Assembly: GCF_009695655.1 (NCBI RefSeq)
Contig: NZ_VUNM01000004.1
Span: 1-64,000 of the forward strand
Direction: 5' to 3'
From: Sharpea porci
Lineage (GTDB): Bacteria; Bacillota_I; Bacilli_A; Erysipelotrichales; Coprobacillaceae
DNA: 64,000 nt
Shown here: piece by piece, positions 1 to 64,000 of the stretch
How the letters are laid out: each line of letters opens with the position of its first letter
Position numbering within the stretch: the first letter of the stretch is position 1
Notes under the pieces: generated by a model
Databases searched by the model: none
Told to the model about the DNA's origin: nothing
What the model saw: only the letters and a program-made list of their open reading frames with translations
Made by a program: the position numbers and the translations under genes

Positions 1-38
1 GAAGGAACGGTGATGTTTTTGTATAACTGTCTTGCCAT

Positions 39-66
39 CCACCTGCATAGCAGGTGGTTTATTGTT
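39..66 (+). terminator. Intrinsic terminator of a gene left of the window
   Basis: An 8-bp perfect stem (CCACCTGC / GCAGGTGG) with a 3-nt loop is followed by TTTATTGTTT on the plus strand. It would end a plus-strand transcript that enters from outside the window. Confidence 0.7.
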
Positions 67-123
67 TCGCGTCCTACGTACGCTCAACTGTCTAAAGACT
101 AGATACAAGCTTCGCTTGTACTA

Positions 124-154
124 CAAAAGAAAAAGTGTGGCATGAGCCACACTT
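124..154 (-). terminator. Intrinsic terminator of the purine permease gene
   Basis: A 9-bp stem AAGTGTGGC / GCCACACTT with loop ATGA lies at 133-154. On the minus strand it is followed by TTTTCTTTTG. It sits just after the permease stop codon. Confidence 0.8.
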
Positions 155-162
155 AGAGTCTA

Positions 163-1491
163 TTACTTTGGTAATACAACGAAGTAAATAATGAATAATA
201 CGACAAGACACCATACGATTGGTGATACTTCTTTAGATTTACCTGTAGCTACTGCAGTAATCGCATAAGTGATAAAGCCAAGAGCTAAACCATTAGAGAT
301 TGAGTAGCCAAGAATCATAAAGATAATTGTTACGAAAGCTGATGAAGCAAAGACAATGTTGTTCCATTCTAAGCCTTCTAACTGTTGTGCCATCATGATA
401 CCTACTACAACTAATGCTGGAGCAGTGACAGCTGATGTTACAGCTGTTAGTAATGGTGAGAAGAAGGCTGCGAGTAAGAAGAGAACACCTGTAGTAACAG
501 CTGTTAAACCAGTTCTACCACCAACGCCTACACCTGAAGCAGATTCTACGAATGATGTAACTGTTGAAGTACCAACCATTGAACCAAATACTGTACCAAT
601 AGAGTCAGCTAATAATGCTTTTTCTACATCTCTTAATTCACCAGTTTCTTTATCCATGATATCAGTCTTACCTGCAACGGCAACTAATGTGCCTGCTGTA
701 TCAAAGAAGTCAACGAATAATAATGAGAAGATTGCTAGCCAGCAATTAGGATGAGCAAATAATTCACTAAATCCTGATGCGAAAGCACCAAATAATGAAG
801 TATCAAATTCAATAGAAACAACACCATGAGGTAACTGTGGTAAAGCTTTAGCACCAGTAATACCACCAAAGATCATACCAACGATTGCTGTGACAACTAA
901 GCCCCAGAAGACACCTGCTGGTACATTCTTACCCCAGAAGATTAATGTAACAACAATACCAAATAAGGCAAGTAAGACTTCTGGCTTTGTGAAGTTACCT
1001 AAACCTACAAATGTAGCCTGGTTAGCGACAACGATACCAGCATTCTTTAAACCAACAAAGGCAACGAAGAAACCAATACCAGCACCAATAGCTAATTTTA
1101 ACTGCTGTGGGATGGCATTGATGATAGCTTTACGTACGTTTGTTACAGTGATTAAGATAAAGATTAAACCTGATACAAAGACACAAGCTAAGGCACCCTG
1201 ATAGCTTAAATGCATCTGACCAACAATCGTATAAGTGAATAATGCATTGACACCCATACCAGCTGATAAAGCAACTGGATAGTTGGCAAGTACACCCATA
1301 AGAATAGAAGTTAAACCTGAAGCAATAGCTGTTGCTAAGAAGACACCTTCTTTTGGCATGCCAGCCTGACCAAGAATACTTGGGTTAACGGCTAGGATAT
1401 AAGCCATTGCCAAAAAGGTAGTGACACCGGCAAGAATTTCAGTCTTGACATTAGTGCCATGTTTCTCTAGATTGAATAACTTTTCGATCAA
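163..1491 (-). CDS. pbuG: NCS2-family guanine/hypoxanthine permease
   Basis: A 442-residue polytopic membrane protein of the AzgA/PbuG branch of the NCS2 nucleobase permeases, expected to import hypoxanthine and guanine with protons. Seen: an N-terminal TEILAGVTTFLAMAYIL helix, the SAGMGVNALF segment typical of the family, a DFFDTAGTLVAVAG motif in the middle and about 12-14 hydrophobic segments. The length is normal. The start is a TTG codon at 1491, placed 9 nt after a GGGGG ribosome binding site; no ATG fits better. It has its own promoter and terminator. No purine riboswitch was seen in the 120-nt leader. Substrate choice between guanine, hypoxanthine and adenine cannot be read from sequence alone. 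Confidence 0.9.
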   Translation of the reverse strand: MIEKLFNLEKHGTNVKTEILAGVTTFLAMAYILAVNPSILGQAGMPKEGVFLATAIASGLTSILMGVLANYPVALSAGMGVNALFTYTIVGQMHLSYQGALACVFVSGLIFILITVTNVRKAIINAIPQQLKLAIGAGIGFFVAFVGLKNAGIVVANQATFVGLGNFTKPEVLLALFGIVVTLIFWGKNVPAGVFWGLVVTAIVGMIFGGITGAKALPQLPHGVVSIEFDTSLFGAFASGFSELFAHPNCWLAIFSLLFVDFFDTAGTLVAVAGKTDIMDKETGELRDVEKALLADSIGTVFGSMVGTSTVTSFVESASGVGVGGRTGLTAVTTGVLFLLAAFFSPLLTAVTSAVTAPALVVVGIMMAQQLEGLEWNNIVFASSAFVTIIFMILGYSISNGLALGFITYAITAVATGKSKEVSPIVWCLVVLFIIYFVVLPK

Positions 1492-1529
1492 AATAACTTT
1501 CCCCCTATATACTTTTGAAAAACATCTTT

Positions 1530-1558
1530 ATTATATGCAAAAATATAATTTACTGCAA
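1530..1558 (-). promoter_or_regulatory. Sigma-A promoter of the purine permease
   Basis: On the minus strand a -35 TTGCAG (1553-1558) and a -10 TATAAT (1530-1535) are separated by 17 bp. It lies in the short gap between the AbiE operon end and the permease start. Confidence 0.7.
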
Positions 1559-1611
1559 TATCAAAAAGAGACGATAAACTCAACATTTTTCAATGTAAGG
1601 GGATACATTTA

Positions 1612-2469
1612 TTATTTTATTATCAAACAAGAGATTGCATCCATTATTAATACAATAGTATTACAAATATCATCAAAGCTAATATCTTTAGCATAATCAT
1701 AGAAATCTCGGTACTTTCGCCATTGATTTTGTAGATTTAAGCTTTTACGTATCTCCATCATTATTTTTGGATATTCATCCAAAATCATTAGACTACCACG
1801 TTTTCGCGATGTCCTTATCAATGATTGAGAAAGAACATTTAGGTTCAACTCTACATTATAAAGGTTATAGAGGACATAAATGTCATAGTAGTCTCTTAAC
1901 CGGGTATTCGCAATATTTCTATATAATACAGTTTCTAACTTTTCTGCCAAAATTGTTTCTAAATTATAAGAAAGAACTTTGATATATCCCTCTTTGAACA
2001 GCATTGGAAAGGCGTATTCTATTTCATGCGGAGTAATCATATCACCAGTAGTGATATCAACACTAATAGAAACAGAAATTGGAGAATAATGAGCTTTCAA
2101 CATAATGCGAACGCCTGGATAGTCATCTTTCTCACGAATATCTAAAATATTCGTGAGTTCAAACTGAATTCCATCATCAATTTGAATTGCACATATGTTT
2201 TCAAATATTTTACGTATGTTCTCATGAGTAAGATTAAAGCCTTTTATAGTTGTATCAAGATCCATTGTAGTTCTTGTATCCAAACCAACGATAGCTGACA
2301 CAAGAAAACCACCTTTTATAATAAAATTATTTTTATATGATGATAGTGAAATACGCTCTAATAATCTTTCAAGCATATAATTTTGCATTACAAGCTGTGC
2401 TGATATATTTTTTTCTTTTGCCTTGTTCTTGATCAAAGCTTTTAATTGCATTGCATTTTTCATTTTCAT
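1612..2469 (-). CDS. abiEii: AbiEii/AbiGii-type nucleotidyltransferase toxin
   Basis: A 285-residue toxin of the AbiE (type IV toxin-antitoxin / abortive infection) family, a DUF1814 nucleotidyltransferase fold that transfers nucleotides and arrests growth. Seen: the KGGFLVS motif near residues 52-58 and the paired acidic motif MDLDTT with D70 and D72, plus the later LAEKLETVL and RDYYDIY blocks characteristic of the family. Its ATG overlaps the stop of the antitoxin gene by 4 nt (2466-2469), so translation is coupled. Length fits the family and the reading frame is intact. Activity against phage is known for related systems; here it is inferred. Confidence 0.88.
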   Translation of the reverse strand: MKMKNAMQLKALIKNKAKEKNISAQLVMQNYMLERLLERISLSSYKNNFIIKGGFLVSAIVGLDTRTTMDLDTTIKGFNLTHENIRKIFENICAIQIDDGIQFELTNILDIREKDDYPGVRIMLKAHYSPISVSISVDITTGDMITPHEIEYAFPMLFKEGYIKVLSYNLETILAEKLETVLYRNIANTRLRDYYDIYVLYNLYNVELNLNVLSQSLIRTSRKRGSLMILDEYPKIMMEIRKSLNLQNQWRKYRDFYDYAKDISFDDICNTIVLIMDAISCLIIK

Positions 2470-3059
2470 AACAATATCTCCATATAACGTAAAATACGTG
2501 ATTTCACATGAAGTTGATCAGCATACTGAATGAGTTTATTCATATCTATACGATTTGAAGACGCATAGCGTTTCATTGCATCATTAACGATTTGAATGTC
2601 ACTTCCCTTTCCGCGAAGTATATCACAAAGCGTTCTTTCAAGATTATAAACATAGATTGGATTTCCTGAGGGAGATTGTATTTCTATAATGCCCATCTCA
2701 TAGTTCTTTGGTATAACACGTTTAATTGTAATATTTTCTTCTTTTAAAGAGGGAGCATTATATCCTTTTGGAAAAGTCATTGTATAGCTTGCAGGTGTAC
2801 GATCTGAATACCCTAATAGAAAGAGAGCAGTATCATGTGAATAAATACCACGGCTATATTTTTGTTGTAAGAGATAGAAGTCATCCTCCCAAGCATCACA
2901 TTTCACATATAATCCACGTCCAAAGCGATATATAACACCTTCATCACATAGTTCTTTTAAGACATTCCTTGATATACCTGCTTTTGTTATTTGTGTAGCT
3001 GTAATAGTACCATTCCCAGACATTTCAATCATATTATTGATTCTTTCTTTATTTCTCAT
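2466..3059 (-). CDS. abiEi: AbiEi-type antitoxin and autorepressor
   Basis: A 197-residue partner of the AbiEii toxin. The N-terminal ~55 residues form a winged helix-turn-helix (AbiEi_4-like, with ITATQITKAGISRNVLKELCD), followed by the C-terminal antitoxin region with the YSHDTALFLLGYSDRTP and ERTLCDIL blocks seen in this family. An in-frame ATG at 3089 is possible but falls inside an inverted repeat that looks like the operator. The start at 3059 is preferred because AGAGGTG lies 6 nt upstream. Known members bind inverted repeats in their own promoter, and such a repeat is present here. Confidence 0.87.
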   Translation of the reverse strand: MRNKERINNMIEMSGNGTITATQITKAGISRNVLKELCDEGVIYRFGRGLYVKCDAWEDDFYLLQQKYSRGIYSHDTALFLLGYSDRTPASYTMTFPKGYNAPSLKEENITIKRVIPKNYEMGIIEIQSPSGNPIYVYNLERTLCDILRGKGSDIQIVNDAMKRYASSNRIDMNKLIQYADQLHVKSRILRYMEILL

Positions 3060-3083
3060 AAACATCACCTCTTCTTTACTAAC

Positions 3084-3112
3084 ACACATTATATTTTATA
3101 TAATTAATGTGT
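3084..3112. promoter_or_regulatory. Inverted repeat overlapping the abiE promoter (likely AbiEi operator)
   Basis: Perfect 8-bp arms ACACATTA (3084-3091) and TAATGTGT (3105-3112) surround a 13-bp AT-only spacer. A minus-strand TATAAT at 3088-3093 lies in one arm, so a bound repressor would cover the -10 region. AbiEi autoregulation through inverted repeats is known for the family; binding here is inferred. Confidence 0.55.
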
Positions 3113-3129
3113 TATTGTACATATAAAAA

Positions 3130-3155
3130 TAAAGAAAAAGACGGTTACCCGTCTT
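3130..3155 (-). terminator. Terminator of the ktrBA operon
   Basis: Stem AAGACGG / CCGTCTT (3138-3155) with a 4-nt loop is followed on the minus strand by TTTTTCTTTATTTTT. The stem overlaps the ktrA stop codon. Confidence 0.8.
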
Positions 3156-3825
3156 AGTCTCTTGTAAGATAATCCCATTCTTCTATTTTCTTTGTCTTGG
3201 CGGCAACAACGAAATGATCTCCCTCTTTAACAACATAGTCAGCAGTAAAGTCCATATTCATCTGTTTCGCATCAACACAAGTAATACCAATAATATTCAT
3301 GCCATAAGCACTACGAATATTCAACATCTTTAAGCTCTTGCCAACCCAGTCTGGCATAACTTTAATTTCTACAATCGAATATTCACTATCAAGCTCTACT
3401 AAATCTACAATACTTCGACGTAATAATGACTTAGCGACCTTATAAGCCATATCCTTTTCAACATTGATGACTTTATCAGCCCCAACCTTTTCTAAGATCA
3501 TCTTCTTACGTTTTGTACGTGCTTTGACAATGACATTCTTGATACCTGCTTCTTTAAGAATCATTGTACATAATACTGACTCTTCGAAGTGCTTACTAAT
3601 TGCCACAACAGCAGTATCAAAGTCAGCAACTCCTAATTCCAAGAGCTGATCTTTATCTGTGACATCGGCCACAACAGCTCTCGTTACATTATCCGCAATT
3701 CTTTCAACACATGCTGGATCAATATCAACAGCTAAGACTTCCACACCATAATCTTCGAGTGTTTCGGCAAGTGTTGACCCAAAGATTCCTAAACCTAGAA
3801 TAGCGACTTGTTTTGTTTTAGACAT
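3154..3825 (-). CDS. ktrA: Ktr potassium uptake regulatory subunit (TrkA-N/TrkA-C, RCK)
   Basis: A 223-residue cytoplasmic gating ring subunit of the Ktr K+ transporter. Residues 7-125 form the RCK N domain with the Rossmann motif ILGLGIFGSTLAE and the acidic nucleotide-ribose residue in LAVDID. The C-terminal ~80 residues match a TrkA-C domain, the site that in known homologues binds cyclic di-AMP. The start at 3825 has AGGAGG upstream. It follows ktrB by 11 nt in one operon, the usual pairing. Role as KtrA is firm; the exact ligand (ATP/ADP, c-di-AMP) is family knowledge only. Confidence 0.9.
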   Translation of the reverse strand: MSKTKQVAILGLGIFGSTLAETLEDYGVEVLAVDIDPACVERIADNVTRAVVADVTDKDQLLELGVADFDTAVVAISKHFEESVLCTMILKEAGIKNVIVKARTKRKKMILEKVGADKVINVEKDMAYKVAKSLLRRSIVDLVELDSEYSIVEIKVMPDWVGKSLKMLNIRSAYGMNIIGITCVDAKQMNMDFTADYVVKEGDHFVVAAKTKKIEEWDYLTRD

Positions 3826-3836
3826 AAAACGTCCTC

Positions 3837-5243
3837 CTAACCAACGATAACATCCTCATCAGGATATTTAATTTCTTTATCAATTTGTGAATGGGCTTTT
3901 CTTGTAAATAAGATCATTAAGGAAACAGGACCGATTCTTCCTGTATACATTAATAGAATATCAATAACCTTACCCGCAAATGACAATCCACCTGTTACAT
4001 CAGCTGAAAGTCCTACAGTACCAAAGGCAGAGAAGACTTCCATGGCAAGATTCAAGCTATTGAATTGTGGGTCAGTAATTGTTAATAAAATAAGGGCTGT
4101 AAAACATATTGTCAGCGATATCGCAAAGATGGAAAATGCAGAAAGCATAATTCTTTTCTTAATACGACGATGGAAGATATAGGTTTCTTCACTACCTGTA
4201 TAAACCGAATGCAGCATTAGGATAACTAAGGCAAATGTCACTGTCTTAATACCACCGGCAGTTGATGCTGGTGAACCACCAATAAACATCAAGATACACA
4301 TAATAATCTTTGTAGCTGGTCTTAATTCTACCATTGGTACACTGGAGAAACCAGCTGTACGGGTTGTCGTTGACTGGAAGAAACTAGCGGCAAGCTTCTG
4401 GCCAAAGGTCATTCTTCCAATCGTAGCCATATTGTTGTATTCGATAGCTAAGAAGAGAATTGTTCCACTGATTAAGAGGACGAATGTCGTTACTAAGACA
4501 AGCTTGGAATGTAAGTGTAACTGACGGGCAAAACGATGCAACGAGAATCTGGATTTATGATGTTTTTCTTTCCTGAATGTATCATAGATATCAAGAACAA
4601 CTCTAAAACCAATACCCCCTGTAATAATCAATAATGGAATCACAAAGTTAATGACGGGATTGACATTATATTTGATTAAGCTTGTACTGCCAAGTAAATC
4701 AAAGCCAGCATTACAGAATCCTGAAATCGCATGCCATAAACCAAAATATATACCTCTTACAATGCCATATCTTGGGACAAAGACAGTACTCAAAATAATG
4801 GCCCCAGTGATTTCCATTAAGAAAGTATAAAAGAAAATGGTCTTCAGTAATCTTGGGAGTGTTTTCGCATTATCAGCATTGAGTGCTTCAGAGAAAACCA
4901 TTTTGGTCTTCATGCGCATCTTACTGCCCATCTGATAGAGTACAAGATAAATAAATGTAATCAGTCCAAGTCCACCAATCTGTATTAAGATGGCCATGAC
5001 AATCTCCCCAAAGAGATTATATTGTGCCCCAACATCAAAAGGTGTCAACCCCGTCACACAGACACAACTTACTGCAATATACAGATTATCAATATAAGGA
5101 CGAACAGCTAAAGTATTCGCAAAAGGCATTGATAACAGTATGGACCCGACAAATATCACAGCCGCAAAAGATAAAGCTATTTTCTTCGTTCCTGAAAAAG
5201 GGACTTTTTTCTTTTTACGACGTTTTTCTACAACTGCTTCCAT
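3837..5243 (-). CDS. ktrB: Ktr/Trk-type potassium channel subunit
   Basis: A 468-residue membrane subunit of the KtrAB K+ (Na+-coupled) uptake system. The four pore-loop repeats are visible: TGLTPFD, NAGFDLL, TAGFSSV and GTVGLSA, each carrying the selectivity-filter glycine. A GGSPASTAGGIKT segment between the third and fourth repeats matches the intramembrane loop of TrkH/KtrB. The N terminus is basic (EKRRKKKKV), as common in KtrB. The start has GAGGAA at a good distance. It is the first gene of the operon with ktrA, driven by a strong promoter at 5296-5324. Confidence 0.9.
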   Translation of the reverse strand: MEAVVEKRRKKKKVPFSGTKKIALSFAAVIFVGSILLSMPFANTLAVRPYIDNLYIAVSCVCVTGLTPFDVGAQYNLFGEIVMAILIQIGGLGLITFIYLVLYQMGSKMRMKTKMVFSEALNADNAKTLPRLLKTIFFYTFLMEITGAIILSTVFVPRYGIVRGIYFGLWHAISGFCNAGFDLLGSTSLIKYNVNPVINFVIPLLIITGGIGFRVVLDIYDTFRKEKHHKSRFSLHRFARQLHLHSKLVLVTTFVLLISGTILFLAIEYNNMATIGRMTFGQKLAASFFQSTTTRTAGFSSVPMVELRPATKIIMCILMFIGGSPASTAGGIKTVTFALVILMLHSVYTGSEETYIFHRRIKKRIMLSAFSIFAISLTICFTALILLTITDPQFNSLNLAMEVFSAFGTVGLSADVTGGLSFAGKVIDILLMYTGRIGPVSLMILFTRKAHSQIDKEIKYPDEDVIVG

Positions 5244-5260
5244 AAACTATTCCTCATAAT

Positions 5261-5285
5261 AACAAAAAGGAAGGTCACTTCCCTT
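5261..5285 (-). terminator. Terminator-like hairpin in the ktrB leader
   Basis: An 8-bp stem (AAGGGAAG / CTTCCTTT on the minus strand, one G-U pair) with loop TGAC runs into a T-rich tail. It lies about 10 nt after the predicted ktrB transcription start and before the ribosome binding site. No minus-strand gene ends upstream, so it may be an attenuator or a leader hairpin. Confidence 0.4.
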
Positions 5286-5295
5286 CAACACCACG

Positions 5296-5324
5296 ATTAT
5301 ATGCCTTTTTATATAGGCTTGCAA
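5296..5324 (-). promoter_or_regulatory. ktrBA promoter
   Basis: Minus-strand -35 TTGCAA (5319-5324) and consensus -10 TATAAT (5296-5301), 17-bp spacer. Confidence 0.75.
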
Positions 5325-5355
5325 CCCTCTTTATGATTCAAAGATTTTTGATTTG

Positions 5356-5364
5356 TGCTATGAT
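5356..5364 (+). promoter_or_regulatory. Extended -10 promoter of the HPt gene
   Basis: TGCTATGAT on the plus strand fits an extended -10 (TGn + TATGAT). The -35 region is weak. It lies 22 nt before the HPt start. Confidence 0.45.
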
Positions 5365-5386
5365 AGAGAAAAGGAAGGTGGATTAA

Positions 5387-5734
5387 ATGAAACGTGAAGA
5401 TTGTATACGACATGGTATTAACTATGATGATGGTGTACATCGTGTAGTAGACAACGAAGAACTCTATCAACATTTTCTTAAAGAATTTCCTAAAGACCCT
5501 AGTTATTATGAACTTGTCAATGCTTTGGCTTCCAAGAAAGCCGAAGAAGCTTTTCAAGCTGCTCATAAGCTAAAGGGTGTTGCTGCCAACCTCTCTCTTG
5601 ATGCCATCTATCGACCAGTATGCATCCTTGTCGAAGAATTAAGACGCCATGATCTTTCCCAAGTTGATCAGAGCTTTCCACCTGTTAAAAAAGCCTACGC
5701 TGAGATCGTAGACTTCATTACCCATTCTTCTTAG
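5387..5734 (+). CDS. Stand-alone HPt (histidine phosphotransfer) protein
   Basis: A 115-residue protein made of a single HPt domain. The signature AAHKLKGVAANL contains the phosphorylatable histidine, H60, followed by the usual Lys and Gly. Such proteins shuttle phosphate between receiver domains in phosphorelays. The start has AAGGAAGGTGG upstream. No kinase is adjacent; the nearest candidates are two hybrid kinases with receiver domains at 44.5-47.8 kb. The gene converges on and overlaps the downstream membrane protein gene by 17 bp. Domain call is confident; the partners are inferred. Confidence 0.85.
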   Translation: MKREDCIRHGINYDDGVHRVVDNEELYQHFLKEFPKDPSYYELVNALASKKAEEAFQAAHKLKGVAANLSLDAIYRPVCILVEELRRHDLSQVDQSFPPVKKAYAEIVDFITHSS

Positions 5735-6455
5735 AAGTCTCTTGAGACTTCTTTTCTTTTAACTTCTTTTGTAGGCCCTTCTTGCTGCACTCATAAGCAA
5801 TGACAACAAGAGCACCACCTAAGTCAAGTGCCAAGTCCTTCATTGTATCCGTTAAGGCTGCATGTCCGACAAGTGGCACATCGTTCTTCGTAATGATGGT
5901 CCCTCTAGTGGAAGCCATATATTGCTGGTTATTAGTCTTGAAGAGATCATCCGTTGTATATTCACATAGCTCCCAGAATGCTCCTGCAGCTAGTGAGAAT
6001 GATGCTACAAAGATATAAATCAAGACAGTATCAAGTAATTGATGTCTTTCATGTCTTCCTATAAGCATCTGTATCATCCACATTGCAATAAATGACAAAA
6101 TAACACCGGAAGCAAAATGCAATAAGCTATCCCACCAGTGAATACGCCCATAGAAATTCAAACCATCACCAAGCACCAAACCTAAGAAGGCAAATATTGT
6201 CACAACAATATAGACTTCAACAGGTACTTCAAGATGGTATTTCTTCAGTAATTTTGGTGAATTCAATATTAAGAAGAACGCAACATATTGTATTAATGAA
6301 AAGACTTGTCGATTAAATTGTTTAGAATCATGAATAAAGAATAGCTGTATACAAGTAATTACAGTGAGAATAAAGACAATAATTGTAAAGAATCGTTTGA
6401 CTTTAGCGCCCCGTGAATAAGCTTGATCAAACGCATCATCTTGCTTTTTTGCCAT
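5718..6455 (-). CDS. YjdF/DUF2238-like integral membrane protein
   Basis: A 245-residue membrane protein with about six hydrophobic segments. The conserved core HWWDSLLHFASG, followed by AGAFWELCEY and DTMKDLALDLGGA, resembles the DUF2238 (YjdF) family, whose function is not established. The C-terminal tail is lysine-rich (KKLKEKKSQETSKKNG). That tail is encoded by DNA which on the other strand forms the HPt terminator. The start at 6455 has GGGAGGTGG upstream. No operon partners. Family assignment is by motif recall, moderately sure. Confidence 0.65.
   Translation of the reverse strand: MAKKQDDAFDQAYSRGAKVKRFFTIIVFILTVITCIQLFFIHDSKQFNRQVFSLIQYVAFFLILNSPKLLKKYHLEVPVEVYIVVTIFAFLGLVLGDGLNFYGRIHWWDSLLHFASGVILSFIAMWMIQMLIGRHERHQLLDTVLIYIFVASFSLAAGAFWELCEYTTDDLFKTNNQQYMASTRGTIITKNDVPLVGHAALTDTMKDLALDLGGALVVIAYECSKKGLQKKLKEKKSQETSKKNG
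5734..5760 (+). terminator. HPt gene terminator located inside the opposing gene
   Basis: A perfect 7-bp stem GAAGTCT / AGACTTC with tetraloop CTTG is followed by TTTTCTTTT. It starts on the last base of the HPt stop codon and lies within the 3' end of the convergent membrane protein gene. Confidence 0.8.
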
Positions 6456-6488
6456 AAGGCCACCTCCCTATAGCTAAGATTATAACAT

Positions 6489-6519
6489 AAAAAAAGACAA
6501 TGACATTAAAGTCACTGCC
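6489..6519 (-). terminator. Lactate permease terminator
   Basis: 9-bp stem GGCAGTGAC / GTCATTGTC (two G-U pairs) with a 6-nt loop, followed on the minus strand by TTTTTTTATG. Confidence 0.75.
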
Positions 6520-6528
6520 TTATTCTCA

Positions 6529-8076
6529 TTAAATCAACCCAATCATTGGGAAGAAGAAGCAGATAAGTCCGCCAATAACTGCAAAGAGTACAGTATATTT
6601 AACGACATTTGAAAGAATCTTGCTTTCTGCACCGCTTAAACCTACAGCTGCTGTACCGATTGCGATAGACTGAGGACAGATCATCTTACCAAGACCAGCG
6701 CCCATTAAGTTACCAGCTGCCAACCATGTTTGATTTGCGCCAATAGCTTTGGCTGTATGTACCTGTAATGCCCCAAATAATGCAGTTGTAGAAGTACCAG
6801 AACCAGTTACAAAGCCCCCAATTGTACCAATTAATGGAGAGATTAATGGGAAGTATACACCAGTTACAGCTACTAGAACCTTCGCAATATCCGTAATCAT
6901 ACCACTATAACCCATAATCTTTGCAACCGCTAATACTGAACAGATAGTAATAATAGTCTTCACATTAGTCTTTACAGTATGACCAAGGACTTCCATCATT
7001 GTACCAAAGCTAGCACCCTGAATAGACCCGCCAATTAAGCCAGCCAACAAGATTAATACACCAGGTGTATTGATCCAGAAGAATGTAAGTGTAGCCGGAT
7101 TCTTACCAGCATAGAACTGAATAGGACTGTTGATAGAAGCTAGTGGATCATGAATGAATGGCACAATCTTAGATGTACCAAGTAAGAAGATAAAGACAAA
7201 GATGAAAGGAGACCAGCTCTTGAAAGCTTCACCAAAAGTTAAGCCTTCCATACCATTACCAGCATCTTCAACCTGGAATTCTTCAACCTTCTTCATTGGT
7301 AACTTAAAGGCACAAAGAATCATAATCAACATAGAAACAATGGCACCAATAATATCAGCTAAGTCTGGGCCAATGAATTTTGCAGTAATGAATTCAGGAA
7401 TAATAAAAGCTAAATCAGCAATAATAGTAAATGGAATAAGTCCTTTAAATGCCTTAGTCCCTTTACCAATAATCATCAAGGCAATAAATGGAATAATAAA
7501 TTGTACAACAATCTGAATAAGTGCTGTATCACCAGCAATCTGTTGAACATTTAAACCAGTGATATTTGCCATCGTATTAACTGGGACACCAACAGAACCA
7601 AAAGCAGTAGGTGTTGAGTTAATAACTAAGCAAGAAATAACAGCTAAGAGTGGATTAAAGCCAAGACCTACAAGAATACCAGCAGGAATAGCGACAGCTG
7701 TACCAAAGCCAGCCATACCTTCCATGAAGTTACCAAAACCAAAAGCAATTAAAAGCATTAAGACACGCTTATCAGTAGAAACTGAAGCAAGCATAGCTTT
7801 AATCTTTTCCATTGCACCTGTTTCAACAGTAAGATTATATACGAATAATGCTGCTAAAATGACAATGATAATAGGCCATAAGGCATTAGCGATCCCTTCT
7901 GCTGCAGCAGTTGCCGCAAAGACAAAAGGCATTTTCCAGAATGCCATAGCTTCCACAAAAGTTACAACAAGTGCAATCAAACAAGCCTTCCAGCCTGCCA
8001 TCTTTAAGACACTCATCGCAACGATTAACCAAATAATTGGTGCTAAGGCAAGAATGAACATTAAAAATGAATTCAT
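6529..8076 (-). CDS. lctP: L-lactate permease (LctP family)
   Basis: A 515-residue polytopic membrane protein of the lactate permease family, expected to move lactate (or glycolate) with protons across the cytoplasmic membrane. Seen: the N-terminal APIIWLIVAMSVLKM helix, the ETGAMEKIKAMLASVSTDKR loop, the GFGNFMEGMAGFGTAVAIPA motif, the SSTPTAFGSVGVPVNT-like block, and a C-terminal GSGTSTTALFGALQV stretch, all typical of LctP. About 12-14 hydrophobic segments; normal length. AAGGGG lies upstream of the ATG. It stands alone, without a lactate dehydrogenase neighbour, so import or export direction cannot be decided. Confidence 0.9.
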   Translation of the reverse strand: MNSFLMFILALAPIIWLIVAMSVLKMAGWKACLIALVVTFVEAMAFWKMPFVFAATAAAEGIANALWPIIIVILAALFVYNLTVETGAMEKIKAMLASVSTDKRVLMLLIAFGFGNFMEGMAGFGTAVAIPAGILVGLGFNPLLAVISCLVINSTPTAFGSVGVPVNTMANITGLNVQQIAGDTALIQIVVQFIIPFIALMIIGKGTKAFKGLIPFTIIADLAFIIPEFITAKFIGPDLADIIGAIVSMLIMILCAFKLPMKKVEEFQVEDAGNGMEGLTFGEAFKSWSPFIFVFIFLLGTSKIVPFIHDPLASINSPIQFYAGKNPATLTFFWINTPGVLILLAGLIGGSIQGASFGTMMEVLGHTVKTNVKTIITICSVLAVAKIMGYSGMITDIAKVLVAVTGVYFPLISPLIGTIGGFVTGSGTSTTALFGALQVHTAKAIGANQTWLAAGNLMGAGLGKMICPQSIAIGTAAVGLSGAESKILSNVVKYTVLFAVIGGLICFFFPMIGLI

Positions 8077-8212
8077 AAATTTTCCCCTTTTTATCGTGTT
8101 TTACGTACGCATTGTAATACGATGTTCTTTATAAATAAAGCATCTTTTTTGAAAAAAACACAAAAAGGCCTAAAGTAATCGCTAACAATCTTTCATTCTC
8201 CCCTTAAATACT

Positions 8213-8236
8213 AAAAAGAGAGCTCGCAAGCTCTCT
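8213..8236 (-). terminator. Terminator of the acyl-transfer operon
   Basis: 8-bp stem AGAGAGCT / AGCTCTCT with loop of 4, followed on the minus strand by TTTTTAG. It overlaps the stop of the last operon gene. Confidence 0.8.
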
Positions 8237-9356
8237 AATTACTATTCAATAAGTCGGATAGTGATGTATCTTTCATGATCGTATTAGCACTGTAGAGGAA
8301 GAGATATTGGTTAATATCATAATTCTCTATAAGCTTATTGATATCATCATTGTAATATCTTGGATCAACCATAATAATACGTTGATAATATGGATAAAGG
8401 AAAGGTACAAAGCTATTCGCATAAGAATCTTTAAAGATTAAGAGGTTCTTATGATTGTTGTTGGTTGTATTGATTTCAACAACAGGATGATTACCACCCT
8501 GGAAAAGTGTGTACTGGTCTTTTGTTTTGAGTTGTTGAATCTCATAGAGTGATGTTGTCTTTTTGTTTTCAGCAACATAGTTCACATAGTATTTCACTTT
8601 TGTAGAAGGTTCATAGACATAGATTTCATCACTATGCGTATGGTCCCCACTTTCACTTGCCAGCGTACCTTCAAAGCTATCTGTCACCAAGTACTTTTTG
8701 TATTTGGTTATTGGTTTCTCAATACCAAGCTGGTGAGCAACACTTTGGAATTCACGATAAGCCCCATATGTCGTCCAGTGATGATCAGTCTTATAATAGA
8801 GATAATCATGCTTATATTTCATTAATCCCTTTGCGCTATCAATCACTTGTACTTTTTGAAGCTGTTTAGTGAAGTTATTGATATCTTTTATGCCATCACG
8901 CATAGGGGCACCAAATGGCAGGAGGGCGGGGTTGATGGTTGCTGATGATGGAATGATCATCATAGAGATATTATCATGGGATGAGCTAAATGTATTAATA
9001 GCTTTTATCGAGTTGTTGAGAGCCTTTGTGTTAGGTATTTCATTCTTGGCAAGCAAATAGCCTTTATGTCCTAAATAGACACCTGCTGATTCACGTTTGC
9101 CTTCCATCTTATCCACTCTTACTTTTAATTTCATGAACTGATCACGCAATAAGAACTGGTCACTTAAGTAGTCATCAAGCTGGGAGAAGAAATGCCCATT
9201 GATGATTGATGTCGTTGTGAGTTGGGGAAACTGCGTCAGTGTTCTATTCTCCTGTTCGGACATCTTTTTATCTGGCATGATTAAGCTTGCGATTAAAAAG
9301 AAGACGAGGATTATATAGAAGATGGTGATGAGAATTCTTTGATATCTTTTTAACAT
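8235..9356 (-). CDS. DHHW / AlgJ-like SGNH acyltransferase, membrane-anchored
   Basis: A 373-residue protein with one N-terminal transmembrane helix (about residues 7-28) and a large extracytoplasmic part. The TDHHWTTYGAY motif defines the DHHW family and resembles the Asp-His catalytic motif of AlgJ/AlgX. A later FKDSYANSFVPF segment supplies a plausible catalytic serine. Related proteins transfer acetyl groups to exopolysaccharide with an MBOAT partner. It is the last gene of a four-gene operon, 12 nt after the MBOAT gene; AAGGTGG precedes the ATG. The acceptor polymer is unknown; a wall or capsule glycan is inferred. Confidence 0.8.
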   Translation of the reverse strand: MLKRYQRILITIFYIILVFFLIASLIMPDKKMSEQENRTLTQFPQLTTTSIINGHFFSQLDDYLSDQFLLRDQFMKLKVRVDKMEGKRESAGVYLGHKGYLLAKNEIPNTKALNNSIKAINTFSSSHDNISMMIIPSSATINPALLPFGAPMRDGIKDINNFTKQLQKVQVIDSAKGLMKYKHDYLYYKTDHHWTTYGAYREFQSVAHQLGIEKPITKYKKYLVTDSFEGTLASESGDHTHSDEIYVYEPSTKVKYYVNYVAENKKTTSLYEIQQLKTKDQYTLFQGGNHPVVEINTTNNNHKNLLIFKDSYANSFVPFLYPYYQRIIMVDPRYYNDDINKLIENYDINQYLFLYSANTIMKDTSLSDLLNSN

Positions 9357-9368
9357 AACAATACCACC

Positions 9369-10715
9369 TTAGAATGCAAAGTATAGGAATGATGAATATG
9401 TAGAGCCAATCATATAAGCAATACATACAATAAAGAGAATAATTTGAAGAATGAGATTGACAATATTTCTCTTCTTATTCAACATAAAGATTTTCTGATA
9501 GCTTCTTTGAACAATAGGCATACAACACATAATAGCGACAATCACAATCAAGCCATTACCAAGTAAATAATAAATTGTCTGACTTGAAATAAAGCCACCT
9601 GTATGCACACCAATCAAACGTCCTAATAAAGCGAAGGCATCAGGAAGTGTTGGTGAGAAGAAGAAAACCCATCCAATAAAAACAATAACATCAGTAATAA
9701 AGACTTGTAATCCTGGCTTGATTTTTTCATGAAGGTGCTTAAAGAAATATTTTTCCCCAATCACAAAGAAACCATGATAAAGTCCCCAGATGACAAAGCC
9801 AAATGTATTACCATGCCATATCCCCGTTAATAGCCATACAACAATTAAGTTCAGAATATGTCTTCTTGTATCCACACGGTTTCCACCTAATGGAATATAG
9901 ACATAATCTCTAAACCAAGCTCCTAGGCTGATATGCCATCTACGCCAGAATTCACTAATACTATGACTTGTATATGGTTCATCGAAGTTCTTGCCAAAAT
10001 GGAAACCAAAGATACTTGAAAGACCTATCGCCATATCAGAGTAACCAGAAAAATCAAAGTAGAGCTGTAAGCCATAACTGATAACTGTTAAATAACTACC
10101 AATAACTGTATTAGTTTGATGGAAAGCACTATAAGCCATACCTAACTGATCAGCTAAAAGAACTTTCTTAAATAAACCAAGCATGAAAAGCTGTGTTCCT
10201 TCAACAACACCCTTTCTTGTCACAATACGATGAACAAGCTGGTTCTTAAAGTCATGAAACTGGATAATTGGACCAGAAATGACTTTTGGAAAGAAGCTTA
10301 CATAAAGCAAATAATCTAAGATATTTCTTTCTGCATGACATTTGCCATAATAAACATCAAAAATGTATGAAAGTACTGAGAATGTATAGAAGGAAATACC
10401 TAAAGGCATACTCAGTAAGCCTGTATATTTGAAGAATGCCAATAAAGCAACATGAACAACAATTGCAGTAATGAAAACTATTTTATTTTCCTTCTCTTTG
10501 TTTTCTTGTTTAAGAATATCTATTTCTAATGCTGTTAAATAGCTAAATAAGGCACTAAAAAGAATAAAGATGAGATTTTTTGTATCTCCCCAACAATAGA
10601 AAACAAAGGATACAACCAATAATGTATAAGAACGATATTTCTTAGGTGTTAAAAAGAAGAGAAGAAGGGTAATAGGAAAGAAGAAAAAGAGGAATGTAAT
10701 TGTATTAAATGCCAT
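9369..10715 (-). CDS. MBOAT-family O-acyltransferase (AlgI/DltB-like)
   Basis: A 448-residue multispanning membrane protein of the membrane-bound O-acyltransferase family. Diagnostic features are SEFWRRWHISLGAWFRDYVYIPLGG and the invariant-histidine motif WLLTGIWHGNTFGF, in the positions expected for AlgI-type proteins. It likely carries acyl (acetyl) groups from a cytoplasmic donor across the membrane for use by the extracytoplasmic SGNH/DHHW partners. Strong AGGAGG upstream of the ATG; 14 nt after the DUF4358 gene. DltB is a less likely identity because no dltACD genes flank it. Confidence 0.9.
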   Translation of the reverse strand: MAFNTITFLFFFFPITLLLFFLTPKKYRSYTLLVVSFVFYCWGDTKNLIFILFSALFSYLTALEIDILKQENKEKENKIVFITAIVVHVALLAFFKYTGLLSMPLGISFYTFSVLSYIFDVYYGKCHAERNILDYLLYVSFFPKVISGPIIQFHDFKNQLVHRIVTRKGVVEGTQLFMLGLFKKVLLADQLGMAYSAFHQTNTVIGSYLTVISYGLQLYFDFSGYSDMAIGLSSIFGFHFGKNFDEPYTSHSISEFWRRWHISLGAWFRDYVYIPLGGNRVDTRRHILNLIVVWLLTGIWHGNTFGFVIWGLYHGFFVIGEKYFFKHLHEKIKPGLQVFITDVIVFIGWVFFFSPTLPDAFALLGRLIGVHTGGFISSQTIYYLLGNGLIVIVAIMCCMPIVQRSYQKIFMLNKKRNIVNLILQIILFIVCIAYMIGSTYSSFLYFAF

Positions 10716-10729
10716 AATCTTTCCTCCTT

Positions 10730-11203
10730 TTATAATGCCTTCTTGAACGCATCATCAATTGAAGATGCCTGTGGATCAACAACATATAATATATAGTTAG
10801 GTTGTACATCAATAATACTCTTATTCAACAAATCTGTTTGTGTTGCTCCATATCCCTTAAAAGTATTTAACTGACTCTTCTTTCTTGCTTCAATCGCATT
10901 TTTGACATCATTCGCCTGGCTCTTATCCTTAAGCTTTATAACCAAGATCTCTTCCGCATTCATTGTACTACTTGGCTGATAAAGCAAAACACCTTCATAA
11001 TCAGCAGGATTCAGCTTATAAAGTCTTTTAATAGCCTGATTATTTCCTAACTGTGTATTCTTATTTTGATATTTCGCAATCACTTTCGACATCTGATCAA
11101 AACTTGTTTGACTCACTGTAGCACCCTTTACACTCATGCCAATATAAACCACAATCAAAATAACGAATAGTATTCTTAAAGTTCTTGTAATCTTGATACC
11201 CAT
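10730..11203 (-). CDS. DUF4358-family membrane-anchored protein
   Basis: A 157-residue protein with a single N-terminal membrane helix (roughly residues 8-27) and a soluble extracytoplasmic domain resembling DUF4358, a family often found next to MBOAT genes in Bacillota; its function is unknown. GGAGG lies 7 nt before the ATG at 11203 and overlaps the stop region of the preceding SGNH gene, which suggests translational coupling. A GTG one codon earlier is less well placed. Family call is from recall of the pattern and context. Confidence 0.65.
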   Translation of the reverse strand: MGIKITRTLRILFVILIVVYIGMSVKGATVSQTSFDQMSKVIAKYQNKNTQLGNNQAIKRLYKLNPADYEGVLLYQPSSTMNAEEILVIKLKDKSQANDVKNAIEARKKSQLNTFKGYGATQTDLLNKSIIDVQPNYILYVVDPQASSIDDAFKKAL

Positions 11204-11206
11204 CAC

Positions 11207-11995
11207 TTATCCTCCATAGACACTACTTAACAGGCGATAAGCCCAATATTTATAAAAACTGCTCTTGAAATGAATACCATCCTGCTCATATTCATCAGGA
11301 TGTTGTTTCGCAAGCGCATCAAGATCCACATACTTATAACCATTCTTCTTGCACATTGCCTTAAGCTTTGCATTATAAGATGGAATATTCTTATAATTAG
11401 CCTGTTTATTAATAGCCTTGTCATTAACAGGAATGATTGAATTCACATAGATGGTTGCATCAGGTGCGACTTTCTTAATCTTTTCACAATAGGACTGATA
11501 GACTTCAATGTATTTATCCTGATTATAATATGCAGGAATACTTAAGTCATTCACACCATAACTGATAAAGACATACTTAGGACTGATATTCTTGATTGTA
11601 CCTAAATAATCATCAACCTTTGTAATACGTGTGCCCTTTTTCGCAAGAACATTGGTTTCTGGCAAGAACTGTTTAAAACTCTCCACCCTACTATCCCCAA
11701 TCAACACATAGTTCTTAAAAGCACCCCAAAGCTTATCTTTATTCTTTTCATAATCCTTTAGAGCCTGTTTACCAAGTGCTAATTCATCACTTTCATTTTG
11801 TTTATCAATGGTATTCTTAATGTTTGATAACGATTGATCATCAAGCTGTTTTAAATAAGCACGTCCCCTGCTTATTTCCTGTTGGAGCTTATAGTATTGT
11901 ACTCCTTTATAAGTGATTAAACCAACAAGAAGTAAAGCAATCACAGCTAATATGATCTTTGTTTGTTTTGTCAGTTTTACTTTCTTCATTTTCAT
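11207..11995 (-). CDS. Membrane-anchored SGNH/GDSL hydrolase
   Basis: A 262-residue protein with an N-terminal membrane helix (near residues 12-30) and an extracytoplasmic SGNH hydrolase domain. The nucleophile block is LIGDSRVESF; SYGVNDLS supplies the block III Asn; DGIHFKSSFY near the C terminus carries the Asp-His pair. It probably adds or removes acyl groups on a surface glycan together with the MBOAT and DHHW proteins downstream. Three in-frame ATGs are close together (11998, 11995, 11989); 11995 gives the best spacing (6 nt) to AGGA. First gene of the operon. Confidence 0.83.
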   Translation of the reverse strand: MKMKKVKLTKQTKIILAVIALLLVGLITYKGVQYYKLQQEISRGRAYLKQLDDQSLSNIKNTIDKQNESDELALGKQALKDYEKNKDKLWGAFKNYVLIGDSRVESFKQFLPETNVLAKKGTRITKVDDYLGTIKNISPKYVFISYGVNDLSIPAYYNQDKYIEVYQSYCEKIKKVAPDATIYVNSIIPVNDKAINKQANYKNIPSYNAKLKAMCKKNGYKYVDLDALAKQHPDEYEQDGIHFKSSFYKYWAYRLLSSVYGG

Positions 11996-12015
11996 CATTT
12001 TTCCTTTTTATTGCC

Positions 12016-12021
12016 ATTATA
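12016..12021 (-). promoter_or_regulatory. -10 element just upstream of the SGNH operon
   Basis: A consensus TATAAT on the minus strand lies 20 nt before the SGNH start codon. A matching -35 is poor (TGTCTC at 17 bp), and the element sits directly after the terminator hairpin at 12034-12056. Confidence 0.4.
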
Positions 12022-12033
12022 CACTGAAAATAC

Positions 12034-12056
12034 AAAAAGAGACACAAAAGTGTCTC
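12034..12056 (-). terminator. Terminator in the leader of the SGNH operon
   Basis: 7-bp perfect stem GAGACAC / GTGTCTC with loop TTTT is followed by TTTTTG on the minus strand. No coding region ends here on that strand; the heptad-repeat gene upstream has its own terminator. Confidence 0.75.
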
Positions 12057-12060
12057 ATAT

Positions 12061-12157
12061 GCAAATAGATTTTCCACGCAATAATATGATCATTATAAAA
12101 TAATATTTCCAATGAATACAAAAATTTGCTGCTTTCCCAAATAGCAATCTATCCGCA
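12061..12157 (-). ncRNA. Candidate structured leader RNA or small RNA
   Basis: On the minus strand an extended -10 (TGGTATTAT, -10 hexamer at 12163-12168) would start a transcript near 12157. The first 11 nt (GCGGATAGATT, 12156-12146) can pair with AATCTATTTGC (12071-12061) in an 11-bp helix with two G-U pairs. Inside lie further pairings such as TTGCT / AGCAA. The terminator hairpin begins 4 nt after the closing helix. I do not recognise a known riboswitch or RNA class. It may be an independent RNA of about 120 nt or a regulatory leader of the SGNH operon. Confidence 0.4.
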
Positions 12158-12248
12158 TGTCTATAATACCATACTCTTGTTGAAAATAAAATTCATATTC
12201 ATCAAAACCACAACAAATAGTAACCACTTACAACAATTATCTTATTTT

Positions 12249-12283
12249 AAAAAAAGACAATGATGACATGAGCCATCATTGTC
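12249..12283 (-). terminator. Terminator of the MMPL/heptad-protein operon
   Basis: 10-bp perfect stem GACAATGATG / CATCATTGTC with an 8-nt loop, followed on the minus strand by TTTTTTTAAAA. Confidence 0.85.
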
Positions 12284-12294
12284 TGGAAAATTGA

Positions 12295-14610
12295 TTATTC
12301 TTGTACGATATATACGAACTTAGTTGTATAGTTAGCATCTTTGTTTGTAGCAGTATAAGTATATTCATCTGCATACTTTGTTAACTGTTTAGCTGTATCA
12401 CTATCACCATTTAATGTATCAGCAAGTTCAGTTAACTTATCAATACCAGTTGTCTTATATTCAGACATACCGCTAGCTAACTTATCAGCACCAGTTGATA
12501 ACTGCGCACTACCATTGACAATCTGAGTGAATGCACTTGTTAACTGAGAAACACCACCAGCTAATTTATCAACGCCTTCAGTATATTCCTTAGTACCAGC
12601 ATTTAACTTAGAAGAACCACTAGCGAGTTGCTTTAAAGCATCCTTTAATGAAATTTGACCATTTGATGATTGAGTAAAGGCCTTTGCACCTTCTGCTATT
12701 TGATGAGCGCCATCTTTTAAGCCATTTTTCTCATCAATACCATTTAGCAATTGATCAAATCCACCATTTAGCGTTTGAATAGCAACTGCAGCATTTTGAT
12801 TAGCTTCCTTCAAGCCAGCATTAATTTTATCATAGACATGATACTGTTTCATTATTCGAACAGTAGTTGAAACACTTGGATCAGTTGAATTCGGATTTTC
12901 ATAAGCTTTTTCTACTAAAGAGACCAAATCATCCTTATGTTTATTAAGCAAGAAATCTAGATCTTCTTGAGCTGTATTGCTTCCTTCTGTTGAATTATTT
13001 GAAGATAATCCACTAGCGATTTGAAGAGCAGCTTCTTTATCTTGTTCAGCGTTGTTATAATCATAGCCTTTTGGCAATTGATTCTTTGTTTTATCTATAG
13101 TATTCTGTAAGTCATCATATTGAGTTTGAACTTTTACTAACTGTGTATACGCTTCTACTAACTGATCCAGCGTAGCGGATTTAGCATTTTTACTTGGAAT
13201 TGGTGTTGAATTATCTTCATCAGTATTTGTATTTGCTAAAACTTTTAGTCTTGTTTCTGTATTTTGCACAAGTTTATCCAATTCCTGTTTATTCTCTACC
13301 TTAGCACCATTTAATATTTGATTTTGTAAATATATTGAAGTATTTATTGATATTGCTGCACTTCCCTCAATAGCAGCTTTTTTTGTTAAATCATTAAGCT
13401 CAGTTACTTTATTAACTAAGTCTTGTTTCTGAGTAGAGACAGATTTATATAACATTTCACCAGCTATAGCCTGCATGGTAAAAGCTGCCTGTTTATAAGC
13501 ATTGCTTTTTACCATTTTACGAACTTCTTTTTTTAATGAATCATTCGATTGATTCTTAAAATCAACAACCCCATTCCGAAGTTGATCTACGCCAGCATCT
13601 AAATCAGAAGACCCTTTAACAAGCTGATCTAACTTACCACTATCAAGAAGGCTTGATTTAGCTTGACCTAAACCACTTGCTAGCTGGCTAGCACCATCTC
13701 TTAAGCTCTTAGAGTTCTTTGTAAGAAGACCAGCACCTGAATTAGCAGTCACTAAGCCAGAATTGAATGTCTTTGTACCATCACTTAATGTCTTAGCGCC
13801 CTTAGATAAGTCTGATGTACCAGTAACTAACTGGTTTGTGGCATCTTTAAGTTTGTTGAGGTCATCAAATGAGCCATCAATCTTATCAAACATACCATTA
13901 ATATCATCAGCTGTTGCTAGTTTAGGAGTTGCAACAGAATAGAATGATTTAATATCTAAGTCTGTAGTATCAAATTCAATCTTGATTTCATCAAAACTCT
14001 TTAACTGATCTAAGTTTAATGATTCATATAGACCAGGAGCAGCAATACCAACAATAATATTATTTTCACCATTATTGACAACTTTACCATTGTTGATTGT
14101 GACATTCTTGTTGTTATCTGAATTAAGAGTTGTAGCTAAGGCAATAGTAAATGGTGTATAGAGTGTTTTACCATTATAGTCATGTTTATCATTGTTTGTA
14201 TATTTGAATGAGATTTCTACATGACCCTTCTTGCCTGAAGCATCTTTCGGACTAATTTCCTGTCCATCGAGTTTATATGATGTTTCTACTGTAATAGGTA
14301 ACTGTTTTGTTGTTTTACCTTGATAGAAGATATCATCACCTTTACTCTTCCAAGTTAAGTCATTACCATCTTTCTTATACTTTTCATCACCAGAAATATT
14401 CTTGATATTAGATAAGTCAGAATGATCTTTAATTTCTTCTTTCTTAGAACTCTTTAATTGTTCTGAAACAACCTGATAAGTGACATTGCCATCACCATCT
14501 ACTTTAGTATATACAGTTTCATCTTTATCATAAGCTGCTACTGGTACAACATTCATCATTGTTGCTGCAACAGTAAGGGGAATAGCTTTCTTTAAAACAT
14601 TTTTCTTCAT
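12295..14610 (-). CDS. Secreted heptad-repeat (xxxLxxG) protein paired with an MMPL pump
   Basis: A 771-residue exported protein. Residues 1-27 form a signal peptide (basic MKKNVLKK, hydrophobic core, Ala-rich cleavage region). Two blocks, about residues 260-345 and 620-740, contain Leu/Gly heptads such as LVTGTSDLSKGAKTLSDG, matching the xxxLxxG repeat family that forms long coiled coils and also occurs in YhgE/Pip. The middle (~380-600) is helical and Gln/Asn/Lys-rich. No C-terminal membrane helix is evident. It is the second gene of an operon, 1 nt after the MMPL gene, so it is probably the extracytoplasmic partner of that transporter. Confidence 0.75.
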   Translation of the reverse strand: MKKNVLKKAIPLTVAATMMNVVPVAAYDKDETVYTKVDGDGNVTYQVVSEQLKSSKKEEIKDHSDLSNIKNISGDEKYKKDGNDLTWKSKGDDIFYQGKTTKQLPITVETSYKLDGQEISPKDASGKKGHVEISFKYTNNDKHDYNGKTLYTPFTIALATTLNSDNNKNVTINNGKVVNNGENNIIVGIAAPGLYESLNLDQLKSFDEIKIEFDTTDLDIKSFYSVATPKLATADDINGMFDKIDGSFDDLNKLKDATNQLVTGTSDLSKGAKTLSDGTKTFNSGLVTANSGAGLLTKNSKSLRDGASQLASGLGQAKSSLLDSGKLDQLVKGSSDLDAGVDQLRNGVVDFKNQSNDSLKKEVRKMVKSNAYKQAAFTMQAIAGEMLYKSVSTQKQDLVNKVTELNDLTKKAAIEGSAAISINTSIYLQNQILNGAKVENKQELDKLVQNTETRLKVLANTNTDEDNSTPIPSKNAKSATLDQLVEAYTQLVKVQTQYDDLQNTIDKTKNQLPKGYDYNNAEQDKEAALQIASGLSSNNSTEGSNTAQEDLDFLLNKHKDDLVSLVEKAYENPNSTDPSVSTTVRIMKQYHVYDKINAGLKEANQNAAVAIQTLNGGFDQLLNGIDEKNGLKDGAHQIAEGAKAFTQSSNGQISLKDALKQLASGSSKLNAGTKEYTEGVDKLAGGVSQLTSAFTQIVNGSAQLSTGADKLASGMSEYKTTGIDKLTELADTLNGDSDTAKQLTKYADEYTYTATNKDANYTTKFVYIVQE

Positions 14611-14611
14611 C

Positions 14612-16684
14612 CTACTTAGCCTCCTTTAAGCCTTTAAATCCAAATGAAGTATGAATAATAATCTTATCAAATAATAAGAGTAATGCAGGAACTACAAAGA
14701 TAACAGTTGCCATAGAGATCAATGCACCACGTGAAAGCATGATACAAATAGCTGAAATCATATCCATATCAGAATAGAAACCAACACCAATTGTTGCGGC
14801 AAAGAAACATAAGGCTGATACGAAGATTGAACTTACGGAAGCCGTCATCGCCGTTCTTACCGCCTGGAACTTATCTTCACCTGATTTTCTGACTTCAAGA
14901 TACTTTGTACTCATTAATACGGCATAGTCGATTGTAGCACCTAACTGAATAGTACCAATGACAATACCAGCTACGAATGGAATCTGATCACCCATATAGA
15001 ATGGTACAGCTGTATTACAGAAGATTGCAAATTCAATCGCAATAACAAGAATAACTGGTAAAGAGAAACTCTTTAATACCAATGCCAAGATTACAAATAC
15101 TGCAATAATAGAAGCCGTATTAACATTCTTAAAGTCCACATCGGCAATACTTACCATATCTCTCATCAGTGGTCCTTCACCAGCAACAATAGCCTTTTTA
15201 TCATAGCTCTTAGCAATCTTATTAACTGTTTTGATCTGATTATTTAATTCATCAGTCGCAACACCATATTTAGAAGAAATAAGAATAATCTGATGCTTAC
15301 CATCATCAATCATATCTCTAAGATCATCTGATAAGACATCTTCACTAATACCAGCACTTGATAACTTAGCATAGCTCATTGTTGTATCAATGCCCTTAAC
15401 CTTCTCAATTTCCTTCACCATCTTATTTGTCTTTGAAGGACGTAAGTCACTATCAACAAGAATGAAATATGGTGAAACAATATCAAACTTATTCTTTAAT
15501 TCATCATTAGCCTGAACACCAGGAAGTCTCTTAGGCAATCCGGCAGTTAAGTTATAGTAGCTTTGTGTTCTGCTTTGTCCATAATAAGCTGGAATCATAC
15601 ATACTAAGAATACCACAAAGATAATCTTATAATACTTCATGACAAAGTTCTTAACACCCTTGAAGTTAGGTAAGATATTCTTGTGTGAAGTCTTTTCAAT
15701 AATAGGATCACAAACAAGCACTAACGCAGGGAATAATGTAACAACAGTAATAACCCCAAAGACAACACCCTTAGCCATAACAATACCAATATCCGCACCA
15801 AGCTTTAATGTCATTGTGCAAAGAGCTAAGAAACCAGCAATAGTTGTTGTTGAAGAACCAATAACCGAAATCATTGTTTCAGCAATTGCTTCTTCCATAG
15901 CTTCCTTCTTATCTTCTTTCTGTGTCTTCCAATATTCATACTTATGATATAAGAAGATGGAGAAGTCAGTTGTAACACCTAACTGAAGGACTGCGGCGAT
16001 TGCTTGTGTAATATAGGAAATCTGACCTAAGAAATAGTTAGAACCCATATTAAAGAGAATTGCTACACCAATATTACCTAATAATAATACTGGTACAAAG
16101 AATGAATCCAAGGCAATCTGTAACACAATCATACAGAGAATAACCGCTATAATGACATAAGCGATAACTTCACTCTGTGCCATCTGGGCTGTATCAAGTG
16201 TTGTTGCTGACATACCTGATACTTTGATATTCTTTTTCAAATCACGTATTTTCTGTACAGCTTCAAGTGTTTTATCATCAGATGTAGAATTCTTGAATGT
16301 CACAACAATCAAATTACTATCATCCTTCTTTACTTTAGAAGCAATATTATCTGGTAACATTTCTATTGGAATAGAGTAACCAATAATATCATAAACAGAC
16401 CCAACACGGTTAACAGTGTCAACCTTCTTAATTTCTTTTTCTAGTTGTAAAATCTGCTTAGCATTCATATTTTCCGTAATAACAACGGAGAATGCCCCTT
16501 GTTTAAAATCATCTGTCAGGATATTTTCACCCTTCATTGTTTCAACATCCTTAGGCAGATATGTAATAAGGTCATAGTTGATCTTCGTATTGAAATAACC
16601 AAATACTGATGGTATCAGCAGCAATAAGCTCGCTACGATGATCACCCATCTGCCTTTCGTTATAGCATGGCAGAATCGCTTCAT
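14612..16684 (-). CDS. MMPL-family RND transporter
   Basis: A 690-residue RND-superfamily (MMPL / hydrophobe-amphiphile efflux-3) pump. It has the expected two-fold architecture: helix 1, an extracytoplasmic domain, five helices, then helix 7, a second domain and five more. The helix motifs GVTTDFSIFLYHKYEYW and GATIDYAVLMSTKY contain the conserved membrane aspartates of the proton relay. Likely exports a lipid or hydrophobic compound. GGGAGGAA precedes the ATG. It is divergent from a TetR regulator, with three matching operators in between, so its expression is likely induced by the TetR ligand. Substrate unknown. Confidence 0.87.
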   Translation of the reverse strand: MKRFCHAITKGRWVIIVASLLLLIPSVFGYFNTKINYDLITYLPKDVETMKGENILTDDFKQGAFSVVITENMNAKQILQLEKEIKKVDTVNRVGSVYDIIGYSIPIEMLPDNIASKVKKDDSNLIVVTFKNSTSDDKTLEAVQKIRDLKKNIKVSGMSATTLDTAQMAQSEVIAYVIIAVILCMIVLQIALDSFFVPVLLLGNIGVAILFNMGSNYFLGQISYITQAIAAVLQLGVTTDFSIFLYHKYEYWKTQKEDKKEAMEEAIAETMISVIGSSTTTIAGFLALCTMTLKLGADIGIVMAKGVVFGVITVVTLFPALVLVCDPIIEKTSHKNILPNFKGVKNFVMKYYKIIFVVFLVCMIPAYYGQSRTQSYYNLTAGLPKRLPGVQANDELKNKFDIVSPYFILVDSDLRPSKTNKMVKEIEKVKGIDTTMSYAKLSSAGISEDVLSDDLRDMIDDGKHQIILISSKYGVATDELNNQIKTVNKIAKSYDKKAIVAGEGPLMRDMVSIADVDFKNVNTASIIAVFVILALVLKSFSLPVILVIAIEFAIFCNTAVPFYMGDQIPFVAGIVIGTIQLGATIDYAVLMSTKYLEVRKSGEDKFQAVRTAMTASVSSIFVSALCFFAATIGVGFYSDMDMISAICIMLSRGALISMATVIFVVPALLLLFDKIIIHTSFGFKGLKEAK

Positions 16685-16705
16685 ATTTATTCCTCCCTAC
16701 CAAAA

Positions 16706-16795
16706 TGACTGATAGTCACCTTTTATTTACATGGCTATACTATACCAAAACTGACTTATAGTCAATTATTTTTATAATAAAATTGACTTTGGTCA
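16706..16795. promoter_or_regulatory. Three TetR-type operators between the pump operon and its regulator
   Basis: Near-identical palindromes TGACTGATAGTCA (16706-16718) and TGACTTATAGTCA (16752-16764) and a shorter variant TGACTTTGGTCA (16784-16795). The second covers the minus-strand -35 TTGACT (16760-16765, -10 TAGTAT at 16737-16742). The third covers the plus-strand -35 TTGACT (16783-16788, -10 TATCAT at 16806-16811). Both promoters have 17-bp spacers. This arrangement fits repression of both divergent units. Confidence 0.75.
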
Positions 16796-16845
16796 TTTTT
16801 TGGCATATCATACTTGTGAAATGAGAAAAAAGGAGGTGTGCGTGT

Positions 16846-17460
16846 ATGGAAGTCTTAAAAGAGATCAAAAGCAAGATAGAACAAAATAAAGAAGAAAAAC
16901 GTAAAAAACTACTTGATAACGCTTATGAGCTTTTTGAAACAAAAGGCTTCAAGAAAACCTCTATTCAGGACATAGTCGATAAAGCTGGTGTTGCGAAAGG
17001 GACTTTCTATCTCTATTTTAAGAATAAGGAAGATATTCGAAATCACTTAGTTGCAGAGAAATCTAATAACTTATTCAAGCGTGCCATTGATGCTTTAAAT
17101 ACACAGGATATTGATCAGTTTGATGAACAGATTATTTTTGTGATCAACCATGTTATTGATGACTTGCAGAATGATAATGAAATCCTATCTTTTATTAACA
17201 GAGATCTTTCATTAGGATTCTATAGTCATGAAATCAGCAAGATCTTTGATGATAATGCTTTAGGTTTATATGATTTGTTTGTAGAAGGCATAAAGACCGT
17301 TAATAAGAGTATTGAAAATGTTGATATTGTGTTCTTTATGATTGTTGAACTTATCGGTACAACATGTTATCACTGTCTGCATGAACAGATACCTTGTGAT
17401 ATGGAAACCTATAAGCCATATCTCTATAAAGCTATTCGTGCAATTATTCATAATGCATAA
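16846..17460 (+). CDS. TetR/AcrR-family transcriptional repressor
   Basis: A 204-residue regulator. Residues 18-65 hold the TetR helix-turn-helix (TSIQDIVDKAGVAKGTFYLYFKNKEDI); the remainder is the helical ligand-binding and dimerisation domain, which I cannot assign to a ligand. The first 18 residues are highly charged and helical. AAGGAGGTG precedes the ATG. It is divergent from the MMPL/heptad operon and most probably represses it and itself through the TGACT-N3-AGTCA palindromes in the shared promoter region. Confidence 0.9.
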   Translation: MEVLKEIKSKIEQNKEEKRKKLLDNAYELFETKGFKKTSIQDIVDKAGVAKGTFYLYFKNKEDIRNHLVAEKSNNLFKRAIDALNTQDIDQFDEQIIFVINHVIDDLQNDNEILSFINRDLSLGFYSHEISKIFDDNALGLYDLFVEGIKTVNKSIENVDIVFFMIVELIGTTCYHCLHEQIPCDMETYKPYLYKAIRAIIHNA

Positions 17461-17489
17461 AAGGAAAAGTCAAGTGGCTTTTCCTTTTT
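17459..17489 (+). terminator. TetR gene terminator
   Basis: 11-bp stem AAAAGGAAAAG / CTTTTCCTTTT with an 8-nt loop, starting in the stop codon and ending in a T run. It may also serve the tRNA on the opposite strand. Confidence 0.8.
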
Positions 17490-17498
17490 AATTGCGAT

Positions 17499-17575
17499 TG
17501 GTGTGCCTAACAAGATTTGAACTTGCAATCTTCAGTTCCGGAGACTGATGCGTTATCCAGTTACGCTATAGGCAC
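17499..17575 (-). tRNA. tRNA-Arg (anticodon CCG)
   Basis: The minus strand folds into a complete cloverleaf: acceptor GTGCCTA / TAGGCAC, D stem GCGT / ACGC, anticodon stem TCAGT / ACTGA with loop CTCCGGA, T stem GCAAG / CTTGT with loop TTCAAAT, discriminator A and encoded CCA. Anticodon CCG reads CGG. Confidence 0.93.
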
Positions 17576-17705
17576 ATGCCATTATTATACCGAATTCAAC
17601 ATCAATCATAAACTATTTTTTCAATTTTCTAACCTTATACTAACAATGATTTCTTTTTATCATTGAAACGAATTCACATATAAATGTTTCTTCACAACAA
17701 ATTCT

Positions 17706-17829
17706 ATTACCAAAAAATAAATAATTTTTAAAAAATGGGAATAGAATAAGACATAACATGGAAGAAATGTTAAAATATGCATGTAGAGTTATTACCAAAA
17801 AATAAAAAATATTCAAAAAATGGGAATAG
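17706..17829. repeat. 39-bp direct repeat upstream of an ATPase gene
   Basis: Copy A at 17706-17744 and copy B at 17791-17829 are identical at 36 of 39 positions, both starting ATTACCAAAAAATAAA and ending ATGGGAATAG. Copy B ends at the ribosome binding site of the ATPase gene. They are 85 bp apart, start to start. Confidence 0.8.
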
Positions 17830-17840
17830 GAGATGATCAT

Positions 17841-19034
17841 ATGCATCTAATAGTGAGACAACAGTATTTGGACGAACTTGTTGAATTATATGGAACACCT
17901 GATATTAAAGTCATTACTGGTATTAGAAGAAGTGGCAAATCAGTATTATTACAAGAATTCATTTCATATCTAGAATCTTTGGATGACAAAATCAATATTG
18001 TCATGATCAATCTCCAAGAATTAGAATTCGATCACCTACTAGAGTATCATGCTTTACATAAATATATCCTAGATCAGTATAAAGAAGGTATGACTAATGT
18101 GCTATTGATTGATGAAGTCCAGTTATGTCAACAATTTGAACGTGCAATCAACAGTATTTACACTAAAAGAATCTACGATATCTACATCACAGGATCGAAT
18201 GCATTCTTGCTTAGTTCTGATCTTGCCACACTATTTACCGGCAGAACTATAGAAATCAAAGTCTTCCCATTCTCTTTTAAAGAATATCTTGCTTATTATG
18301 AGATTAATGAGAACTATGATGAAGCCTTCGATCAATATGTAAGAATTGGTGGTATGCCAGGTGCCTATGTCTACAAAAATGAAAGCCGACAATATGACTA
18401 TATCAAAGATGTCTATTCAACGATTTTAATAAGAGATCTTGTTGAGAAATACAAGATAAGAAACAAACAAGAATTTACCAATATATCAGAATTCATGATG
18501 GATAATATTGGTAACTTACTTTCACCAAATAATATCAGTAAGGCTTTAAAAAACAATCAAAGCGAAATTACAAGAAAAACAGTTTCAAAATATATTGGTT
18601 ATTTAGAAAATGCTTTTCTATTCTATGAGGCAAAAAGATATGATTTAAAAGGAAAAAAATATTTGGCTAATAATAGTAAGTATTATCTTTGTGACTCATC
18701 ATTCCGTTATGCTATAAATGGTACACGTAATATGGATTTTGGTAGAGTTTATGAAAACATTGTTTATTTAGAATTACTAAGAAGAGGATATGAGGTCTAT
18801 GTGGGTAAACTTTATAAAAAGGAAGTAGACTTTGTCGCCAAGAAACGTGATACTCAAATATATATTCAGGTAAGTGATAATATTGCTGACAATAAAACAT
18901 TTGAAAGAGAATATTCTCCTCTACTTGCTATAAAGGATGCCTACCCTAAAATGATCATCGCAAGAACTTATCATGAGAATTATGATTATCAAGGCATCCA
19001 GGTCATTGATATTCGTAGATGGTTACAGGAATAG
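17841..19034 (+). CDS. AAA ATPase with C-terminal DUF4143
   Basis: A 397-residue protein of the widespread AAA_14-DUF4143 family of unknown biological role. Walker A is TGIRRSGKSVLL (about residues 27-37), Walker B is VLLIDEVQ, a sensor-type ITGSNAFLLS follows, and the C-terminal third (from about residue 200) has the DUF4143 features, including a nuclease-like EVDFVAKKR block. The start at 17841 is 8 nt after AGGAG; an upstream ATG at 17820 lies inside a duplicated 39-bp sequence and has no site. It is a single-gene unit with its own terminator. Confidence 0.85.
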   Translation: MHLIVRQQYLDELVELYGTPDIKVITGIRRSGKSVLLQEFISYLESLDDKINIVMINLQELEFDHLLEYHALHKYILDQYKEGMTNVLLIDEVQLCQQFERAINSIYTKRIYDIYITGSNAFLLSSDLATLFTGRTIEIKVFPFSFKEYLAYYEINENYDEAFDQYVRIGGMPGAYVYKNESRQYDYIKDVYSTILIRDLVEKYKIRNKQEFTNISEFMMDNIGNLLSPNNISKALKNNQSEITRKTVSKYIGYLENAFLFYEAKRYDLKGKKYLANNSKYYLCDSSFRYAINGTRNMDFGRVYENIVYLELLRRGYEVYVGKLYKKEVDFVAKKRDTQIYIQVSDNIADNKTFEREYSPLLAIKDAYPKMIIARTYHENYDYQGIQVIDIRRWLQE

Positions 19035-19057
19035 AGTGATTTGAGGTTTAAGGTATA

Positions 19058-19094
19058 TGCTAGAAAAGCCCTAAAAGGCTTTTCTAGCATTTTT
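19058..19094 (+). terminator. Terminator of the DUF4143 ATPase gene
   Basis: 13-bp perfect stem TGCTAGAAAAGCC / GGCTTTTCTAGCA with a 6-nt loop and TTTTT tail on the plus strand. The brnQ stop codon on the other strand lies in the right arm. Confidence 0.85.
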
Positions 19095-20214
19095 CATTGT
19101 CTTTTTTCTTTCTTATAAAGCCTAATATCATTAATCCAATTGCCACTGGATAGAGCACATCAAGAATATAAACAGAGAAACTTAATATGTTGTATAAGCC
19201 TAAGATAGAAATAAAGAAACTTGATAATGTAAAGATAACTAACCATTGCTTATAGCTGATCTTGTCATAGAGGGCATAGAAGTATTCAGAAATACTTGAC
19301 AGTAAGCCACAACATACATTAAAGCAAGCAATAAAGAAGATTAGAGCGACAAAGACCTGCCCTACTTTGCCAAAACAAAGCATAACGATATAACTTAAAA
19401 TATCAGCACCAGTAATATTCTTCATGCCAGAAAGCATTTTTGGATTCACTTGCATACCCATATAGGCAAGAAGCATATAAAGTACTGCCAATAATATACC
19501 AGCAATAACTCCTGATTTTATTGTTTCTTTCGCTAATGCATTCTTGTTATGAATACCATAAGCTTCAATGTTAACTGCAATAATAAGACCAAAGTTCAAG
19601 CCAGCCAAACCATCCATTGTCTGATAACCAGCTGAAAAGCCAGTCATGAATGGATGTTTTAAATAGCTTGTTGTTATGGGATGATGCATGATAAAAGGCA
19701 TACGGATCAACACTGCTATAAATAATAGAATGATCATGGTAATCAGTATTGGTGTCATGATTTTCCCCAATAAGTCCTTCAGGCGCATTGGCCTCAATGC
19801 AACAAGAAAAGCAAGAGTAAAGAAAAGTGCTGAGTAAATAATACGCATAGCTAATAACCCATTACCACTCATATGCATAAAAGGCACAACCGCCATTTCA
19901 AAAGAAGTGCTAGCGGTTCTTGGAATAGCAATAATAGGGCCAATAATCAAACATACAAGTATTGTAAAGAGATAACCAAATTTAGGATGAATAAGGCTCC
20001 CTAGGTTAATAAGGTTACCATGCTTAGCAACAACGGCTACACCTAATATGGGCAAGATCACCGCAGTAACAATCAGCCCAAGCATTGCTAAAGGCGTATT
20101 GGTTCCTGCCTGCATTCCTAGCATTGGTGGAAAAATGAGATTTCCTGCCCCAAAGAACATCGAGAAAAGCATAAAGCCAATCACAATGCTTTGTTTTCGT
20201 GTTAATTTCTTCAA
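19084..20214 (-). CDS. brnQ: Branched-chain amino acid permease (BrnQ / LIVCS family)
   Basis: A 376-residue sodium-coupled branched-chain amino acid carrier. The N terminus shows the family pattern GFMLFSMFFGAGNLIFPPMLG followed by about ten more membrane segments, including GLAGLNFGLIIAVNIEAYG. It is rather shorter than the usual 430-450 residues, but I see no frameshift. The start is a TTG at 20214 preceded by GGGAG at about 6 nt. The upstream region lacks a T-box or other recognisable riboswitch. Transport of Leu/Ile/Val is family knowledge. Confidence 0.88.
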   Translation of the reverse strand: MKKLTRKQSIVIGFMLFSMFFGAGNLIFPPMLGMQAGTNTPLAMLGLIVTAVILPILGVAVVAKHGNLINLGSLIHPKFGYLFTILVCLIIGPIIAIPRTASTSFEMAVVPFMHMSGNGLLAMRIIYSALFFTLAFLVALRPMRLKDLLGKIMTPILITMIILLFIAVLIRMPFIMHHPITTSYLKHPFMTGFSAGYQTMDGLAGLNFGLIIAVNIEAYGIHNKNALAKETIKSGVIAGILLAVLYMLLAYMGMQVNPKMLSGMKNITGADILSYIVMLCFGKVGQVFVALIFFIACFNVCCGLLSSISEYFYALYDKISYKQWLVIFTLSSFFISILGLYNILSFSVYILDVLYPVAIGLMILGFIRKKKDNEKC

Positions 20215-20363
20215 AGATATTCTCCCTTCAAAAGCTTTCTACTTCTACAAGAATCTAGGTTTCATATTACACTATTTTTTCTAGGTGTACAGTATGATAT
20301 GCAACACGTCAAACCATTTTAAAAATAAGCACGATTATGACAAACAGCCACAAAAATAATCCT

Positions 20364-20387
20364 TTCTAGAATATTAATATTCTAGAA
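20364..20387. repeat. 24-bp perfect palindrome between brnQ and the VanZ gene
   Basis: Left arm TTCTAGAATATT and right arm AATATTCTAGAA are exact reverse complements with no spacer. It lies in the divergent region between two promoters and has no T-tract, so an operator is more likely than a terminator. Confidence 0.6.
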
Positions 20388-20462
20388 GAATGAATTCATT
20401 AAAATCACAATCACAATTCAATATTTTTTGTTAGAATTACATTGTAGAAAGCAGGTTTTATT

Positions 20463-20968
20463 ATGAGTGTTGTGATAAATATTCTAGATATTGTGGTATT
20501 GGTTTTCATATATTGTTTTGTATTCTTGAAGAGATGGAAGAAAAGAGGCTTGCATGTCTTTATTCTTAATACGATGATGTATATTTATATATGTGGTGTT
20601 TTGTATTTTACTTTGATGCCTATAATCTATAGTATTCTCCATATATTTGATCATAGCGATGGGTATGGTACCATTAACCTTATTCCTTTGTGGATTTAAT
20701 AAATAAACGTGGTAATTATATGCGTCAGATTATCCTCAATATTATTATGACTATTCCATTTGGATTCTTATTACCTCTTGTAGCCAAGAAGATGAATCTT
20801 ATCAAAGTAGTCTTAATAACTATGACATTTTCCCTAAGCATTGAATTCTTCCAGTTCTTCTCAATTACCTATCGGGCAACAGATATTACTGATGTCATCA
20901 CAAATACATTAGGTGGGCTTATTGGCTATTGTCTTTATAAACTATTCCACAGTCTCTTTGAATACTAA
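20463..20968 (+). pseudogene. VanZ-family membrane protein, interrupted by a frameshift
   Basis: Two overlapping frames together give one VanZ-like protein of about 167 residues. The first (20463-20699) has two membrane helices and the family motif GTINLIPLW, then stops at TAA. The second (from about 20690) continues with DLINKRGNYMRQIILNIIMTIP, IEFFQFF and the DVITNTLGGLIGY signature. One extra base in the GG run at 20691-20695 would join them exactly (LW-DLINK). VanZ-like proteins affect glycopeptide tolerance in some species. No classical slippery heptamer is present, so this is probably a disabled gene or a sequencing error. Confidence 0.75.
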
Positions 20969-20981
20969 AAGAAATACATTT

Positions 20982-21004
20982 AGATTGCTTAGGCAATCTT
21001 TTTT
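20982..21004 (+). terminator. VanZ gene terminator
   Basis: 7-bp stem AGATTGC / GCAATCT, loop TTAG, followed by TTTTTT. Confidence 0.8.
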
Positions 21005-21031
21005 GTTGAAAAGAAGAACATCTTGTCCTTC

Positions 21032-21325
21032 TTACCTGCCTAAGTGAATAATATGCATATGGAATTCTTCAGCAATCATATGTTCAATGCGGCAGCCACG
21101 AGATTCCTCCCAGCCTGGTGCAAAGATAACAGCGTCAGCATCGGATAAAACAAGAATACTTTCTGATAATTGTTTAAGTCCAAATGTCTGTTCTTTTTGA
21201 ATGATCGAATCTAATATTTCAATATCCTTCATATAGGCATGAAGTTCCTTAATAATGTCATTTCTCACTTTAACTATTTCTTCATCACTCTTATAAGCAT
21301 ATGGCTGTGAAATATAAATCTTCAT
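21032..21325 (-). CDS. DUF4406-like (nucleoside deoxyribosyltransferase fold) small protein
   Basis: A 97-residue protein beginning MKIYISQPYAYKSDEE and containing VLSDADAVIFAPGWEESRGCRIEHMIAEE. This pattern is that of DUF4406 / nucleoside 2-deoxyribosyltransferase-like proteins, where the Ser/Glu after the GW motif corresponds to the active-site region. The start at 21325 has GGGGGTGG upstream; the 48-residue upstream extension lacks such a site and is rejected. Enzymatic activity is not established for the short members. No operon partners. Confidence 0.65.
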   Translation of the reverse strand: MKIYISQPYAYKSDEEIVKVRNDIIKELHAYMKDIEILDSIIQKEQTFGLKQLSESILVLSDADAVIFAPGWEESRGCRIEHMIAEEFHMHIIHLGR

Positions 21326-21534
21326 GGAAACCACCCCCTCATACTTTCTTAAGAAAAGTATACGCCAATTGATGACATTCCTCAATTCTCTTTCCTCACT
21401 GGCTATAAAATAGATAATAAGCAGGTGCTGAATATTATCAAACAGAATAGAAAAGAACGTAGTCTTCATTGATAATATATTTCATTGCCTTCAAGACTAC
21501 GAAAATAAAATAAAGAGAAAGCTTAACTTGATTA

Positions 21535-21573
21535 TTTGTATACTTTAAAGTATACTACTTACAAGTATACAAA
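21535..21573. promoter_or_regulatory. Triple GTATAC palindromic array before an ATPase gene
   Basis: GTATAC occurs at 21538, 21550 and 21565. The first two form the perfect 18-bp palindrome GTATACTTTAAAGTATAC; the first and third form the inverted pair TTTGTATACTT / AAGTATACAAA. It ends 9 bp before the ribosome binding site, so a bound protein would block expression. Confidence 0.5.
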
Positions 21574-21593
21574 TTGTGAATGAGGTGATGATT

Positions 21594-22982
21594 TTGATTG
21601 GTAGAAAAGAAGAATTAGAACATTTATACGAATTATATACAAGCTCTTCTTTTGAATTCTTAGTGATGTATGGGCGAAGAAGAGTGGGAAAAACAACAAT
21701 ACTCCAAGAATTTACTAAGAATACCAATAGCATTTTCTTTCCTGCACGAGAAAAGAATGACTCATTAAATCTAGAAGATTTCTCAAAAGCCATTCAATAT
21801 CATTTTGATCATACTTTTATTGCTTCATTTCAAAGCTGGGAAGATGCATTTCATTATATTGGAACAAAAGTAACAGAAAGGACAGTCATTATTATTGATG
21901 AATTCCCTTATATAATAAATGAAAATCCTTCCGTAAAATCTATATTACAACATACCATTGATCATAGTTGGAAGAATAAAAATCTTTTTCTTATTCTTTG
22001 TGGGTCATCAGTGAGCATTATGGAAAGTGATGTCATGGGAAGAAAGAGTCCCTTGCATGATCGACAAACATCTTCACTTGAAATTAAACCTTTCGATTAT
22101 TACGAAAGCAGTCTCTTTTTCCCAAACTATTCCAACATAGATAAGTTATTAGCTTATGGGATATTAGGAGGTATTCCAAGATACTTAGAAGCTTTTGACC
22201 CAAATATCTCAATAGAACAAAATATAGCTTCTAAAATCATTAGAAATGGTGCATATCTTCACGAGGAGCCAGACAATTTGTTGAAAGCTGAATTAAGAGA
22301 AACAAATGTATATAGCAGTATTTTATCAGCCATTGCGAACGGGCGAAATAAGATAACTGATATAGCTAATTATATTCACGAGGACCGTTCCAAAGTATCC
22401 AAGTATTTGCTAACGCTACAAACATTACGATTAATTGAAAAAAGAGTTCCATGCGGTGAGTTAGAAACAAGTCGAAAATCTATCTATGTTATCAAAGATA
22501 ATTTCTTTAAGTTTTGGTTCCGCTATGAATTCACAAACAACACCTATTACGCCATGTTGGGCGCTAAGCAAGCTGCTCATGAAATCATGGATGATATCAG
22601 CAATCTCATGGGTGATGCCTTTGAAGATATATGTAAAGAATATATGATTCGTCTTGCGAAAAAGAGAAAACTTCCCTTCATTCCTTATCACTTAGGTAAA
22701 TGGTGGGGCACAAACCCAGCTATTAAAGCGCAGGATGATGTTGATTTATTAGCAATAGATAAAACGGGTAAAAAAGCAATATTTGTAGAATGTAAATTCA
22801 CTTCCAAGCCTATGCCCTATAATGAATATGAAGATCTTGTCATAGCCACGCGGGCCTTTAAGAATATAGAAAATAAGCAACTCTGGTTTATCAGTAAATC
22901 TGGTTATTCAGACTCAGTCATTTCCCAAGCTAAAAAAGATGACACAGTTCTCTTAACAGTTGATGACCTATTCTTAGTTTAA
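21594..22982 (+). CDS. AAA ATPase of the archaeal-ATPase / DUF234 type
   Basis: A 462-residue ATPase. IGRKEELEHLYEL opens the protein, Walker A is GRRRVGKTTIL, Walker B VIIIDEFPYI, and sensor LILCGSSVSIM; a central winged-helix section (ITDIANYIHEDRSKVSKYL) and a C-terminal DUF234 nuclease-like region with DDVDLLAIDKTGKKAIFVECKF complete it. This family is common in Archaea and anaerobic Bacteria; its function is unknown. A TTG at 21594 lies 8 nt after GAGG and gives the usual family N terminus; in-frame ATG (21588) and GTG (21576) sit too close to or before that site. Confidence 0.82.
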   Translation: MIGRKEELEHLYELYTSSSFEFLVMYGRRRVGKTTILQEFTKNTNSIFFPAREKNDSLNLEDFSKAIQYHFDHTFIASFQSWEDAFHYIGTKVTERTVIIIDEFPYIINENPSVKSILQHTIDHSWKNKNLFLILCGSSVSIMESDVMGRKSPLHDRQTSSLEIKPFDYYESSLFFPNYSNIDKLLAYGILGGIPRYLEAFDPNISIEQNIASKIIRNGAYLHEEPDNLLKAELRETNVYSSILSAIANGRNKITDIANYIHEDRSKVSKYLLTLQTLRLIEKRVPCGELETSRKSIYVIKDNFFKFWFRYEFTNNTYYAMLGAKQAAHEIMDDISNLMGDAFEDICKEYMIRLAKKRKLPFIPYHLGKWWGTNPAIKAQDDVDLLAIDKTGKKAIFVECKFTSKPMPYNEYEDLVIATRAFKNIENKQLWFISKSGYSDSVISQAKKDDTVLLTVDDLFLV

Positions 22983-23065
22983 GCACTAGCTGCTTACAAT
23001 TATATTTTTAACTTTACATTCCCACATATTAATTCTTTAATATACAAATGAAAGTAGTGGTTTGT

Positions 23066-23341
23066 ATGCTTAGTATGATACAAATAAATATTAATGATGA
23101 ACTCAAAACAAAATCTGATCAGTTTTTCAAAAATTTTTGAACTGATAAGTATTCCATACGTTAGCTGACGCAAAATATGGCTTTTATTTCGAAGTTACAA
23201 GAATACCAGTGAATTCATATACTTTATCTGACAGAAGAAGAGATTTTAGAGAAATTAAACAAATCTAGAGAATCAGCATCAAAAGGAAATTATGAGTCAG
23301 CTAAAGAGACCATATCAAGCCTAAAAAAGCATGAGTTATAG
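23066..23341 (+). pseudogene. Decayed RelB/DinJ-family antitoxin
   Basis: The N-terminal part reads MIQINIDDELK-like (IQININDELKTKSDQFFKN) and then hits a stop. A middle part in another frame reads GFYFEVTRIP, and the final part reads LTEEEILEKLNKSRESASKGNY to a normal stop at 23339-23341. These three pieces appear in the order expected for DinJ antitoxins. Several stops and at least two frame changes make it non-functional. An intact antitoxin of the same family lies 360 bp downstream. Confidence 0.7.
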
Positions 23342-23386
23342 AAAAATACTCATACAGTAATAAAAGAGATGCATACATTACATATC

Positions 23387-23430
23387 AGGATTCCTCAATG
23401 AGTCATACAACTCATATTGGAATCCTTTTT
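23387..23430 (+). terminator. Terminator after the decayed antitoxin
   Basis: Outer stem AGGATTCC / GGAATCCT with an inner ATGAGT / ACTCAT pairing, followed by TTTTT. Confidence 0.7.
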
Positions 23431-23648
23431 GCCTATATAAATATGATCATATTGACGTGAACTTGCTTTTTCATGCAAAATTAATAATTCAAGAAACATG
23501 GTTCTTACTAAATCATATACAAACATTAAAACTATATTCGCACAAAAATCGATAATCAATCATAATGATGAGTATAATCTTTCTAATAGCTTTCCAAATC
23601 ATTTTTATGAAATTAGCACTATTTGTAGCTACAAAGTTACTACAATTA

Positions 23649-23677
23649 TTGAAATCATTTATTTAAAAAGATATAAT
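23649..23677 (+). promoter_or_regulatory. Promoter of the RelB/RelE-type pair
   Basis: -35 TTGAAA (23649-23654), -10 TATAAT (23672-23677), 17-bp spacer, 23 nt before the antitoxin start. Confidence 0.75.
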
Positions 23678-23700
23678 AGTCAACGAAAGGAAGTGTTATA

Positions 23701-23997
23701 ATGAACAATATCGTAAATGCTCCAAAAGATGATGTATTCAGAATTCGTGTCAATTCAGAAATTAAAAGTGAATTAGAGAATATCTATGCAAAGAACGGTT
23801 TAACACTTACTGATGCTATTAATGTATTCTTTCAACAATCTTTAAATACAGGTGGCTTTCCATTTCCAGTAACTGAAGATAATGCTGAAAAACTGAAAGC
23901 TAAAGCTTTAAATCAATTAGTGAAAGAATTAGAAAAAGGCAGTTCTTGCGATGAAAGATATACTGAGAAAGAAGCCTTAAAACTGTTAGGATTATAA
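23701..23997 (+). CDS. RelB/DinJ-family antitoxin
   Basis: A 98-residue antitoxin with an N-terminal ribbon-helix-helix (FRIRVNSEIKSELENIYAKNGLTLTDAINVFFQQSLNTGGFPF, roughly residues 13-55) and a charged C-terminal tail that would wrap the toxin. AAGGAAGTG precedes the ATG. The toxin gene starts 1 nt after its stop, so the two are coupled. Members of this family repress their own operon; a clean promoter with little room for a separate operator lies upstream. Confidence 0.9.
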   Translation: MNNIVNAPKDDVFRIRVNSEIKSELENIYAKNGLTLTDAINVFFQQSLNTGGFPFPVTEDNAEKLKAKALNQLVKELEKGSSCDERYTEKEALKLLGL

Positions 23998-23998
23998 A

Positions 23999-24301
23999 AT
24001 GGAAATCATTTATAATAGAGCAGCCATAGACGATCTTGTCGCATTAGATTCCTATATTTCCTATCAGTATCATGATATTAATATTGGAAAAAGACTACTT
24101 AAAAAAATAACAGCAACCATTTCTTTATTAGAAAAGAATCCAAATCTAGGTCCAAAAATATCAGACCGCTTTAAAATTCAGTCTTCATTTCACTACCTCA
24201 TCGTTGCAAAACAAATTGTCTTCTATGATATCAAAGACAATACAATCGAAATAATTCGTATATTAGACTCTAGGCAAGATTATATTTCAATACTATTTTA
24301 A
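23999..24301 (+). CDS. RelE/ParE-superfamily toxin
   Basis: A 100-residue toxin with the compact RelE/ParE fold: an N-terminal strand EIIYNRAAIDDLVALDSYI, two helices, then YLIVAKQIVFYDIKDNTIEIIRILDSRQDY, the C-terminal strand pattern typical of the family. Whether it cleaves ribosome-bound mRNA (RelE) or poisons gyrase (ParE) cannot be settled; the IVFYDIKDNTIEIIRILDSRQD ending is common to the ParE/RelE_StbE group. Frame intact, coupled to the antitoxin. Confidence 0.87.
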   Translation: MEIIYNRAAIDDLVALDSYISYQYHDINIGKRLLKKITATISLLEKNPNLGPKISDRFKIQSSFHYLIVAKQIVFYDIKDNTIEIIRILDSRQDYISILF

Positions 24302-24310
24302 TTTTCTAAT

Positions 24311-24333
24311 AAAAAAAGCGGTTAATCCGCTTT
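24311..24333 (-). terminator. Terminator of tRNA-Arg(CCU)
   Basis: 7-bp stem AAAGCGG / CCGCTTT with a 5-nt loop; on the minus strand it is followed by a T run. The plus strand has no T-tract. Confidence 0.65.
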
Positions 24334-24343
24334 AAAATAAAGA

Positions 24344-24420
24344 TGGCAGTTCGGATGGGAGTCGAACCCACGACCTTCCGCTTAGGAGGCAGACGCTCTA
24401 TCCAACTGAGCTACCGAACT
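24344..24420 (-). tRNA. tRNA-Arg (anticodon CCU)
   Basis: Minus-strand cloverleaf: acceptor AGTTCGG / CCGAACT, D stem GCTC / GAGC, anticodon stem TCTGC / GCGGA with loop CTCCTAA, T stem GTGGG / CCCAT with loop TTCGACT, discriminator G, encoded CCA. Anticodon CCU reads AGG. Confidence 0.95.
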
Positions 24421-24433
24421 AAATAGAATTAAC

Positions 24434-24468
24434 CAAAAAACAATGGCAGTTGTGAACCAACTGCCATT
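24434..24468 (-). terminator. PAP2 gene terminator
   Basis: 11-bp stem AATGGCAGTTG / CAACTGCCATT, followed on the minus strand by GTTTTTTGG. Confidence 0.8.
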
Positions 24469-24471
24469 TTA

Positions 24472-25152
24472 CTAAGAATTCTTAATACTTTCAAGTACTG
24501 TTTTCTTTTCTTTCTTCGCTTCTAGATATGCATCAAAACGTACATAGACAATATAATAGAGAGCAATCGCAATCACAGCTGCACCAAGTGCATCAAGAAC
24601 TGAGTGTTGTTTTATAAACATTGTTGATAAAGTAATCATGATGGCTGAAGCAATCGCAAAGATCTTGATCTTTGTATTGCCTTTAAAGCGTTTAGACTTT
24701 ATTAAGGCAATGGCACAGCCAATAGAGTTATAGACATGAATACTTGGGAAGACGTTTGTTGGCTTATCAGCTGTATAAACGATATTGAGGAAGAATTTCT
24801 CAATAGGTGTTCCTGTGATCACAGCTGGGCGATAGGCAAAGGTTGATGGGAAGATAGTAAAGATGATCAGACATATTGTCATGCCTCCAAACATCATCGC
24901 ACAAGCCTTATACCATTCATCCCTGTCATAAAGAAAGACAAAGAGGAATGTGCCAAAGACAAAGAGAAACCAATACATATAGAAATCCACAAACCAAGGG
25001 ACAAAAGGAATAATATGATCAAGATGTACGGATACATCATGAAAACCTGTCATGTCTCTTTGTTGGATACCGAAATACCATGGTAAATAGCCAATAAAAT
25101 AGATAATCGCAACCCAGATATATTTATGAGAGTTATAGAATTTTTTTATCAT
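24472..25152 (-). CDS. PAP2-superfamily membrane phosphatase
   Basis: A 226-residue protein with about six membrane helices. The C-terminal half contains the PAP2 motifs NVFPSIHVYNS (catalytic-domain His) and TLSTMFIKQHSVLDALGA (second His and Asp). The first PAP2 motif (KxxxxxxRP) is represented by the TYRPAVITGT-like loop. It resembles the inositol-phosphorylceramide-synthase-like branch of PAP2 proteins, acting on a lipid phosphate or pyrophosphate. AGGTG lies 6 nt before the ATG at 25152; earlier in-frame starts overlap that site. Exact lipid substrate unknown. Confidence 0.8.
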   Translation of the reverse strand: MIKKFYNSHKYIWVAIIYFIGYLPWYFGIQQRDMTGFHDVSVHLDHIIPFVPWFVDFYMYWFLFVFGTFLFVFLYDRDEWYKACAMMFGGMTICLIIFTIFPSTFAYRPAVITGTPIEKFFLNIVYTADKPTNVFPSIHVYNSIGCAIALIKSKRFKGNTKIKIFAIASAIMITLSTMFIKQHSVLDALGAAVIAIALYYIVYVRFDAYLEAKKEKKTVLESIKNS

Positions 25153-25227
25153 ATTCATCACCTAGGTGCCATTCTATCAAATTCATATTCTTTTCTCAAC
25201 CGCAAATAATCTACTTGATATCGTTGT

Positions 25228-26238
25228 TTAGTTGAAGTGGAAAATCTTCTGAGCCATTGTATAACCCGTGCTGAGGATTTTATTGCCAACTTTGCCTCTA
25301 AGCTGCATTGCTGTGCCTAGGGCAGTACGTCTCACCTGCTTATAGAGGTCTGGACGTGTTGTCTTAAGATAAGCCCATAATTCATCACGTTTCGCTAGAT
25401 TCTCTTCAGTGCCACTCTTGACTAAGAGCACTGTTGTGACTGTTGTGATCATTGTAAGATAATGAATCATATATTTACGCATTTTACGTGATTTAAGCTT
25501 TGAGACATCAACCGCATCGATCATGCGCTTATTGACTTTGATTTGCTGGTCAATACGACCAATCATCACCTTTTCATTAACAGACTGGTCTTCTCTACCA
25601 ATAAAGTAATGATAAAGATCAACATCTAAATAATACATTGTCTTGACATATGGTAATGGTTCATAGACAAAGAGATTATCGACATAGAATGTATGTTCAG
25701 GCAACTTCAAGCCACTTGCTCTTAACATCGCTGTACGATAGATGACTGAATGCATTAAGATATTCTGGCTTGGTAAGAAGTGCTTCATATCATACCAGCG
25801 GAATAAGCGCCCTACTGGCATACAGTTTGTATATTTAATGACATGCTGACTGTTTGCACTAGGTTTATCATAGATATAATTGACAATCATCATATCAAGT
25901 TCATCCGCTTCAAATGATTTTAAAGTACGAATCACTTGTTTTAATGCATCAGGATCAAACCAGTCATCAGAATCAAGAACTTTAAAATATTGACCTGTAG
26001 CATAACGGATACCGGTATTTACAGCTTCACCATGTCCACCATTTTCCTGATGAATGCATCTGATGACATCAGGATATTTTTCTTCCAAAGCATCACCAAT
26101 TGCACCTGTGCGATCTGTTGAACCATCATCCACAATAATGATTTCCACATCATCACGACTACCTAACAGGCTCTTTACAGCATTTTCCATATAATCTTCA
26201 GCATTATATGAGGGAATGGTAACTGTCAGTAATTTCAT
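25228..26238 (-). CDS. Family 2 glycosyltransferase
   Basis: A 336-residue GT-A enzyme. The N-terminal ~110 residues hold the family 2 pattern: TVTIPSYNAEDYMENAVKSL, IIIVDDGSTDRTG, ENGGHGEAVNTGI and the metal-binding KVLDSDDWFDPDAL. The C-terminal part is helical and basic without clear membrane segments, so it is likely cytoplasmic or peripheral. AGGAGGAA precedes the ATG. The PAP2 gene follows on the same strand 75 bp away, suggesting a shared role in lipid-linked or wall glycan assembly, though this is context only. Confidence 0.87.
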   Translation of the reverse strand: MKLLTVTIPSYNAEDYMENAVKSLLGSRDDVEIIIVDDGSTDRTGAIGDALEEKYPDVIRCIHQENGGHGEAVNTGIRYATGQYFKVLDSDDWFDPDALKQVIRTLKSFEADELDMMIVNYIYDKPSANSQHVIKYTNCMPVGRLFRWYDMKHFLPSQNILMHSVIYRTAMLRASGLKLPEHTFYVDNLFVYEPLPYVKTMYYLDVDLYHYFIGREDQSVNEKVMIGRIDQQIKVNKRMIDAVDVSKLKSRKMRKYMIHYLTMITTVTTVLLVKSGTEENLAKRDELWAYLKTTRPDLYKQVRRTALGTAMQLRGKVGNKILSTGYTMAQKIFHFN

Positions 26239-26405
26239 GAATTTTTCCTCCTATTATGACAAGCAATCTTGTCTTTTCCTTCATCCATCATACAACATCT
26301 TATCTATTCACGCAAACATCTTCATTCCGCCACCATAAATACCATACTTTTATCTAGTATTTTACAGGCTTTTTTGTTAGAATTTAGTATTGAGGTGGAA
26401 GAAAA

Positions 26406-27500
26406 ATGGAAGAAAAATGCACTATACAATATAAAAAATATCTACAAAACTTCATACATATATTCCAATATATCAACATCATTTTTATCATTCTAGGGAT
26501 CATCGCTATTCTAGCACCATTAGAATGGGGCTTTAAAATAGCGGGCGTGCTTTTGGTTGTCTTAGCCGGTTATATCAGTTATTTGATGTATAAGACTAAA
26601 TCATTTGAACTCAGTTTCGATCAAGAAAGCTGGTCTTATCGTAATCATTCTTATCGCTATGATGAAATCAAGAATTTCATACAGACAGATCGTCACTTTG
26701 AAATCACAACGGACAAGAAGATTGTTCTTGATATTATGAATTTCGAGGTTGAAAGCTTAAGTGAAATGTTGGAAGTCTTAGCAAATCATAATATCACACC
26801 AGAAGAGAAAGAAAACACTTCAGCACTCAATAAGCTCTTTAGTTATAATAACATGCGTACGATTTCTTTGATCTTTGCGGCAATTGATTGGATCTATCTC
26901 TTATTTGCCTTTAAAAAAGTTTCCAATATGCTTGTTGTAGCGGGAGTACTTTCCCTCATTCCCCCAATCTTCTTTGCGATATTCTATATCTATCGCTTAT
27001 TAAGAGGAGATTTGGAAATACTCGATAAGCTTTCTACTAATCTTATGATGGTCTTCTTGCTTCCTATCATTGCTGGCTTTATTGTCATGTATACAAACTT
27101 CTCTATTTCTAATTTTACATTAGCTCTTGTTGTTACTGGTGTTATCTTCATCTTCTTTATGATTTATTATACGATGCTTAGAACACTTGTTGCTTCACCA
27201 GCTCACCGTGTCTTTGTCTACTATGTGCTATTCTTTACAGCCTTTGTCATCTTCTGGTCTAACAGTACATTACCTCCAGATCATGTGATTGTCTCAAAGG
27301 CAACAATCACAAACAAGCGTTATATGGATGCTTCAATGGGTAAAGGCTATCAGTTAAATGCTCGTATTCCTGGCGAGAAAGTCAAGACTTATAATGTTTC
27401 TCAAAATATCTATAAGCACTATCAAAAAGGTGACACAATTGAAATTGAAACAAAAGTAGGTATCTTTGGTATTTCTTCAAGTGAAATAAAAAAATCCTAG
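26406..27500 (+). CDS. Uncharacterised multi-pass membrane protein
   Basis: A 364-residue protein I do not recognise. Two adjacent hydrophobic helices near residues 20-65 are followed by a soluble stretch that reads like a PH-type domain (SFELSFDQESWSYRNHSYRYDEIKNF). Then come about five or six membrane segments between residues ~150 and 300, and a soluble C-terminal domain of about 70 residues (VIVSKATITNKRYMDASMGKG...). The start is 7 nt after GAGGTGG. It stands alone between a glycosyltransferase and an exonuclease gene. No function is proposed. Confidence 0.7.
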   Translation: MEEKCTIQYKKYLQNFIHIFQYINIIFIILGIIAILAPLEWGFKIAGVLLVVLAGYISYLMYKTKSFELSFDQESWSYRNHSYRYDEIKNFIQTDRHFEITTDKKIVLDIMNFEVESLSEMLEVLANHNITPEEKENTSALNKLFSYNNMRTISLIFAAIDWIYLLFAFKKVSNMLVVAGVLSLIPPIFFAIFYIYRLLRGDLEILDKLSTNLMMVFLLPIIAGFIVMYTNFSISNFTLALVVTGVIFIFFMIYYTMLRTLVASPAHRVFVYYVLFFTAFVIFWSNSTLPPDHVIVSKATITNKRYMDASMGKGYQLNARIPGEKVKTYNVSQNIYKHYQKGDTIEIETKVGIFGISSSEIKKS

Positions 27501-27526
27501 CCCTCATCACGAGAGCTAGTTTTTTT
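27497..27526 (+). terminator. Terminator of the membrane protein gene
   Basis: Stem CTAGC-CTC / GAG-GCTAG with a 5-nt loop and TTTTTTT tail; overlaps the stop codon. Confidence 0.8.
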
Positions 27527-28421
27527 ATACAGCTTTAATCAACCTAATATATTCATTTTCACTAATAATCTTTAAATCCTGCCCTGCTTTCATTAAACTG
27601 AGCGCTTTTTTAACCTTATTGTTTTTATTGCCATAACGAGCATTTTTATAATCCTTCATTCCTACTACAAGATAGTTTGTATGACTATTGACTTCTCTTG
27701 CGACAAAAGCATGAGCTTTATGTGTCATCTCTTCTAGCTCAGCCCGTTCATTATGTAATTTGCCTGTAAAGACAATCGACATATTGCTTAAAGGATGAAC
27801 AAGAGAATGAAGGGCAAGAAGCGCATGATCGGGAGAAATAATATTCTTATAATAACCAGGCTTCATGATACCAAGTTCAAGATGCATCTTTTCATGAAAG
27901 GCAAGAAGGCTCTCATAATGATTATTATTCAACATTTTAACAAGAATGAAAGCGCAAGCCTTGGCATCACTTAAGGCATTATGAGCATCATTAAGAGGGA
28001 CATTATAGAATTCACTGAGATCCGCAATATTATATTTTTCAAGTTCTGGACTAAGTATATGAGCAATGACATTGGTACAGCTCATCCGTAATGTTGGATA
28101 GGGAATATGAGCTTGTTTTAAACAGGCTCTGATATGGGCCATATCATTCTGGACATCATGACTAACAACTATCATATCTTCAAAGTAATGATGTATCTCT
28201 TCCCATACGTCTTTAAAAGGACGTTCTTTTTGTAGGCTCTTAGGCCTAATATGATGCACACCATAACGATACTTATCAAAAGCTAAATTATGAGGTCTAA
28301 CCAAAGAATAGTAAGTATCAACAATACGCTTATCCTTTAAAACCACAATACCAATACTACAAATAGACGTAGGATCATTATTTAAGATTTCAATATCAAA
28401 TACAGTTATATATTCACTCAT
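27525..28421 (-). CDS. DEDDh 3'-5' exonuclease with C-terminal BRCT domain
   Basis: A 298-residue nuclease of the DNA polymerase III epsilon-like family. Exo I is FDIEI (Asp9, Glu11), Exo II is VVSHDVQNDMAHI, Exo III is DAHNALSDAKAC with the DEDDh histidine. From about residue 212 a BRCT domain begins (SNMSIVFTGKLHNERAELEEMTHKAHAFVAREVNSHTNYLVVG), as in some Firmicute exonucleases. It would degrade DNA or RNA 3' ends in repair. The ATG overlaps the stop of the RNase H gene by 4 nt, so the two are translationally coupled. Confidence 0.87.
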   Translation of the reverse strand: MSEYITVFDIEILNNDPTSICSIGIVVLKDKRIVDTYYSLVRPHNLAFDKYRYGVHHIRPKSLQKERPFKDVWEEIHHYFEDMIVVSHDVQNDMAHIRACLKQAHIPYPTLRMSCTNVIAHILSPELEKYNIADLSEFYNVPLNDAHNALSDAKACAFILVKMLNNNHYESLLAFHEKMHLELGIMKPGYYKNIISPDHALLALHSLVHPLSNMSIVFTGKLHNERAELEEMTHKAHAFVAREVNSHTNYLVVGMKDYKNARYGNKNNKVKKALSLMKAGQDLKIISENEYIRLIKAV

Positions 28422-29005
28422 AGAATACCTACAGCCTTCTTCGCATATTCATCCGCCATATCATTAAAATGATCACCAGAATGAGCTTGTACTTTCATAA
28501 AGATAATCTTAATCTTCTTGCTGGCCTCTTTCATAAAAGCCGCATAAGCTTTTGTCCCAGGTTTATTGGCTTGCCATTCACCCTTCGCCCATTTCTCAAT
28601 ACCCATATAATCATAGTAGATCACAACACCATCATAACCATGTTCAATGGCATAATTCACAGCCGACTCACTGCCTGCAATTTCACCAGCCACATTACGC
28701 ATACCTACATAATCAGGATGGTTTCCCTTGCCATAAAGGATCTCTTTGACCTTGCCCCCTTCTATCAAGATAGCCCCATAGCCATAAATCTTATTTTTCG
28801 CATGAAAACTACCATCCACATAGGCAATCAATCCATGATTAAGTGGAGGCATATGGACTTCATCTTTCACAAAAGCTTCAGCCTCTGCTCTTGTTGGAAA
28901 GGATTTATAGACTGCCCCAGGATATCCCATGACCTGTTCTTTACATGCCTCCCAGCTATTATAGATGCCTGGACGTTTTCCTTTTCTTACTGCATAATAT
29001 TTCAT
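28418..29005 (-). CDS. rnhA: RNase H family protein with N-terminal hybrid-binding domain
   Basis: A 195-residue RNase HI-type enzyme. Residues 1-45 (KYYAVRKGKRPGIYNSWEACKEQVMGYPGAVYKSF) form the RNA-DNA hybrid-binding Cauli_VI domain. The catalytic domain follows: the first Asp in LIAYVDGSF, Glu in NVAGEIAGSESAV, Asp in VVIYYDYMGIEKWA and the last Asp in FNDMADEYAKKA. It removes RNA from RNA-DNA hybrids. The ATG at 29005 has GAGGT 8 nt upstream; the TTG at 29014 is too close. In one operon with the exonuclease, which suggests joint processing of primers or R-loops. Confidence 0.9.
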   Translation of the reverse strand: MKYYAVRKGKRPGIYNSWEACKEQVMGYPGAVYKSFPTRAEAEAFVKDEVHMPPLNHGLIAYVDGSFHAKNKIYGYGAILIEGGKVKEILYGKGNHPDYVGMRNVAGEIAGSESAVNYAIEHGYDGVVIYYDYMGIEKWAKGEWQANKPGTKAYAAFMKEASKKIKIIFMKVQAHSGDHFNDMADEYAKKAVGIL

Positions 29006-29098
29006 AAATATCAACCTCGTGATTATGATAGGGAGAAATCACGCTTTTGTCTAGTATTAGAGACAGGAAATTTGTATAATAGTCAAAGAGGTGTTCAT

Positions 29099-30316
29099 AT
29101 GAAAATAGAGAGTAGATTTTTAAAATATATTAGTTTCGATACACAATCTAGTGAAGAATCAACAACATCACCTTCGACTGATAAACAGAAGGTATTAGGA
29201 GAATTTTTAGCAGAAGAAATGCGTATATTAAAACTCCAGGATGTTATGCAGGATGAATATGGTATTGTCTATGGCACAATTCCTGGCAATACTGATCAAG
29301 GTGATGTTATGGGCTTTATTGCCCACATGGATACGAGTCCTGATGCTAGTGGGGAAAATGTCAATCCTCAGATTATTCGTAATTATAATGGGCAGGTCAT
29401 TACAATCAACGATGAAAAGAAGATGTATCTTGATCCCGAAGAATATCCAGAACTCAAAAATCTCATTCATCATGATATCATTACAACCGATGGTACAACC
29501 CTCCTAGGGGCTGATGATAAGGCTGGTATTGCGATTATTATGTCTGTTGCCGAATATATGTATCGCCATCCCGAATTCAAACATAATGATATCAAGATTG
29601 CCTTTACATGTGATGAAGAAGTAGGGAGAGGGACTGAACATTTCAATATTGAACGTTTTAATGCCGATTATGCCTATACAGTAGATGGTGGAGATATCAA
29701 CCAGTATAACTTTGAAAACTTCAATGCCTATAAAGCGATTGTCCATATTACTGGTCAGTCATTCCATACTGGTGATGCTAAGGGCAAGATGGTCAATGCC
29801 CTCACAATTGCACGTAATTTCGATAGCATGCTTGGTGAAGCCAACCGTCCTGAAACAACAGAAGGCTATGAAGGCTTCTATCATCTCTATGATATGCATG
29901 GTGATGTTTCAGGTGCTACTTTGACTTATCTCTTACGTGAGCATGATATGAGTAAAATGCATAAACTGATGGAACGTATGAGTTCCACAGCTGATTATCT
30001 TAATACGATTCATGAAAATAGTGTCCAGATTGAATATGTTCATCAATATGACAACATGAAGGACATTATAGTTAAAGTCCCTCATATCGTTGAACAGATT
30101 GATATTGCGATGCGTGATTTAGGCATGGATCCAAGACCAACACCTATTCGTGGTGGTACTGATGGTGCTATGCTTTCCTACAAAGGCTTACCATGTCCTA
30201 ACTTAGGTACTGGTGGCTATAACTATCATGGTGAATATGAATATGCATCACTAACTCAGATGAAAAAGGGTGTCGAACTTATTCTGAGAATGATTAAGAA
30301 TAATATTGAAGACTAA
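29099..30316 (+). CDS. pepT: Peptidase T (tripeptidase)
   Basis: A 405-residue M20B zinc aminopeptidase that releases the N-terminal residue of tripeptides in the cytoplasm. All dinuclear zinc ligands are visible: HMDTSPDASG (His, catalytic Asp), LLGADDKAG (bridging Asp), FTCDEEVGRG (catalytic Glu-Glu), YTVDGGD (Asp) and the final His in GTGGYNYHGEYE. The start at 29099 follows AGAGGTG; the long upstream in-frame extension (to 28469) covers the antisense strand of rnhA and is rejected. Length matches the family. Confidence 0.95.
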   Translation: MKIESRFLKYISFDTQSSEESTTSPSTDKQKVLGEFLAEEMRILKLQDVMQDEYGIVYGTIPGNTDQGDVMGFIAHMDTSPDASGENVNPQIIRNYNGQVITINDEKKMYLDPEEYPELKNLIHHDIITTDGTTLLGADDKAGIAIIMSVAEYMYRHPEFKHNDIKIAFTCDEEVGRGTEHFNIERFNADYAYTVDGGDINQYNFENFNAYKAIVHITGQSFHTGDAKGKMVNALTIARNFDSMLGEANRPETTEGYEGFYHLYDMHGDVSGATLTYLLREHDMSKMHKLMERMSSTADYLNTIHENSVQIEYVHQYDNMKDIIVKVPHIVEQIDIAMRDLGMDPRPTPIRGGTDGAMLSYKGLPCPNLGTGGYNYHGEYEYASLTQMKKGVELILRMIKNNIED

Positions 30317-30320
30317 AAAC

Positions 30321-30352
30321 AAGCATCAGCCTTTAAGAGGCTGGTGCTTTTC
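30321..30352 (+). terminator. pepT terminator
   Basis: Stem AGCATCAGCC / GGCTGGTGCT with a 7-nt loop, followed by TTTTCT. Confidence 0.8.
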
Positions 30353-30356
30353 TATA

Positions 30357-30388
30357 CAAAAAAAGGGAAAAAGCTAAGCTTCTTCCCT
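30357..30388 (-). terminator. PspC-protein gene terminator
   Basis: Stem AGGGAA...TTCCCT with internal AGCT / AGCT pairing, followed on the minus strand by TTTTTTT. Confidence 0.7.
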
Positions 30389-30581
30389 ATTTCACTTCAT
30401 AGTCATAAGGCATTACAAGTGCAAGTACAATATAGAGGATAAGACCAGAGCCCCATCCAAGAATCAACAACACTGCAATGACTCTTACAAGCGTAGGATC
30501 AATATCGAAATATTCCGCAATCCCACCACATACACCACTGATTTTCTTATCAGTCGATGATTTATACATTTTTCTAGCCAT
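30387..30581 (-). CDS. Small PspC-domain membrane protein
   Basis: A 64-residue protein consisting of one PspC domain: KMYKSSTDKKISGVCGGIAEYFDIDPTLVRVI followed by a single hydrophobic helix (LLILGWGSGLILYIVLALVM). PspC-type proteins take part in envelope stress responses in several bacteria. AGGAGG is upstream. No psp partner genes are adjacent. Confidence 0.9.
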   Translation of the reverse strand: MARKMYKSSTDKKISGVCGGIAEYFDIDPTLVRVIAVLLILGWGSGLILYIVLALVMPYDYEVK

Positions 30582-30618
30582 GGCAATTCCTCCTCACGGC
30601 TATCTTACCATGTCATGT

Positions 30619-31491
30619 TTATTTTTCAAGAGCTTTCATGGCTAAGGCAATAGAGCCACATAATCCGGCATTATCACCTAAGGCAGGCCACTGAATATAA
30701 TCAGGATCCTTTAATGCATTATGCTTAATATAGTCATTTAAGAACTGATTCATATACTTAGAAATCATTGGGAATAACTGACTCTGATGCATAACACCAC
30801 CACCAAGAATAATCTTCTGAGGTGAAAGAATCAATACTACTGATGCAAGAGCCTGACCAATATAATAAGCTTCTAAGTCCCAAGCTGGATGATCAGCTGG
30901 TAATTCCTTGGCGGACTTGCCCCAACGGTCTTCAATAGCTGGACCTGCACACATACCTTCTAGGCAGTTACCATGATATGGGCATTTTCCTTTATATGGG
31001 TCATCATCTCTAATAATAAGTGGGACATGTCCTGCTTCAGGATGTACTAAGCCATGGACAAGATTTCCTTCTACATAGACACCTGCACCTACACCCGTAC
31101 CAATTGTATAATAAACTACATTCTTTAAGCCTTTACCAGCACCAAATGTTACTTCACCAAGGCATGCACCATTGACGTCTGTATCGAATGCGATTGGTGT
31201 ATGAGGGAAAGCTTTCTTCAAATCACCTAATGCATCATAGTTAGCCCAATATGGTTTTGGTGTTGTTGTAACATAGCCATATGTTGGACTTTCTGGATCT
31301 GGGTCGATAGGACCAAAACAGCTAAAGCCAATTGCATCAACATCTTTATCTTTGAAATATTCAACACATTTTGCCATTGTTTCCTCTGGTGTTGTTGTTG
31401 GGAAACTTGCACGATCAAATATTTCACCTTTTTCATTACCAATACCGACAACGAATTTTGTTCCGCCGCCTTCAATTGCACCTAATTTCAT
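30619..31491 (-). CDS. scrK: ROK-family fructokinase
   Basis: A 290-residue sugar kinase of the ROK family, bacterial fructokinase branch. The N-terminal ATP motif is GAIEGGGTKFVVGIG; DTDVNGACLGE contains the catalytic Asp; GTGVGAGVYVEG binds ATP; and the zinc motif GHVPL...CPYHGNCLEG is complete. It phosphorylates fructose (possibly mannose) to the 6-phosphate. GGAGGAAA precedes the ATG. A promoter 33 nt upstream of the start codon has a cre-like operator over its -35, which suggests CcpA control. Confidence 0.88.
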   Translation of the reverse strand: MKLGAIEGGGTKFVVGIGNEKGEIFDRASFPTTTPEETMAKCVEYFKDKDVDAIGFSCFGPIDPDPESPTYGYVTTTPKPYWANYDALGDLKKAFPHTPIAFDTDVNGACLGEVTFGAGKGLKNVVYYTIGTGVGAGVYVEGNLVHGLVHPEAGHVPLIIRDDDPYKGKCPYHGNCLEGMCAGPAIEDRWGKSAKELPADHPAWDLEAYYIGQALASVVLILSPQKIILGGGVMHQSQLFPMISKYMNQFLNDYIKHNALKDPDYIQWPALGDNAGLCGSIALAMKALEK

Positions 31492-31523
31492 AAATCCATT
31501 TCCTCCAAAATTAACCTAAACAC

Positions 31524-31560
31524 ATTTTAGTGGAATGTGTAGTATTTGTAAATGCTTTCA
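31524..31560 (-). promoter_or_regulatory. Fructokinase promoter with overlapping cre-like site
   Basis: Minus-strand -35 TTTACA (31547-31552) and -10 TAAAAT (31524-31529), 17-bp spacer. TGAAAGCATTTACA at 31547-31560 matches the cre consensus TGWAANCGNTNWCA at all but one position and covers the -35. Confidence 0.6.
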
Positions 31561-31618
31561 TAAAAGTCCCCAAATAAAGTCACCATGCACCATTTTGTCA
31601 TATACGAAAAGCCATGAT

Positions 31619-32548
31619 TTATCCAAGCACTTTTTGATAAACACGTAAAACGTTTTTATAGAATATTTTTTCTACTTCTTCTTCCGTTAAACCTGCTTTT
31701 CTTAGTGCCTTCTCTAATTTCTTCATTTCACCAGCATGATTAATTTCAAGCTTGCAGTCAATGCCATCAAAGTCTGTTCCTATCCCAATACAATCAATCC
31801 CTGCTAAATCCTTGATATAAAGGATATGTTTGACCATATCCTGGACTCTTGATGTAGAAGCACGGCTATTAAGGAAAGGGGCATAGAAATTAATACCCAT
31901 GACACCACCACGCTTTGCCAGCTGGATAATCATATCATCACTCATATTACGGCTATTGTTGGTGATTGTTCTGGCATTGGAATGTGATGCCACAAATGGC
32001 TTTGTCGTCATGGACAACACATCATAGAAACATTCATCGGACATATGTGAAACATCTATAATCATGCCCATTCTTTCCATTTCTCTTACATAAGCACGAC
32101 CGAATTCACTTAGTCCATTATGGGTTGTATGAGGACTTGTCAGATTGTTTTCAAGATTATGACTTAAGGCGATCATTCTTACGCCAAGACGGTAATAATT
32201 ACGCAAGATTGCCAAGTCTTCATGAATGACATCCCCTTCTTCAAGTGTCAGCATCCCACTCATTTTCCCATTACGATTATTCTCTAGAATATCCGTTTTG
32301 TTTCTTGCTGGCACAATCAAGTCACTATTAGCTTCCATTTCATTATAAAAGAGATCAATACAATCCATCACATGATCTAAAGCATCATAGCGTGATTGTA
32401 AATTCGTATAGATACCAAAGTTCTGGCATAAATAATCAGACTTAGCCATCTTCTCTAAGTCAATCATCAGATCATTCTGTCTTAAACGCTTATCCCTATG
32501 TTTATTCAATTCATAAAGCGTATCACAATGCATATCTATAATCTTCAT
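31619..32548 (-). CDS. Membrane dipeptidase (peptidase M19)
   Basis: A 309-residue zinc dipeptidase of the renal dipeptidase family. DMHCDTLYEL gives the first His-x-Asp metal pair; GMLTLEEGD the bridging Glu; VSHMSDE and ASHSNAR the further histidines; GIGTDFDGID the conserved Asp. It hydrolyses dipeptides including those with D-residues. Bacterial members lack the signal peptide and act in the cytoplasm, as here. GAGGTG precedes the ATG. It ends an operon with a small acidic protein and a HAD phosphatase. Confidence 0.9.
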   Translation of the reverse strand: MKIIDMHCDTLYELNKHRDKRLRQNDLMIDLEKMAKSDYLCQNFGIYTNLQSRYDALDHVMDCIDLFYNEMEANSDLIVPARNKTDILENNRNGKMSGMLTLEEGDVIHEDLAILRNYYRLGVRMIALSHNLENNLTSPHTTHNGLSEFGRAYVREMERMGMIIDVSHMSDECFYDVLSMTTKPFVASHSNARTITNNSRNMSDDMIIQLAKRGGVMGINFYAPFLNSRASTSRVQDMVKHILYIKDLAGIDCIGIGTDFDGIDCKLEINHAGEMKKLEKALRKAGLTEEEVEKIFYKNVLRVYQKVLG

Positions 32549-32553
32549 AACAT

Positions 32554-32799
32554 TTACACCTCAAAATAAATATCAGTTTCCTGATACTGATCAGTTAAAG
32601 GCTGTACTTCCTTAAGCCATGCGATTGCCTTTCTTAATTCCTCTTCATCTTCTTCAACAATACCATATGTTGCAACCTGGACAAGATCATAAATAGACTG
32701 CCACAAATCATCAAGCGCACCCGTCTTTTCATCACTCATCTCACTATCAACATAAATATCTAATTCATGTCCCGTTCTCATAGCTTCTTCTTTACTCAT
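32554..32799 (-). CDS. Small acidic protein of unknown function
   Basis: An 81-residue, strongly acidic, helical protein (MSKEEAMRTGHELDIYVDSEMSDEKTGALDD...). I do not recognise a family. The start at 32799 is set by AAGGAGGG 8 nt upstream; it overlaps the end of the HAD gene by 8 bp and is followed 5 nt later by the dipeptidase gene, so it is a middle gene of a tight operon. The longer frame to 32856 lacks a ribosome binding site. Confidence 0.7.
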   Translation of the reverse strand: MSKEEAMRTGHELDIYVDSEMSDEKTGALDDLWQSIYDLVQVATYGIVEEDEEELRKAIAWLKEVQPLTDQYQETDIYFEV

Positions 32800-33583
32800 C
32801 GAGATCACCCTCCTTGATCCAGCCATAATGCATACAAGCTTTAAGAATACCATCATCCTCTAAATCACTTGTCACATAATCAGCTATCTTTTTTGTTAGT
32901 ATATCACCATTTCCCATACAAATAGAAACTTTTGCATTTTCAAACATTTTTAAATCATTCTGACTATCCCCAAAAGCAATATAGCCATCAGTATGAAACA
33001 ACCTGCAAAAGACTTCATTCCCACTTGCTTTTGAGACAGCTCCAAGGGAAGCATCGGCATAAGTCGAAAGTCCTGGTGCTATCTCTAAGCCTTCAATCTT
33101 GCAATAGGGAGCATAATCCCAGCCCTTAGGTCCATAAAGACAAATGGCATAAACATCTTCCTTTTCATCATATGCTCTAACTTCTGGGATGATATTGCCA
33201 AAATAACGTTGTGTTTCATAAACATATTCATCAGCTTCTTTATTCATCAAACGATGATCCATCTTCAAAGCTACACATAGATTGAGCTTGTTGGCTACAT
33301 CAAGAACTTCATGAACCATTTTAACAGGCATCACATGCTTCTCTATAATCCGTCTTTGTCCATCAAGAACAAGCTGGCCATTATTGACAACATAGCCATC
33401 AAAATCCGCAATATCAAAGATTTGTGTACGGCACAAAGAATCATAACCACGTCCTGTTGAAACAATAATTTTATGTCCTTTTTCCTTTAATAATCTAAGT
33501 GCTTGAATGGTACTTTCTGGGACAATATGTTCTCCACCAGTCTGTCTCAACGTACCATCAACATCAAAACAAAATAATTCCAT
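32792..33583 (-). CDS. HAD-superfamily (Cof-type, IIB) phosphatase
   Basis: A 263-residue HAD phosphatase. Motif I is CFDVDGTLR (nucleophile Asp and general acid), motif II is IIVSTGRGYDS, and motifs III/IV are FGDSQNDLKMFENAKVSICMGNG, the IIB-subfamily pattern. Likely acts on sugar phosphates or FMN-like substrates. The start is taken as the ATG at 33583, where the family N terminus begins; its ribosome binding site (AAGAAA) is weak. A terminator hairpin of the preceding gene lies only 13-38 nt upstream, so expression may depend on read-through. Confidence 0.82.
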   Translation of the reverse strand: MELFCFDVDGTLRQTGGEHIVPESTIQALRLLKEKGHKIIVSTGRGYDSLCRTQIFDIADFDGYVVNNGQLVLDGQRRIIEKHVMPVKMVHEVLDVANKLNLCVALKMDHRLMNKEADEYVYETQRYFGNIIPEVRAYDEKEDVYAICLYGPKGWDYAPYCKIEGLEIAPGLSTYADASLGAVSKASGNEVFCRLFHTDGYIAFGDSQNDLKMFENAKVSICMGNGDILTKKIADYVTSDLEDDGILKACMHYGWIKEGDLDE

Positions 33584-33595
33584 ATTTTTTCTTGT

Positions 33596-33621
33596 AAAAA
33601 AGAGAGAATGACCCATTCTCT
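33596..33621 (-). terminator. Terminator between the rhodanese-like and HAD genes
   Basis: 8-bp stem AGAGAATG / CATTCTCT with a 3-nt loop, followed on the minus strand by CTTTTTTAC. The stem overlaps the stop codon of the rhodanese-like gene. Confidence 0.75.
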
Positions 33622-33970
33622 ACTTTCTCCGTTTCCTATTCTTCTTTTTAAGACCTTCTTCTGGTCCATGAAAATATTGTTGACTACCAAGATTATAGGC
33701 TGTAAAGCCTAAGCGCGCAAGACGACGACATGCCTCAAAGGCTGTCCCTTCTAAGATGGCATAAACATAGTAAATAGCCTCTTGATCAAGTAAATTCTTG
33801 GCATCACTATTAATAACGCGTAAAGGCAAATTCTGTGAATCAACAATATGTAATGTTTCAAAGTCACGATATTCATCCGCATTCAAAAGAATAATATCAG
33901 GATTATCAAGAAATTCCTGATAAGCTTCATTAATCTCTTTGCTTTCAACTTTCTTCGTTAACCCAAACAT
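33620..33970 (-). CDS. Rhodanese-like protein lacking the active-site cysteine
   Basis: A 116-residue single rhodanese-homology domain: EINEAYQEFLDNPDIILLNADEYRDFETLHIVDSQNLPL, then YYVYAILEGTAFEACRRLARLGFTAYNLGSQQYFHGPEEGL. The substrate loop, normally Cys-x5-Arg/Ser at the position of AILEGTA, has no cysteine, so sulfurtransferase activity is unlikely. The C-terminal tail is very basic (KKKNRKRRK). GAGGTG lies 5 nt before the ATG at 33970. Probably a binding or regulatory protein. Confidence 0.72.
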   Translation of the reverse strand: MFGLTKKVESKEINEAYQEFLDNPDIILLNADEYRDFETLHIVDSQNLPLRVINSDAKNLLDQEAIYYVYAILEGTAFEACRRLARLGFTAYNLGSQQYFHGPEEGLKKKNRKRRK

Positions 33971-34019
33971 CAAATCACCTCAACGAACACATTCTAACAT
34001 CAATCCTACATTTTGACTA

Positions 34020-34048
34020 TTGCTTTTAAGAAAATATTGTGTTAATAT
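34020..34048 (+). promoter_or_regulatory. tRNA-Trp promoter
   Basis: -35 TTGCTT (34020-34025), -10 TAATAT (34043-34048), 17-bp spacer, 18 nt before the tRNA. Confidence 0.6.
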
Positions 34049-34065
34049 AAACAAGCAACAAGCAT

Positions 34066-34139
34066 AGGGGCTTGGTTCAATGGTAGAGCATCGGTCTCCA
34101 AAACCGTTGATGCGGGTTCGATTCCTGCAGCCCCTGCCA
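34066..34139 (+). tRNA. tRNA-Trp (anticodon CCA)
   Basis: Plus-strand cloverleaf: acceptor AGGGGCT / AGCCCCT, D stem GTTC / GAGC, anticodon stem TCGGT / ACCGT with loop CTCCAAA, T stem GCGGG / CCTGC, discriminator G, encoded CCA. Confidence 0.95.
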
Positions 34140-34149
34140 GTTGATTATG

Positions 34150-34177
34150 AGTCTTGGAAACAAGACTTTTTCTTTTT
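34150..34177 (+). terminator. tRNA-Trp terminator
   Basis: 7-bp stem AGTCTTG / CAAGACT with loop GAAA, followed by TTTTCTTTTT. Confidence 0.8.
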
Positions 34178-34179
34178 CT

Positions 34180-34206
34180 AAAAGAGGTGGAAATTCCACC
34201 TCTTTT
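34180..34206. terminator. Second, bidirectional hairpin after tRNA-Trp
   Basis: Near-perfect palindrome AAAAGAGGTGG...CCACCTCTTTT. It has T-rich ends on both strands and directly follows the tRNA terminator. The remaining ~175 bp to the EamA gene show no coding signal. Confidence 0.6.
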
Positions 34207-34382
34207 CAATTTGTATTTCATTTTCTCACTTGACGAATTAATAAGATTATTCTTAATAATTCATAAAAGCAGGTGCTCTTTTCTTCTACTACGAAGTCAT
34301 GAACACCCGCTTATTCATTTTAACAACTTTTCGTCTTTGCTTTAAATCAAATTAAGCTAACTTATTACATACACTTTTACTA

Positions 34383-34796
34383 CTAGATAGCCATAAAGAG
34401 TGTGCCGGCCCCAATAAGAATACAGCCAATAAGAGATTTCATTGTAAAGTCTTCATGCAAGAAAACAAAGGCTAAGACTAGTGTTATAATGACACTTAAC
34501 TTATCAATAGGAACAACTTTGCTAGCTTCGCCAATCTGTAAAGCCCTGTAATAGCAAAGCCATGATGCCCCTGTAGCTAAGCCTGATAGAATCAGGAAAA
34601 TCCAGCTCTTTGTGCCAATATTGCTGATGCCTGACTGGGCGTGTGTTAAAAAGACCATGCCCCATGCCATGATGACAACAACAACAGTACGAATAGCTGT
34701 CGCAAGATTGGAATTGACGCCTTCAATACCAACCTTCGCTAAAATTGAAGTTAATGCTGCAAAGATTGCTGATAAAAATGCAAATAATACCCACAT
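34383..34796 (-). CDS. Single-domain EamA-type transporter
   Basis: A 137-residue protein with five hydrophobic segments forming one EamA (drug/metabolite transporter) domain: WVLFAFLSAIFAALTSILAKVGIEG at the start and DKLSVIITLVLAFVFLHEDFT near the end. This is half the size of typical DMT proteins, so it would act as a dimer, as known for short members. AAGGAGGAA precedes the ATG at 34796; the upstream ATG at 34820 has no site. Substrate unknown. Divergent from the HAD-like gene at 34848. Confidence 0.85.
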   Translation of the reverse strand: MWVLFAFLSAIFAALTSILAKVGIEGVNSNLATAIRTVVVVIMAWGMVFLTHAQSGISNIGTKSWIFLILSGLATGASWLCYYRALQIGEASKVVPIDKLSVIITLVLAFVFLHEDFTMKSLIGCILIGAGTLFMAI

Positions 34797-34847
34797 AAAT
34801 ATTTCCTCCTTAAATTTCATGTTATCATAGTAAATGAGGTGAGGATC

Positions 34848-35279
34848 ATGTATATATTTCTTGATATAGACGGTGTTTTAAATACCTATAATAAACATCC
34901 TGCCAATAAACGCTCTATTCATTCTGCTCATCTCATCATGCTGAAAAAGCTTATTGATGAAACACAGGCAAAGATTATATTAATTTCTAACTGGAAATTT
35001 GTACCTGCTGCTCTTCAAGAATGTAAGCTTGCTTTAGAAAGCTGTCATCTTCATCTTGATGGAATAACTAAGGATGATATGGTTCATCGTGGTCAAGGTA
35101 TTATTGATTATATTCATGACCATAAGATCCAGAATTATGTCATTCTCGATGATGATTGCTTTAGTGATTATAATGATGAGCTAAAAAGACATCTTGTTCT
35201 TATTGATGCAAGATATGGTCTTCGTCCATCAGATCTCCATAAAGCGTACAAGATTCTTATTGATGAAGTGCCTGCATAA
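34848..35279 (+). CDS. HAD-fold protein of the Swiss-army-knife type
   Basis: A 143-residue protein starting MYIFLDIDGVLNTYNK, the HAD motif I with both aspartates, followed by ISNWKF (motif II-like) and YVILDDDCFSDY (acidic motif IV). This compact form resembles the HAD domain found in RNA-repair-associated 'Swiss army knife' proteins. GAGGTGAGG precedes the ATG at 34848. The 3' end overlaps the convergent Nudix gene by 23 bp. Substrate unknown. Confidence 0.75.
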   Translation: MYIFLDIDGVLNTYNKHPANKRSIHSAHLIMLKKLIDETQAKIILISNWKFVPAALQECKLALESCHLHLDGITKDDMVHRGQGIIDYIHDHKIQNYVILDDDCFSDYNDELKRHLVLIDARYGLRPSDLHKAYKILIDEVPA

Positions 35280-35757
35280 TACGTTTATAATGCAAGAAGC
35301 CATCACTTTTTTCAAGTTCACCAATTTCTTCTAAGCTTGCCATTTTCCATTCCAAGACTTCATCTTCCTGAATATGTACATCTTCGATATCAAAATCAGC
35401 ATGAATGAGATACATATCAACAAAATAATTATCCCCACGCTTTAAATCAATATTCTTATAAGAATAAATCAATTCCTTGCGTGATAAACTGATATCAAGT
35501 CCTGTTTCTTCAAACACTTCTCTCTGTAATGCCTGCATGCTTGTTTCTCCAGCACTTACACCACCACCAGGAATTTCCCACTGTCCAGCAGCCCACTTCT
35601 TATCAAGCGTTCTTCTCGTAATTAAATACTTACCATCATTTTCAATGAGAGCTAACACATATAACATATATTGCCCTTCTTTTAATTTGGTTTTTCGTTC
35701 TAAGCGCTCTCCAGTTAATTCCTTTTGGTCATTATAGATATCAATATATTCAGCCAT
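35257..35757 (-). CDS. Nudix hydrolase
   Basis: A 166-residue pyrophosphohydrolase. The Nudix box GGGVSAGETSMQALQREVFEETGLD fits the GX5EX7REUXEEXGU pattern in full. The start sequence AEYIDIYNDQKELTGERLERKTKLKEGQY resembles the IPP-isomerase/YfcD-like branch, whose N-terminal region carries a similar INENDE...RSE layout. GGAGAGG precedes the ATG at 35757. Substrate not determined; a nucleoside or sugar diphosphate is likely. Confidence 0.88.
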   Translation of the reverse strand: MAEYIDIYNDQKELTGERLERKTKLKEGQYMLYVLALIENDGKYLITRRTLDKKWAAGQWEIPGGGVSAGETSMQALQREVFEETGLDISLSRKELIYSYKNIDLKRGDNYFVDMYLIHADFDIEDVHIQEDEVLEWKMASLEEIGELEKSDGFLHYKRIMQALHQ

Positions 35758-35932
35758 ACATTCCTCTCCTTTTCCCATATTTTAGCACAATTTCCTACAA
35801 CACGTGATGTATTTGCACATGTCTTTACAATTCCTTAACTTTTTTCTTTTTTCTTAACAAACTCTTTATCTCACTATGCATTATTCATAAAAATAATCAA
35901 GGTAGAATATGCGTAGAAAAGAGGTGGGATGT

Positions 35933-36085
35933 ATGTTGACAAAAAGAACCCAGTTATTTATATATTTTCTTGTTCTTGTTGCTTTGTACTTCTTGATGCT
36001 CTATTGTGGCTTGAATGCTACTGTATCATCACTTGGATTTATGATTTCCTACATCTTCTTACTTTTCTACTTTCTACGGTATTAA
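35933..36085 (+). CDS. 50-residue two-helix membrane protein
   Basis: An open frame of 50 codons (MLTKRTQLFIYFLVLVALYF...) preceded by GAGGTGGG 4-5 nt upstream and followed by its own terminator. It encodes two hydrophobic helices (about residues 8-27 and 31-49) with a basic N terminus. An overlapping frame at 35929-36135 has a poorer start and runs through the terminator, so it is rejected. No family recognised; a small membrane-acting regulator or peptide is possible. Confidence 0.6.
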   Translation: MLTKRTQLFIYFLVLVALYFLMLYCGLNATVSSLGFMISYIFLLFYFLRY

Positions 36086-36089
36086 CAAC

Positions 36090-36117
36090 GAACTGGTTCA
36101 ACCAGTTCTTTTCTTTT
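36090..36117 (+). terminator. Terminator of the small membrane protein gene
   Basis: Stem GAACTGG / CCAGTTC with a 5-nt loop, followed by TTTTCTTTTG. Confidence 0.8.
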
Positions 36118-36160
36118 GTGCTTATTCGTGTATAATGAGTCCATCAAGGGAGGACACATT

Positions 36161-36919
36161 ATGTCAATGCATTTTCTGACCTATATTATTGTTGGTACAG
36201 CAGTCTTTCTAGCTGGTTTTGTCGATGCGATTGCAGGTGGAGGTGGGCTGATTTCCTTGCCTGTCTATATGATGGTAGGACTTCCCGCCCATAATGCCAT
36301 TGCTACAAACAAGATGTCATCAACCTGTGGCACAGCACTATCAACCGTACGTTTTCTCAAGAATGGACTTATTCATATGAAACTAGCCTTGCCTTCCATC
36401 ATACTTGCCATCATTGGTTCAACCATTGGTGCCCATCTTGCCCTCATCACAAACAACGATATCCTAGAGAAGATTATGATTCCCATCCTCCCCATCACAG
36501 CCTTCTTTGTCTTCAACAAAAATCTCTTTCATGATCACCATCATCCTTTTAAGATCACCAGACGAACAATGTTTGTTTCCCTCATTGCTGCATTGATTGT
36601 TGGTATATATGATGGATTTTACGGCCCTGGAACAGGTACCTTCCTGCTCATCATTCTGACTATCTTTGGCCATATGGCTATTAAACATGCCAACGGTCAA
36701 GTCAAAGCCATTAATCTTACAACTAATATTTCTGCTTTAACTGTCTATCTGTTAAATGGTCAGGTGATAATTGGTTTAGGTTTATTTGCGGCTATATGTA
36801 ATATGGCTGGTAATTATTTAGGTTCTGGTATGATGATGACGAAAGGAAGTAAGATTGTAAAACCTGTTATTGGTATTGTTCTGGTGATGTTATTATTGAA
36901 GATGGTGCATGTATATTAA
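36161..36919 (+). CDS. TauE/SafE-family anion exporter
   Basis: A 252-residue membrane protein of the TauE/SafE (DUF81) family, about eight helices in two repeats. The repeat signatures are GFVDAIAGGGGLISLPVYM...NKMSSTCGT near the N terminus and GIYDGFYGPGTGTFLL...NLTTNISA in the second half. Members export sulfite, sulfoacetate or related organic anions. AAGGGAGG precedes the ATG at 36161. Histidine-rich FHDHHHPF loop between the halves is a minor oddity. Substrate is not predictable. Confidence 0.9.
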   Translation: MSMHFLTYIIVGTAVFLAGFVDAIAGGGGLISLPVYMMVGLPAHNAIATNKMSSTCGTALSTVRFLKNGLIHMKLALPSIILAIIGSTIGAHLALITNNDILEKIMIPILPITAFFVFNKNLFHDHHHPFKITRRTMFVSLIAALIVGIYDGFYGPGTGTFLLIILTIFGHMAIKHANGQVKAINLTTNISALTVYLLNGQVIIGLGLFAAICNMAGNYLGSGMMMTKGSKIVKPVIGIVLVMLLLKMVHVY

Positions 36920-37037
36920 AAAGGGATTATACTGAGACAGTCCATGCCTATCATTCACGATGATGAAGTGATAAATACCTTTAATACAACAACATACTAA
37001 TTCTAAACATAAAAAGCACGAAATAAAAACAATCTCT

Positions 37038-37085
37038 AAAAAAGGTGAAACATATCGATTATATCAATATATTTCACCCCTTTTT
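37038..37085. terminator. Bidirectional terminator between the TauE gene and glgA
   Basis: Stem AAAAAAGGTGAAA / TTTCACC...TTTTT with an AT-rich inner region. Confidence 0.65.
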
Positions 37086-37121
37086 ATTTTGTAACCGTAA
37101 AACATCAAAATGATAATTGAA

Positions 37122-37148
37122 GAAAAAGAGGTCTGCTAAGCAGACCTC
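37122..37148 (-). terminator. glgA terminator
   Basis: 9-bp perfect stem GAGGTCTGC / GCAGACCTC with a 3-nt loop, followed on the minus strand by TTTTTCTTC. Confidence 0.85.
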
Positions 37149-37171
37149 AAGTATAAAGACAAATCTTTTTA

Positions 37172-39322
37172 TTATCTTGTTAAATCGACATAGAGATCAC
37201 GATACTGTCTTGCACTAGATTCCCAGCTTACATCCTTATCCATGTTACGCTGTACCATTTCATCCCAGCACCATCTATTTGTGAAATAAAGTGTCTTAGC
37301 TCTGTTAACAGCATCCAACAATAAGCCAGATTCATAACGATCAAATGTGAAGCCATTGCCCCAATTTGTATATTCATTGTATGGTTCAACAGTATCTTTT
37401 AAACCACCTGTTTCTCTGACAATAGGAATATCACCATAATGCATAGCGATTAACTGTGTGAGTCCACATGGTTCAAAGCGAGAAGGCACTAATAATGCAT
37501 CTGCGCCTGCATAGATATGATGTGCTCTTGTTTCATCATACATGATATTTGAACATACCTGTCCCTTATAAGCATTTTCATAATATCTGAAGCTATCTTC
37601 ATACTGCGCATCACCGGTTCCAAGAATGACAACCTGTGTGTTGCCATCAATAAGCTGAGGTAGGATTTCATTGACTAAGTCTAAGCCCTTCTGATTAGTA
37701 AGTCTAGAAACAAGACCAATCACAAACTTACCATCATCTACTTCCAAGCCTAATTCTTCCTGTAAAGCTTTCTTGTTTTTACGTTTTTCTGTTAAAACAT
37801 TACCTAAATCATAGTTATTCGCAAGTCTAGGATCAGTTGCAGGATTCCAGATATCATAGTCAATACCATTGACAATACCTCTTAACTTACCAGAATGATA
37901 TCTTAAGTGTGCATCAAGGTCTTCACCATATTCAGGTGTCTGAATTTCCCATGCATATGTACCAGATACTGTCGTAATCGCATCTGCATAAGTAAGACCA
38001 CCCTTAAGCATATTGGCATCCAACCATTTTACAGTCAATGCATCCTTATTGAAGACATAGTCAGGAAGACCAGTCCAGTATGAAATCATCCTCTTATCAT
38101 AAATACCCTGGAAACGTAAGTTATGAATAGTTAAAACTGTCTTAGCTCCACCAATAGGTGTATCTTTGAACATTGTATCAAGATATACAGGAACTAATGC
38201 AGCCTGCCAGTCATGGCAATGGATGACATCTGGTTCCCAATCCATATAATTCAATGCCGCCAAAGCAGCCTTTGAGAAATAACAGAACTTTGGAATATCA
38301 TCAATTAAGTTCGTATATGGATTACCATTTGTAAAGAATTCCTGGTTATCAATAAAATCATAAACAACCCCATCCCATACATATTCCATAATACCTACAT
38401 AGAATGAACGACCATCACTACATAAATTCATATCAAATGATCCACGATAGACCATCTTTTCCTGATATTTTTCAGGAATACAAGCATAACGAGGCAAGAT
38501 AACCTTAACATCACAATTCTGCTTAGCTAATTCCTTAGGCAATGCATACATAACATCCCCTAATCCACCAGTCTTCACAAATGGATAACATTCAGAACCA
38601 ATGAATGCCACACTTCTTCTTGGCTGTGGTAATTCTTTTACAGGTTCTTCTTTTTTCTCTTCAACAGGCTTAGCTTCTACCTTTGCTTCAGCTTTCTTTG
38701 CAGCTGGTTTAGCTTCCGCCTTAACATCAGCCTTCTTTTCAGCAGGCTTTGCTTCAGCCTTAGTTTCAACTTTCTTCGCAGCTGGCTTAGCTTCAGCCTT
38801 TGCTTCTACTTTCTTTTCAGCAGGTTTTGCTTCTACCTTAGTTTCAGCTTTCTTAGCTGCAGGTTTAGCTTCAGCCTTAGTTTCTACTTTCTTCGCAGCT
38901 GGCTTAGCTTCTACCTTAGTTTCAGATTTCTTTTCAGTAGGCTTTGCCTCTACCTTAGTTTCAGCTTTCTTAGCTGCAGGTTTAGCTTCTGCCTTAGCTT
39001 CAGCCTTCTTTTCAGCAGGCTTTGCTTCTACCTTAGTTTCAGCTTTCTTAGCTGCAGGTTTAGCTTCAGCCTTAGTTTCTACTTTCTTTTCAGCAGGTTT
39101 TGCTTCCACCTTAGTTTCAGCTTTCTTAGCTGCAGGTTTAGCTTCTACCTTAGTTTCTACTTTCTTCGCAGCTGGTTTAACCTCAGTCACAGGTTTTACT
39201 GCTTTTATATCTGTAGCTACTGGATCAGGACTTACAGCAGTAGCTTTTGTATTTCTTTTAACCGTTTTTACAGCCTTTTTTACTGTATGCGTTTTCTTTT
39301 TTCTCGTTGATTTTGCTGGCAT
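37172..39322 (-). CDS. glgA: Glycogen synthase with an N-terminal lysine-rich repeat extension
   Basis: A 716-residue protein. Residues ~236-716 are a full GT5 ADP-glucose glycogen synthase: VKTGGLGDVMYALPKEL (sugar-nucleotide loop), HCHDWQAALVP, LTIHNLRFQGIYD, GIVNGIDYDIWNP, and the catalytic SRFEPCGLTQLIAMHYGDIPIVRETGGLKDTV. Residues 1-47 are basic (MPAKSTRKKKTHTVKKAVKT...). Residues 48-216 are thirteen 13-residue repeats of the type AKPAAKKAETKVE, plus a partial copy. Normal GlgA is about 480 residues. The ATG at 39322 is preceded by GGAGGAG. No other glg genes are adjacent. The role of the extension is unknown. Confidence 0.93.
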   Translation of the reverse strand: MPAKSTRKKKTHTVKKAVKTVKRNTKATAVSPDPVATDIKAVKPVTEVKPAAKKVETKVEAKPAAKKAETKVEAKPAEKKVETKAEAKPAAKKAETKVEAKPAEKKAEAKAEAKPAAKKAETKVEAKPTEKKSETKVEAKPAAKKVETKAEAKPAAKKAETKVEAKPAEKKVEAKAEAKPAAKKVETKAEAKPAEKKADVKAEAKPAAKKAEAKVEAKPVEEKKEEPVKELPQPRRSVAFIGSECYPFVKTGGLGDVMYALPKELAKQNCDVKVILPRYACIPEKYQEKMVYRGSFDMNLCSDGRSFYVGIMEYVWDGVVYDFIDNQEFFTNGNPYTNLIDDIPKFCYFSKAALAALNYMDWEPDVIHCHDWQAALVPVYLDTMFKDTPIGGAKTVLTIHNLRFQGIYDKRMISYWTGLPDYVFNKDALTVKWLDANMLKGGLTYADAITTVSGTYAWEIQTPEYGEDLDAHLRYHSGKLRGIVNGIDYDIWNPATDPRLANNYDLGNVLTEKRKNKKALQEELGLEVDDGKFVIGLVSRLTNQKGLDLVNEILPQLIDGNTQVVILGTGDAQYEDSFRYYENAYKGQVCSNIMYDETRAHHIYAGADALLVPSRFEPCGLTQLIAMHYGDIPIVRETGGLKDTVEPYNEYTNWGNGFTFDRYESGLLLDAVNRAKTLYFTNRWCWDEMVQRNMDKDVSWESSARQYRDLYVDLTR
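38675..39181 (-). repeat. Thirteen tandem 39-bp coding repeats in glgA
   Basis: The DNA encodes 13 consecutive copies of a 13-residue Lys/Ala/Glu/Pro unit (consensus AKPAAKKAETKVE, alternating with AKPAEKKVETKAE). Copies differ mainly at silent and Ala/Val or Ala/Glu positions. The reverse strand is open over the whole region but is not a gene. Confidence 0.9.
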
Positions 39323-39667
39323 AATGTTCTCCTCCATTTAATCATTGAAGACATTATATCACATTCTTAGATTTGAAAAAATGCTCGATGAAATTCTCTT
39401 AAGAAAAATCAAAGCTCTTTCACAATTTGAAAACAAAAGTTGTGAAAATGACACTTAGATCTATTTCTAGATAATAGCGGTTAATCATTTGTCTAAGAAT
39501 TATAAATCATTAATCATGTAACACCATTACGTTAATCCTTTATGCTAATGAATTCTATTTATTCTTTTATCACAAAGCACAAATTTCTTGTTACTTTGTT
39601 TATCAAGATTATGCTGTATTTTCATCATACAAAAAAGAGCCACAGTACTCACCGTGACTCACCAATA
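39323..39667. other. glgA upstream region
   Basis: Contains an extended -10 for glgA on the minus strand (TGATATAAT, hexamer at 39353-39358), a perfect inverted repeat TTTCACAA (39418-39425) / TTGTGAAA (39440-39447), a lone TCTTAAGAAAA near 39397, and the terminator of the 3D-domain gene at 39631-39660. No gene seen. Confidence 0.55.
39631..39660 (-). terminator. Terminator of the 3D-domain gene
   Basis: Stem GAGTCAC / GTGGCTC (one G-U) with a 10-nt loop region, followed on the minus strand by TTTTTTG. Confidence 0.75.
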
Positions 39668-40372
39668 CTACCATGCAGTAGCTATATCTAATTGTGTTGG
39701 ATTACGTGCCGCAAAGGAACCTGTGTCCACAACAATACCCATACCTAATGATGTCGGTAAGATTGTGCCCTTTGGACGAATGGATAAGTTAGCTGCCACC
39801 ATGACATAGTCACCTAGCATCTTAACGCCATCTTCTCTTACCCAGTATCTCGCATTGTTGCCTCTTGCACGCATCGCATTCACAACATTACTCATATTCA
39901 TATTATAAAAAGACTCTTTACCACTTGGGCCATTGAAAACACCAGCGCTCTTAGAAAGTCTTCCACCACGACTAACATAGCGTGTTGGTTGAACCTGTGT
40001 CTTTGCAGCCGCTTCAGCTTTTGCTTTAGCTTCTGCCTCAGCCTTTGCCTTAGCTTCTGCTTCAGCCTTAGCTTTAGCCTCTGCTTCTGCTCTTGCTTTT
40101 TCTTCAGCTGCTTTTCTTGCGGCTTCTTCAGCTGCCTTCTGGGCATCAATTTCAGCCTGGATCTTAGCTGCTGTTTCTTTGACAACATTAGCTGTTTCTT
40201 CATGGGCTGCCTGTAAGCTTTGTTTAGTAGAAGCTGCCTGTGTAGCCACATTGATGGTAATCAGTTCTTGTTTTGTATCTTTTGTACTTTCAGCGTTAAC
40301 TTTTGATACCTGTACGCCAGAGATTAATGCAAAGCTTAATACTAACGCACTGAGTTTCTTTCAATTCATCAT
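39668..40372 (-). pseudogene. Secreted coiled-coil 3D-domain protein with a UGA stop in its signal peptide
   Basis: Reading from the ATG at 40372 (AGGT upstream) gives MMN, then TGA at 40361-40363, then KKLSALVLSFALISGVQVSKVNA, a textbook signal peptide, in frame with the rest. The mature part has an Ala/Lys/Glu coiled coil (residues ~75-125, AEAKAKAEAEAKAK repeats) and a C-terminal 3D-like domain (GTILPTSLGMGIVVDTGSFA...QLDIATAW), as in peptidoglycan-active YocH/RlpA-type proteins. One base change (CGA to TGA) would explain the stop. Otherwise intact over 235 codons, with a perfect promoter. Internal starts (GTG 40249) would lose the signal. Confidence 0.7.
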
Positions 40373-40402
40373 AAATTTACCTCGCTTTTTAAGTTCTCCT
40401 AT

Positions 40403-40431
40403 ACTATACAAAACTTAAGAATTTTTGTCAA
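40403..40431 (-). promoter_or_regulatory. Consensus promoter of the 3D-domain gene
   Basis: Minus-strand -35 TTGACA (40426-40431) and -10 TATAGT (40403-40408), 17-bp spacer. Confidence 0.8.
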
Positions 40432-40463
40432 ATATTTTATTGAATTTATCAATATTTTTTGAG

Positions 40464-40515
40464 TTTCTTAAGCATTTCTTAAGCAATTTCTTAAGAAATT
40501 AAGAATCTTAAGAAA
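40464..40515. promoter_or_regulatory. CTTAAG repeat array upstream of the 3D-gene promoter
   Basis: TTTCTTAAG occurs at 40464-40472, 40475-40483 and 40487-40495 (11- and 12-bp steps); the last is part of the 16-bp palindrome AATTTCTTAAGAAATT. CTTAAGAAA recurs inverted at 40507-40515, and CTTAAG again in the promoter spacer. The one-helical-turn spacing is typical of OmpR-family response regulator sites. Confidence 0.55.
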
Positions 40516-40518
40516 TAG

Positions 40519-40548
40519 AAAAAGTGCCCTTTATATGAGCACTTTTTT
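40519..40548 (-). terminator. Terminator of the aminotransferase gene
   Basis: Stem AAAAAGTGC / GCACTTTTT with an 11-nt loop; T-rich on both strands. Confidence 0.7.
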
Positions 40549-40551
40549 AAT

Positions 40552-41820
40552 TTATTGTAATTGTTCTAAAGAGACCATTTTGACAACTGTCGCAAAGACT
40601 TCAGCAGCTAATTTTATTTCATCAAGCGGTGGTAAAGTAGGGGCAATACGAATATTCGCATCATCAGGATCCTTGCCATATGGATAGGTAGCACCAGCTC
40701 CTGTCATCACAACACCTGCTTCTTTCATCTTGCTGACGATGGCTTTAGCTGTATTCTTGTTGCCAGTAAAGGAAATGAAATAACCCCCTCTAGGCTTTGT
40801 CCAACTGCCAACACCCAAACCTGTTAATTCACGATCAAGCACTTCTTCAACGGCTTCAAATTTAGGTCTAATGATATCCGCATGTTTCTTCATATGTTCC
40901 TTTAAGCCATTGATATCCTTAAAGTAACGAACATGTCTTAACTGATTAAGCTTATCATGACCAATAGTCTGATGCTTCATCTGATTAAGAATATCTTTCT
41001 TGTTGTTAGGTGATGTAGCTAAAGCAGCAATACCTGCACCTGGGAAGGTAATCTTGCTTGTTGACCCAAATTTATAGACAAGATCAGGATGACCTGCTTT
41101 CTTACATTCTTCTAAGATATCAGGAATATTGATTTCTTCATAAAGATGATGAACACAATAAGCATTGTCCCAATAAATTCTAAAGTCTTTAGCAGCTGGC
41201 TCTAATGCAGCAAGACGGTGAATCACTTCATCACTATAAACCACTCCACCTGGATTAGAATATTTTGGTACACACCAAATACCTTTCACTGAAGGATCTT
41301 TGACATATTCTTCTACCATGTCCATATCAGGACCATGCTCATCCATTGGGATATTGATCATTTCAAAGCCAAAAAATTCTGTAATTCCAAAATGGCGATC
41401 ATAGCCAGGAACTGGGCATAACCACTTAATCTTGTCCTGCTGACAGAATGGTGTTTCACCCATTACGCCAAAGCTATAGCTACGAGATATTTGATCATAC
41501 ATGATATTTAATGAGGAATTGCCATAAATAATCATATCTTCAGGTTGACTATCCATCATATCAGCCATCAGTTTCTTAGCTTCAGGCAAACCATCTAGAC
41601 AGCCATAGTTTCTCGCATCTGTGCCATCTGATGCCGTTAAATCAGAATTGGCATTAATAACATCCAACATTCCTCTTGATAAATCAAGCTGGTCACTGCC
41701 TGGCTTACCCCTCGCCATATTCAGTGAGAGATGCATATCAAGATAATTCTGATATTGAGCCTTTAAACGTGATAATTCTTCTTCTCTTTCTTCTTTTGAT
41801 AAATCTTTATAAGCTTTCAT
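40552..41820 (-). CDS. PLP-dependent aspartate aminotransferase, class Ic-like
   Basis: A 422-residue fold-type I aminotransferase. It resembles the aspartate aminotransferase 1c / Aminotran_MocR group: MARGKPGSDQLDLS near the N terminus, NYGCLDGLPEAKKLMADM, the PLP-binding NSSLNIMYD region, and FGSTSKITFPGAGIAAL with the Schiff-base lysine. The C-terminal part has PRGGYFISF and an IRIAPTLPP substrate-carboxylate arginine motif. AAGGAGAGAG precedes the ATG at 41820. It follows the sensor kinase by 53 nt and may be co-transcribed with the alarmone/two-component operon. Confidence 0.85.
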   Translation of the reverse strand: MKAYKDLSKEEREEELSRLKAQYQNYLDMHLSLNMARGKPGSDQLDLSRGMLDVINANSDLTASDGTDARNYGCLDGLPEAKKLMADMMDSQPEDMIIYGNSSLNIMYDQISRSYSFGVMGETPFCQQDKIKWLCPVPGYDRHFGITEFFGFEMINIPMDEHGPDMDMVEEYVKDPSVKGIWCVPKYSNPGGVVYSDEVIHRLAALEPAAKDFRIYWDNAYCVHHLYEEINIPDILEECKKAGHPDLVYKFGSTSKITFPGAGIAALATSPNNKKDILNQMKHQTIGHDKLNQLRHVRYFKDINGLKEHMKKHADIIRPKFEAVEEVLDRELTGLGVGSWTKPRGGYFISFTGNKNTAKAIVSKMKEAGVVMTGAGATYPYGKDPDDANIRIAPTLPPLDEIKLAAEVFATVVKMVSLEQLQ

Positions 41821-41873
41821 CTTCTCTCTCCTTTTTGTGTTTATTATACACATGAAATAATTTTCTCACAAGA

Positions 41874-43085
41874 TTATAAGAGCACTTCAAAAGTAATCAC
41901 GTTATCTTTCCAGCTCACACTGATCTTGCCCTTACATGCCGCAACAATAGATTCAGCCATCGACAAGCCAATACCATAACCGCCTTTACTAATTCGCGTA
42001 TGAGAACTATCGGCACGATAGAAGCGTTCAAAGAAACGAGAATAATCCACATTAGCACCATTACGATAATCATTTGAGACAGTTAAACGCACACGTCTAC
42101 CCTTGCTTAAAGTGATATACACTGTTCCCTTTTCATCACAATATTTAATAGCATTATCAACAAGAATATTGGCTAGTTCATGCAATCGTTTTTTATCTGC
42201 CTTGACAAAGACAAGATCTTCAATATCTGTTTTCAGTGTTAAATTCTCACCTGCTGCAACAGGCTGGAAATCCTTCGCGACACTCTTAAGTGTCTCTGAA
42301 TAATCAAACTGTTCGAGCACAATATCTTCACGTTCATCAAGACGGGCGATAGTCACCAATTCTGCAACCAGACCTGATAAGCGTTTGACTTGTTTCATTG
42401 TACTCTGAGTCCATTCATTCTTGCCATTCATCATTTCCATGACTTCTGTGTTCGCACTAATGACCGCTAAAGGGGTCTTTAGTTCATGGCCAGCATTGGT
42501 AATAAATTGTTTTTGTTGCTGCTGAGAGCGGATAATGGGCTTAATAGCCTTACCTGAAAGCAAGCATACCAAGGTAAAGAACCCCGCAAAAGAAAGAAAG
42601 CCGAGCCATAAGCTCATTGAAAACATTGAAGAAGCGAAAGAAGCTTGATTAGTGCCATCAATAAAGACAATCATCCTACTGCCATCCTTCTTCGTTACAA
42701 CCCTATAAAAATAGATGAGATCCGCATATTTTATTTTACCTCGATCATCATCCACCTTCTTTGTTAAAGCAATGGCATCTTCCTTTGTAATTGCCGCTAC
42801 TTTATCCATTGAAGCTTTCGCAAGCGAACCATCTTTATTGAAGACCATCGTAAAATAACGTGTTTCATAGGATGTTTCAGGTGTGAAATAGGCATTGTCT
42901 TCATCCTGTTCTTTAACTTTAGGTAAATAGCCATCATGTTCAACAATATAATCCAATGTTGTATAGATACGGTTATAGGCACGTTCATGAATGGCTGAAT
43001 TAATAATCCCAATGATAGTAACAAGCACCACCAGCAAGGCAATCGAAGCCGAGCCAATAAACTGCCACCTTAATCTTCTAATCAT
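41874..43085 (-). CDS. Sensor histidine kinase
   Basis: A 403-residue membrane kinase. Membrane helices near residues 12-32 and 158-178 flank an extracytoplasmic sensor domain of about 120 residues. The H-box is FITNAGHELKTPLAVI (phosphoacceptor His), followed by an N-box (NILVDNAIKY), a shortened F/G region and GYGIGLSMAESIV as G2-box. It ends at the ATPase domain. GGTGGTGGG precedes the ATG. It lies 11 nt after the cognate response regulator. Signal unknown; cell-envelope stress is plausible from neighbours. Confidence 0.9.
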   Translation of the reverse strand: MIRRLRWQFIGSASIALLVVLVTIIGIINSAIHERAYNRIYTTLDYIVEHDGYLPKVKEQDEDNAYFTPETSYETRYFTMVFNKDGSLAKASMDKVAAITKEDAIALTKKVDDDRGKIKYADLIYFYRVVTKKDGSRMIVFIDGTNQASFASSMFSMSLWLGFLSFAGFFTLVCLLSGKAIKPIIRSQQQQKQFITNAGHELKTPLAVISANTEVMEMMNGKNEWTQSTMKQVKRLSGLVAELVTIARLDEREDIVLEQFDYSETLKSVAKDFQPVAAGENLTLKTDIEDLVFVKADKKRLHELANILVDNAIKYCDEKGTVYITLSKGRRVRLTVSNDYRNGANVDYSRFFERFYRADSSHTRISKGGYGIGLSMAESIVAACKGKISVSWKDNVITFEVLL

Positions 43086-43096
43086 CTTCCCACCAC

Positions 43097-43765
43097 CTAT
43101 CTCTTAACTAAATGATATTGTGCACCTTCTTCACCTTCAATCATCACACTAGAGCCAATCGCATTGAGCTTACTATTCAAATAAGAGACATAGACATAGA
43201 CAAGATCAATCGATGCATCATCATCGTCTTTCCAGACATGATTGAATATCATATCTGTTGAAAGCATCTTGCCCTTATTCAACATAAAATACTCCATTAG
43301 CTTTGCTTCCTTCACGCCCAGTCTTACAGCATTCTCACACTTGATTTCTTGTTCATTAATATCCAAAGTCACATTACCTGCTTCAAGCACTTTAGGCGTA
43401 TATGTCTCCTGTCGTCTTGTCAGACTCTTTATTCGGGCAATCAGTTCACCAATCGCAAAAGGCTTGGTCAAATAGTCATCAGCACCAGCATCCAGCCCAT
43501 TAATACGATCTTCTACTTCAGCCTTGGCCGTAAGGAAAATCACCGGTGTGCGATCTCCTGCTTCACGTATCTTGCTTAAAGCTTCCATTCCATTCATCAC
43601 TGGCATCATGATATCAAGCACCATGCAATCATAGGCATACTTTGAGGCAAACTTCACAGCCTCAGCCCCATTTTCTACCGCATCAACATCATAGCCCGTA
43701 TGGGTTAAAACAGCGACCAAAGCCCTTTTTAAATCATGTTCATCTTCAGCTAACAATATCTTCAT
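43097..43765 (-). CDS. OmpR/PhoB-family response regulator
   Basis: A 222-residue regulator. The receiver domain (1-~118) has the acidic pair LLAEDE, the phosphoacceptor in MVLDIMMPVMNG and the KPF lysine motif (YLTKPFAIGEL). The C-terminal winged helix (~128-222) follows with DINEQEIKC...LGVKEAKLMEYFMLNKGKMLS. The ATG at 43765 is 9 nt from AGGAG, which lies in the end of the alarmone synthetase gene; an upstream TTG is too close. Partner of the downstream sensor kinase. The CTTAAG array near 40.48 kb is a candidate binding site. Confidence 0.9.
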   Translation of the reverse strand: MKILLAEDEHDLKRALVAVLTHTGYDVDAVENGAEAVKFASKYAYDCMVLDIMMPVMNGMEALSKIREAGDRTPVIFLTAKAEVEDRINGLDAGADDYLTKPFAIGELIARIKSLTRRQETYTPKVLEAGNVTLDINEQEIKCENAVRLGVKEAKLMEYFMLNKGKMLSTDMIFNHVWKDDDDASIDLVYVYVSYLNSKLNAIGSSVMIEGEEGAQYHLVKR

Positions 43766-43770
43766 ATCAC

Positions 43771-44379
43771 TCAACTCCTATTAATAAGATCCCTGATTGT
43801 CTGCATGGAAAGATCACAGCTTGCTAATTCATCCGCCACTCTTTTTAATTCCGAAGAAATCAGTTCACGATTCTTAATATCTTTTTTATAGCTCATTTGA
43901 TGTTCCAAGGCTGCCCAGGAATCCATCGCAATTGTTCTGATCTGTATTTCGACATAGAATGATCCTGGCTGATGTCCAAGAATATCTTTTTGTGGGCTTG
44001 TGACTTGAATAATCATGTGGTAGGAACGATAACCATTCTCTTTAGCGTGCGAGATATAGTCCTTCTCTTCAACAACATGCACAAATTCTAAATCTTTAAT
44101 CAAACGCACAACTTCAAAGACATCATCCACAAATGTCGTGACAATACGTAAGCCAATCGCATCCTTTAATGTCACTAGGGCATTATATGTTGTTGGTTCA
44201 AGCTTTTTTCTTTGTAGTTTTTCCAACATTGAATCTTCACTCTTAATACGATAATTTAAATGTTCATAGAGTGGTTCACCATATTCCTTTTGATAATATG
44301 CATTAAAACTTTCTATTTTCTCTACAATCCTGCCCATTACATCTTTAAGAGCAGGTAAGTATTCACCATATATAGACAT
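43771..44379 (-). CDS. Small alarmone synthetase (RelA/SpoT synthetase domain only)
   Basis: A 202-residue (p)ppGpp synthetase of the RelQ/RelP type, without hydrolase or TGS domains. Diagnostic blocks are VTLKDAIGLRIVTTFVDDV, HAKENGYRSYHMIIQ, and FYVEIQIRTIAMDSWAALEHQMSYK, containing the synthetase aspartate, the Gly-Tyr-Arg-Ser loop and the catalytic Glu. It makes (p)ppGpp from GTP/GDP and ATP. The ATG at 44379 has GAGGTG 6 nt upstream; the TTG at 44388 overlaps that site. It is the first gene of an operon with a two-component system, an uncommon arrangement. Confidence 0.9.
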   Translation of the reverse strand: MSIYGEYLPALKDVMGRIVEKIESFNAYYQKEYGEPLYEHLNYRIKSEDSMLEKLQRKKLEPTTYNALVTLKDAIGLRIVTTFVDDVFEVVRLIKDLEFVHVVEEKDYISHAKENGYRSYHMIIQVTSPQKDILGHQPGSFYVEIQIRTIAMDSWAALEHQMSYKKDIKNRELISSELKRVADELASCDLSMQTIRDLINRS

Positions 44380-44446
44380 TTCCAACACCTCGCATTTATT
44401 CTAACACATAAGTATGAAGGAAATGTTTCCTTTGATAATTTCACAC

Positions 44447-44473
44447 AAAAAAGAGCTTGCTTACACAAACTCT
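44447..44473 (-). terminator. Terminator of the PAS hybrid kinase gene
   Basis: Stem AGAGTTTG / CAAGCTCT (one mismatch) with a 6-nt loop, followed on the minus strand by TTTTTTG; overlaps the stop. Confidence 0.7.
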
Positions 44474-46410
44474 TTATCAACATATTTCTCCATCATTTCG
44501 ATAAGTTTTTCTAATGTTACTGGTTTTTCTAAGAAATCATTCATACCTGCTTTTTGACAGTTTTCCAGATCTTCTTGAAATGTATTTGCGCTTAAGGCAA
44601 TGATTGGCTTACGATAACCCATTCTCCTTAATTCCTGGGTTGTCCTAAGTCCGTCAAGACGCGGCATCTTCATATCCATAAGAATCATATCATAGTTGTT
44701 TTGATGTGCTTTCTGCAAACCCGCCAAGCCATCTTCCGCAATATCCGCATCAATCTTCACACTTTCAAGCATTGCTTTCACAATCATCGCATTAATAGCC
44801 ACATCTTCACAAATCAAGACACGTCGTCCTTCTAAATTCACACGATGTTTCTCTTCCTCTACATGACTTTCACCATATGTAAAAGGAATACGTAAAACAA
44901 ATGTTGTACCTTCATGCAGCTTAGAATGACAAACAATACTGCCTCCAAACATATCCACAGCCTTCTTGACTATCGAAAGGCCTAAACCATTGGAGGTCCG
45001 TGATTTGGTGAGAGGATTACGTTCTTGGCTGAAAGGCTCATAGAGTTTGTTCTTCACAAATTCTTCTGAAATACCAACCCCATTATCAGTGATTTGATGT
45101 TCCATAATCATCTTGCCATCTTCTTCATAAATACGTTCATGCCATTCTATGCGTCCACCATCCGGTGTATATTTAATCGCATTATTTAAGATATTAATCA
45201 AGATCTGCATCAACCACTTACGATCAATAACAATATCACCCACATCCTTCTCAAGATCCAAGATAAACGTATGCTTATTACGATCAGCTGATGGCTTAAC
45301 GATATTATAAATAGAATTCATAATCGCATCATGTTTCCATGTTCCCTCATAGAGTTCCATTTTCCCGCTATCAAACTTCTCACTCGCTAATACATCATTG
45401 ATCAGTTCTAATAAATAATGTGAAGCATCCATAATCTTGGACATCGTTTCCTTATCCTGGCAACTTTCAGATTTTAAAGCCAGTTCACTTAATCCAATGA
45501 TGGTTGTCAGGGGAGTACGCATATCATGACTCATTCTCGCCATGAATTCACTCTTTGCCTTATTCGCTTTTTCTTCATTTTTTAAGGCTGTTTCAAGAGC
45601 ACTATTCAGCTTCTGGATTTGGGCTTGTTGGCGATATTCAGCACTGACATCCTCAAAGCTTCCCACCAATCCCGCAATCTCACCATCAATATAGAGTGGT
45701 GATTTTGAAGCCACAATATCACATTCCTGACCACGAATCACACAACGACCATGAACACGGTGCGTACTTTCACCATATTCTATCACTCGCTTTTCATCAT
45801 TCTTGAAAGGACCAGGATCATTATGCCAGCCCATATCTTCATCCGTCTTGCCAAGAATATCGTCCAGGGAATTAAAGCCATAATACTGCAAGAAGGCTTT
45901 ATTGGCCCCCAGGAAGCGTCGCTGATTGTCCTTCCAGAAGATATTCGTCTGGGTTGTATCAAGGATCTTTTCAAGTAAAGCATGGGATTGTACCGAGCTC
46001 TTAAGAGCACTACGTAATTCTCTTTGTTCATTCTCAATATTGTGGAGTTCAAGCATCAAGTAGCTATCCTCCTGGTCATTGAAATACTGCCCATAGCTCA
46101 TAAACCAAATATAAGGATCTTCCTGGCGCAAGTGAAAGCGAAAACGCACACGCATTTCCTCATCACGATGATCATAGACATAACGCAAACCTGTTCTTAA
46201 GGCATAAAGATCTTCATTATAAATAAAATATTCAGGATAGAGCTTAAATCGTTCAATGACATTCTTTAATTCATCATCATTCAAGCCCATATATTCTTTC
46301 AACCCTTTTGACAGAAGAACAACATTCATCTTTCGATCTGTTGTATCAAGTATCACAAAAGGACATCTTGAGCTTTCTATAAATGATTGATTTTCTTTAA
46401 AATTACGCAT
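44461..46410 (-). CDS. Cytoplasmic PAS hybrid histidine kinase with receiver domain
   Basis: A 649-residue soluble hybrid kinase. Two PAS-like domains lie at about 10-125 and 140-255 (the second with IFWKDNQRRFLGANKAFLQYYG and a PAC-like GSFEDVSAEYRQQ end). The HisKA H-box is FMARMSHDMRTPLTTIIG with H295. The ATPase domain has NILNNAIKYTPDGG, DNGVGIS and GLGLSIVK. The receiver domain (~520-645) has LICEDVAINAMI, MILMDMKMPRLDG and LEKPVTLEKL. AAGGTGGTG precedes the ATG at 46410. It follows a second hybrid kinase with a degenerate H-box. Phosphate may pass to the orphan HPt protein at 5.4 kb. Confidence 0.9.
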   Translation of the reverse strand: MRNFKENQSFIESSRCPFVILDTTDRKMNVVLLSKGLKEYMGLNDDELKNVIERFKLYPEYFIYNEDLYALRTGLRYVYDHRDEEMRVRFRFHLRQEDPYIWFMSYGQYFNDQEDSYLMLELHNIENEQRELRSALKSSVQSHALLEKILDTTQTNIFWKDNQRRFLGANKAFLQYYGFNSLDDILGKTDEDMGWHNDPGPFKNDEKRVIEYGESTHRVHGRCVIRGQECDIVASKSPLYIDGEIAGLVGSFEDVSAEYRQQAQIQKLNSALETALKNEEKANKAKSEFMARMSHDMRTPLTTIIGLSELALKSESCQDKETMSKIMDASHYLLELINDVLASEKFDSGKMELYEGTWKHDAIMNSIYNIVKPSADRNKHTFILDLEKDVGDIVIDRKWLMQILINILNNAIKYTPDGGRIEWHERIYEEDGKMIMEHQITDNGVGISEEFVKNKLYEPFSQERNPLTKSRTSNGLGLSIVKKAVDMFGGSIVCHSKLHEGTTFVLRIPFTYGESHVEEEKHRVNLEGRRVLICEDVAINAMIVKAMLESVKIDADIAEDGLAGLQKAHQNNYDMILMDMKMPRLDGLRTTQELRRMGYRKPIIALSANTFQEDLENCQKAGMNDFLEKPVTLEKLIEMMEKYVDKEFV

Positions 46411-46467
46411 TTCACTCACCACCTTTATGACAATAGTATAGCTCAAACATGAAGTCTGTGAAAAGAA

Positions 46468-46497
46468 AAGAAAAAGTTAGAGAATAATCCCTAACTT
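46468..46497 (-). terminator. Terminator between the two hybrid kinase genes
   Basis: Stem AAGTTAG / CTAACTT with partial inner pairing, followed on the minus strand by TTTTCTTTTC. Confidence 0.65.
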
Positions 46498-47822
46498 CTA
46501 ATCGCATTACTTAATGTAATATATAATTCCTCAGGATCAAGAGGCTTTGTGATATAGCCATCCATACCTGCATCCGTACTACTTTGATAATCTGCTTCAA
46601 AGACATCCGCTGTCATCGCAATAATAGGAATAATACTTGATTCAGGATGTGTAGAATAACGAATCTTCTTACAAGCCTCAATGCCATCCATAACCGGCAT
46701 ACGAATATCCATCAAAATGGCATCATATGTATGCGGCATAGCATGGGTGAACATGGCAACACCTTCAGCACCATCTTTCGCATAATCCATCATCATGCCT
46801 TTCTTCTCAAGAATAGCTTTAGTGATTTCAGCATTCATTTCATTATCTTCAACAACAAGAATATTCTTTCCTCTTAAAACAGAGAAATCTCGTATTGTCG
46901 AAGCAAAACTATTCTTATGACAATAAGTCCACTGGAATTTTACTACAAATTCACTACCCTGATTCTCTTGTGAATGACATGAAATGGTGCCATTCATCTG
47001 TTTAACTAGCGATGCAACAATCGCTAAACCAAGTTCATAATGTCCTTTATCGAATGTTTGTTTAGGATCAGCCTTAAATAAGTTATTCAGCTTACGCTTA
47101 CTCATGCCCTTTCCATTATCCTTTACTGTGATTGTAATATCAAGACTTTCGCCTTCACCACTAACGCCTTCAACCCTGAAAAGAATATGCCCACCTTCAG
47201 GTGTATATTTATTCGCATTGGTTAATAGATTCATAACAATCTGCTGAACTCTTGGGGCATCGACAAGCACATAACGGAATTTATCAATATTGATATATTC
47301 CACATCAAAGACCTGATTCTTACTTGTAAAGCGTTCTGTTACTAATTCTACAATAGGATTAAAGACATTCTCAATCGTAGTTGGATTTTCCTTAAGGACA
47401 ATCTGTTGGTCAGAAACATGATATGTGGCCATTAAATCATCCACAACAGTCATTAAATAAAGACCAGCATTATTAATCTTTGTAAGACTATTCAACATTT
47501 CCTGAGGATTGTAATTCTCAATAAGTTCAGGAGATGAAAAGTTAAGAATGGAATTCATCAATGTTCGAATATCCCTGCTTGCTCTTGAAAAAGCAACATT
47601 CTGCATATTCGTCACATTGGCATTGAAGTCTTCATGCTTTCTATAGTAACAAGTGACGCAAAGAATAAGTATTTCTTCAACAACACCCATTCCCATGACA
47701 AGATAAACTGCTGACATTGGCAATTGTGGCAAGTTGAACATAATAAGTGCCGCAACACCCATTACAGCTAAAGTTCCAACTGCTAGAATGACCAGCAAAG
47801 ACTTCATTTTCCCCTTTACCAT
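46491..47822 (-). CDS. Membrane hybrid pseudokinase with receiver domain
   Basis: A 443-residue protein. Two N-terminal membrane helices (about 8-30 and 36-60) are followed by a dimerisation helix where the H-box should read SHEIRTP but reads SRDIRTL: the phosphoacceptor is R83. The ATPase-like domain retains NLLTNANKYTPEGG, DNGKGMS and a degraded G2 (HYELGLAIVASLV). The receiver domain (~318-440) is intact: LVVEDNEMNAEI, AILMDIRMPVMDG, YITKPLDPEEL. It probably cannot autophosphorylate but may bind ATP, dimerise with the neighbouring kinase or accept phosphate. GAGGAGATG precedes the ATG. Confidence 0.87.
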   Translation of the reverse strand: MVKGKMKSLLVILAVGTLAVMGVAALIMFNLPQLPMSAVYLVMGMGVVEEILILCVTCYYRKHEDFNANVTNMQNVAFSRASRDIRTLMNSILNFSSPELIENYNPQEMLNSLTKINNAGLYLMTVVDDLMATYHVSDQQIVLKENPTTIENVFNPIVELVTERFTSKNQVFDVEYINIDKFRYVLVDAPRVQQIVMNLLTNANKYTPEGGHILFRVEGVSGEGESLDITITVKDNGKGMSKRKLNNLFKADPKQTFDKGHYELGLAIVASLVKQMNGTISCHSQENQGSEFVVKFQWTYCHKNSFASTIRDFSVLRGKNILVVEDNEMNAEITKAILEKKGMMMDYAKDGAEGVAMFTHAMPHTYDAILMDIRMPVMDGIEACKKIRYSTHPESSIIPIIAMTADVFEADYQSSTDAGMDGYITKPLDPEELYITLSNAIRS

Positions 47823-47860
47823 AACATCATCTCCTCAACATTAGTTCATATTATGCTTTC

Positions 47861-48229
47861 TTAAGCCATCCATAAACCATGAAGATTGCAATATTCATAA
47901 ACATGAACAACTTCTTCACCTTCAGCTAATACAAACTGAGCAGCTGGTTTTTCACCAGGTTTTAAATATTTAATCTGAGCTCCTTTATTTGTCTCAACAG
48001 CAATCCACTGAATAGAATGTTCTTCAAGCATTGGATGTTCAACACTACCAACAACAACATTCACTTTCTGACCTTCAACAGTATATACAGGAACATGCTT
48101 TTCATTCGCTGCATCTGTTGTATTAGGCACTAAGACCTCCATCTGTTCACCACAACATGATGGAATACATGTTTTTTCATCAACATAAGTAACAATATTA
48201 CCGCAATGGTTACATCTTAAAAATTTCAT
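47861..48229 (-). CDS. dfx: Desulfoferrodoxin (superoxide reductase, two-iron type)
   Basis: A 122-residue superoxide reductase that reduces superoxide to peroxide in anaerobes. The N-terminal desulforedoxin centre is complete (CNHCGN...PSCCGE, four Cys). The catalytic iron site shows EKHVPVY (Glu, Lys and His), VEHPMLEEHSIQWI (two His) and the C-terminal EYCNLHGLW with Cys and His ligands. The ATG at 48229 is 8 nt after AGGAGGAA; an ATG two codons earlier is too close. Single-gene unit. Supports an anaerobic or oxygen-sensitive host. Confidence 0.95.
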   Translation of the reverse strand: MKFLRCNHCGNIVTYVDEKTCIPSCCGEQMEVLVPNTTDAANEKHVPVYTVEGQKVNVVVGSVEHPMLEEHSIQWIAVETNKGAQIKYLKPGEKPAAQFVLAEGEEVVHVYEYCNLHGLWMA

Positions 48230-48333
48230 TTTCATTTCCTCCTTGTCTTATTTATATATTCAAATTGTATCACATTTTCATAGATACTTATATGAAATTG
48301 CTTAAAAAAATAAAACTCCTGTTTTTAGGCAAA

Positions 48334-48378
48334 TAAAAAAAGTCTCCTACCCAATTTCAACGCTCAGAGACCCTTTTT
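48334..48378 (-). terminator. Terminator of the XRE regulator gene
   Basis: Stem GGTCTC...GAGACT with a 20-nt loop, followed on the minus strand by TTTTTTTATTTG. Confidence 0.55.
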
Positions 48379-48643
48379 ATTCATCAGTATCATCTTGTAT
48401 CAATTGTTCAAATAAGGGGCTTGTAAAGAATTCTTCAAGTGAAATGCTTAAGCCATGACATACCTTAGAAACTGAAACAATACTCATATTTCTAGTACCA
48501 GCTTCTAGTGTCGTGATATATGTACGATCAACACCACTCTTTAACGCAAGAGCTTCCTGGGACATCCCCTGCTTCTTACGTAATTCACGAATTCTCATAC
48601 CAACTAATACTTGTTGATACTCTACAGTGAATTCCTTCTTCAT
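48377..48643 (-). CDS. XRE-family transcriptional regulator
   Basis: An 88-residue protein made of a single Cro/CI-type helix-turn-helix domain (VGMRIRELRKKQGMSQEALALKSGVDRTYITTLEAGTRNMSIVSVSKVCHGLSISLEEFF). No ligand domain. AGGTG lies upstream of the ATG. Short XRE proteins of this form often occur with restriction systems or mobile DNA, but nothing of that kind is adjacent. Targets unknown. Confidence 0.88.
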   Translation of the reverse strand: MKKEFTVEYQQVLVGMRIRELRKKQGMSQEALALKSGVDRTYITTLEAGTRNMSIVSVSKVCHGLSISLEEFFTSPLFEQLIQDDTDE

Positions 48644-48725
48644 TTTTCAATCACCTAGAAATAGTTTAGTTTTTTAATTGTTTCTTAACAACTGATTATA
48701 AGTCACATTTATCAGTAGATTAATA

Positions 48726-49016
48726 TTATTTATAGCTTTCAACAATCTCAAAAACATAACGATGATGTGCTGTTGTGAGATAGACATAGCCATTTTGTCC
48801 CTGAGTAAGATTACCTGGTGTTGTTTTAATATAATGATAGGGTTTTGTTGCACCTTTAAAAACCGCAAAGACCAAAGTATAGTTGGAAGTACGACTATAG
48901 AGAATTTCAACAAGTCCATAGAGTCCAATATATTCAAATTGACGATTGAAGGTAGAATTGGATTTTGATGTAATATCTTTGATAATACCAGAAAACTTCA
49001 TAAATGATCTTTCCAT
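48726..49016 (-). CDS. Hypothetical small protein
   Basis: A 96-residue protein (MERSFMKFSGIIKDITSKSNSTFNRQFEYIGLYGLVEILYS...) with alternating beta-type segments and no membrane helix or signal peptide. I do not recognise it. A ribosome binding site AGGACG / AGAAGG lies before the ATG at 49016. Another frame over the same DNA (48674-48937) has no better support. It is divergent from the ABC-F gene. Coding is likely but not certain. Confidence 0.5.
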   Translation of the reverse strand: MERSFMKFSGIIKDITSKSNSTFNRQFEYIGLYGLVEILYSRTSNYTLVFAVFKGATKPYHYIKTTPGNLTQGQNGYVYLTTAHHRYVFEIVESYK

Positions 49017-49124
49017 ACCTTCTCGTCCTTCTCAGCTCTCATTCTTCTCCAATTATAATACAAATGGATATCTTTGTACACGCTCTAGAATATGCTATAA
49101 TGTGGGGCAAACAGGAGTGATTTT

Positions 49125-50852
49125 ATGTTAGCAGCAATTAATGATTTATCTTATTCTATTGGAGAAAGAACACTCTTCTCACATCTCCAATTTATTATCG
49201 AAGAAACCGACCATCTTGCCTTAATTGGGGTCAATGGCACCGGTAAGAGCACCCTTCTTAAAATGATTGCCAATCGCCAAGGTGATATCAGTTTTAAGAA
49301 AGATACACGTATTTCCTACCTTCCTCAAACACCCGATCTCAATGACAGCTTAACAATTCTCCAACAAGCTCAAAAGCTTTCCCCAGGCGCTAAAGAGTTC
49401 GAACTCAAAGCTTCCCTTAATCGCTTTGGCTTAGAGGATTATGACAGTCTTGTTGGACCATTATCAGGAGGGCAGAAGAAACGTTTAGCACTGGCCTGTG
49501 TGATGTTGAATGATTGTGATTTATTAATTCTTGATGAACCGACCAACCACCTTGATACAACAATGATTGAATATCTAGAAAAAACTCTCAAGAAATTCAA
49601 CAAAGCTATTCTCATGGTTACCCATGACCGTTACTTCTTAGAGCGTATTACCAATCGTATGTTGGAGCTTGATCGTGGTCAGCTTTATAGCTATGAAGGC
49701 AATTATGAATCCTTCTTAAAACAAAAAGCAGAGCGTGAAGCAACTGATCTTGCTGCCCAGCATAAACGTGAACAGTTCTTGAAAAAGGAACTTGAATGGG
49801 TTCGAGCTGGCGCCCAGGCAAGAAGCACAAAACAAAAAGGCCGTTTACAACGCTTTGAGAAGCTTTCTCAAATTGCATCCATCAAAGATGTTAATAATGT
49901 CGAAATGATTAATACAGCCAGTCGTCTTGGCACAAAGACTATCGAACTTAAGAATGTTTCTAAGTCTTTTGGCAACCATTTGTTGTTTAAGCCTTTCAGT
50001 TATTTATTCAAGCGTTATGACCGAATTGGTATTCTTGGTGTTAATGGTTGTGGTAAGAGTACATTGATGAATATGATTGCCGGGGAAATAAATGATTATG
50101 ATGGTGAGATTGAAAGAGGGAGCACTATCAAGATTGGCTACTTCAAGCAAGGTGTTGGTGAGATGGATGAAAACATGCGTGTCATTGATTACGTTCGTGA
50201 AACAAGCGATGCCCTAGAGACAGCTGATGGTATTCTTACGGCGAGAAATATGTGTGAGCGTTTTCTCTTTGATGACCATGCCCAATATACTCTTATTGGT
50301 CGCTTATCCGGTGGTGAAAGAAGACGTTTGTATCTATTGAAAGTATTGATGGAAGGTCCTAATGTACTGCTTCTTGATGAACCTACAAATGACTTAGACA
50401 TTGAAACCATTAGTATACTTGAAGATTATCTTGATAACTTTAAAGGGATTGTCATTACTGTCAGTCATGACCGTTATTTCCTTGATCGTATTGCTGATGG
50501 ATTATTTGTCTTTAAGAATCAGACCATCACTTATCATAATGGAGGCTACAGCGATACTATTTCTATCGAAGAAGACAAAGAAACCAAAGTCTCCAACAAA
50601 GAAGCTTACAAAGAAGCTAATAAAGCAACCCGTAAAAAGAAGCTCAGCTTTAGTGAACAGAAAGAACTTCAAGAACTCTCTCAATCCATTCCTGAAGATG
50701 AGCAGAGAATCAAGGATATTGATGAAAAAATGAATGACCTGACAGACTTTAATGAAATGGATCAACTGACAAAAGAACGTGATGCACTTGAGGAAGGCTT
50801 GGAAGAAAAGAATTTACGCTATTTAGAATTACTGGAAATAGAGGAAGGCTAA
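49125..50852 (+). CDS. ABC-F family ATPase (Uup/YdiF-like)
   Basis: A 575-residue soluble protein with two ABC domains and no membrane region. First domain: Walker A IGVNGTGKSTLL, signature LSGGQKKRLAL, Walker B LLILDEPTNHLD. A linker of about 80 residues (KAEREATDLAAQHKREQFLKKELEWVRAG) matches the P-site tRNA interaction motif. Second domain: GVNGCGKSTLM, LSGGERRRLYL, VLLLDEPTNDLD. The last ~70 residues form a coiled coil, as in Uup. Such proteins act on the ribosome in stalled translation or antibiotic protection. AGGAG precedes the ATG. Confidence 0.9.
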   Translation: MLAAINDLSYSIGERTLFSHLQFIIEETDHLALIGVNGTGKSTLLKMIANRQGDISFKKDTRISYLPQTPDLNDSLTILQQAQKLSPGAKEFELKASLNRFGLEDYDSLVGPLSGGQKKRLALACVMLNDCDLLILDEPTNHLDTTMIEYLEKTLKKFNKAILMVTHDRYFLERITNRMLELDRGQLYSYEGNYESFLKQKAEREATDLAAQHKREQFLKKELEWVRAGAQARSTKQKGRLQRFEKLSQIASIKDVNNVEMINTASRLGTKTIELKNVSKSFGNHLLFKPFSYLFKRYDRIGILGVNGCGKSTLMNMIAGEINDYDGEIERGSTIKIGYFKQGVGEMDENMRVIDYVRETSDALETADGILTARNMCERFLFDDHAQYTLIGRLSGGERRRLYLLKVLMEGPNVLLLDEPTNDLDIETISILEDYLDNFKGIVITVSHDRYFLDRIADGLFVFKNQTITYHNGGYSDTISIEEDKETKVSNKEAYKEANKATRKKKLSFSEQKELQELSQSIPEDEQRIKDIDEKMNDLTDFNEMDQLTKERDALEEGLEEKNLRYLELLEIEEG

Positions 50853-50868
50853 TGTCTTCCTCTTTTCT
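50840..50868 (+). terminator. ABC-F gene terminator
   Basis: 8-bp stem AGAGGAAG / CTTCCTCT with the stop codon in the loop, followed by TTTCTTG. Confidence 0.8.
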
Positions 50869-51007
50869 TGTATCATTTTCGTTAGTAAAAGGACATAGCA
50901 CCTACGACTTATGCTGACAAACATTATTCGATTAGCCCTTTAAGAAAAGATTCCTCAAGTATCAGACGAAATAAGTGTAAGTTATTGATGATCAAGAAAG
51001 GCAGAAT

Positions 51008-51042
51008 AAAAGCCTACTCCATCAAGAGTAAGCTTTTTCTTA
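51008..51042. terminator. Bidirectional hairpin after the helicase gene
   Basis: Stem AAAGC-ACTC / GAGT-GCTTT with a central loop of 6; overlaps the helicase stop codon. The 155 bp between here and the ABC-F terminator show no gene. Confidence 0.65.
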
Positions 51043-54000
51043 TTCTTCAAATAAACTCATAATTTCATCATTTGTCATTGAAGTAATAACACCTTCATTA
51101 CCTTCGACAAAAGTATCGGCAAGATTCTTCTTCTGTTCTTGGATATTCTGAATCTTTTCTTCAATAGAATCCTTCATAATGAGCTTATAGACAAAGACAG
51201 TATTCTTCTGGCCAATACGGTGAGCTCTGTCAGTTGCCTGTGACTGGGCCGACATATTCCACCATGGGTCGAAGTGAATGACGCCTTCTGCAGCTGTAAG
51301 ATTCAAACCTGTTCCCCCTGCTTTTAAGGAAATCAGGAAGACCGTTGTATCATCATTTTGGAAAGCATCCACTCTTTGTTTTCGCTTTTGTTTTGTCGTT
51401 GAACCTGTCAACATATAATATTTAATACCACGTTCATGCAATTCTCTCGCCATTAAATCCAATACCTGGGTGAATGAAGAGAAGACAATACATTTCTTAT
51501 TGTTTTCATGATAGGTATCAATAAGATCAAGAGCTGCTTCCATTTTAGAAGAGATATGTTTGAAATCATCAATGACCATTCTTGGTTCACAACAAAGCTG
51601 TCTCAGTCTTGTCAACATAGCAAGAATTTGAATACGGTCTTTCTTGCTGTCCATGCTGGCAAGTTCTTTATTGGCTTGGGCAAGATGGGCATAGTAGATT
51701 TTACGTTCATCTTCTTCAAAGTCAATCGTCAGCGTTTTTTCAACCTTATCCGGTAATTCTGTTAAAACTTCTTTCTTTGTACGACGGAGAATGAATGGTG
51801 AAATCAGTTTCTTTAATTCCTCACTCTTTTCTTCATCATGTGAACGTACAATCGGACCTTCATAAGCCTTCTTGAAATAGTTGTAGGTAAAGAGATAGCC
51901 CTTATTCAAAAAATCAAAAATACTCCATAATTCAGCTAAAGAGTTCTCAATAGGCGTACCTGTTAAGGCAAACTTCTGCTTACCCTGAAGTTCTTTGACA
52001 GACTGGGCATTCTTGGTTTGCTGGTTCTTGATATATTGTGCTTCATCAAGAATCACAAAATCAAAATTGAGATCCTTATATAAATCCACATCCCTGCGAA
52101 TATAGTCATAACTTGTCACTAAGACATCATAGTCCTTGGCATGTTCAATGATTTCTTTACGCTTACTTGCTGAACCCATGACACAGACATTGCGTAGATG
52201 GGAAGAGAATTTCGCAAATTCATCATTCCAGTTCAAGACAAGCGAACTTGGACAAACAACAATCGTAAAGTGTTCTTTTTGATTTTCTAATAAGGCAATC
52301 ATCTGCAATGTCTTACCTAAACCCATATCATCAGCAAGAATACCACCGAAATGTAAATCCGTCATCGTACTCAACCATTGATAACCATCTTTCTGATAAT
52401 CACGTAAGATATGACTAAACTGATCATTAATGCTATGACGATGGGCTTTATAGTTTGTCAGTTCATCAATAATATCTTTAAAAGCTTCCGAGCGATTGAC
52501 TTCTACATGATGCATTTCATCAGCTGTCATATCAAGAGAATAGGCACGATTAAGATTCATATCCACATGGCCATCTTTTAAGTCCTTAGGCACTAAATGA
52601 TAACGATCCATCATATCATTAACTTCAGCTAATTCATCACTCTCAATATAAATCATCTCACCACTTTTTAACTTATGATATTTCTTTTTCTTCTTAAAGC
52701 TATTCATCACAGCAGCAAGCTCTTCTTTAGGAATACCAATTGAATCAATATCAAGAGAGAGTAAGTTGTTGGATACTGTAATTCCGACCTTAACCTTCAT
52801 CTTTGCCTTTGTGCCAATCTTTTTCAGGTTATCAGAAACATAAATATCGGCATAATTCTGCAAAAAAGCAATACCACGATCTAAGAATTCCATTGTTTCT
52901 GCAACTCTTGTATCAAAATAATAAAAGTGATCATCATGAGCAGTAGCATGGTCTTCAAGATATTTTAAGACGAGGTCGGCTGTTGCTGAATGTGGTGTAT
53001 CAGGCTTTTCTATTAAATTCACTTTTTCTTCGCTATAAACACCCATGACATTGAAGAAAGCTTCTTCTTCTGTATTGATATCACCATAAATTTCTAGACG
53101 ATCTTCTTCTTTGAGATCAATATCTCCCTGAAAATCAATAATGTCCTTAATTGGAGAAATAAGATAGCGATAGAAGTCCTGTTCTTTATTTAATGGAACA
53201 TAAATCCCTCCATCATTTTGATCAAAAGCTTTAATCACTCTCACAAAGATACCTCTTTGATCACCATGTAGACAATGAATAATTAAATGCTGTGGTCGAT
53301 CATAAGTAAAGTAATAGATATTATTCTTACCTGCATAATAACTATGAACATTTTCATGATTATGATTCAAATGATAAATGACATCACGATCATTACGGGT
53401 TGTATTGATAATCATCTTTTGTTCATCTGCAACCATTGAAAGATCTTTGACAGCTTGGGGATTGTCTTTAAGCAAGCTATCGAGTGCATCCATCATTGGA
53501 CCGCTAAACACAAGTGCTTGATCACCATAGTAGTAATTGTCATTGGATGGGAGCTGTGTGCGCATGAAGTCATAGATTTTTCGACTCTTTTCATCAAGAT
53601 CCTGATAATCATGAATCCAGGAAAAGTTCTTCCCATAGCTATAATAGTCATGATGATCCATACGTTCCACAAACTGCTTAAGATCCTTAATAATATAATA
53701 GCGATCACGACCAACCTTAAAGCGAATTGTCGAATAGTTACGATTGTCATGATAAGCCATAATATGCACAGGTTCATGGCTTTCAGAAAATGTTTGATAC
53801 ATCTGGTTACGAAGATCATTCGTTAAAGTCTCAGAGACACTTTCAAGTGCACTAATACGTCTGTCTTCCCATTCACGGCGCAATCGTTCCTGATAGGTCA
53901 ATGCCGCTTCTTGTTGGCGTTTACGTGCAGCTGAAGCATCAGCTTCATAATCAAATGGGAATTGACTTGGGGCAAGGTCTTGTACGGCAAGAATAACAGC

Positions 54001-54264
54001 ACCAGCATGGGCACAGGCTGTATAAGGATCATAGAAATCACAATCACAGCTTGTTTCAATAATCTTGGAGTACTTAGTAACATAGATATGTGGTGTATAA
54101 ATTGTATCATTTACGAATACTGTCCCAACGATTTCATAGCGATCATGAATAAACTCAATATGAATACGGGTTACAGCACCGGAATCATAGAGCTTATGAG
54201 CTAAGTATTGGTTTCTCTTTTGTGAGACAGTACGTAAGAATTCTCCATCAGTAATAAAAAGCAT
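51040..54264 (-). CDS. SNF2-family helicase with SWIM zinc finger
   Basis: A 1074-residue Swi2/Snf2 ATPase. The N-terminal SWIM zinc finger is ETSCDCDFYDPYTACAHAGAVILA (Cys-x-Cys...Cys-x-His). A ~500-residue SNF2-associated region follows. The ATPase core begins near residue 620: ILADDMGLGKTLQMIALL (motif I), VILDEAQYIKN (DEAQ, motif II), ALTGTPIENSLAELWSIFDF (III), and C-terminal LISLKAGGTGLNLTAAEGVIHFDPWWN and QATDRAHRIGQ (V, VI). It translocates on double-stranded DNA and may displace RNA polymerase or other proteins. GGGGAA precedes the ATG. Single gene. Confidence 0.93.
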   Translation of the reverse strand: MLFITDGEFLRTVSQKRNQYLAHKLYDSGAVTRIHIEFIHDRYEIVGTVFVNDTIYTPHIYVTKYSKIIETSCDCDFYDPYTACAHAGAVILAVQDLAPSQFPFDYEADASAARKRQQEAALTYQERLRREWEDRRISALESVSETLTNDLRNQMYQTFSESHEPVHIMAYHDNRNYSTIRFKVGRDRYYIIKDLKQFVERMDHHDYYSYGKNFSWIHDYQDLDEKSRKIYDFMRTQLPSNDNYYYGDQALVFSGPMMDALDSLLKDNPQAVKDLSMVADEQKMIINTTRNDRDVIYHLNHNHENVHSYYAGKNNIYYFTYDRPQHLIIHCLHGDQRGIFVRVIKAFDQNDGGIYVPLNKEQDFYRYLISPIKDIIDFQGDIDLKEEDRLEIYGDINTEEEAFFNVMGVYSEEKVNLIEKPDTPHSATADLVLKYLEDHATAHDDHFYYFDTRVAETMEFLDRGIAFLQNYADIYVSDNLKKIGTKAKMKVKVGITVSNNLLSLDIDSIGIPKEELAAVMNSFKKKKKYHKLKSGEMIYIESDELAEVNDMMDRYHLVPKDLKDGHVDMNLNRAYSLDMTADEMHHVEVNRSEAFKDIIDELTNYKAHRHSINDQFSHILRDYQKDGYQWLSTMTDLHFGGILADDMGLGKTLQMIALLENQKEHFTIVVCPSSLVLNWNDEFAKFSSHLRNVCVMGSASKRKEIIEHAKDYDVLVTSYDYIRRDVDLYKDLNFDFVILDEAQYIKNQQTKNAQSVKELQGKQKFALTGTPIENSLAELWSIFDFLNKGYLFTYNYFKKAYEGPIVRSHDEEKSEELKKLISPFILRRTKKEVLTELPDKVEKTLTIDFEEDERKIYYAHLAQANKELASMDSKKDRIQILAMLTRLRQLCCEPRMVIDDFKHISSKMEAALDLIDTYHENNKKCIVFSSFTQVLDLMARELHERGIKYYMLTGSTTKQKRKQRVDAFQNDDTTVFLISLKAGGTGLNLTAAEGVIHFDPWWNMSAQSQATDRAHRIGQKNTVFVYKLIMKDSIEEKIQNIQEQKKNLADTFVEGNEGVITSMTNDEIMSLFEE

Positions 54265-54335
54265 TTCTCTTCATTCCCCTTTTTTCATTCAAATTATTAT
54301 ATCATGTCTACTCTATGAATGACTACAAAAAACAC

Positions 54336-54367
54336 TAAAAAAGCAGTCCCCTGCAATCAGGACTGCT
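54336..54367 (-). terminator. AICAR transformylase gene terminator
   Basis: 8-bp stem AGCAGTCC / GGACTGCT with a 10-nt loop, followed on the minus strand by TTTTTTAG. Confidence 0.8.
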
Positions 54368-54377
54368 CTTACTCTTA

Positions 54378-55556
54378 TTAATGATGGAATAAACGTAGAT
54401 GTGTGAAGGCAAGAACCATATGATATTTATTAGCTACTTCAATTACATGATCATCACGTACTGAACCGCCTGCTTCACCAACATAGACAACACCAGAACG
54501 ATGGGCTCTTTCAATATTATCCCCAAATGGGAAGAAAGCATCTGAACCTAAAACAACATTCTTATTTGTCTTAAGCCATTCTTTCTGAGCCTGTCTTGTA
54601 AAGACTTCTGGACGGACTTTGAATGTTTCCTGCCAGTTATCATCACCATTGACATCTTCCCAGTCTTCAGAAAGATAGACATCAATCGCATTATCACGTT
54701 CAGCACGTTTTAAAGTATCAACGAATTGAAGATTTAATACTTGTGGTGACTGTCTTAAATACCATTTATCAGCTTTATCACCAGCTAAACGTGTACAATG
54801 AATACGACTCTGCTGACCAGCACCAATACCAATTGCCTGTCCATCTTTGACATAACATACAGAGTTAGACTGTGTATATTTTAAAGTGATCATTGAGATA
54901 ATAAGATCTCTTATCGCAAAGTCAGGTAAGTCTTTATTTTCAGAAACAATATCAGTGAATAAATCCGGTGTAATTTCAATATTATTTCTACCTTGTTCAA
55001 AAGTTACACCAAAAACCTGTTTTCTCTCTATTTCATTTGGTACATAGTTAGGATCAATCTGAATAACACAATAGTTACCACGTTTCTTTGTCTTTAAGAT
55101 TTCTAATGCTTCATCAGTATATCCAGGAGCAATAATACCATCGCTGACTTCTCTCTTAATCAGCTTGGCAGTTACAGCATCACAGACATCACTTAATGCA
55201 CAGAAATCACCATAACTGCTCATACGGTCACTACCCCTAGCTTTGATATAAGCATTTGCGACTGGTGTAAGTTCTTCATTAGATTCTTTTACGAAATACA
55301 TTTGTCTTTCAACTTCACTTAATGGTGTACCCACTGCTACCCCTGCAGGAGATACATGCTTAAAGCTTGCCGCACAGACTTCGCCTGTTGCCTTCTTGAC
55401 TTCTTTGACTAGCTGCCAGCTATTAAGAGCATCAAGTAAGTTGATGTAACCTGGCTTACCATTCAACACTGTAAAAGGAAGATCCCCATCTTCCATGAAA
55501 ACGCGTGCTGGCTTTTGATTAGGATTACAGCCATACTTCAATTCAAGTTCCTTCAT
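54378..55556 (-). CDS. purH: AICAR transformylase without the IMP cyclohydrolase domain
   Basis: A 392-residue enzyme converting AICAR and 10-formyl-THF to FAICAR, the ninth step of purine synthesis. It matches the C-terminal (transformylase) half of PurH: ELKYGCNPNQKPARVF at the start, AASFKHVSPAGVAVG with the catalytic Lys-His, KYTQSNSVCYVKDGQAIGIGAGQQSR, and the end SDAFFPFGDNIERAHRSGV...HMVLAFTHLRLFHH. The IMP cyclohydrolase domain is absent; this stand-alone form is known in some Firmicutes. Strong AGGAGG upstream. A ZTP riboswitch with terminator in the leader controls it. Confidence 0.9.
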   Translation of the reverse strand: MKELELKYGCNPNQKPARVFMEDGDLPFTVLNGKPGYINLLDALNSWQLVKEVKKATGEVCAASFKHVSPAGVAVGTPLSEVERQMYFVKESNEELTPVANAYIKARGSDRMSSYGDFCALSDVCDAVTAKLIKREVSDGIIAPGYTDEALEILKTKKRGNYCVIQIDPNYVPNEIERKQVFGVTFEQGRNNIEITPDLFTDIVSENKDLPDFAIRDLIISMITLKYTQSNSVCYVKDGQAIGIGAGQQSRIHCTRLAGDKADKWYLRQSPQVLNLQFVDTLKRAERDNAIDVYLSEDWEDVNGDDNWQETFKVRPEVFTRQAQKEWLKTNKNVVLGSDAFFPFGDNIERAHRSGVVYVGEAGGSVRDDHVIEVANKYHMVLAFTHLRLFHH

Positions 55557-55580
55557 TTTATCCTCCTATTCAATTTTACG

Positions 55581-55631
55581 AAAAAAGAGCCTACTACCCC
55601 TGGCGCTTCTTCGTGCCCAGACGGTCGGCTC
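55581..55631 (-). terminator. Terminator of the ZTP riboswitch expression platform
   Basis: GAGCC (55627-55631 complement) pairs with GGCTC (55587-55591 complement) around an inner region that includes the pseudoknot strand GTCTGGGC; TTTTTT follows on the minus strand. Formation would compete with the aptamer. Confidence 0.75.
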
Positions 55632-55680
55632 TACAACGATTATACTTCATGTGGTTAATTCCACTTCCGCCAGTCGTATA
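55612..55680 (-). promoter_or_regulatory. ZTP (pfl) riboswitch
   Basis: The minus-strand leader contains the conserved aptamer parts in order: ACGACTGGCGG, AAGTGGAATTAACCAC (hairpin) and CCGTCTGGGCACGA, matching the pfl/ZTP consensus. The riboswitch class binds ZMP/ZTP, the AICAR phosphates that build up when 10-formyl-THF is short, and turns expression on. It directly precedes the gene for the enzyme that consumes AICAR. Confidence 0.88.
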
Positions 55681-55689
55681 ACTACCTAT

Positions 55690-55718
55690 AATATATTATG
55701 ATTTCTTCTTTCAATCAA
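55690..55718 (-). promoter_or_regulatory. Promoter of the riboswitch-controlled purH
   Basis: Minus-strand -35 TTGATT (55713-55718), -10 TATATT (55690-55695), 17-bp spacer. Confidence 0.6.
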
Positions 55719-55887
55719 GAATATTTCTAGAAATTTCAAAAACCACCTTCATCAGTATTGAATATCTTTCTTCTCCATCCTTATTATAATATATTCTTTC
55801 TATCACGGGAGTTTGACAGTTGTCTCCAATTTTTCACTAACCAAATTGCTCAAAACGTTGATTATATCAATACTTTTTAAGTTTTTA

Positions 55888-55915
55888 TTGTCAAATTTGT
55901 GAAAGCAATTATACT
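55888..55915 (+). promoter_or_regulatory. Promoter of the transposase relic
   Basis: -35 TTGTCA (55888-55893), -10 TATACT (55910-55915), 16-bp spacer. The stretch 55719-55887 shows no gene. Confidence 0.45.
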
Positions 55916-55951
55916 AATATAGGCTAATGTGTTCTATAACAGGCACAGGAG

Positions 55952-56160
55952 ATGATGCTCATGAATCTGATTATTTCAGAATCAAAGAACTCTATATCGC
56001 TTTACATTTAGAAATCATTTAGAAAGAATGGTAAATCCACTTCAAAGGTAGTCAAGAAATTAGGAACTATGGAAGAACTTCTTCCTCAACATAATAACAG
56101 TGAGGAGGAAGTCATAGCCTGGGAAAAAAGATTGCCAAGAAGATGATGGAAGAAGAGTAA
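55952..56160 (+). pseudogene. Transposase N-terminal remnant (IS1634-like)
   Basis: From the ATG cluster at 55952 (AGGAG upstream) the frame reads SESKNSISLYI, a TAG stop, KSFRKNGKSTSKVVKKLGTMEEL, and after a frame change near 56128 ends KKIAKKMMEEE with TAA at 56160. The pattern KSFRKNGKSTSKVVKKLG is like the N terminus of IS1634-group DDE transposases. No catalytic domain and no clear terminal repeats remain. Confidence 0.55.
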
Positions 56161-56185
56161 AGAAGAACCTCCAACGAGGTTCTTC
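56155..56185 (-). terminator. GH84 gene terminator
   Basis: 10-bp perfect stem GAAGAACCTC / GAGGTTCTTC with a 4-nt loop; the minus-strand tail TTTACTC is only moderately T-rich. Confidence 0.65.
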
Positions 56186-56194
56186 CTAAAAATA

Positions 56195-59100
56195 TTAAGC
56201 TTCTTTCTTCTTTAATAATACATAACCTAATAATGAGATCATTGAGAAGAATGCGAATACTCCTACCATAGCAGTATCACCAGTTGCTGGTTTAGTACTT
56301 GGTTTTACTTCTTGTTTAGTACTTGATTTTACTTCCGGTTTAGTTGTTTCTTCTGGTTTAGAAGGAGTAGTAGTTTTTTCTTCAGGAATACTTGGTGTAG
56401 TAACTGGTAACTTTTCTAATGCTTCCATAGCTTTTCTTAAGTCTTCAGTTAATGCATCTACTTCTTCCTGAGTTAATTCATTCTTATTTTCTAATGCTTT
56501 TTCAGTTGCTTCAATGACGTCTAATAAGTTCTTATAGCTCTTTTCTGTATATAACTTACTATCAGTCTTTTTAGCCTGATCAAGTAATAGTTCAAGTTCA
56601 GCTGTATTACCACAAGTAACAAGCTTCTTAGAAGCTTCTTCTAACTTATTAGTTAAAGCTTCAATTTCATCACTTGTATGTTCAGCTTTTAATTCTTCTT
56701 TGATTTCATTTAATGCAAGTTCAAAGTCTTTCCAGCTAGATGCTGTATAGTCTTCTTCTTTATAAGAAGCCATTCTATTTTCTAATGCTTTTATTTCTGT
56801 ATCAGTTGCTTTAAGAACTAAGTTCTTTCTTGCATCCTGTAATGCCTTATAAGCATCTTCTATTTCAATAACAGTTGCATCTTCTTTACTTAAGATGTCT
56901 TCTGCATTCTTTAATGCTTCTTTAAACGGTTTTACTGTAGAAGTTAAGTAAATAGAAGTATCTAAAGTATTTAAGTTATTAGAATCGATATAGTTTCTAA
57001 GTTCCTGTTTACTCATAGATGCTTTAGTGACAAGTCCTGCTTTAGCCTGATGTAATGATTCAATCATTGTATTGACTTCATCTTCAGTCGCATCTCTATT
57101 AGTCACTAGTTTCTTTGCTTCTACTAATACTTTTTCTAATGCGTTATAGCTTTCTTCTGTATAGTCATCTTTAGAAAGCTTTTCAATATCTTTAATTTCT
57201 TGATCGAGAGCTTTTAAATCACCACGTACTACTAATGCATTATAAGAAGCTTTAAGGTTAGCTTTTGCAGTTTCTAAGGCATCCTTTTCACCCATCTGAG
57301 TGTTATATACTTCTAATGCTTTAGTTCTTGCTGTCTGATGTGCTTTATAACTTGTTGCAGTGTACTTATCTTCATCTACATGTAAAGAGTCAATGTAGTT
57401 CTTCAAATCCTTAGCACTTTCACTCTTATATTCATCATTAGTTAATGTAATAATTTCAGAAATAGTAGGAATATGGTTTTCTTCCCATTCAAACTTTAAC
57501 TTATATACATTACCATGAGGAATATAGAATTCATTTAAAGATTTTCTTAAAGTACCTAACTGTACCCATTCTTTATCTTCTTCAGGTACATTTCTAGCTG
57601 TTACTTCTTTATCAATCAATGCATATACCTTTGCATTGCTGATTTCACCCTTCTGGATAATATTGAATTTCTTTACATCAAGCTTATCAGAAAGAGTATA
57701 AGTGATATAACCTGCTTTATTTGATCCTGGTTTATAAGCTGTTAAAAGGTCACCATCAATCATATACTGAGGTTTATAACCTTTTGCTTCTGTTACACTA
57801 GAATCAAATGTAGGATCATTATCTTCAGGTGCATATTCTCCATCATTAATCATGATTTCGTTGAATACAACAGCTCTAGAATGGTTAGATGCTGTAAATA
57901 GGATTTTTAAGTAACGTGCTGGAACATGGTCTGCAGTGCCTGATACATATACTTTGTTTGGATATGTACTAGATGCTCTGTATCCTGCATCAGAATCGAT
58001 ACACTGAACATCTTTATCTCCAATATTTTCAACATCATCACCAATTGTCACAACATCTGTCCAGTTTTCTAAATCACTAGAAACACTAATCACAGCATCT
58101 CTAATATAGTTCTTTGCAGTATCCTGACAATACATGGCAATTTTATCAATATTTCTCATCTGACCTAAGTCATAGATAATATACTGATCCTTTTGTGGAA
58201 GGTCACCAAATTCAGTTGTAGAATCAATGTTGCCATCAAATGCAGCCCCATTGTTTCTAGAATCTTCTATAACACCCCAAGAAGGGTCAACAGTCATAGT
58301 TGTCTTATATAAGTATGGTGCTGTAACTTCTGTAGAATGTACCACAAACTTATTCATAGTTAACTTCACATCAGAACTCTTCTTATTGATTAAACGTACA
58401 TAACGCGCATCTGGAAGGTTCTTGTTTAAGTCTTTCACTTCTACCCAGTCATGTGCATTCACTGAAGCTTCTAATACAACATCACCTGTATAATCAAGTT
58501 CTAACTGTTTTAGATCTTTAACTCTTGATAACTTCACGCCTACATACTGTTTAGGTGCTAAAGTCATTTCTTTTGTATACACTAAATCAGTCTGGTCTAG
58601 TGTACTCTTAGAATGTAATTTATAGTCTGTATTTGTGTAAACAGCCTTGTCATCATATTCATTCACTACATCAGTATGGTTGAATGTCTTTGCCTTCCAC
58701 CAATAACCTGCTGTATTACTTGAAAGATGTAATTCAAGGTTTCTTACACGAATTGCCTTAGCTGTTATATTCTGATCTTCTACATTTAAATGAACAGTAG
58801 CATCACCAGCATATTCTTTTAATGTCTTCCAGTTAGTTCCATCAACACTGTATTCTAATGCATATCTAGTGATCTTATCAGTACCACTATCCTGTACGAA
58901 GTTGATAGTACCTAGTTTCTTAGGGTTATTGAATGTAAGAGTCACTGCCGCATCTACTGGAATATAGTCCTTGATTTCTCCTGCTTTATATGGAGATTCA
59001 GCAAAATGCGCATATGTAGATTCATTATTATCTAATAAGTTATCTAATGAACCACCCTTTACATCAATCTTAGTCATAGATAATGTACCCTTATCAGTGC

Positions 59101-61444
59101 TTGATGAAGGAGTAGTCATTGGGTTAACTAAGATATCTCTTACACCTAACCAAGTGTTACTCTTGTCTTCAGTTGCAATCATACGGATACCCTTAACACC
59201 CTTAAGGTTAAGGTCTGTTAATTCTACATTGTTTGGTAAGTCATATTCTGTATCATTGACATCAGTCCAGTTCTTACCATCAGTAGTATATTGTACTTTC
59301 GCTTTTAAGAATGTATCTCTAGGGTTAGAGTTCGCACCCATTCTAAAGATTACATGGTTTACATCAATAGCCTTAGAATACTTGATACCTACGTAAGTAC
59401 CTGCAGAAATAGTATTAGGACTTTTGTAAACTAATTCTGTAGAAGCATTACTATCAAAGATGTTATCTTCCTTACCATCTGGAGTATCTTCACGGTTAGT
59501 GATATACTTTGCAATCTGTTTATCTGGATTAACGATCGTAGATACGACTTCAGATAAATAAGAATCCAATGATTTAATAAATGGTACGATATGCTGTACA
59601 CCTACTTCAGCATATTCTAAATGATCTACATAGTGGAAACCATAAGACTTACTCTTTTCAAAAGCAGCCTGTGCACTAGCATAATAGTCCCAGATAGATG
59701 CATTATCTTCTTCATTCTGTGCAGCTTTAATACCTTTAATATAGTTTAAAGCAGCATTTGTTGTATCATCCCAGCAGTTTAACCAGTAAACAATCTGAGA
59801 CTTGATTCTTTCATTACCGCTTTCACGATATACTTTAGATGCATTCTGTAATACTGTGAATTCGTTGATGATGTCATCAAATTCTTCATCAGTGATCTTT
59901 TCACCTTTAGATATTTTAGTCTTGAATGCATTGAGTTTTTCTTTTAATTCAACAGATTCCTCTAAACGAGTCACTCTTCCATCCATGTTCTGATTGATCA
60001 TATGTTTAGATAATTCTCTTAAAGCAGTTGATGCTTCAGTTTCTTCATAACCATTATGATCTACATATTTGAATGATGCATTATAGCACTTATCTGCTTC
60101 TTCTTCAGTTTTCCAGATATTCCATGAATAGCAGGCATTACCAAATATTGCGACTTTGCTTGGTTCTGACTGCTGCATTGGGTTTAATACAATACCCTGT
60201 ATCTTAGAAGGATCAACACCTGGATGAAGGAATGTTGTATAACCACCCATGATTAAGTGTTTCTTAGAGTTATCAGTACATGGCCAGTTGATCCACATAT
60301 AAGGACCACGACCTACAGTATTAGTGAATGAAGAAGTAAAGTTATTAGTTACTTCACCCCATACACGTCCACCAGTCATAATAATCTGTACGTTTTCAGG
60401 GAAGTTGCCATAGTAAGACTGACCCCATCCCATATATTCCTGAGTACAGAATGGTAATGTAAGCTTTAAGCCAGGGTAAGTTGGTGAAAGTTCTTTTAGC
60501 CAGTTAGACATATCTGTCAAAGTTCTTGTATAGTTTGCCCCACCAACATTTGATGCATCATCTGCAAGAATCGCAATCTGACGTACACCAGCATCAATCA
60601 CCTGTTTGAATTTAGCCTTCATTACAGCTAAATCAGCCTGATATCTTTCTTCAGAGCTATAACTGATTGCGTTATACATATAAGGATGTAAGGCAAATAC
60701 GAAACGGCATTTAGACTTGTTTCCAGCCTCTGCAAGTGGTTTGATTTTTGTATTGATTTCTTCTTCTGTATAAAGTTTACGCCACTCACTATTATGCTTA
60801 GGATCATCTTTAGGAGCATAGAAATAAGAGTTAAGCTTATAATAGCCTCCCCATTCCATCAATTTACAACGATCTTCTGTTGACCATGGATTACCATAAT
60901 AACCTTCAATAAATCCACGGCTTGCAACATCCGCATAATCCTCGATAGAGAAGTTTCTAATTGTTTTCCCCTCTACCTGTTTAAAAATGTGATATAAGCT
61001 TGTAAGTCCATAAAAAGCAGCATCTGTATCTTTACCTAAGATAGAAATAGTGCCTTTATCAGACTTTAAAGCATAAGAATCAAGTTTATCAAATAAACCT
61101 GCTGAAGTTGTTCCAAATTGTGAATCTACATATTGTTTAGAACCCTTCACACCAACAAGAATGTTTGTCTTTCCAGTTTTCTTTTCACTAGAAACACTTG
61201 CATTCATGCCTTTTAATGCAAGAACTTCATTCAGTCTTGCTTTTGTGTCTTCATCAATACCATCTTCATAGACAACATTGACCTGACTTGTCATTTCATA
61301 ATCCCCATCACTATAATTCATAGAATGTGGATTAGGATAGACTTCATACCCTGTATCAGCTTTTACATTCATTGGAAAAGCTGATACACAGCCTAATGCA
61401 ATAAGAAAACTTACTGCATAAGTAATGACTTTCTTTCCTCTCAT
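56195..61444 (-). CDS. Cell-wall-anchored GH84 N-acetylglucosaminidase (NagH-like) with CBM32 and FIVAR domains
   Basis: A 1749-residue surface enzyme. Residues 1-29 are a signal peptide. A GH20b-like domain spans ~30-165. The GH84 catalytic domain (~172-470) has GFIEGYYGNPWS and the catalytic pair AILADDASN (D295, D296). A helical domain (~480-640) and three or four discoidin/CBM32-like domains (~650-1210) follow. Five FIVAR-type helical repeats (~1290-1690) precede a Pro/Thr/Lys spacer and the sorting signal PATGD (1719-1723), hydrophobic helix and KKKEA tail. It releases GlcNAc from mucin O-glycans, hyaluronan or similar. Controlled by cre and RAT elements; next to the antiterminator and GlcNAc-type PTS genes. 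Confidence 0.92.
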   Translation of the reverse strand: MRGKKVITYAVSFLIALGCVSAFPMNVKADTGYEVYPNPHSMNYSDGDYEMTSQVNVVYEDGIDEDTKARLNEVLALKGMNASVSSEKKTGKTNILVGVKGSKQYVDSQFGTTSAGLFDKLDSYALKSDKGTISILGKDTDAAFYGLTSLYHIFKQVEGKTIRNFSIEDYADVASRGFIEGYYGNPWSTEDRCKLMEWGGYYKLNSYFYAPKDDPKHNSEWRKLYTEEEINTKIKPLAEAGNKSKCRFVFALHPYMYNAISYSSEERYQADLAVMKAKFKQVIDAGVRQIAILADDASNVGGANYTRTLTDMSNWLKELSPTYPGLKLTLPFCTQEYMGWGQSYYGNFPENVQIIMTGGRVWGEVTNNFTSSFTNTVGRGPYMWINWPCTDNSKKHLIMGGYTTFLHPGVDPSKIQGIVLNPMQQSEPSKVAIFGNACYSWNIWKTEEEADKCYNASFKYVDHNGYEETEASTALRELSKHMINQNMDGRVTRLEESVELKEKLNAFKTKISKGEKITDEEFDDIINEFTVLQNASKVYRESGNERIKSQIVYWLNCWDDTTNAALNYIKGIKAAQNEEDNASIWDYYASAQAAFEKSKSYGFHYVDHLEYAEVGVQHIVPFIKSLDSYLSEVVSTIVNPDKQIAKYITNREDTPDGKEDNIFDSNASTELVYKSPNTISAGTYVGIKYSKAIDVNHVIFRMGANSNPRDTFLKAKVQYTTDGKNWTDVNDTEYDLPNNVELTDLNLKGVKGIRMIATEDKSNTWLGVRDILVNPMTTPSSSTDKGTLSMTKIDVKGGSLDNLLDNNESTYAHFAESPYKAGEIKDYIPVDAAVTLTFNNPKKLGTINFVQDSGTDKITRYALEYSVDGTNWKTLKEYAGDATVHLNVEDQNITAKAIRVRNLELHLSSNTAGYWWKAKTFNHTDVVNEYDDKAVYTNTDYKLHSKSTLDQTDLVYTKEMTLAPKQYVGVKLSRVKDLKQLELDYTGDVVLEASVNAHDWVEVKDLNKNLPDARYVRLINKKSSDVKLTMNKFVVHSTEVTAPYLYKTTMTVDPSWGVIEDSRNNGAAFDGNIDSTTEFGDLPQKDQYIIYDLGQMRNIDKIAMYCQDTAKNYIRDAVISVSSDLENWTDVVTIGDDVENIGDKDVQCIDSDAGYRASSTYPNKVYVSGTADHVPARYLKILFTASNHSRAVVFNEIMINDGEYAPEDNDPTFDSSVTEAKGYKPQYMIDGDLLTAYKPGSNKAGYITYTLSDKLDVKKFNIIQKGEISNAKVYALIDKEVTARNVPEEDKEWVQLGTLRKSLNEFYIPHGNVYKLKFEWEENHIPTISEIITLTNDEYKSESAKDLKNYIDSLHVDEDKYTATSYKAHQTARTKALEVYNTQMGEKDALETAKANLKASYNALVVRGDLKALDQEIKDIEKLSKDDYTEESYNALEKVLVEAKKLVTNRDATEDEVNTMIESLHQAKAGLVTKASMSKQELRNYIDSNNLNTLDTSIYLTSTVKPFKEALKNAEDILSKEDATVIEIEDAYKALQDARKNLVLKATDTEIKALENRMASYKEEDYTASSWKDFELALNEIKEELKAEHTSDEIEALTNKLEEASKKLVTCGNTAELELLLDQAKKTDSKLYTEKSYKNLLDVIEATEKALENKNELTQEEVDALTEDLRKAMEALEKLPVTTPSIPEEKTTTPSKPEETTKPEVKSSTKQEVKPSTKPATGDTAMVGVFAFFSMISLLGYVLLKKKEA

Positions 61445-61523
61445 CTTGTTTCTCCTTTCTTTTATATTTTGTCTAATTTCATGCTACTAGTTGATGAAAT
61501 AAGTATTCAAACATGGATTTTTA

Positions 61524-61584
61524 CAAAAAATAAAGACCAAATAAAGTATGACAAAAAATGTATGTCATAATCTTTATTTAGTCT
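61524..61584 (-). terminator. Leader terminator of the GH84 gene, competing with the RAT
   Basis: Arms AGACTAAATAAAG (61584-61572) and CTTTATTTGGTCT (61546-61534) with an inner TATGACA / TGTCATA stem, followed on the minus strand by TTATTTTTTG. The first five bases of the 5' arm are shared with the RAT. Confidence 0.85.
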
Positions 61585-61606
61585 TGCCTGCTTAGAGTAA
61601 CAATCC
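61580..61606 (-). promoter_or_regulatory. Ribonucleic antiterminator (RAT) for a BglG-family protein
   Basis: The minus strand reads GGATTGTTACTC, TAAG, CAGGCAAGACT, matching the LicT/SacY-type RAT consensus (GGATTGTTACTG ... CAGGCAAAACC). It overlaps the leader terminator by 5 nt. Binding of the active antiterminator would prevent termination and allow GH84 expression. Confidence 0.88.
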
Positions 61607-61620
61607 ACATTGACTAGTTC

Positions 61621-61658
61621 AGTATAACAGTATCTTTTATATTATGCAAGCGTTTTCA
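61621..61658 (-). promoter_or_regulatory. GH84 promoter with overlapping cre site
   Basis: Minus-strand -35 TTGCAT (61644-61649) and -10 TATACT (61621-61626), 17-bp spacer. TGAAAACGCTTGCA at 61645-61658 fits the cre consensus at 13 of 14 positions and covers the -35, implying CcpA repression. Confidence 0.8.
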
Positions 61659-61771
61659 TACCTTATTTTATGATGTTTTTAGGCATTTGAAGTCAGCAGA
61701 ACATGAAATTGATAATTTAATCATACCAATAACTAATATTCTATTATGAAATTGTGATAATTGATAAGAAC

Positions 61772-61811
61772 GCAAAAAATAGCTACCTCGGCAAAAGTTT
61801 GAGGCAGCTAC
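61772..61811 (-). terminator. Terminator of the PTS/antiterminator operon
   Basis: Stem TAGCTGCCTC / GAGGTAGCTA (one mismatch) with an 11-nt loop, followed on the minus strand by TTTTTTGCG. Confidence 0.8.
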
Positions 61812-61829
61812 TTTTCTCAAGTGAACGAC

Positions 61830-62654
61830 TTATCCCATAACACGTTTAATATGTATACATAAGAATGTCTGTTCGTCCGGTGATAAATCATATTTATATT
61901 TCTCTTTTATATGTTTCACAATACGGTTGATACACATTGAGAGTCTTAAGTTCTCTTTTAATAGTTGTCTGATGTCTTCTGTTGTATCTTTAAAGTTTAT
62001 TTCCTGTCCTGTAAAGATACGTTCAGCTAAGTATTTTAAATGCGTAGAGAGTCTTGCATAACTGAGTGACTGAGGAGAAATAGTCACCTTCATACTATTT
62101 TCAATAATACCGATAATATCAGTCACAAAGCTTAATATCTTAGTCGCATTATGAGTATTATTGTCCATTGAGAAGTTCACTAAATGCAAGGCTATATAGT
62201 TGGCTTCTTCTAGATCTAATGTAATACCTGTTTTCTTCTTAATATAGCTTAATGCCCATAAACCAATTTCATATTCATTCTTATAAAGAATACTTACATC
62301 CCCAAGTACGACATAAGGGATTCTGATATTCTCCTGCTTACGTTTTAAGGCAAAGGAGATATGATCTGTCATAGTGAGGAATATTTCTCCATAATAGCGT
62401 GATTTAAGCTTCTTAATTGCACGAGAGACAATCTTATCAGTCATCTCATAACAATCAGGAGAGATATCATCTTCTCTTTCTAATCTTTTATGAGGGTCTT
62501 CTTTAAACATATATGTCTTTTCTATTTTAGTGGAATCAACACTATCCCCTACCTTCTTCTGGAATCCTATTCCTGAACCTGTTAGGATAATATCTCCTAG
62601 TTCTGGTGAGATAGCCGCAATGGAATTGTTGTTGAAGATCTTAATAATTCTCAT
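61830..62654 (-). CDS. BglG/LicT-family transcription antiterminator
   Basis: A 274-residue PRD regulator. Residues 1-55 form the RNA-binding CAT domain (MRIIKIFNNNSIAAISPELGDIILTGSGIGFQKKVGD). PRD1 (~70-165) contains the conserved His in MTDHISFAL and EIGLWALSYI; PRD2 (~175-274) has the His residues in ARLSTHLKYL and FLCIHIKRV. PTS phosphorylation of these histidines sets its activity. AAGGGG precedes the ATG, 11 nt after the PTS gene. The RAT in front of the GH84 gene is its likely target; its own operon leader lies outside the window. Confidence 0.9.
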   Translation of the reverse strand: MRIIKIFNNNSIAAISPELGDIILTGSGIGFQKKVGDSVDSTKIEKTYMFKEDPHKRLEREDDISPDCYEMTDKIVSRAIKKLKSRYYGEIFLTMTDHISFALKRKQENIRIPYVVLGDVSILYKNEYEIGLWALSYIKKKTGITLDLEEANYIALHLVNFSMDNNTHNATKILSFVTDIIGIIENSMKVTISPQSLSYARLSTHLKYLAERIFTGQEINFKDTTEDIRQLLKENLRLSMCINRIVKHIKEKYKYDLSPDEQTFLCIHIKRVMG

Positions 62655-62665
62655 AATAGTCCCCT

Positions 62666-64000
62666 TTACATTAATATATCGTTCATTGCATCCGCAATGA
62701 ACTGTGCATTGGTGCCTACTAATATCTGTAGAATATGCTTTCCTGCAATTGTGACATGTTCATAGCCTAATTGAGATATTTCGTCTTTATTAATAGAATG
62801 TATGTCATTTATTTCCACTCTTAAACGTGTAATACAGGCATCTGCAGATATACAATTACTTCTACCACCAAGAGCTTCCACAAAACAAATAGCCAGATCA
62901 TCATAATCAAATGATTGTTTTGTACTAACTTCTTCTTTCATACGTCCTGGTGTCATGAGATTAAAATGAAGAATCATAGTTCTAAATACAATGTAATAGA
63001 GCACACCACAGATGACTCCTAAAAGGATCAAATAGTTTGCATGATAGGAGAATGGTGCCTTAAAACTCAATATATAGTCTATAAGACCAGCTGAGAAGCT
63101 AAAACCAGAGAGCCAGTGAAATGATGCAGCTATAAACATCATAATTCCGGTCATTACTGCATGGGCGATATATAAACTCGGTGCTAAAAACATAAAAGAG
63201 AATTCTAATGGTTCTGTAATACCTGTTAGAAAAGATGCAAGAGCGGCTGAAAACATTAATGCGCCTACTTTCTTTTTTTTATCAGGTGAGGCACATTGAT
63301 ATATTGCGAGTGCGCCTGCTGGTAAACCAAACATCATAACAGGGTAGAATCCTGCCTGATACATACCAGTAACACCTTTAATACCTCCTGATACTGTACC
63401 CCAGAAACGTCCAATATCATTAATACCCGCAATACTAAACCAGAAAACAGAATTAAGGGCATGATGTAATCCTGTTGGTATAAGGAGCCTATTAAAGAAT
63501 CCATATAAACCAGCACTGATTGGTCCTAACCCTGCCATCCATGTTCCAAAATGAATAAATGTTTCATAAAGCATCGGCCAGACATACATAAAGATACCAG
63601 CAAATAAAAGTGTAATTATACCTGAAATAATAGGAATGAATCTTTCACCACTAAAAAATGATAAAGGACCAGGTATTTCTATATAATTAAACTTCTTATA
63701 ACAGAAGGCGACAATCAATCCTACCATAATCCCTATAAACGCATTATCAGCCTCACCAAAGGCAATAGAGACTTGGCTTATATGTAAACCCGAGATCAAT
63801 GAAATGCCCTCAGGAGAGAGTATTTTAGTAATCATGAGATAATTGATGACTGCTGCCAAAGACAATGATGCACTCTTCTTATCCGTCATACCGATTGCTA
63901 CAGCAATCGCAAAAAGGATAGGAAGATGATCTATGACTACACCACCTGATAATATAAGAAATGCCGCAAATGGATTATTGACACCCCACCCAATAGGATC
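62666..64000 (-). CDS. PTS EIIC-EIIB permease, GlcNAc type (5' end outside window)
   Basis: The frame is open to the window edge, adding 37 codons (DPIGWGVNNPFAAFLILSGG...) beyond the first internal ATG at 63889, so the start is off-window. 444 residues are visible. The EIIC part has the family motifs PTGLHHALNSVFWFSIAGINDIGRFWG and MFGLPAGALAIYQ, then FLTGITEPLEFSFMFLAP. The EIIB domain (last ~75 residues) has ISADACITRLRVEI with the phosphorylated cysteine. The DIGRFWGTV pattern favours N-acetylglucosamine (NagE-like) over glucose. Operon with the antiterminator. Confidence 0.88.
   Translation of the reverse strand, partial: DPIGWGVNNPFAAFLILSGGVVIDHLPILFAIAVAIGMTDKKSASLSLAAVINYLMITKILSPEGISLISGLHISQVSIAFGEADNAFIGIMVGLIVAFCYKKFNYIEIPGPLSFFSGERFIPIISGIITLLFAGIFMYVWPMLYETFIHFGTWMAGLGPISAGLYGFFNRLLIPTGLHHALNSVFWFSIAGINDIGRFWGTVSGGIKGVTGMYQAGFYPVMMFGLPAGALAIYQCASPDKKKKVGALMFSAALASFLTGITEPLEFSFMFLAPSLYIAHAVMTGIMMFIAASFHWLSGFSFSAGLIDYILSFKAPFSYHANYLILLGVICGVLYYIVFRTMILHFNLMTPGRMKEEVSTKQSFDYDDLAICFVEALGGRSNCISADACITRLRVEINDIHSINKDEISQLGYEHVTIAGKHILQILVGTNAQFIADAMNDILM

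What the first reader, a model, noticed from the sequence alone, without database searches (positions are those of the whole stretch)
39668..40372. In-frame UGA at codon 4 of a secreted 3D-domain protein
A perfect promoter, ribosome binding site, signal peptide and 230 further codons are intact; only a TGA at 40361-40363 breaks the frame. UGA is a normal stop elsewhere in the window. Options are a fresh nonsense mutation (CGA to TGA), sequencing error, regulated read-through, or re-initiation without a signal. A stop this early in an otherwise clean gene is a possible phase or dosage switch.
Basis: partly seen in the sequence, partly recalled or inferred. Interest (0 to 1): 0.55.

Follow-up and report, generated by a model that had tools for sequence, protein, structure and literature searches.

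The report
Conserved early UGA, likely read through
A bacterium and its sister species both keep a stop signal at the fourth codon of an otherwise healthy gene for a secreted cell-wall enzyme, which suggests that their ribosomes sometimes read through the stop and so make only a little of the enzyme.

Summary
On the minus strand a good Shine-Dalgarno is followed by ATG-ATG-AAT-TGA and then 230 open codons that begin with a signal peptide. It is not a fresh mutation or a sequencing error: the only other genome held for this genus has the same ATGATGAATTGAAAGAAA. Between the two species the gene has dS 0.59, dN 0.047 and dN/dS 0.08, like its neighbours. So the protein after the UGA is under selection, although no start codon is shared by the two species between the UGA and codon 158. 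No selenocysteine machinery reached its cut-off. There is no UCA-anticodon tRNA, RF2 is present, and none of 269 aligned Trp codons has become UGA, so the code is standard. The best explanation is occasional read-through by tRNA-Trp. That tRNA has a U.U-broken, 4-bp anticodon stem in both species and in most of the order, a feature reported to raise UGA read-through (PMC13092985). The protein is a YuiC/MltA-like, probably muralytic enzyme, so the stop may act as a dosage valve. Read-through itself was not measured; regulation is inferred.

The parts
39637..39660 (-). intrinsic-terminator-like hairpin with T run after the gene
   Evidence: 10 pairs, TTTTTT tail
39668..40372 (-). whole reading frame MMN(UGA)KKLSALVLSF..., 234 codons plus TAG stop
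   Evidence: dN/dS 0.08 against the sister species
39671..39952 (-). C-terminal Sps/YuiC-like (MltA-like barrel) domain, codons 141-234; D216 (39725-39727) and D229 (39686-39688) match YuiC D151 and the catalytic D162, while N195 (39788-39790) stands where YuiC has D129
   Evidence: profile E 0.002-0.004; Z 5.4-5.7 over 66-67 residues; YuiC residues from PMC4499186
40001..40249 (-). Ala/Lys/Glu-rich stretch predicted as one long helix (codons 42-124)
   Evidence: mean pLDDT of the model only 64
40247..40249 (-). GTG codon 42, start of the 193-aa ORF listed by the ORF finder; GTT in the sister species, so not a conserved start
40292..40360 (-). signal peptide KKLSALVLSFALISGVQVSKVNA, read only after the UGA
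   Evidence: 4 synonymous and 2 non-synonymous codon differences in these 23 codons; cleavage site by the (-3,-1) rule, not tested with a predictor
40361..40363 (-). in-frame UGA, codon 4, followed by A
40367..40372 (-). two consecutive ATG start codons
   Evidence: identical in the sister species
40379..40383 (-). Shine-Dalgarno GAGGT
   Evidence: identical in the sister species
40403..40431 (-). promoter TTGACA-17-TATAGT
   Evidence: both hexamers unchanged in the sister species
40412..40516 (.). TCTTAAGAAAT-type repeats upstream of and inside the promoter, a candidate operator
   Evidence: function not tested
34066..34139 (+). the only tRNA-Trp (CCA) found in the genome; 27-43 is U.U, leaving a 4-bp anticodon stem; positions 9 and 24 are G and G

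Best explanation
A living gene carries a conserved, start-proximal UGA. Ribosomes load at the GAGGT site and start at one of the two AUGs (inferred from the sequence). Most stop at codon 4 after Met-Met-Asn, and a minority insert tryptophan at the UGA with the near-cognate tRNA-Trp(CCA) and go on to make the secreted Sps/YuiC-like, probably muralytic protein (inferred). Shown by computation: the stop is conserved between two species, the protein after it is under normal purifying selection including its signal peptide, there is no conserved alternative start before codon 158, and no Sec machinery, no UCA tRNA and no general UGA-to-Trp reassignment was found. Inferred: that the tRNA-Trp with a broken 27-43 pair and the UGA-A context raise the read-through, and that the low output suits a potentially self-damaging cell-wall enzyme (a translational dosage valve that would open when RF2 is limiting relative to Trp-tRNA).
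For: The same TGA is in the only other genome held for the genus. dN/dS is 0.08 at dS 0.59, against 0.044-0.106 in the 10 neighbouring genes compared. Leader and first codons are conserved: -60 to -30 29 of 30, -30 to 0 27 of 30, first six codons 18 of 18. There is no shared ATG/GTG/TTG before codon 158. Sec is not supported: SelB 0 of 2 and tRNA-Sec 0 of 2 genomes over cut-off. All 66 tRNA matches were read by ARAGORN and none has a UCA anticodon. RF2 is over cut-off in 2 of 2 genomes. tRNA-Trp 27-43 is unpaired in 42 of 49 tRNAs parsed in this order, own and sister included; that form raised UGA read-through about 2.5-fold when overexpressed in E. coli (PMC13092985, section read). UGA followed by A is especially prone to misreading by tRNA-Trp in E. 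coli (passage in PMC5289835). B. subtilis reads a catA86-TGA at 6% with wild-type prfB (PMC7918605, section part read). UGA read-through rises in E. coli under nutrient depletion (passages in PMC11126739).
Against: No expression or protein data exist here, so read-through was not observed. Only two species carry the gene with the stop, and no strain-level data could be searched. The short anticodon stem is order-wide, so it does not explain why this gene has the UGA. The cited paper says that the same kind of change (C27A) alone gave no read-through in an earlier in vitro test, and U.U may be milder than C27A. None of 269 aligned Trp codons in the sample has become UGA, so UGA is clearly costly in this lineage. 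The RNA fold around the UGA is not unusual (z -0.9 to -1.3), so there is no sign of a recoding structure. The TGA could be a tolerated rather than a selected feature.
Confidence: 0.68

Rival explanations
1. Recently inactivated gene or sequencing error.
For: A single-base change to TGA is a common way for a gene to die; PMC7918605 reports that most orthologous in-frame stops are short-lived.
Against: The same TGA is in an independent genome of another species, with differences close on the 3' side, and dN/dS is 0.08 over 227 codons.
Confidence: 0.03
2. Two unrelated recent stops, or one old stop in a gene that is only slowly decaying.
For: Only two genomes can be compared; paralogues with the same domain exist (C51 and C10 of this genome) and could take over its role.
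Against: dN/dS is within the range of the neighbouring genes; the promoter and Shine-Dalgarno are also conserved.
Confidence: 0.1
3. Translation starts after the UGA (re-initiation or an unusual start), giving a protein with no or a shortened signal peptide.
For: The ORF finder lists a 193-aa GTG ORF in the window; ATC at codon 17, ATT at codon 38 and ATC/ATT at codon 40 are shared rare starts.
Against: That GTG is GTT in the sister species; the sister's GTG at codon 22 is GTA here; the first shared ATG/GTG/TTG is at codon 158, inside the domain. The signal peptide is conserved mostly by synonymous change.
Confidence: 0.1
4. Frameshift decoding: start at the TTG that overlaps the stop (TTGA) and slip +1 on AAA-G, which would give MKKLSALVLSF.
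For: TTG-AAA-G is identical in both species and tRNA-Lys could re-pair on AAG; the product would be a textbook signal peptide, and two relatives begin MKN and MKK.
Against: The TTG is 15 nt from the Shine-Dalgarno with two better-placed ATGs before it; AAA-G is not a known +1 site (recalled).
Confidence: 0.05
5. Selenocysteine or a general UGA=Trp code.
For: UGA is the Sec codon, and UGA=Trp is a known bacterial reassignment.
Against: SelB and tRNA-Sec 0 of 2 genomes over cut-off, RF2 present, no UCA anticodon among 66 tRNAs, UGA ends 39 of 262 sampled ORFs, and no TGG/TGA exchange in about 47,800 aligned codons.
Confidence: 0.02

Closest known systems
Conserved in-frame stops with putative read-through in bacterial genes (Belinky et al. 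2021, PMC7918605)
   Same: Orthologous in-frame stop, downstream dN/dS below 1, proposed effect is lower protein output.
   Different: Those stops are mostly short-lived, near the level of polymorphism (71% of pairs with no mismatch in the 30 bases around the stop); here the stop persists at dS 0.59 and sits at codon 4, before a signal peptide.
Leaky UGA read by tRNA-Trp in E. coli and B. subtilis
   Same: UGA followed by A, near-cognate tRNA-Trp(CCA), standard code with RF2.
   Different: Those cases are mostly mutants or reporters; here the UGA is the resident codon of a conserved gene, and the tRNA-Trp lacks the 27-43 pair.
4-bp anticodon-stem tRNA-Trp (CCA) (PMC13092985)
   Same: Unpaired 27-43, 7-nt loop, neither A9C nor G24A in the own and sister tRNA.
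   Different: The mismatch here is U.U; the paper's main text does not hold the words Coprobacill-, Catenibacterium or Erysipelotrich- (its supplements were not read).
YuiC / stationary phase survival (Sps) proteins, MltA-like
   Same: Secreted; barrel domain with the catalytic Asp and the -2 site Asp; profile match E 0.002; fold match Z 5.7.
   Different: First of the three Asp is Asn; long Ala/Lys/Glu helix in front; Pfam 3D model not matched.
RF2 (prfB) autoregulatory frameshift
   Same: UGA early in the reading frame controls synthesis through competition with RF2.
   Different: Different gene and no frameshift into an open frame; prfB of both genomes has no such internal stop.

Membership tests
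Functional stop-codon read-through gene | stop conserved in orthologues | tested here: met
   2 of 2 genomes of the genus; the more distant homologues in G017 and G009 have no stop
Functional stop-codon read-through gene | coding constraint downstream of the stop in the same frame | tested here: met
   dN/dS 0.08 over 227 codons
Functional stop-codon read-through gene | full-length product detected | not testable with these tools
   no expression or proteomic data
Sps/YuiC (MltA-like) family | barrel fold | tested here: met
   Foldseek ranks 1-4 all YuiC, E 0.009-0.017; Z 5.7, rmsd 3.3, 67 aligned; model mean pLDDT only 64
Sps/YuiC (MltA-like) family | catalytic Asp (YuiC D162) and the sugar-binding Asp (D151) | tested here: met
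   D229 and D216, both invariant in 10 aligned proteins; D216 from the profile alignment, D229 from the end of the structural range
Pfam 3D (PF06725) | match to the curated model | tested here: not met
   first Asp of the motif is Asn195
SpsC equivalog (NF058633) | score over cut-off 280 | tested here: not met
   20.3 bits
Selenoprotein | SelB and tRNA-Sec in the genome | tested here: not met
   0 of 2 genomes over either cut-off
UGA=Trp genetic code | UGA used interchangeably with UGG in conserved genes | tested here: not met
   0 TGA among 269 aligned TGG codons in either direction
'Blastocrithidia-like' 4-bp anticodon-stem tRNA-Trp(CCA) | 27-43 unpaired, 7-nt loop, no A9C, no G24A | tested here: met
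   window 34066-34139 and the sister's copy; positions numbered by hand

The most novel reading that the evidence does not exclude
The UGA at codon 4 is a maintained translational valve: a muralytic enzyme's output is set by competition between RF2 and a tRNA-Trp whose short anticodon stem makes it ready to read UGA throughout most of this bacterial order, so that the enzyme rises when RF2 becomes limiting, for example in starvation, without any RNA structure or dedicated factor.
Probability: 0.3. Interest if true: 0.75.

Novelty: new variant of a known kind. Interest (0 to 1): 0.58.

Why it matters
Conserved, functional stop read-through in bacterial chromosomal genes is thought to be mostly short-lived (PMC7918605). 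A codon-4 UGA that is shared across a species split in a gene under ordinary purifying selection is a clean test case, and it lies in an order where tRNA-Trp often lacks the top pair of the anticodon stem, a feature whose natural role outside recoded genomes remains to be assessed (PMC13092985). Automatic annotation would call this gene a pseudogene or would start it past its signal peptide.

Tried and rejected
Pfam 3D as the family name: not matched. Selenocysteine and general recoding: see rivals. Recoding RNA structure: three stretches around the UGA folded no better than shuffles (z -1.26, -0.87, -1.29). Hirsh-type suppressor tRNA: position 24 is G and position 9 is G. RF2 frameshift: prfB is one open frame in both genomes.

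Other genes of the same sort: in a sample of about 159 kb of this genome that aligns with the sister sample (coverage), one search counted 1218 TGAs conserved in frame with themselves in any frame and printed those with a low dN/dS on the 3' side. Only the 12 with an upstream ATG/GTG/TTG plus Shine-Dalgarno, and seven others, were looked at (19 sites). All of the 19 but this gene were antisense to or overlapped by another ORF, or stood before an ordinary gene start; C12 -81514 (ATG, TGA, no later start) was antisense to a small ORF. The many remaining printed rows, without such an upstream start, were not examined one by one, so 'only this gene' holds for that signature in that sample and not for the genome. 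The first version of the scan was swamped by antisense frames, and its output was cut.

Organism name: not given by the tools. The named-genome scan returned 4 distant loci only, two of them weak; Catenibacterium was a guess from memory used for one paper search that found nothing relevant. Paper searches for a prior report of this case showed none in their listings; the library is open-licence papers only.

Full report
What is there. On the minus strand, 40372 to 39668 reads ATG ATG AAT TGA and then 230 open codons to TAG. A GAGGT Shine-Dalgarno stands 6 nt before the first ATG; the promoter TTGACA-17-TATAGT scores 11 of 12; a terminator-like hairpin follows the gene.

Not an error and not fresh. 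Only two genomes are held for this genus. The other one, G001, has the gene at 90% protein identity with one TGA at the same place. The first six codons are identical (18 of 18 nt), as are 27 of the 30 nt before the ATG and 29 of the 30 before those, while the rest of the gene differs at roughly one column in five to nine, gaps included.

The protein is under selection. A codon alignment of the two genes gives dS 0.591, dN 0.047, ratio 0.080 over 227 codons; the 28 codons after the TGA give 0.22 on few changes, the helix part 0.083, the domain 0.048. Ten neighbouring genes give ratios 0.044-0.106 at dS 0.22-1.43. A gene silenced before the species split would not look like this.

No other way in. 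Between the UGA and codon 158 the window has one ATG/GTG/TTG (GTG, codon 42) and the sister has one (GTG, codon 22); neither is shared. Of the rare starts checked within the first 60 codons (ATT, ATC, ATA, CTG), codons 17, 38 and 40 are shared, and all would lose the signal peptide or most of it. The 193-aa ORF that a gene finder would report is therefore unlikely to be the product.

Not Sec, not a new code. SelB and tRNA-Sec do not reach cut-off in either genome. All 66 tRNA matches were read with ARAGORN (63, 3): one tRNA-Trp, anticodon CCA, none with UCA. RF2 is present and its gene is one open frame. UGA ends 39 of 262 ORFs of 150 aa or more in a 340-kb sample. In about 47,800 aligned codons, TGG codons pair with TGG in 264 of 269 (own to sister) and 266 of 269 (reverse), and never with TGA. 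Three TGAs aligned to other sense codons in that call; by their position (before a gene start, at an alignment edge, or in a small ORF) they look like artefacts, but they were not examined one by one. UGA is thus not freely used for Trp, which makes its survival here more notable.

The tRNA. Numbered by hand, the tRNA-Trp at 34066-34139 has 27-31 UCGGU and 39-43 ACCGU, so 27-43 is U.U and the anticodon stem has 4 pairs. The tRNA-Trp search covered 60 genomes with 57 hits; 50 were fetched and 49 parsed: 42 lack the 27-43 pair and 7 have it, G-U counted as a pair. PMC13092985 (sections 17, 18 and 20 read) reports that such tRNAs are 8.9% of bacterial tRNA-Trp(CCA) genes and that one raised UGA read-through about 2.5-fold in E. 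coli when overexpressed, while an earlier in vitro test of the single change had been negative. The order-wide short stem is thus a plausible aid but not the cause of this gene's stop.

What the protein is. The C-terminal domain (codons 141-234) matches YuiC by profile (E 0.002) and by fold (Foldseek ranks 1-4; Z 5.4-5.7, then LtgG and MltA at Z about 3), on a model of modest confidence (mean pLDDT 64). D216 and D229 correspond to YuiC D151 and catalytic D162 (PMC4499186, passages); the third Asp is Asn195, which may be why Pfam 3D is silent. Two homologues in the family (G017, G009) have an ordinary start and no stop. Expected role: secreted peptidoglycan lytic transglycosylase-like enzyme (inference).

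How it most likely works. Most initiations end at codon 4; a minority continue with Trp inserted. Published support for the steps: UGA-A is a preferred context for tRNA-Trp misreading (PMC5289835, passage); B. subtilis reads a TGA in a reporter gene at 6% (PMC7918605, section part); stress and nutrient depletion raise UGA read-through in E. coli (PMC11126739, passages). For a wall-cutting enzyme a low, condition-dependent dose makes sense, but this last step is inference. The alternative that the stop is merely tolerated, because paralogues exist (C51 and C10), cannot be excluded.

Limits. Two species, one genome each; no strains, no expression data, no named organism.

Noticed in passing
window 40412-40516: Several TCTTAAGAAAT-type repeats (12 and 17 nt apart, one related copy between -35 and -10) precede the gene; a candidate operator, perhaps for the response regulator at 43097-43774 whose kinase is at 41874-43085.
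   Followed up: partly
window 37172-39337: Glycogen synthase GlgA carries an N-terminal extension of over 200 residues made of repeated K/P/A/E units (KPAAKKAETKVEA-like).
   Followed up: no
window 34066-34139 and tRNA-Trp genes of relatives (L105-L154): Broken 27-43 pair (U.U, C.U, A.C, U.C) in 42 of 49 tRNA-Trp(CCA) genes of this order; some, such as G017 and G040, also have A at position 24.
   Followed up: partly
L087, L088 (prfB): RF2 gene of both species is one open frame, without the usual autoregulatory frameshift.
   Followed up: partly
window 54378-55556 and G000:C34 from about 65,900 to 75,700: Stretches about 97-99% identical in places to the sister species next to genes at dS 0.6-1.4; looks like recent exchange.
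   Followed up: no
L007, L008, L009: Paralogues with Ig-like repeats in front of the same Sps-like domain, without an in-frame stop.
   Followed up: partly
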